A stretch of 9,629 bases of DNA, from contig DFYJ01000002.1 of assembly GCA_002383325.1 (NCBI GenBank), positions 24,044 to 33,672 on the forward strand. The letters run 5' to 3'. The stretch is from Candidatus Aminicenantes bacterium UBA4085. GTDB lineage: Bacteria; Acidobacteriota; Aminicenantia; Aminicenantales; UBA4085. Position numbers and translations under genes: made by a program. Each line of letters starts with the position of its first letter. Position 1 is the first letter of the stretch. Below are positions 1 through 9,629 of this stretch, in pieces. A model generated the notes under the pieces. That model was not told where the DNA came from. It searched no databases and saw only the letters and a list, made by a program, of their open reading frames with translations.

Positions 1-377
1 CGCCGCTTCATGCCTTCGATGTGGGCCCCGATGACCTTCATCTTCAGCTTGCGGGCCTCGTCGATGAGAGCGCCCGTCCGCTTCAGCTCGTCCTCGATGG
101 CGATGCCGGCGGCGCCCATGCCTTTGAGGCTGGCGCCCATGACCACGATCAGGGTCTTGTAGGGCTTGGCCTTGAGGTCGGCCGGGGCGGCCAGCGGGTT
201 CAGGTCGTAGGTCAGGCCGACTTTGCGCAGAATGACGCTGAGCATGCCCACGCCCGGGCTCTGGCCGCAGGAGGTCAGTAGGATGGGGGTCTCGGCCTTG
301 GCCGCGGGCTGGGCCGCGACGTAGGAGGCCGACGACAGCAGAAGGGAGGCCAACAGGTAAAAGGGAATTCTTCTCAT
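1..377 (-). CDS. Exported DUF6305-like protein, 3' end cut by window edge
   Basis: The first 125 residues are present; the C-terminus lies beyond the left edge. The start is ATG at 377-375, preceded on the minus strand by AAGGAG (391-386) with an 8-nt spacer. Residues 1-23 look like a Sec signal peptide (MRRIPF, then a leucine/serine-rich core, ending near YVAAQ). The mature part has a TSCGQSPG motif at about 35-42, a beta strand TLIVVMGAS (75-83), the glycine-rich loop KGMGAAGI (85-92), and a helix followed by KVIGAHIEG (114-122). From memory of the family, this order (T-S-x-GQS, then the GAS-x-KG-x-GAAGI loop, then the IG-x-H strand) matches DUF6305, an exported alpha/beta domain of unknown function. 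I could not run a domain search. The gene reads away from the inverted-repeat element at 450-697 and has its own promoter. No molecular role can be given. Confidence 0.72.
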   Translation of the reverse strand, partial: MRRIPFYLLASLLLSSASYVAAQPAAKAETPILLTSCGQSPGVGMLSVILRKVGLTYDLNPLAAPADLKAKPYKTLIVVMGASLKGMGAAGIAIEDELKRTGALIDEARKLKMKVIGAHIEGMKR

Positions 378-411
378 GGGAACGGCTCCTTGCTAATCCT
401 CGGACCCGTTT

Positions 412-440
412 ATCGTAAACGAAAGGCCCCGCTCGGTCAA
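412..440 (-). promoter_or_regulatory. Sigma70-like promoter for the DUF6305-like gene, with palindrome over the -10
   Basis: On the minus strand TTGACC (440-435) is followed by a 17-nt spacer and TACGAT (417-412). The predicted +1 is near 405, giving a leader of about 28 nt that holds the AAGGAG site. The perfect palindrome GTTTA-TCG-TAAAC (408-420) covers the whole -10 and could be an operator. Only the sequence match and spacing support this call. Confidence 0.5.
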
Positions 441-449
441 ACGGGACGG

Positions 450-697
450 ATAATTGCGGGACGCCATACATAACTCCCGAATTCCCGAATTGAACTGGCT
501 GCAAAGGAAGCGGGACATCTTTTGCTCCTGGACTTGAATCCCGGCCGATGCCGCAAGTGGAGCGAGAGTCGACGAAGCTGGAGTTTTAAGCAGAATCCGG
601 GGGGTTCGACCCAGCAGGAAGCGGACCTGGGGGCGTGGAAGGGAGGGGATAATTCGGGAGTTATGTATGGGAGTTATGTATGGTGTCCCCCAATTAT
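450..697. repeat. 248-bp element bounded by 29-bp inverted repeats (MITE/REP-like)
   Basis: The left end (450-478) and the reverse complement of the right end (669-697) match at 27 of 29 positions, differing only at the 8th and 14th bases. Both contain CCATACATAACTCCC. A second inner pairing is perfect over 18 bases: ATACATAACTCCCGAATT at 466-483 and its reverse complement at 651-668. The roughly 170-bp centre (484-650) has no convincing gene on either strand. No clear flanking target-site duplication is visible. Inverted ends around a short non-coding core suggest a non-autonomous mobile element, or a REP/RAYT-type palindromic unit moved by a tyrosine transposase encoded elsewhere. That origin is an inference; the inverted repeat is directly visible. 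With the short promoter regions on either side, it fills the 364-bp gap between the DUF6305-like gene and the lipoprotein gene. Confidence 0.7.
656..681. repeat. Perfect 13-bp tandem duplication at the right end of the inverted-repeat element
   Basis: GGGAGTTATGTAT occurs twice back to back (656-668 and 669-681). The left arm of the element carries this sequence once, so the right arm seems to have gained a copy. The duplication ends 22 bases before the -10-like TACAAT of the following gene. Confidence 0.9.
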
Positions 698-703
698 TCG
701 CGG

Positions 704-709
704 TACAAT
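704..709 (+). promoter_or_regulatory. -10-like TACAAT upstream of the repeat-containing lipoprotein gene
   Basis: TACAAT matches the sigma70 -10 consensus at 5 of 6 bases and lies 32 bases before the ATG at 742. No good -35 lies at 16-18 nt; that position (about 681-686, TGGTGT) falls inside the right arm of the inverted repeat. If the call is right, the repeat element supplies the upstream half of the promoter. Confidence 0.35.
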
Positions 710-726
710 GGCTCTGGGATTTGGTC

Positions 727-735
727 AAAAGGAGA
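727..735 (+). promoter_or_regulatory. Strong ribosome binding site fixing the start at 742
   Basis: AAAAGGAGA sits 6 nt before ATG 742. It decides against the in-frame ATG at 667, which lies inside the repeat element and has no Shine-Dalgarno sequence. Confidence 0.75.
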
Positions 736-741
736 GAGAGC

Positions 742-1323
742 ATGCACCCCCACCGCAAGCGTTTTGGATTCCAGGCCCTTCTGCTCGTCGTAGCCGCGGC
801 CCTTGTTTTGGCGGGGGCCTGCCGCAAGGCCAACGAGTCGCGGGCCGAGAAGATGATCGAGAAGGCTCTGGAGAAAGCCGGAGGCGGCAAGGCCGACATC
901 GACCTCAAGGGCGGCAAGATGTCGATCAAGACGGACGAGGGGAAGGCCGACTTCTCGGTCGAAGACGGCAAGATGACGGTCAAGTCGGACGACGGCACGG
1001 CCGAATTCTCGTCGGGGGGCAACAAGTGGCCCGAGGACGTCCCGGGCGATGTCCCCAAGTTCGAGGGCGGGAAGGTGACGGCCGCCCTTCGGGGCACCCA
1101 GGGCCAAGGCAAGAGCTGGACGATCGGCTTCGACGGAGTCGAGGAGGCGGACTACGCCAAGTACGTCGAGAAGCTCAAGTCCGGCGGGTGGGAGATCGTC
1201 CTGAGCATGGCGGTCGATGACGGCGCCATCACGCAGGCCAAGAAGGGCACGACCATGGTCAATGTGACGCTGGGCAAGAGCGCCAAATCGCTCGGCCTGA
1301 ACGTCATGACCAACGTGGAATAG
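742..1323 (+). CDS. Putative lipoprotein with 18-residue tandem repeat, 193 aa
   Basis: I do not recognise a named family. The N-terminus has basic residues (HRKR), a hydrophobic core (about 11-24) and LAGAC ending at Cys27, which fits a lipoprotein signal with a slightly loose lipobox. Residues 50-67 and 68-85 form a tandem repeat (KADxx...GKMxxKxDxG, 9 of 18 identical), with the start of a third unit at 86; this looks like short beta hairpins. The C-terminal part follows the pattern WPEDVPGDVPKFEGG (96-110), a strand with W126 and F130, then Y138/Y141 and a helix ending in GGWEI (148-152). Many secreted bacterial lipoproteins share this WPxDxP...GW layout, with no known activity. The aldo/keto reductase starts 17 nt after the stop, so the two may be co-transcribed. 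The promoter region is occupied by the inverted-repeat element. Confidence 0.82.
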   Translation: MHPHRKRFGFQALLLVVAAALVLAGACRKANESRAEKMIEKALEKAGGGKADIDLKGGKMSIKTDEGKADFSVEDGKMTVKSDDGTAEFSSGGNKWPEDVPGDVPKFEGGKVTAALRGTQGQGKSWTIGFDGVEEADYAKYVEKLKSGGWEIVLSMAVDDGAITQAKKGTTMVNVTLGKSAKSLGLNVMTNVE

Positions 1324-1340
1324 CCCGGAGCCCCGGTCCG

Positions 1341-2333
1341 ATGGAGTATCGCTTCCTGGGTCGGACGGGCGTGCGGGTCTCGTCCCTGTGCTTCGGGACG
1401 ATGACCTTCGGCAAGGAAGCCGGCGAGGCGGAGTCGGAGGCTATCTTCCGGGCCTGCCGCGAGGCCGGGATCAACTTCTTTGATTGCGCCGATCTCTACG
1501 CCGGCGGAGCGTCGGAGACCATCCTCGGCCGGCTCCTCCGCGACGGCCGCGAGGACGTGGTCATCACCAGCAAGTTTTATTTCCCGACCGGGGAGGGCCC
1601 CAACACGGGCGGCGCCTCCCGCCTTCATCTGGCCCGGGCCGTCGAGGGCAGCCTGCGGCGTCTGGACACGGACCGGATCGACGTCTATTTCATCCACCGC
1701 TTCGACGAGCGCACGCCGCTCGAGGAGACCCTGCGCGGTCTGGACGACCTGATCCGCCAAGGCAAGATCCTCTACCCCGCGGCCAGCAACTTCGCCGCCT
1801 GGCAGGTTGAAAAGGCCCTGGGCCTCGCGGCCCTGCGCGGCTGGGCCCCCCTGATGGTTCTGCAGCCGATGTACAATCTGCTCAAGCGGCAGGCCGAAGC
1901 CGAGATCCTGCCCATGGCCCTGGCCGAGGGGCTGGGCGTCATCACCTACAGCCCGCTGGCCGGCGGCCTCCTGAGCGGTAAATACGGGATTGGGAAGAGA
2001 CCGGCCGAAGGGCGAATGACTGAGCACAAGATCTACCAGGTGCGCTACGGAGAAAATTGGATGCTGGAGACGGCTGACAGTCTGGCCGCCGCGGCTGCCC
2101 GGCTGGGCGTCCACCCGGCTTCGCTGGCCATCGCCTGGGCGGGAAGCCATCCGGCGGTGACGGCGCCCATCATCGGGGCCCGGGACGTCGGCCAGCTGCG
2201 ATCTGCCCTGGCCGCGGCGGACATCAAGATGACGCCGGAGCTGCGGGAGGAGATCTCGTCGTTCTCACCCGAGCCCCCGCCGGCCACGGATCGCAGCGAG
2301 GAGCGCACCCCTCACCACTTCCCGATACGATAA
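1341..2333 (+). CDS. Aldo/keto reductase family oxidoreductase, 330 aa
   Basis: This is a full-length cytoplasmic NADPH-dependent TIM-barrel reductase of the AKR superfamily, most like the broad aryl-alcohol-dehydrogenase-like bacterial group. It opens with the family pattern YRFLGRTGVRVSSLCFGTM. The catalytic tetrad is readable: Asp48 and Tyr53 in DCADLY, Lys78 in TSKF, and His119 in FIHR. The cofactor region includes YSPLAGGLLSGKYG near 205-220 and the late motif APIIGARDVGQL, which contacts the adenosine phosphate in this family. The usual G-V-S-N after strand 5 is A-A-S-N here (147-150), a mild variant. The proline-rich tail (SPEPPPATDRSEERTPHH) is probably disordered. The substrate cannot be deduced. 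ATG 1341 has only a weak CGGAG upstream, which suggests translation coupled to the lipoprotein gene in front. The gene ends 8 nt from the end of a convergent gene, with no obvious terminator between them. Confidence 0.93.
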   Translation: MEYRFLGRTGVRVSSLCFGTMTFGKEAGEAESEAIFRACREAGINFFDCADLYAGGASETILGRLLRDGREDVVITSKFYFPTGEGPNTGGASRLHLARAVEGSLRRLDTDRIDVYFIHRFDERTPLEETLRGLDDLIRQGKILYPAASNFAAWQVEKALGLAALRGWAPLMVLQPMYNLLKRQAEAEILPMALAEGLGVITYSPLAGGLLSGKYGIGKRPAEGRMTEHKIYQVRYGENWMLETADSLAAAAARLGVHPASLAIAWAGSHPAVTAPIIGARDVGQLRSALAAADIKMTPELREEISSFSPEPPPATDRSEERTPHHFPIR

Positions 2334-2341
2334 TTCCGCAA

Positions 2342-3028
2342 TCATTCCACCGCGGTGAAAGCCACCGGCGGAGCGGGTGCGGGGCCCTCGATGAAAATGC
2401 CCATGGCCCGGTAGGCCCGGTCGGTCTTGTCGAAGGGCGGCTTGCCCTCGTAATCGTGCCAGCGCTCCAGGAACTCCGTCCGCGGGATGGTGCCGCGCGA
2501 TCCCAGCAGCGACGGGTCCTCGACATAGACGTACTTGTCGTCGATGCCGATGATGATGACGTAGTGGCCGTCCTCCCAGGCTTTGGCCCAGGAAAAGCCG
2601 GGCTTGTCCGCTTCGGCCCAGGCTTGGATGGCGCAGATGACCGGGATCTTCCGCCACAGCGCGGATTCCAGGGAGTTTAGGGTCAGTCCCTCTTTCAGGG
2701 TGGCCTGCAGTCCCCGGGCTCGGGCTGCCTTCATCATCGGCTCGGGCTGGGTGCCGAGGGCGGCCGTCGTGCGGCATTCCTTCATCAGGGCGTCCTCGCG
2801 CGCCTCGATGCCGTAGTATTGGAGAACGGCCTGCAGGGCGGAGGCGCCGCAGGAATAGATCGTGGATTGACGGACATCGGGCACGCCGGGGAGGAGGACG
2901 GGCGAGACGGCTTGGGCCGCCGCCGCGGCGGGTTTGCCGGCCGGGCGTATCCAGCCGCGGGCCTGCCAGCCTCCGATGAAGGCGATGATTACGAACACCG
3001 AGCCCAGGATTCTTCGCAGGATGCCCAT
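2342..3028 (-). CDS. Membrane-anchored C39-like (papain-fold) peptidase, 228 aa
   Basis: One N-terminal membrane segment (about 7-21, after MGILRRIL) is followed by an Ala/Pro-rich stretch and a single C39-type domain (about 45-215). The C39 pattern is clear: an oxyanion Gln (Q54 in DVRQSTIYSCG), catalytic Cys60 (SCGASALQ), His155 (DGHYVIIIGID) and Asp171 (VEDPS). C39 peptidases normally cut double-glycine leaders of bacteriocins and are fused to an ABC transporter. Here there is no transporter and no nearby peptide precursor, so this is a stand-alone C39-like cysteine peptidase. It probably acts outside the cytoplasm on an unknown peptide or on peptidoglycan cross-links. The start is ATG 3028-3026, since GAGGAGA lies 6 nt upstream; the in-frame ATG eight codons earlier overlaps the predicted -10. 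The gene is divergent from the PfkB kinase and convergent with the aldo/keto reductase. Confidence 0.88.
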   Translation of the reverse strand: MGILRRILGSVFVIIAFIGGWQARGWIRPAGKPAAAAAQAVSPVLLPGVPDVRQSTIYSCGASALQAVLQYYGIEAREDALMKECRTTAALGTQPEPMMKAARARGLQATLKEGLTLNSLESALWRKIPVICAIQAWAEADKPGFSWAKAWEDGHYVIIIGIDDKYVYVEDPSLLGSRGTIPRTEFLERWHDYEGKPPFDKTDRAYRAMGIFIEGPAPAPPVAFTAVE

Positions 3029-3034
3029 GTGCCG

Positions 3035-3041
3035 TCTCCTC
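3035..3041 (-). promoter_or_regulatory. Ribosome binding site fixing the C39 gene start
   Basis: GAGGAGA on the minus strand lies 6 nt before ATG 3028-3026. It selects this start over in-frame ATGs further upstream at 3049 and beyond. Confidence 0.7.
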
Positions 3042-3047
3042 GCGCCC

Positions 3048-3076
3048 ATGGTAGCAGAGGGGCGGGCGCTTGGGAA
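3048..3076 (-). promoter_or_regulatory. Possible extended -10 promoter for the C39 gene
   Basis: Minus-strand TTCCCA (3076-3071) is separated by 17 nt from TACCAT (3053-3048), which has TGC directly in front of it (extended -10). The +1 would fall near 3041, leaving a very short leader that begins at the Shine-Dalgarno. Each box matches 4 of 6 bases, so support is modest. Confidence 0.3.
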
Positions 3077-3133
3077 TAGCCGGGGGCCGGTGCGCCGAGC
3101 CGCCTTGCAATCGCCCCCCGGCTCGCATACCAT

Positions 3134-3137
3134 GGAG
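3134..3137 (+). promoter_or_regulatory. Ribosome binding site favouring the kinase start at 3147
   Basis: GGAG lies 9 nt before ATG 3147. The alternative in-frame ATG at 3132 has only C-rich sequence in front of it and would add five residues (MEPRA) that do not belong to the PfkB fold. Confidence 0.45.
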
Positions 3138-3146
3138 CCTCGCGCC

Positions 3147-4049
3147 ATGACCGAATTCGGGCTCATCGGGACCATCACCTCCGACCGCATCGTCTACGAC
3201 GATGGCCGCTCCTTCGGCATGATCGGCGGCGTCCTCTACCAGGCCGCGGTCTGGTGCGGGCGGGGCGATGGGGTCCGCTTGTTCACGGCCTGCGGCGAGG
3301 ATCTGCGAACCGGAGTCGAGGACCTCATCGCTCCCTGGCCGACCCTGCGACGCGGCGGACTGCGCTACGTCCCGGGCCCCGGCAACGTCGTCGAGCTCCG
3401 CTACGGCGAGGCGCTCAAGGAGCGCGAGGAGGTCCTGCGCTCGGCGGTGCCGCCGCTCGACCCGGGGTCCGTCCTGCCCGGCTTGGCCGGCCTGGACGGA
3501 CTGCTTCTCGTCTTCAACTCCGGCTTCGACCTGCGGCTCGAGGACTGGCGGACGATCCGGGCCGCCGCAGTCTGCCCCGTCTGGATCGACATCCATTCCC
3601 ACTCCCTGGCCAAGATCGTCGGGGCCCATCGGGATTATGTGGCCATCCCCGAGTGGCGGGACTGGGTCCGTGGGGCCGACTATTTGCAGGCCAACCGGCA
3701 GGAGGCGGCCTGCATGCTGGGGCGGCCCGAGCGCTGGCCGGAGCGGGACGAGATCGAGTCCCTGGCCGGCGAGGCTTTCGGGCTGGGGGTGCGGGCTATG
3801 TTTGTGACCATGGGCAAGGAAGGGGTGCTGGTCCTGACCCCGGGGGAGATCCGGATGATCCCGTCCCCGCAGGCCCAGGAGGCGGTGGATACGACCGGCT
3901 GCGGTGATGTCTTCGCCGCCGCGGCCTTCAAGGCCCTGATCGCGGGCGTGGGCGCCTTCGCGGCGACCGAGGCGGGGGCGGCCCTGGCCTCGCGGGCCGT
4001 CTCGGTCAAGGGCATCGCCGAAACCTTCCGCCTGGCCCGAAGGACATAG
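3147..4049 (+). CDS. PfkB/ribokinase-family sugar (or nucleoside) kinase, 300 aa
   Basis: This is a soluble ATP-dependent kinase of the PfkB family, which phosphorylates a hydroxyl of a sugar, nucleoside or related alcohol. The length is normal for the family. Visible landmarks are a Gly-rich substrate-side loop GMIGGVLYQAA (24-34), the NxxE metal/phosphate motif N183-RQ-E186, the strand and loop FVTMGKEGVLV (219-229), and the C-terminal anion-hole signature DTTGCGDVF (248-256) with Asp254 as the catalytic base. The usual DTxGAGD is DTTGCGD here, a tolerated change in the anion-hole turn. The N-terminal half is compact, with FLxTACGEDLRTGVEDL-like sequence at about 45-60 corresponding to the G-x-D-x-x-G region. 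The substrate cannot be read, and no sugar transporter or catabolic partner is nearby. The gene is divergent from the C39 gene across 118 bp. The stop is immediately followed by an AT-rich repeat patch. Confidence 0.88.
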   Translation: MTEFGLIGTITSDRIVYDDGRSFGMIGGVLYQAAVWCGRGDGVRLFTACGEDLRTGVEDLIAPWPTLRRGGLRYVPGPGNVVELRYGEALKEREEVLRSAVPPLDPGSVLPGLAGLDGLLLVFNSGFDLRLEDWRTIRAAAVCPVWIDIHSHSLAKIVGAHRDYVAIPEWRDWVRGADYLQANRQEAACMLGRPERWPERDEIESLAGEAFGLGVRAMFVTMGKEGVLVLTPGEIRMIPSPQAQEAVDTTGCGDVFAAAAFKALIAGVGAFAATEAGAALASRAVSVKGIAETFRLARRT

Positions 4050-4081
4050 GGGTCAGGTCTTAAGATTTAAGATTAGGCGCC
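4049..4081. repeat. AT-rich patch with 7-bp tandem repeat and palindromes, possible element end
   Basis: Directly after the kinase stop comes GGGGTCAGGTCTTAAGATTT, then two back-to-back copies of TAAGATT (4061-4067 and 4068-4074). These overlap the palindrome CTTAA-GAT-TTAAG (4059-4071), and GGCGCC follows (4076-4081). The base composition contrasts with the GC-rich surroundings. Sequences beginning GGGGTCAGGTCTTAA are, as I recall, common near Y1/RAYT-type transposases in other bacteria. A solo element end is therefore plausible, but no transposase or partner end lies nearby. It could also help terminate the kinase transcript, although no T-tract follows a stable stem. Confidence 0.4.
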
Positions 4082-4119
4082 TTGCGTTGACGAAAAGGGC
4101 CCGGAAGTGGCCGCTGTCG

Positions 4120-4148
4120 TTGACGCGTATCGACGGCCGTGATATGAA
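4120..4148 (+). promoter_or_regulatory. Sigma70-like promoter for the beta-barrel/GWxTD operon
   Basis: TTGACG (4120-4125) is followed by 17 nt and TATGAA (4143-4148). TGA directly precedes the -10, so it is also an extended -10. The predicted +1 near 4155 leaves a leader of about 34 nt that contains the GGGGGAGG ribosome binding site. Confidence 0.5.
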
Positions 4149-4172
4149 TCATCCGAAAGGCAGGCCGCTCTC

Positions 4173-4180
4173 GGGGGAGG
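4173..4180 (+). promoter_or_regulatory. Ribosome binding site fixing the start at 4189
   Basis: GGGGGAGG lies 8 nt before the double ATG at 4189-4194. This places the start directly before a clear signal peptide and rules out upstream in-frame starts (for example TTG 4087 or ATG 4144), which would bury it. Confidence 0.7.
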
Positions 4181-4188
4181 TTAGCTCC

Positions 4189-5367
4189 ATGATGAAACGT
4201 CGGCCTGTCTTCCGATCTTTCCGTTTGCCGATCACCCTGTTCCTTGCCTTGGCGGCGTTCCTTGCGGCCGCGCCTCCTGGTTGGGCGTCCGGCGACTCCC
4301 AAACCGTCGAGCGCAAGCTCAGGGTCAAAGCCGAGAGCGCGCCGGTTCGGCTGGCGGCCGACGCGGCCAGCCCGGCCGTCGCCGCTCTCAAGCGCGGCAC
4401 GGTTGTGATGTCCTACGAAGCGGAAGGCGCCTGGTACCGCATCGTGCCCGAGCTCGGCAAGGAAGCCATCTCCCTGGTCGGCTATATCGCCGCCGCCGAC
4501 GTCGAGGTGCTCGAGGAAAAGGTCAAGGTCAGCGGCGACTTCTGGAGCGGATCGGAAGCCGCCTCGCGAACCGGGTTGGAGATCACTCTGGCGGGGGGCT
4601 ACGTCCTGTTCGGGGGCGGTGATCTCGACGCCGGCACCCGGGGCCTCTACGACGAGCTCAGAGCCCGGATGATCGGCCTCGGCTACACCATCTCGAGAGA
4701 CTATCGCCACGCTCTGAACGGCGGCATGGAGCTGGAGGCGGCCGTCCTCTGGCGCTTTCATCCCCGCTGGGCCGCAGGCTTGATCGGCGAGTATTCCCTG
4801 GCCCAGCGCTTCAACGAATTCGAGTTCCAGGAGGGCTCCCATACCCTGGGCGCCAGCTCCACGCCCATCCTGCGGACTTTCGCCGTGCGCCCCGTCCTCC
4901 GCTGCGGGATCCTGGCCGGCGGTCCGATAGAGCTTTTGCTGTCGGCCGGCCCGGCCCTTTTCTTCTCCTCCTTCCAATACAATCAGAACGTCAGCTATGC
5001 CTTCGTCGCGGACCAGGGGACGACCCGCGACGAGTCCTATTCCATCAAGGCCCGGCGGACCTTCTGGGGCGCATTCGCGGCCCTGGATCTCGACGTCCGC
5101 CTGAACGCGCGGTCCGCGATCGTTCTTCAGGCGACCTACCGATTCGCCAGGCCCGCCGGATGGGAGGGAACGGAAAAGGCCTACGAATGGATCACCAACG
5201 TCCATGAAGTCAACGGCCCTGAAATCCAGGGACGCTTGTACTCGACGACCCGGAATTCGCTGCCGGTCTTGGTCGTGTCTCCGCAGAGCCCCGGCGCGGG
5301 GGCCGGCGAAGCGGTCCTCGACTTGACGGGCTTGAGCTTGCACGCGGGCCTGCGGATCCGCTTCTGA
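4189..5367 (+). CDS. SH3-like domain plus outer-membrane beta-barrel protein, 392 aa
   Basis: The N-terminus is a Sec signal peptide (MMKRRPVFRSFRLP, a hydrophobic core at about 15-28, cleavage near GWAS at 31-34). Residues 42-110 look like a bacterial SH3-like domain: RKLRVKAESAPVRLAADAAS, then ALKRGTVVMSYEAEGAWYRI with the conserved Trp82, then VGYIAAADVEVL. Residues from about 128 to 392 alternate polar and hydrophobic residues in many strands with Gly/Tyr/aromatic ends. The chain finishes in GLSLHAGLRIRF, whose terminal Phe fits a BAM recognition signal, so this region is probably an outer-membrane beta-barrel. The combination suggests a pore or scaffold with a periplasmic SH3 module that could touch peptidoglycan or a partner protein. 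No specific family is recognised. The GWxTD gene starts 10 nt after the stop, so the two are almost certainly one operon and may work together in the envelope. Confidence 0.8.
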   Translation: MMKRRPVFRSFRLPITLFLALAAFLAAAPPGWASGDSQTVERKLRVKAESAPVRLAADAASPAVAALKRGTVVMSYEAEGAWYRIVPELGKEAISLVGYIAAADVEVLEEKVKVSGDFWSGSEAASRTGLEITLAGGYVLFGGGDLDAGTRGLYDELRARMIGLGYTISRDYRHALNGGMELEAAVLWRFHPRWAAGLIGEYSLAQRFNEFEFQEGSHTLGASSTPILRTFAVRPVLRCGILAGGPIELLLSAGPALFFSSFQYNQNVSYAFVADQGTTRDESYSIKARRTFWGAFAALDLDVRLNARSAIVLQATYRFARPAGWEGTEKAYEWITNVHEVNGPEIQGRLYSTTRNSLPVLVVSPQSPGAGAGEAVLDLTGLSLHAGLRIRF

Positions 5368-5377
5368 GGACGGGGAC

Positions 5378-7426
5378 ATGAGAATCATCAAGACGACCTG
5401 CCTCGCCGTCCTGGCCCTGGCTTCCGCTGCCGCGGCCGGCCCTTCGCAGAAGACGGCGCTCTCAGCCAAGCACAAGGCCTGGCTCGAGGACGATGTCGCC
5501 CACATCATCACCCCCGTCGAGCGCGATGTGTTCAAGAAGCTGGAGTCGGACGCCGACCGCGAGGCCCTGATCGAGGAGTTCTGGCGGCAGCGCGACCCGA
5601 CCCCCGGCACGGACCGCAACGAGTTCAGGGACGAGCACTATCGCCGGCTGGCTTTCGCCGACAAGACCTTCTCGCGCGGCGTCCCGTTCCAGGGCCGCAA
5701 GACCGAGCGCGGCCGGATCTACATCGCCCTCGGCCCGCCGATCGACGTCCAAACCTTCATGTCCTCCGAGGCGGTGCCCATGGAGCTGTGGACGCTGGGG
5801 GGCCGAGCCGGACTCGGCCAGCGCTCCCTTGTCAAAATCCTGTTCTATCAACGAGGCGGGGGCGGCGATTACGTCATCTACAACCCGGCCGTCAACTCGC
5901 CCAAGGATCTTGTCCAGACGCCCCGCCGGGCGGCTGTGACGGAAGAGCATCCCCTGGACTGGGACGAGTGGGATGCGGGGGCGATTCTGGTTCTTCGGGA
6001 TCGCATGCTCCTTGACGTCATCGGCATGACCTTGGGCTACGAGAGGGGGGTGCTGCGCCAACAGGCCGCCATCATGCTGGCGGAGGTCCAAGCGACGCCG
6101 CAGCGGTTGGTCAAGGACGACTATGCCCTGGCCATTCTGGAGCACAAGCCGGTCGTCGAAGTCAGCTACTCGGTCAAGCTCATCGGCAACCGCACGGCGG
6201 TCGCCGTGCTGGAAGGACCGGGCGGCGTTTCGTTCCTCCACTTCGTCCTGGCCCCCGAGACGATCTCGATGGAACGCTTCGGGGACCGCTATCTGACCGA
6301 TCTGCGGACGACGCTGCGGCTGTCGGACGTTTCGGGGCGGACGGTCTTCCAGCGGGAGAGGTCCGTCTCCGTCGATCTGCGACCCGAGGAGCTGAAGCGG
6401 CTGCGCGAAAGCTCCTTCCAGCTCTACGACGCCGTGCCCGTCCTGCCGGGCCGGTGGACGATGTCGCTGCTCCTGGAGAATCTGGTGACCAAGGAGTTCA
6501 CCACGGTGGAGAAAGCGGTCGAAGTGCCGGAGCCCGGCGGAACGGCCTTGAGCCCGCTCATCCTGGCCCGCCAGGTCTTCCGTGAGGCTTCGGCCGGGGG
6601 GGCCATGCGCTCCTTCCAAGTCGGTCGGGTCCAGATCTATCCCTCGGTCAACAACGTCTTTCCGGAGAAGTCGAGATTCCATGCCTTCCTGCAGATTCGC
6701 GGCCTGAAGGAGGACCTGCGGGAGAGGGGCCGCCTGCGCTTCATCCTGACCGGGGACGGAGTGCCGCTGTGGAGCGTCGAGCGGGCTCTTAAGGACTACT
6801 CGGAACCGGGGGTCGTTCTGGAGGAGATTGCGGCCGACAAGCTGGCCGCTGCGACTTACACCATGCGGGCCGGCCTCCTGGACCCTGAAGGCCGGGAGAT
6901 CATGGCCTCCCAGACGGACCTGCGTCTGACCACGGATCGCGTACGGGGACTCTGGGTTTCGGCCCAGCCGCTGCCGGCTGCGGATGATCCGGAGATCGAC
7001 TATGCCCTGGGGATGCAGGCTTTGAACATCGGCCGGACCGACGGGGCGGTGCTGTCGCTGGCCAAGGCCGCGGCGGCGAAGCCGGAGAACGCCGGCTACG
7101 CGCTCGGCTATGCCAAGGCGCTGCTGACGGCCGGCGGCGCGGCCAAGGCGCGAGACGTCCTCCTGCCTCATGCCGAGGCCAAGGAGGCGGGCTTCGACCT
7201 GTTCGAGACGCTGGGCCGCGCCTTTTACGCGGCGGGCCAGCCGAGGGAAGCGGTAGCGTGGCTCAAGCGGGCGCTGTCGCTGCGCGGCAACGTGGTCGAG
7301 ATCTTGAACCTGCTGGGCCAAGGCCACGCCGATCTTGGTGAAAAGGCCGCCGCGGCCGCCGCCTGGAGGAAGTCGCTGGAGATCATGCCCGACCAGCCGC
7401 GGATCAAGGCGCTGGTGAACAAATAG
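5378..7426 (+). CDS. GWxTD-domain protein with C-terminal TPR repeats, 682 aa
   Basis: A signal peptide (MRIIKTTCLAVLALASAAAA, cleavage near AAAG-PS) is followed by a GWxTD domain (about 32-170). Its hallmark pieces are all visible: ITPVERDVFKKLESDADRE, the EEFWRQRDPTPGTDRNEF stretch (67-83), EHYRRLAFADKTFSRG and RGRIYIALGPP (111-121). The eponymous Gly-Trp-x-Thr-Asp is degenerate here: GRKTE (106-110). A long beta-rich middle region (about 210-530) has no recognised motif. The last 145 residues (from about 537) are helical with TPR-like repeats (ALGMQALNIGRTDGAV, ALGYAKALLTAGGAAKA, LFETLGRAFYAAGQPREAV, ILNLLGQGHADLGEKAAA). GWxTD proteins are common in Acidobacteriota and Aminicenantes and have no firmly known function. 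An exported, TPR-bearing protein suggests a periplasmic scaffold. It is co-transcribed with the beta-barrel gene 10 nt upstream, with GGGGA as a weak ribosome binding site. Confidence 0.9.
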   Translation: MRIIKTTCLAVLALASAAAAGPSQKTALSAKHKAWLEDDVAHIITPVERDVFKKLESDADREALIEEFWRQRDPTPGTDRNEFRDEHYRRLAFADKTFSRGVPFQGRKTERGRIYIALGPPIDVQTFMSSEAVPMELWTLGGRAGLGQRSLVKILFYQRGGGGDYVIYNPAVNSPKDLVQTPRRAAVTEEHPLDWDEWDAGAILVLRDRMLLDVIGMTLGYERGVLRQQAAIMLAEVQATPQRLVKDDYALAILEHKPVVEVSYSVKLIGNRTAVAVLEGPGGVSFLHFVLAPETISMERFGDRYLTDLRTTLRLSDVSGRTVFQRERSVSVDLRPEELKRLRESSFQLYDAVPVLPGRWTMSLLLENLVTKEFTTVEKAVEVPEPGGTALSPLILARQVFREASAGGAMRSFQVGRVQIYPSVNNVFPEKSRFHAFLQIRGLKEDLRERGRLRFILTGDGVPLWSVERALKDYSEPGVVLEEIAADKLAAATYTMRAGLLDPEGREIMASQTDLRLTTDRVRGLWVSAQPLPAADDPEIDYALGMQALNIGRTDGAVLSLAKAAAAKPENAGYALGYAKALLTAGGAAKARDVLLPHAEAKEAGFDLFETLGRAFYAAGQPREAVAWLKRALSLRGNVVEILNLLGQGHADLGEKAAAAAAWRKSLEIMPDQPRIKALVNK

Positions 7427-7432
7427 GAAATC

Positions 7433-7485
7433 GGCGGGCATGGGTCCCATCATGGGGCCAACGCTCAACTTGAGACCCATCCGCC
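7433..7485 (+). terminator. Stem-loop after the GWxTD gene, possible (non-canonical) terminator
   Basis: GGCGG plus ATGGGTC (7433-7446, with a 2-nt GC bulge) pairs with GACCCAT-CCGCC (7474-7485), giving 12 base pairs. The loop contains its own small palindrome CCCAT-C-ATGGG. It begins 7 nt after the stop codon. No T-run follows, so it is not a textbook intrinsic terminator; it could protect the 3' end or act with Rho. Confidence 0.4.
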
Positions 7486-7506
7486 TCTTCACCCGCCGGT
7501 CATCGG

Positions 7507-7535
7507 TTGACCCGGGGGCCCCGGGCCTGTAATAT
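7507..7535 (+). promoter_or_regulatory. Sigma70-like promoter for the EIIA-zinc ribbon gene, with palindromic spacer
   Basis: TTGACC (7507-7512), a 17-nt spacer and TAATAT (7530-7535) lie 20 bases before ATG 7555. The perfect palindrome CCCGGGG-G-CCCCGGG (7511-7525) begins in the last two bases of the -35 and fills most of the spacer, a position where a dimeric regulator could block RNA polymerase. The +1 near 7542 would make a leader of only about 13 nt holding a GGAG site. Confidence 0.55.
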
Positions 7536-7554
7536 AGGGAGCCACGGAGCATTC

Positions 7555-8376
7555 ATGGACAGAAAAGACGCCTCGGAGATCTCCCACTTTTCGGATTATC
7601 TCAAGCCCGCCCAAGTCATCCACGACCTCAAATCCAAGGACAAGGTCCAAGCCATCGAGGAGCTCCTCGATGTCCTTTCCAAGCAGAAGCTCATCGCCAA
7701 CAAGAAGGTTCTGCTGACCCGGCTGATCGATCGCGAGAACCTCCTCTCGACAGCGCTGGGCGACGGCATCGCCGTCCCGCACGCCCGGGTCGACACCGGC
7801 GGCGATATGGCCATCGCCGCCGGCCGATCCGCGGCGGGACTGGACTTCGAGGCCGGGGACAAGAAGAAAGTCCACCTGATCATCCTGATCATCTGGAATC
7901 CCAGCCTGCCCGGCCTGTTCAACCATCTCTTCGCCGGCTTGGCCAACTTCCTGCGCAAGCCCGAGTTCCGCGAGCGGATCTTCAAGGCCGCCGACAAGAA
8001 CGATCTCTACGCGGCCCTGTCCGAGATCGAGCTGCGCCTGCCCCAGGAGGACAAGATCGTCAGCCGGGCCGGGCTGCTGAAGAAGCTGCAGGAAATCGAG
8101 ATGAAGAAGCGCAAGGCGGCCAAGGCCCAGGCCAAAACCCTGTCCGGCCAAGCCGCCCTGATCCGCGAGGAGTTGGACGAAGCCCTGCTCGTCCGCTTCG
8201 ACAAGCTCATCGAGCGCTACGGCTTCGCCGTGGCCGAGGTGGACGAGGGCGTTTGCCAGGGCTGCTACATCAGCGTCTCGACCGAGATGAGCTCGGCCAT
8301 CGAGGGCAGCAACGACATCTACGTCTGCGAGAACTGCGGCAAATACCTGGTTGCCGCCAAGCGTAAGAAGAAATAA
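7555..8376 (+). CDS. PTS EIIA (type 2, PtsN/EIIA-Fru-like) domain fused to C4 zinc ribbon, 273 aa
   Basis: Residues 12-160 form a PTS EIIA type-2 domain: helix YLKPAQVIHDLKSKDKVQAI, then RLIDRENLLSTALGDGIAVPHARVD with the phosphorylatable His76, then VHLIILIIWNPSLPGLFNHL and LANFLRKPEFRERIFKAADKNDLYAAL. Residues 165-225 are a charged helical, possibly coiled-coil linker (KKLQEIEMKKRKAAKAQAK). Residues 205-266 match the C4 zinc ribbon of COG1579/PF02591-type proteins: LLVRFDKLIERYGFAVAEVDEGVCQGC...VCENCGKYLV, with Cys234, Cys237, Cys258 and Cys261. EIIA domains receive phosphate from HPr and pass it to EIIB, or act as sensors as PtsN does. The ribbon is thought to bind nucleic acid or protein. 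No HPr, EI, EIIB or EIIC gene is nearby, so a regulatory role is more likely than sugar uptake. ATG 7555 is chosen for its GGAG 5 nt upstream and because an upstream TTG falls in the -35 box. Confidence 0.9.
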   Translation: MDRKDASEISHFSDYLKPAQVIHDLKSKDKVQAIEELLDVLSKQKLIANKKVLLTRLIDRENLLSTALGDGIAVPHARVDTGGDMAIAAGRSAAGLDFEAGDKKKVHLIILIIWNPSLPGLFNHLFAGLANFLRKPEFRERIFKAADKNDLYAALSEIELRLPQEDKIVSRAGLLKKLQEIEMKKRKAAKAQAKTLSGQAALIREELDEALLVRFDKLIERYGFAVAEVDEGVCQGCYISVSTEMSSAIEGSNDIYVCENCGKYLVAAKRKKK

Positions 8377-8394
8377 GGCGATCCTCCCCCGACG

Positions 8395-8423
8395 TTGACA
8401 TGGTCCGGCGGGGGGAATATCTT
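8395..8423 (+). promoter_or_regulatory. Sigma70-like promoter for the small lipoprotein gene
   Basis: A perfect -35, TTGACA (8395-8400), is followed by a 17-nt spacer and TATCTT (8418-8423). The predicted +1 near 8430 gives a leader of about 47 nt ending in the GAGGAGG ribosome binding site. CCCCCG (8386-8391) can pair with CGGGGG (8409-8414) around the -35; this may be chance in GC-rich DNA. Confidence 0.6.
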
Positions 8424-8464
8424 GGTTTCAACGCTGGGGAGTGGGCGGCGCAAGCCTCTCTCCC

Positions 8465-8471
8465 GAGGAGG
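8465..8471 (+). promoter_or_regulatory. Ribosome binding site fixing the start at 8477
   Basis: GAGGAGG lies 5 nt before ATG 8477. It excludes in-frame upstream starts that would lie between the promoter and this site and would add 12 or more residues before the signal peptide. Confidence 0.8.
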
Positions 8472-8476
8472 AAACC

Positions 8477-9052
8477 ATGAACAAGAGGATCGCGGTCCTG
8501 GTCCTGGGCTTGGCGCTGTTGGGGGCTGGATGCACCAGCTACTACACCCTCATCCAAGAAACGCCCCCGAGCGCAGCCTTGAATTCCTTCGCCACGCTGA
8601 GCTTCGGCTGGATCGATTTCGGGGAGGACAAGGCCAAGCTCTACGGCTTCGAAGGTCAGGAAACCGGCAAGTGGATGGAGCTCATCAAGGAAGTCAATCA
8701 AAAGGCCTTTCCGCAATACCTCAAGGAACTCCTTCCCGGGAAAACCGTTCTCGGCGCGGCCTCGAAGTCCGAGCCGCCGAAGAAGGAAGGCTTGATCGTG
8801 GTCTTCTCGGACATCAGCTACAATCAGCGGACGAGCTCGGCGGCCCAGATCATGTTCGGAGCGTCGGCGGGCTCCGATTCGCTCGATGCCACCGTTCACT
8901 TCATCGATGCGGCATCGGGGCAGGAGCTGGCGGTGTCCAAGATCAGTCTTACCACCCAGGCCGGGACGGCCTACTCCCAATACACCTTCGAAGGACGCTT
9001 CAATAACGCGGTCTACAATCTCGCCCGCTTCATCTCCGAAAAAGTTCAATAG
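8477..9052 (+). CDS. Small lipoprotein, DUF4410-like in its C-terminal half, 191 aa
   Basis: The N-terminus MNKRIAVLVLGLALLGAGC is a typical lipoprotein signal, with lipidated Cys19. The mature protein begins with a TSYYTLIQETPPSAAL linker. It continues with a strand, the helix KWMELIKEVNQKAFPQYLKE (65-84), and the strand EGLIVVFSDISYN (104-116). A small-residue segment AQIMFGASAGSDSL (123-136) follows, then DATVHFIDAASGQELAVSKI (137-156) and a final helix NNAVYNLARFISEKV. This order (strand, glycine/alanine-rich turn, a strand with D-x-x-S-G-x-E-L, terminal helix) resembles the DUF4410 group of outer-membrane-associated lipoproteins, but I could not verify it. No activity can be assigned. 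It has its own promoter and ends facing the convergent M14 gene. Confidence 0.85.
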   Translation: MNKRIAVLVLGLALLGAGCTSYYTLIQETPPSAALNSFATLSFGWIDFGEDKAKLYGFEGQETGKWMELIKEVNQKAFPQYLKELLPGKTVLGAASKSEPPKKEGLIVVFSDISYNQRTSSAAQIMFGASAGSDSLDATVHFIDAASGQELAVSKISLTTQAGTAYSQYTFEGRFNNAVYNLARFISEKVQ

Positions 9053-9060
9053 GCGGGAGG

Positions 9061-9110
9061 AAAAATCGACCGGAACGGGCGGAGCCTTCGCTCGGCCGGA
9101 ATTCTGTTCC
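9061..9110 (-). terminator. Stem-loop between convergent genes, possible terminator for the M14 gene
   Basis: An outer stem GGAAC (9072-9076)/GTTCC (9106-9110) encloses a hairpin GGC-G-GAGC (9078-9085), loop CTTC, GCTC-G-GCC (9090-9097). On the minus strand a run of five T (9065-9061) lies a few bases beyond the outer stem. The stem-to-T gap is longer than in a classic intrinsic terminator, so support is limited. Confidence 0.35.
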
Positions 9111-9114
9111 ACGC

Positions 9115-9629
9115 CTAGCGGACGGTCTGTTTGGCCAGCACCGCCGGCTTCATCAGCTTGAAGACGGGATAGGCGGCCAGCTCCCGGCTCCACTGCGGCA
9201 CGATCTCGCGGTCGAAATAGTTCCAGGCCAGCAGACCGTCGTCGGACTCCGGCTCCAGAAGGTAGGCGGCTACGGTGGCCAGCGGCTGGGCCATGCTGAT
9301 GTAGCATGTGCCGGCCGGGAAGGTCCGCTCCTCGACGGCGTACTCGCCCTTGACCGTATTGATGCGGTGGCCCTGGTAGATTCGCTCCGCGCCCTTGATC
9401 TCCCTGAGCTTGAAGACCGTGACCTCGAGCTTGATCGGTTCCGTCAGGCGCTCGACCAGTAGACCGTGCAGGAGAAGCTTGTCCACGACCTCCTTGGACG
9501 GCAGGGTCAGGATGTAGCCGGCCGGCAGCGGAACGGACCTCTTGATGAAGTAATCGGCCCAATAGGGAATGACGTGGGTGACCTTCTTGTCCGTGCGCCG
9601 CATCATCTGCCGCGGCATGCCCATGCCCG
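9115..9629 (-). CDS. M14-type metallopeptidase, C-terminal part only (5' end beyond window)
   Basis: 170 codons and the TAG stop are visible; the frame is still open at the right edge, so the start is outside. The Met codons at the edge are probably internal. The visible part has WADYFIKRSVPLPAGYIL, LPSKEVVDKLLLHGLLVERL, a beta segment KLEVTVFKL, YQGHRINTVKGEYAVEERTF, PAGTCYISMAQPLATVAAYL and LEPESDDGLLAWNYFDREI. From memory this is the conserved region that follows the peptidase domain in large exported M14-like zinc carboxypeptidases of Acidobacteriota and relatives (PAG...QPL...AAYLLEPESDDGL...WN.FD). The zinc ligands and catalytic Glu would lie upstream and cannot be seen, so activity is unproven. 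The gene converges on the lipoprotein gene. Confidence 0.75.
   Translation of the reverse strand, partial: GMGMPRQMMRRTDKKVTHVIPYWADYFIKRSVPLPAGYILTLPSKEVVDKLLLHGLLVERLTEPIKLEVTVFKLREIKGAERIYQGHRINTVKGEYAVEERTFPAGTCYISMAQPLATVAAYLLEPESDDGLLAWNYFDREIVPQWSRELAAYPVFKLMKPAVLAKQTVR

Follow-up and report, generated by a model that had tools for sequence, protein, structure and literature searches.

An EIIA domain fused to a short COG1579-type zinc ribbon in Candidatus Aminicenantes, a possible phosphorylation-controlled switch

Gene and domain layout

The window, a stretch of 9,629 nucleotides from Candidatus Aminicenantes bacterium UBA4085, contains on its forward strand a gene in which a PTS EIIA domain of type 2 is followed, in the same frame, by a C4 zinc ribbon. 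The features of this gene are listed below, where the rows are the window copy and the copies at 52 other loci (53 rows).

7546..7549, + strand: GGAG, a likely ribosome-binding site by sequence reading, 5 nt upstream of the ATG at 7555
7555..8376, + strand: EIIA-zinc-ribbon fusion gene, 273 aa, an open reading frame with ATG at 7555
7597..8025, + strand: PTS EIIA-2 domain, residues 15–157 (Pfam)
7780..7782, + strand: His76, the predicted phosphorylation site (AVPHAR), H in 53/53 rows; the alignment places it on the first His of both 4gqx and 2a0j
8053..8229, + strand: short helical stem, residues 167–225 (AlphaFold model), aligned inside the FlgZ/CT398 hairpin
8230..8355, + strand: C4 zinc ribbon, residues 226–267
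8254..8265, + strand: first CxxC, Cys234 and Cys237, C in 53/53 and 52/53 rows
8326..8337, + strand: second CxxC, Cys258 and Cys261, C in 52/53 rows each
8356..8373, + strand: lysine-rich tail, residues 268–273 (tail-charge comparison)

PTS_EIIA_2 (PF00359) matches residues 15–157 with 92.8 bits against a cut-off of 27, and Zn_ribbon_9 (PF02591) matches residues 233–265 of the window copy with 27.6 bits, slightly below its cut-off of 29.1, which is exceeded by the fused copy in 13 of 14 relatives' genomes. The sequence matches in the PDB are to PtsN for the EIIA half (4gqx, E 2e-10) and to CT398 for residues 179–265 (4ilo, E 2e-4). The stem is predicted in the AlphaFold model to form helices at residues 171–187, 190–206 and 209–222, and the ribbon half has the fold of the hairpin base and ribbon of FlgZ (HP0958) and CT398 without the distal coiled-coil arm; the long coiled-coil hairpin CT398_CC (PF24481) gives no match in the fusion at E ≤ 0.1. 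The commonest residue has a mean share of 0.76 for residues 15–157, 0.70 for 158–206, 0.80 for 207–232 and 0.83 for 233–265, the ribbon being the best-conserved portion of the fusion. The sole row without C at Cys237, 258 and 261 reads X, and is probably locus L052, with a contig N gap at the ribbon cysteines. No Rfam match at the gathering cut-offs and no tRNA were found in the window.

The preliminary description had proposed an intact type-2 EIIA domain and a complete COG1579-type ribbon within one frame, and had suggested a domain search as a check. The single frame and the complete ribbon are borne out and both halves score as given above, but 'intact' holds for the EIIA domain only in part, as His76 and Arg60 are invariant while the second active-site position is Phe122 instead of His.

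Distribution and neighbourhood of the fusion

A protein search gives 651 homologues at E ≤ 0.001; the 120 of them that were listed are 68–96% identical over 95–100% of the query, and carry both Pfam labels in 111 cases and PF00359 alone in nine. Scanning of genomes gives 53 loci, namely 52 with the fusion (62–90% identical) and L053, a distant EIIA without ribbon that is excluded from the row counts. Loci L002 and L050 end at contig ends and L052 contains an N gap. The taxon labels of the 53 loci are mostly Candidatus Aminicenantes, Saccharicenans or Acidobacteriota, with Clostridiales (L007) and uncultured bacterium (L048) as the other labels among fusion loci. In overlapping genome samples a fusion match is found in 85 of the 94 genomes of one order (that of G001, to which the window probably belongs, judging by identities of up to 96%), in 68 of 119 for the class and in 27 of 396 for the phylum, where the full-length matches have E 4e-134 or better and the next match, to EIIA only, has 1e-33. 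Five of the 85 matches in the order are truncated by a contig end or gap, and the remaining nine genomes have no fusion match at E ≤ 1e-40. Contig ends truncate the copies of G429, G459, G485 and G487, in G485 so early that the ribbon falls outside.

A chance or assembly join is ruled out by the 651 homologues, the conserved key residues and the presence of the one-frame architecture in 85 of 94 genomes. Splitting into two genes among relatives, which the preliminary description had regarded as evidence against a fusion, is seen only in G438, where a 100-N scaffold gap lies at the break. Among the matches listed for a ribbon profile in the 119 class genomes are fused copies and stand-alone COG1579 proteins, and no separate gene with a ribbon of the fused type except the pieces in G438 and G429. 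Three of the stand-alone ribbon matches sit in frames of just 166–200 aa (G469, G456 and G437). Two short stand-alone ribbons of 114 and 111 residues (P0285 and P0288) match the fused module.

The survey of the architecture that had been suggested earlier thus gives wide sharing within the order and no steady neighbour, as none of the 53 loci reveals a stable partner gene beside the fusion. Since loci end at contig ends the neighbour counts are lower bounds: a PfkB kinase (Pfam) is upstream of the fusion in at least 14 of the 53 loci, a protein of 553 residues, judged by eye to be M28-like, is upstream in at least 25, a convergent peptidase that looks M14-like is found in at least 37, and a small RF-1 domain protein (Pfam) within about 6 kb in at least 43. 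The latter (L019 3297–3725; cluster 1) has a median length of 141 aa and a GGQ motif, and is a possible ribosome-rescue factor. In the window a protein with a GWxTD domain and TPR (5378–7426) is located directly upstream of the fusion, which it adjoins in 1 of 53 loci, and downstream of the fusion (8477–9052) comes a small frame that resembles a lipoprotein and matches DUF4410 weakly (25.2 against 26 bits). Among the nine window proteins scanned there is no EIIB or EIIC, in agreement with the preliminary description, and no rpoN; in the relatives the rpoN operon stands apart from the fusion.

The EIIA half and the nitrogen-PTS relay of the relatives

The EIIA half is closest to the nitrogen-related type represented by PtsN or EIIA-Ntr (1a6j, 4gqx, 2a0j), from which the fusion differs by the added ribbon and by the location of its gene outside the rpoN operon. 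The phospho-acceptor motif PH[AG]R is present and Arg60 is, like His76, invariant across the fusions, whereas at the position of the second active-site His of classical PtsN (residue 122) Phe is present in all of the 38 fusions compared. The second His is also absent from 12 PtsN-like proteins of Aminicenantes (11 beside HPr and L134, placed by similarity), which have Asn in nine cases and Gly in three. The fusion scores below the cut-off of the NCBIfam PtsN equivalog TIGR01419 (59.7 against 138.7 bits) and of the CdsZ model NF047363 (15 against 275), and its best NCBIfam match, the fruA model, is also below cut-off (67.5 against 103.5).

An EIIA domain that acts as a non-phosphorylated binding scaffold, with the zinc ribbon in a structural role, would agree with the low PtsN score and with the aromatic second active-site position, which is common to the fusion and to a family of reversed domain order described below. 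We consider it unlikely, as His76 and Arg60 are invariant and as G457 and G491 have no EIIA-2 match other than the fusion, while G457 retains HprK, HPr and EI, though EIIA-man remains there as an acceptor.

The presence of HPr, EI and HPr kinase, also proposed as a check in the preliminary description, was read from the relatives' genomes and not from that of the window. HPr and EI are found in 14 of 14 genomes, sigma-54 in all 14, once each, EIIA-2 in all 14 with two to four matches apiece, and a stand-alone COG1579 copy in 13, and HprK is found in eight of eight genomes, two of which belong to the set of 14. The HPr motifs GLHARA and GKSILG are kept in both sequences read. Frames of 841–851 residues with matches to EIIA-2, HPr and the EI N-terminal domain are present in five of the 14 genomes (L060, L061, L063, L064 and L065), and in a sixth genome, G010, a frame of 605 residues contains HPr and EI, and one of 284 residues on another contig contains EIIA.

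In G002 the operon order is lptB-rpoN-hpf-ptsN-hprK-rapZ-EIIAman-HPr-EI, with names by Pfam except for lptB, which was assigned by eye. In this genome the stand-alone COG1579 gene comes after dnaG-like and rpoD-like genes (by eye). Seven further operons were compared to that of G002 by BLAST: ptsN is kept in L103, L107, L115, L116 and L117, and is absent between hpf and hprK in L150 (G328) and L151 (G459), with the other compared genes kept. The rpoN operon of L162 (G457) is likewise without ptsN. The operons lacking ptsN keep hprK, rapZ, EIIA-man, HPr and EI. A tblastn search with 11 PtsN proteins gives only two short chance matches in L150, L151 and L162 (E 0.29 and 0.50), and recovers ptsN from both controls, L103 and L115. 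G328, G459 and G457 are the genomes of L001, L002 and L005, with fusions 90, 83 and 77% identical to that of the window, and the genomes of L003, L004 and L006 (fusions 78, 78 and 75% identical) retain an EIIA-2 match immediately before HprK. The rpoN operon of the six nearest relatives has therefore lost ptsN in three and retained it in three, and replacement of PtsN is not general. In a search for EIIA-2 in 13 genomes the fusion is the sole PF00359 match in the drafts G457 and G491, whereas G459 has three matches besides the fusion and G328 has one, at the end of a KdpD-like protein of 548 residues. This protein (L163 1837–3483, minus strand), with a KdpD N-terminal-like part and a Usp domain (by eye) before the terminal EIIA-2, is an unusual EIIA fusion. 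Gene absences are provisional since nearly all genomes are draft assemblies, that of G491 being only 2.1 Mb. In those relatives that lack ptsN, the fusion probably takes the role of the cell's PtsN and brings along an output domain of its own.

The fruA model as top NCBIfam match would suit an ordinary transport EIIA serving a permease encoded elsewhere, the ribbon being incidental. This is highly improbable, and the earlier preference for signalling over transport stands, with a conserved fusion, HPr, EI and sigma-54 in all 14 genomes, HprK in all eight and ptsN missing from the rpoN operon in three of the six nearest relatives.

The ribbon half, the mirror-image family and the proposed function

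COG1579 is a widespread family with a poorly known role. Its ribbons are known, and so are EIIA domains in other fusions. The COG1579 (DUF164) proteins FlgZ (HP0958, 3na7), CT398 (4ilo) and MSMEG_4306 (5y05) have about 235 residues and distal coiled-coil arms, whereas the fused module has about 105 residues, is without arms and is joined to EIIA instead. The stand-alone paralogue L104, the one scanned, matches CT398_CC (PF24481) with 37.9 bits and adjoins rpoD-like and dnaG-like genes, unlike the fusion. Among 349 DUF164 proteins all except three had the coiled-coil form with no further defined domain (PMC3372290). One exception, WS2117 of Wolinella (DUF164-NIF3), resembles the fusion in having a ribbon and a second domain, but the partner is NIF3 and not EIIA, and since section 7 of that paper names only the NIF3 fusion the other two may be of any kind (PMC3372290). 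In the literature searched, with supplements outside the search, no description of an EIIA domain paired with a COG1579 ribbon was found; in the excerpt from the main text of a 2026 review of PTS-Ntr (PMC13104625) the words 'fused', 'fusion' and 'zinc' do not occur, and the excerpt of PMC8469502 has no mention of 'EIIA'.

A second family (L132, P0121–P0240) has the same modules in reversed order, ribbon-EIIA, with the key Cys and His residues kept. It shares with the fusion a similar short stem and the aromatic second active-site residue, and differs by its order and by its occurrence, mostly outside the phylum of the window (2/396 within). In the tree of EIIA domains both families group together with L135 at 94/94 on long branches, and a strict union of the two survives the AU test (p 0.184). 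The fused ribbon modules match each other with E 9e-18 over 94 columns, and 13 stand-alone proteins with 6e-9 over 51 and 1e-14 over 87 columns; judged by these comparisons the ribbon modules of the two families are nearer to each other than to the 13 proteins. The two families may represent two independent fusions or one that was reordered. No relative of the mirror-image family is found in viral contigs, and the single piece found in plasmids covers 31% of the query at 31% identity. In both of its contexts seen (G083 and G103, from one phylum) a channel gene precedes the ribbon-EIIA gene, overlapping it by 4 nt or separated from it by 11 nt, and the channel gene scanned, in L136, contains Voltage_CLC, CBS and TrkA_C.

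L136 287..3363: channel gene directly before the ribbon-EIIA gene
L137 3243..6214: channel gene directly before the ribbon-EIIA gene

This ClC neighbour points to ion transport. The fusion would then be a regulator with a ribbon that merely docks, comparable to unphosphorylated PtsN of E. coli, which regulates YcgO, a K+/H+ antiporter (PMC11808508), and in 10 of the 53 loci a membrane pyrophosphatase-like protein (cluster 26, named by eye) is encoded upstream of the fusion, at a distance of about 3.4 kb. A role of this kind is nevertheless quite unlikely, as, in the ten clusters of neighbours that were read for the Aminicenantes fusion, no channel gene was recognized, and as the mirror contexts number two from a single phylum.

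Several activities have been described for COG1579 proteins. FlgZ stabilises and protects RpoN and requires its ribbon cysteines (PMC3372290), HP0958 binds flaA mRNA and CT398 belongs to a complex that includes RpoN and the core RNA polymerase, its coiled coil being the only part reported to bind RpoN (PMC5947703), and DVU1455 of Desulfovibrio has been observed to partner Pnp (PMC3125180). RNA strands are annealed and displaced by BB0713, which co-sediments with RNA polymerase subunits. Because of these activities RNA or RNA polymerase is the likeliest target of the fused ribbon. The tail has a net charge of +3 or above in 38 of 51 fusions (two rows with cut ribbons dropped) and in 0 of 13 stand-alone COG1579 proteins, and residues 226–273 of the window copy have a net charge of -1. 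The lysine tail fits a contact with nucleic acid and the near-neutral ribbon does not, the net charge suggesting something unlike a strong RNA binder.

With RpoN as the target, the mini-FlgZ half could stabilise or restrain RpoN, and phosphorylation of His76 would report the state of the PTS to sigma-54. The single sigma-54 of each of the 14 genomes, the position of the PTS-Ntr genes within the rpoN operon and the examples of FlgZ and CT398 speak for such a regulator, but the contact of CT398 with RpoN is by the coiled coil only and the distal arm is absent in the fusion, CT398_CC is a match of the stand-alone protein L104 and not of the fusion, and the stand-alone COG1579 copy of 13 genomes could do the same job. 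A sigma-54 promoter upstream of the fusion gene gave 0 hits against 1.2 expected, a count that is hardly informative. A sigma-54 regulator is thus doubtful, and a straightforward repeat of the contact between FlgZ and RpoN is disfavoured because the distal arm is missing.

The reading that we tentatively favour, and which is possible without being probable, is that of a phosphorylation-controlled switch, where HPr would phosphorylate His76 of the EIIA domain and this would change the binding of the shortened FlgZ/COG1579 ribbon to RNA or RNA polymerase holoenzyme. We infer the phosphotransfer to His76, the target of the ribbon and the change in activity upon phosphorylation, and the mechanism is put forward as a hypothesis with good comparative backing. 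The conserved covalent joining of EIIA to a FlgZ-type ribbon, which occurs in two mirror-image domain orders, is good gene-fusion evidence of joint action. Phe122, the missing distal coiled coil and the lack of a steady partner gene are points against the switch, as are the ribbon charge, the EIIA-2 match kept beside HprK in three of the six nearest relatives and the ClC neighbour of the mirror-image family.

Because ptsN lies among the genes of the rpoN operon, a link of the phosphorelay with the machinery of RNA polymerase, sigma-54 or RNA has long been suspected, and the fusion bears on the reason for this position and on the targets of EIIA-Ntr outside proteobacteria. It is conceivable, if rather improbable, that EIIA and a mini-FlgZ, assembled in either domain order, form an output device of the nitrogen-PTS, which has replaced PtsN in part of the window's lineage and makes this link a physical one. 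The fusion offers a test of function for COG1579 proteins, being one small protein where phosphorylation and binding of RNA or RNA polymerase could be measured jointly.
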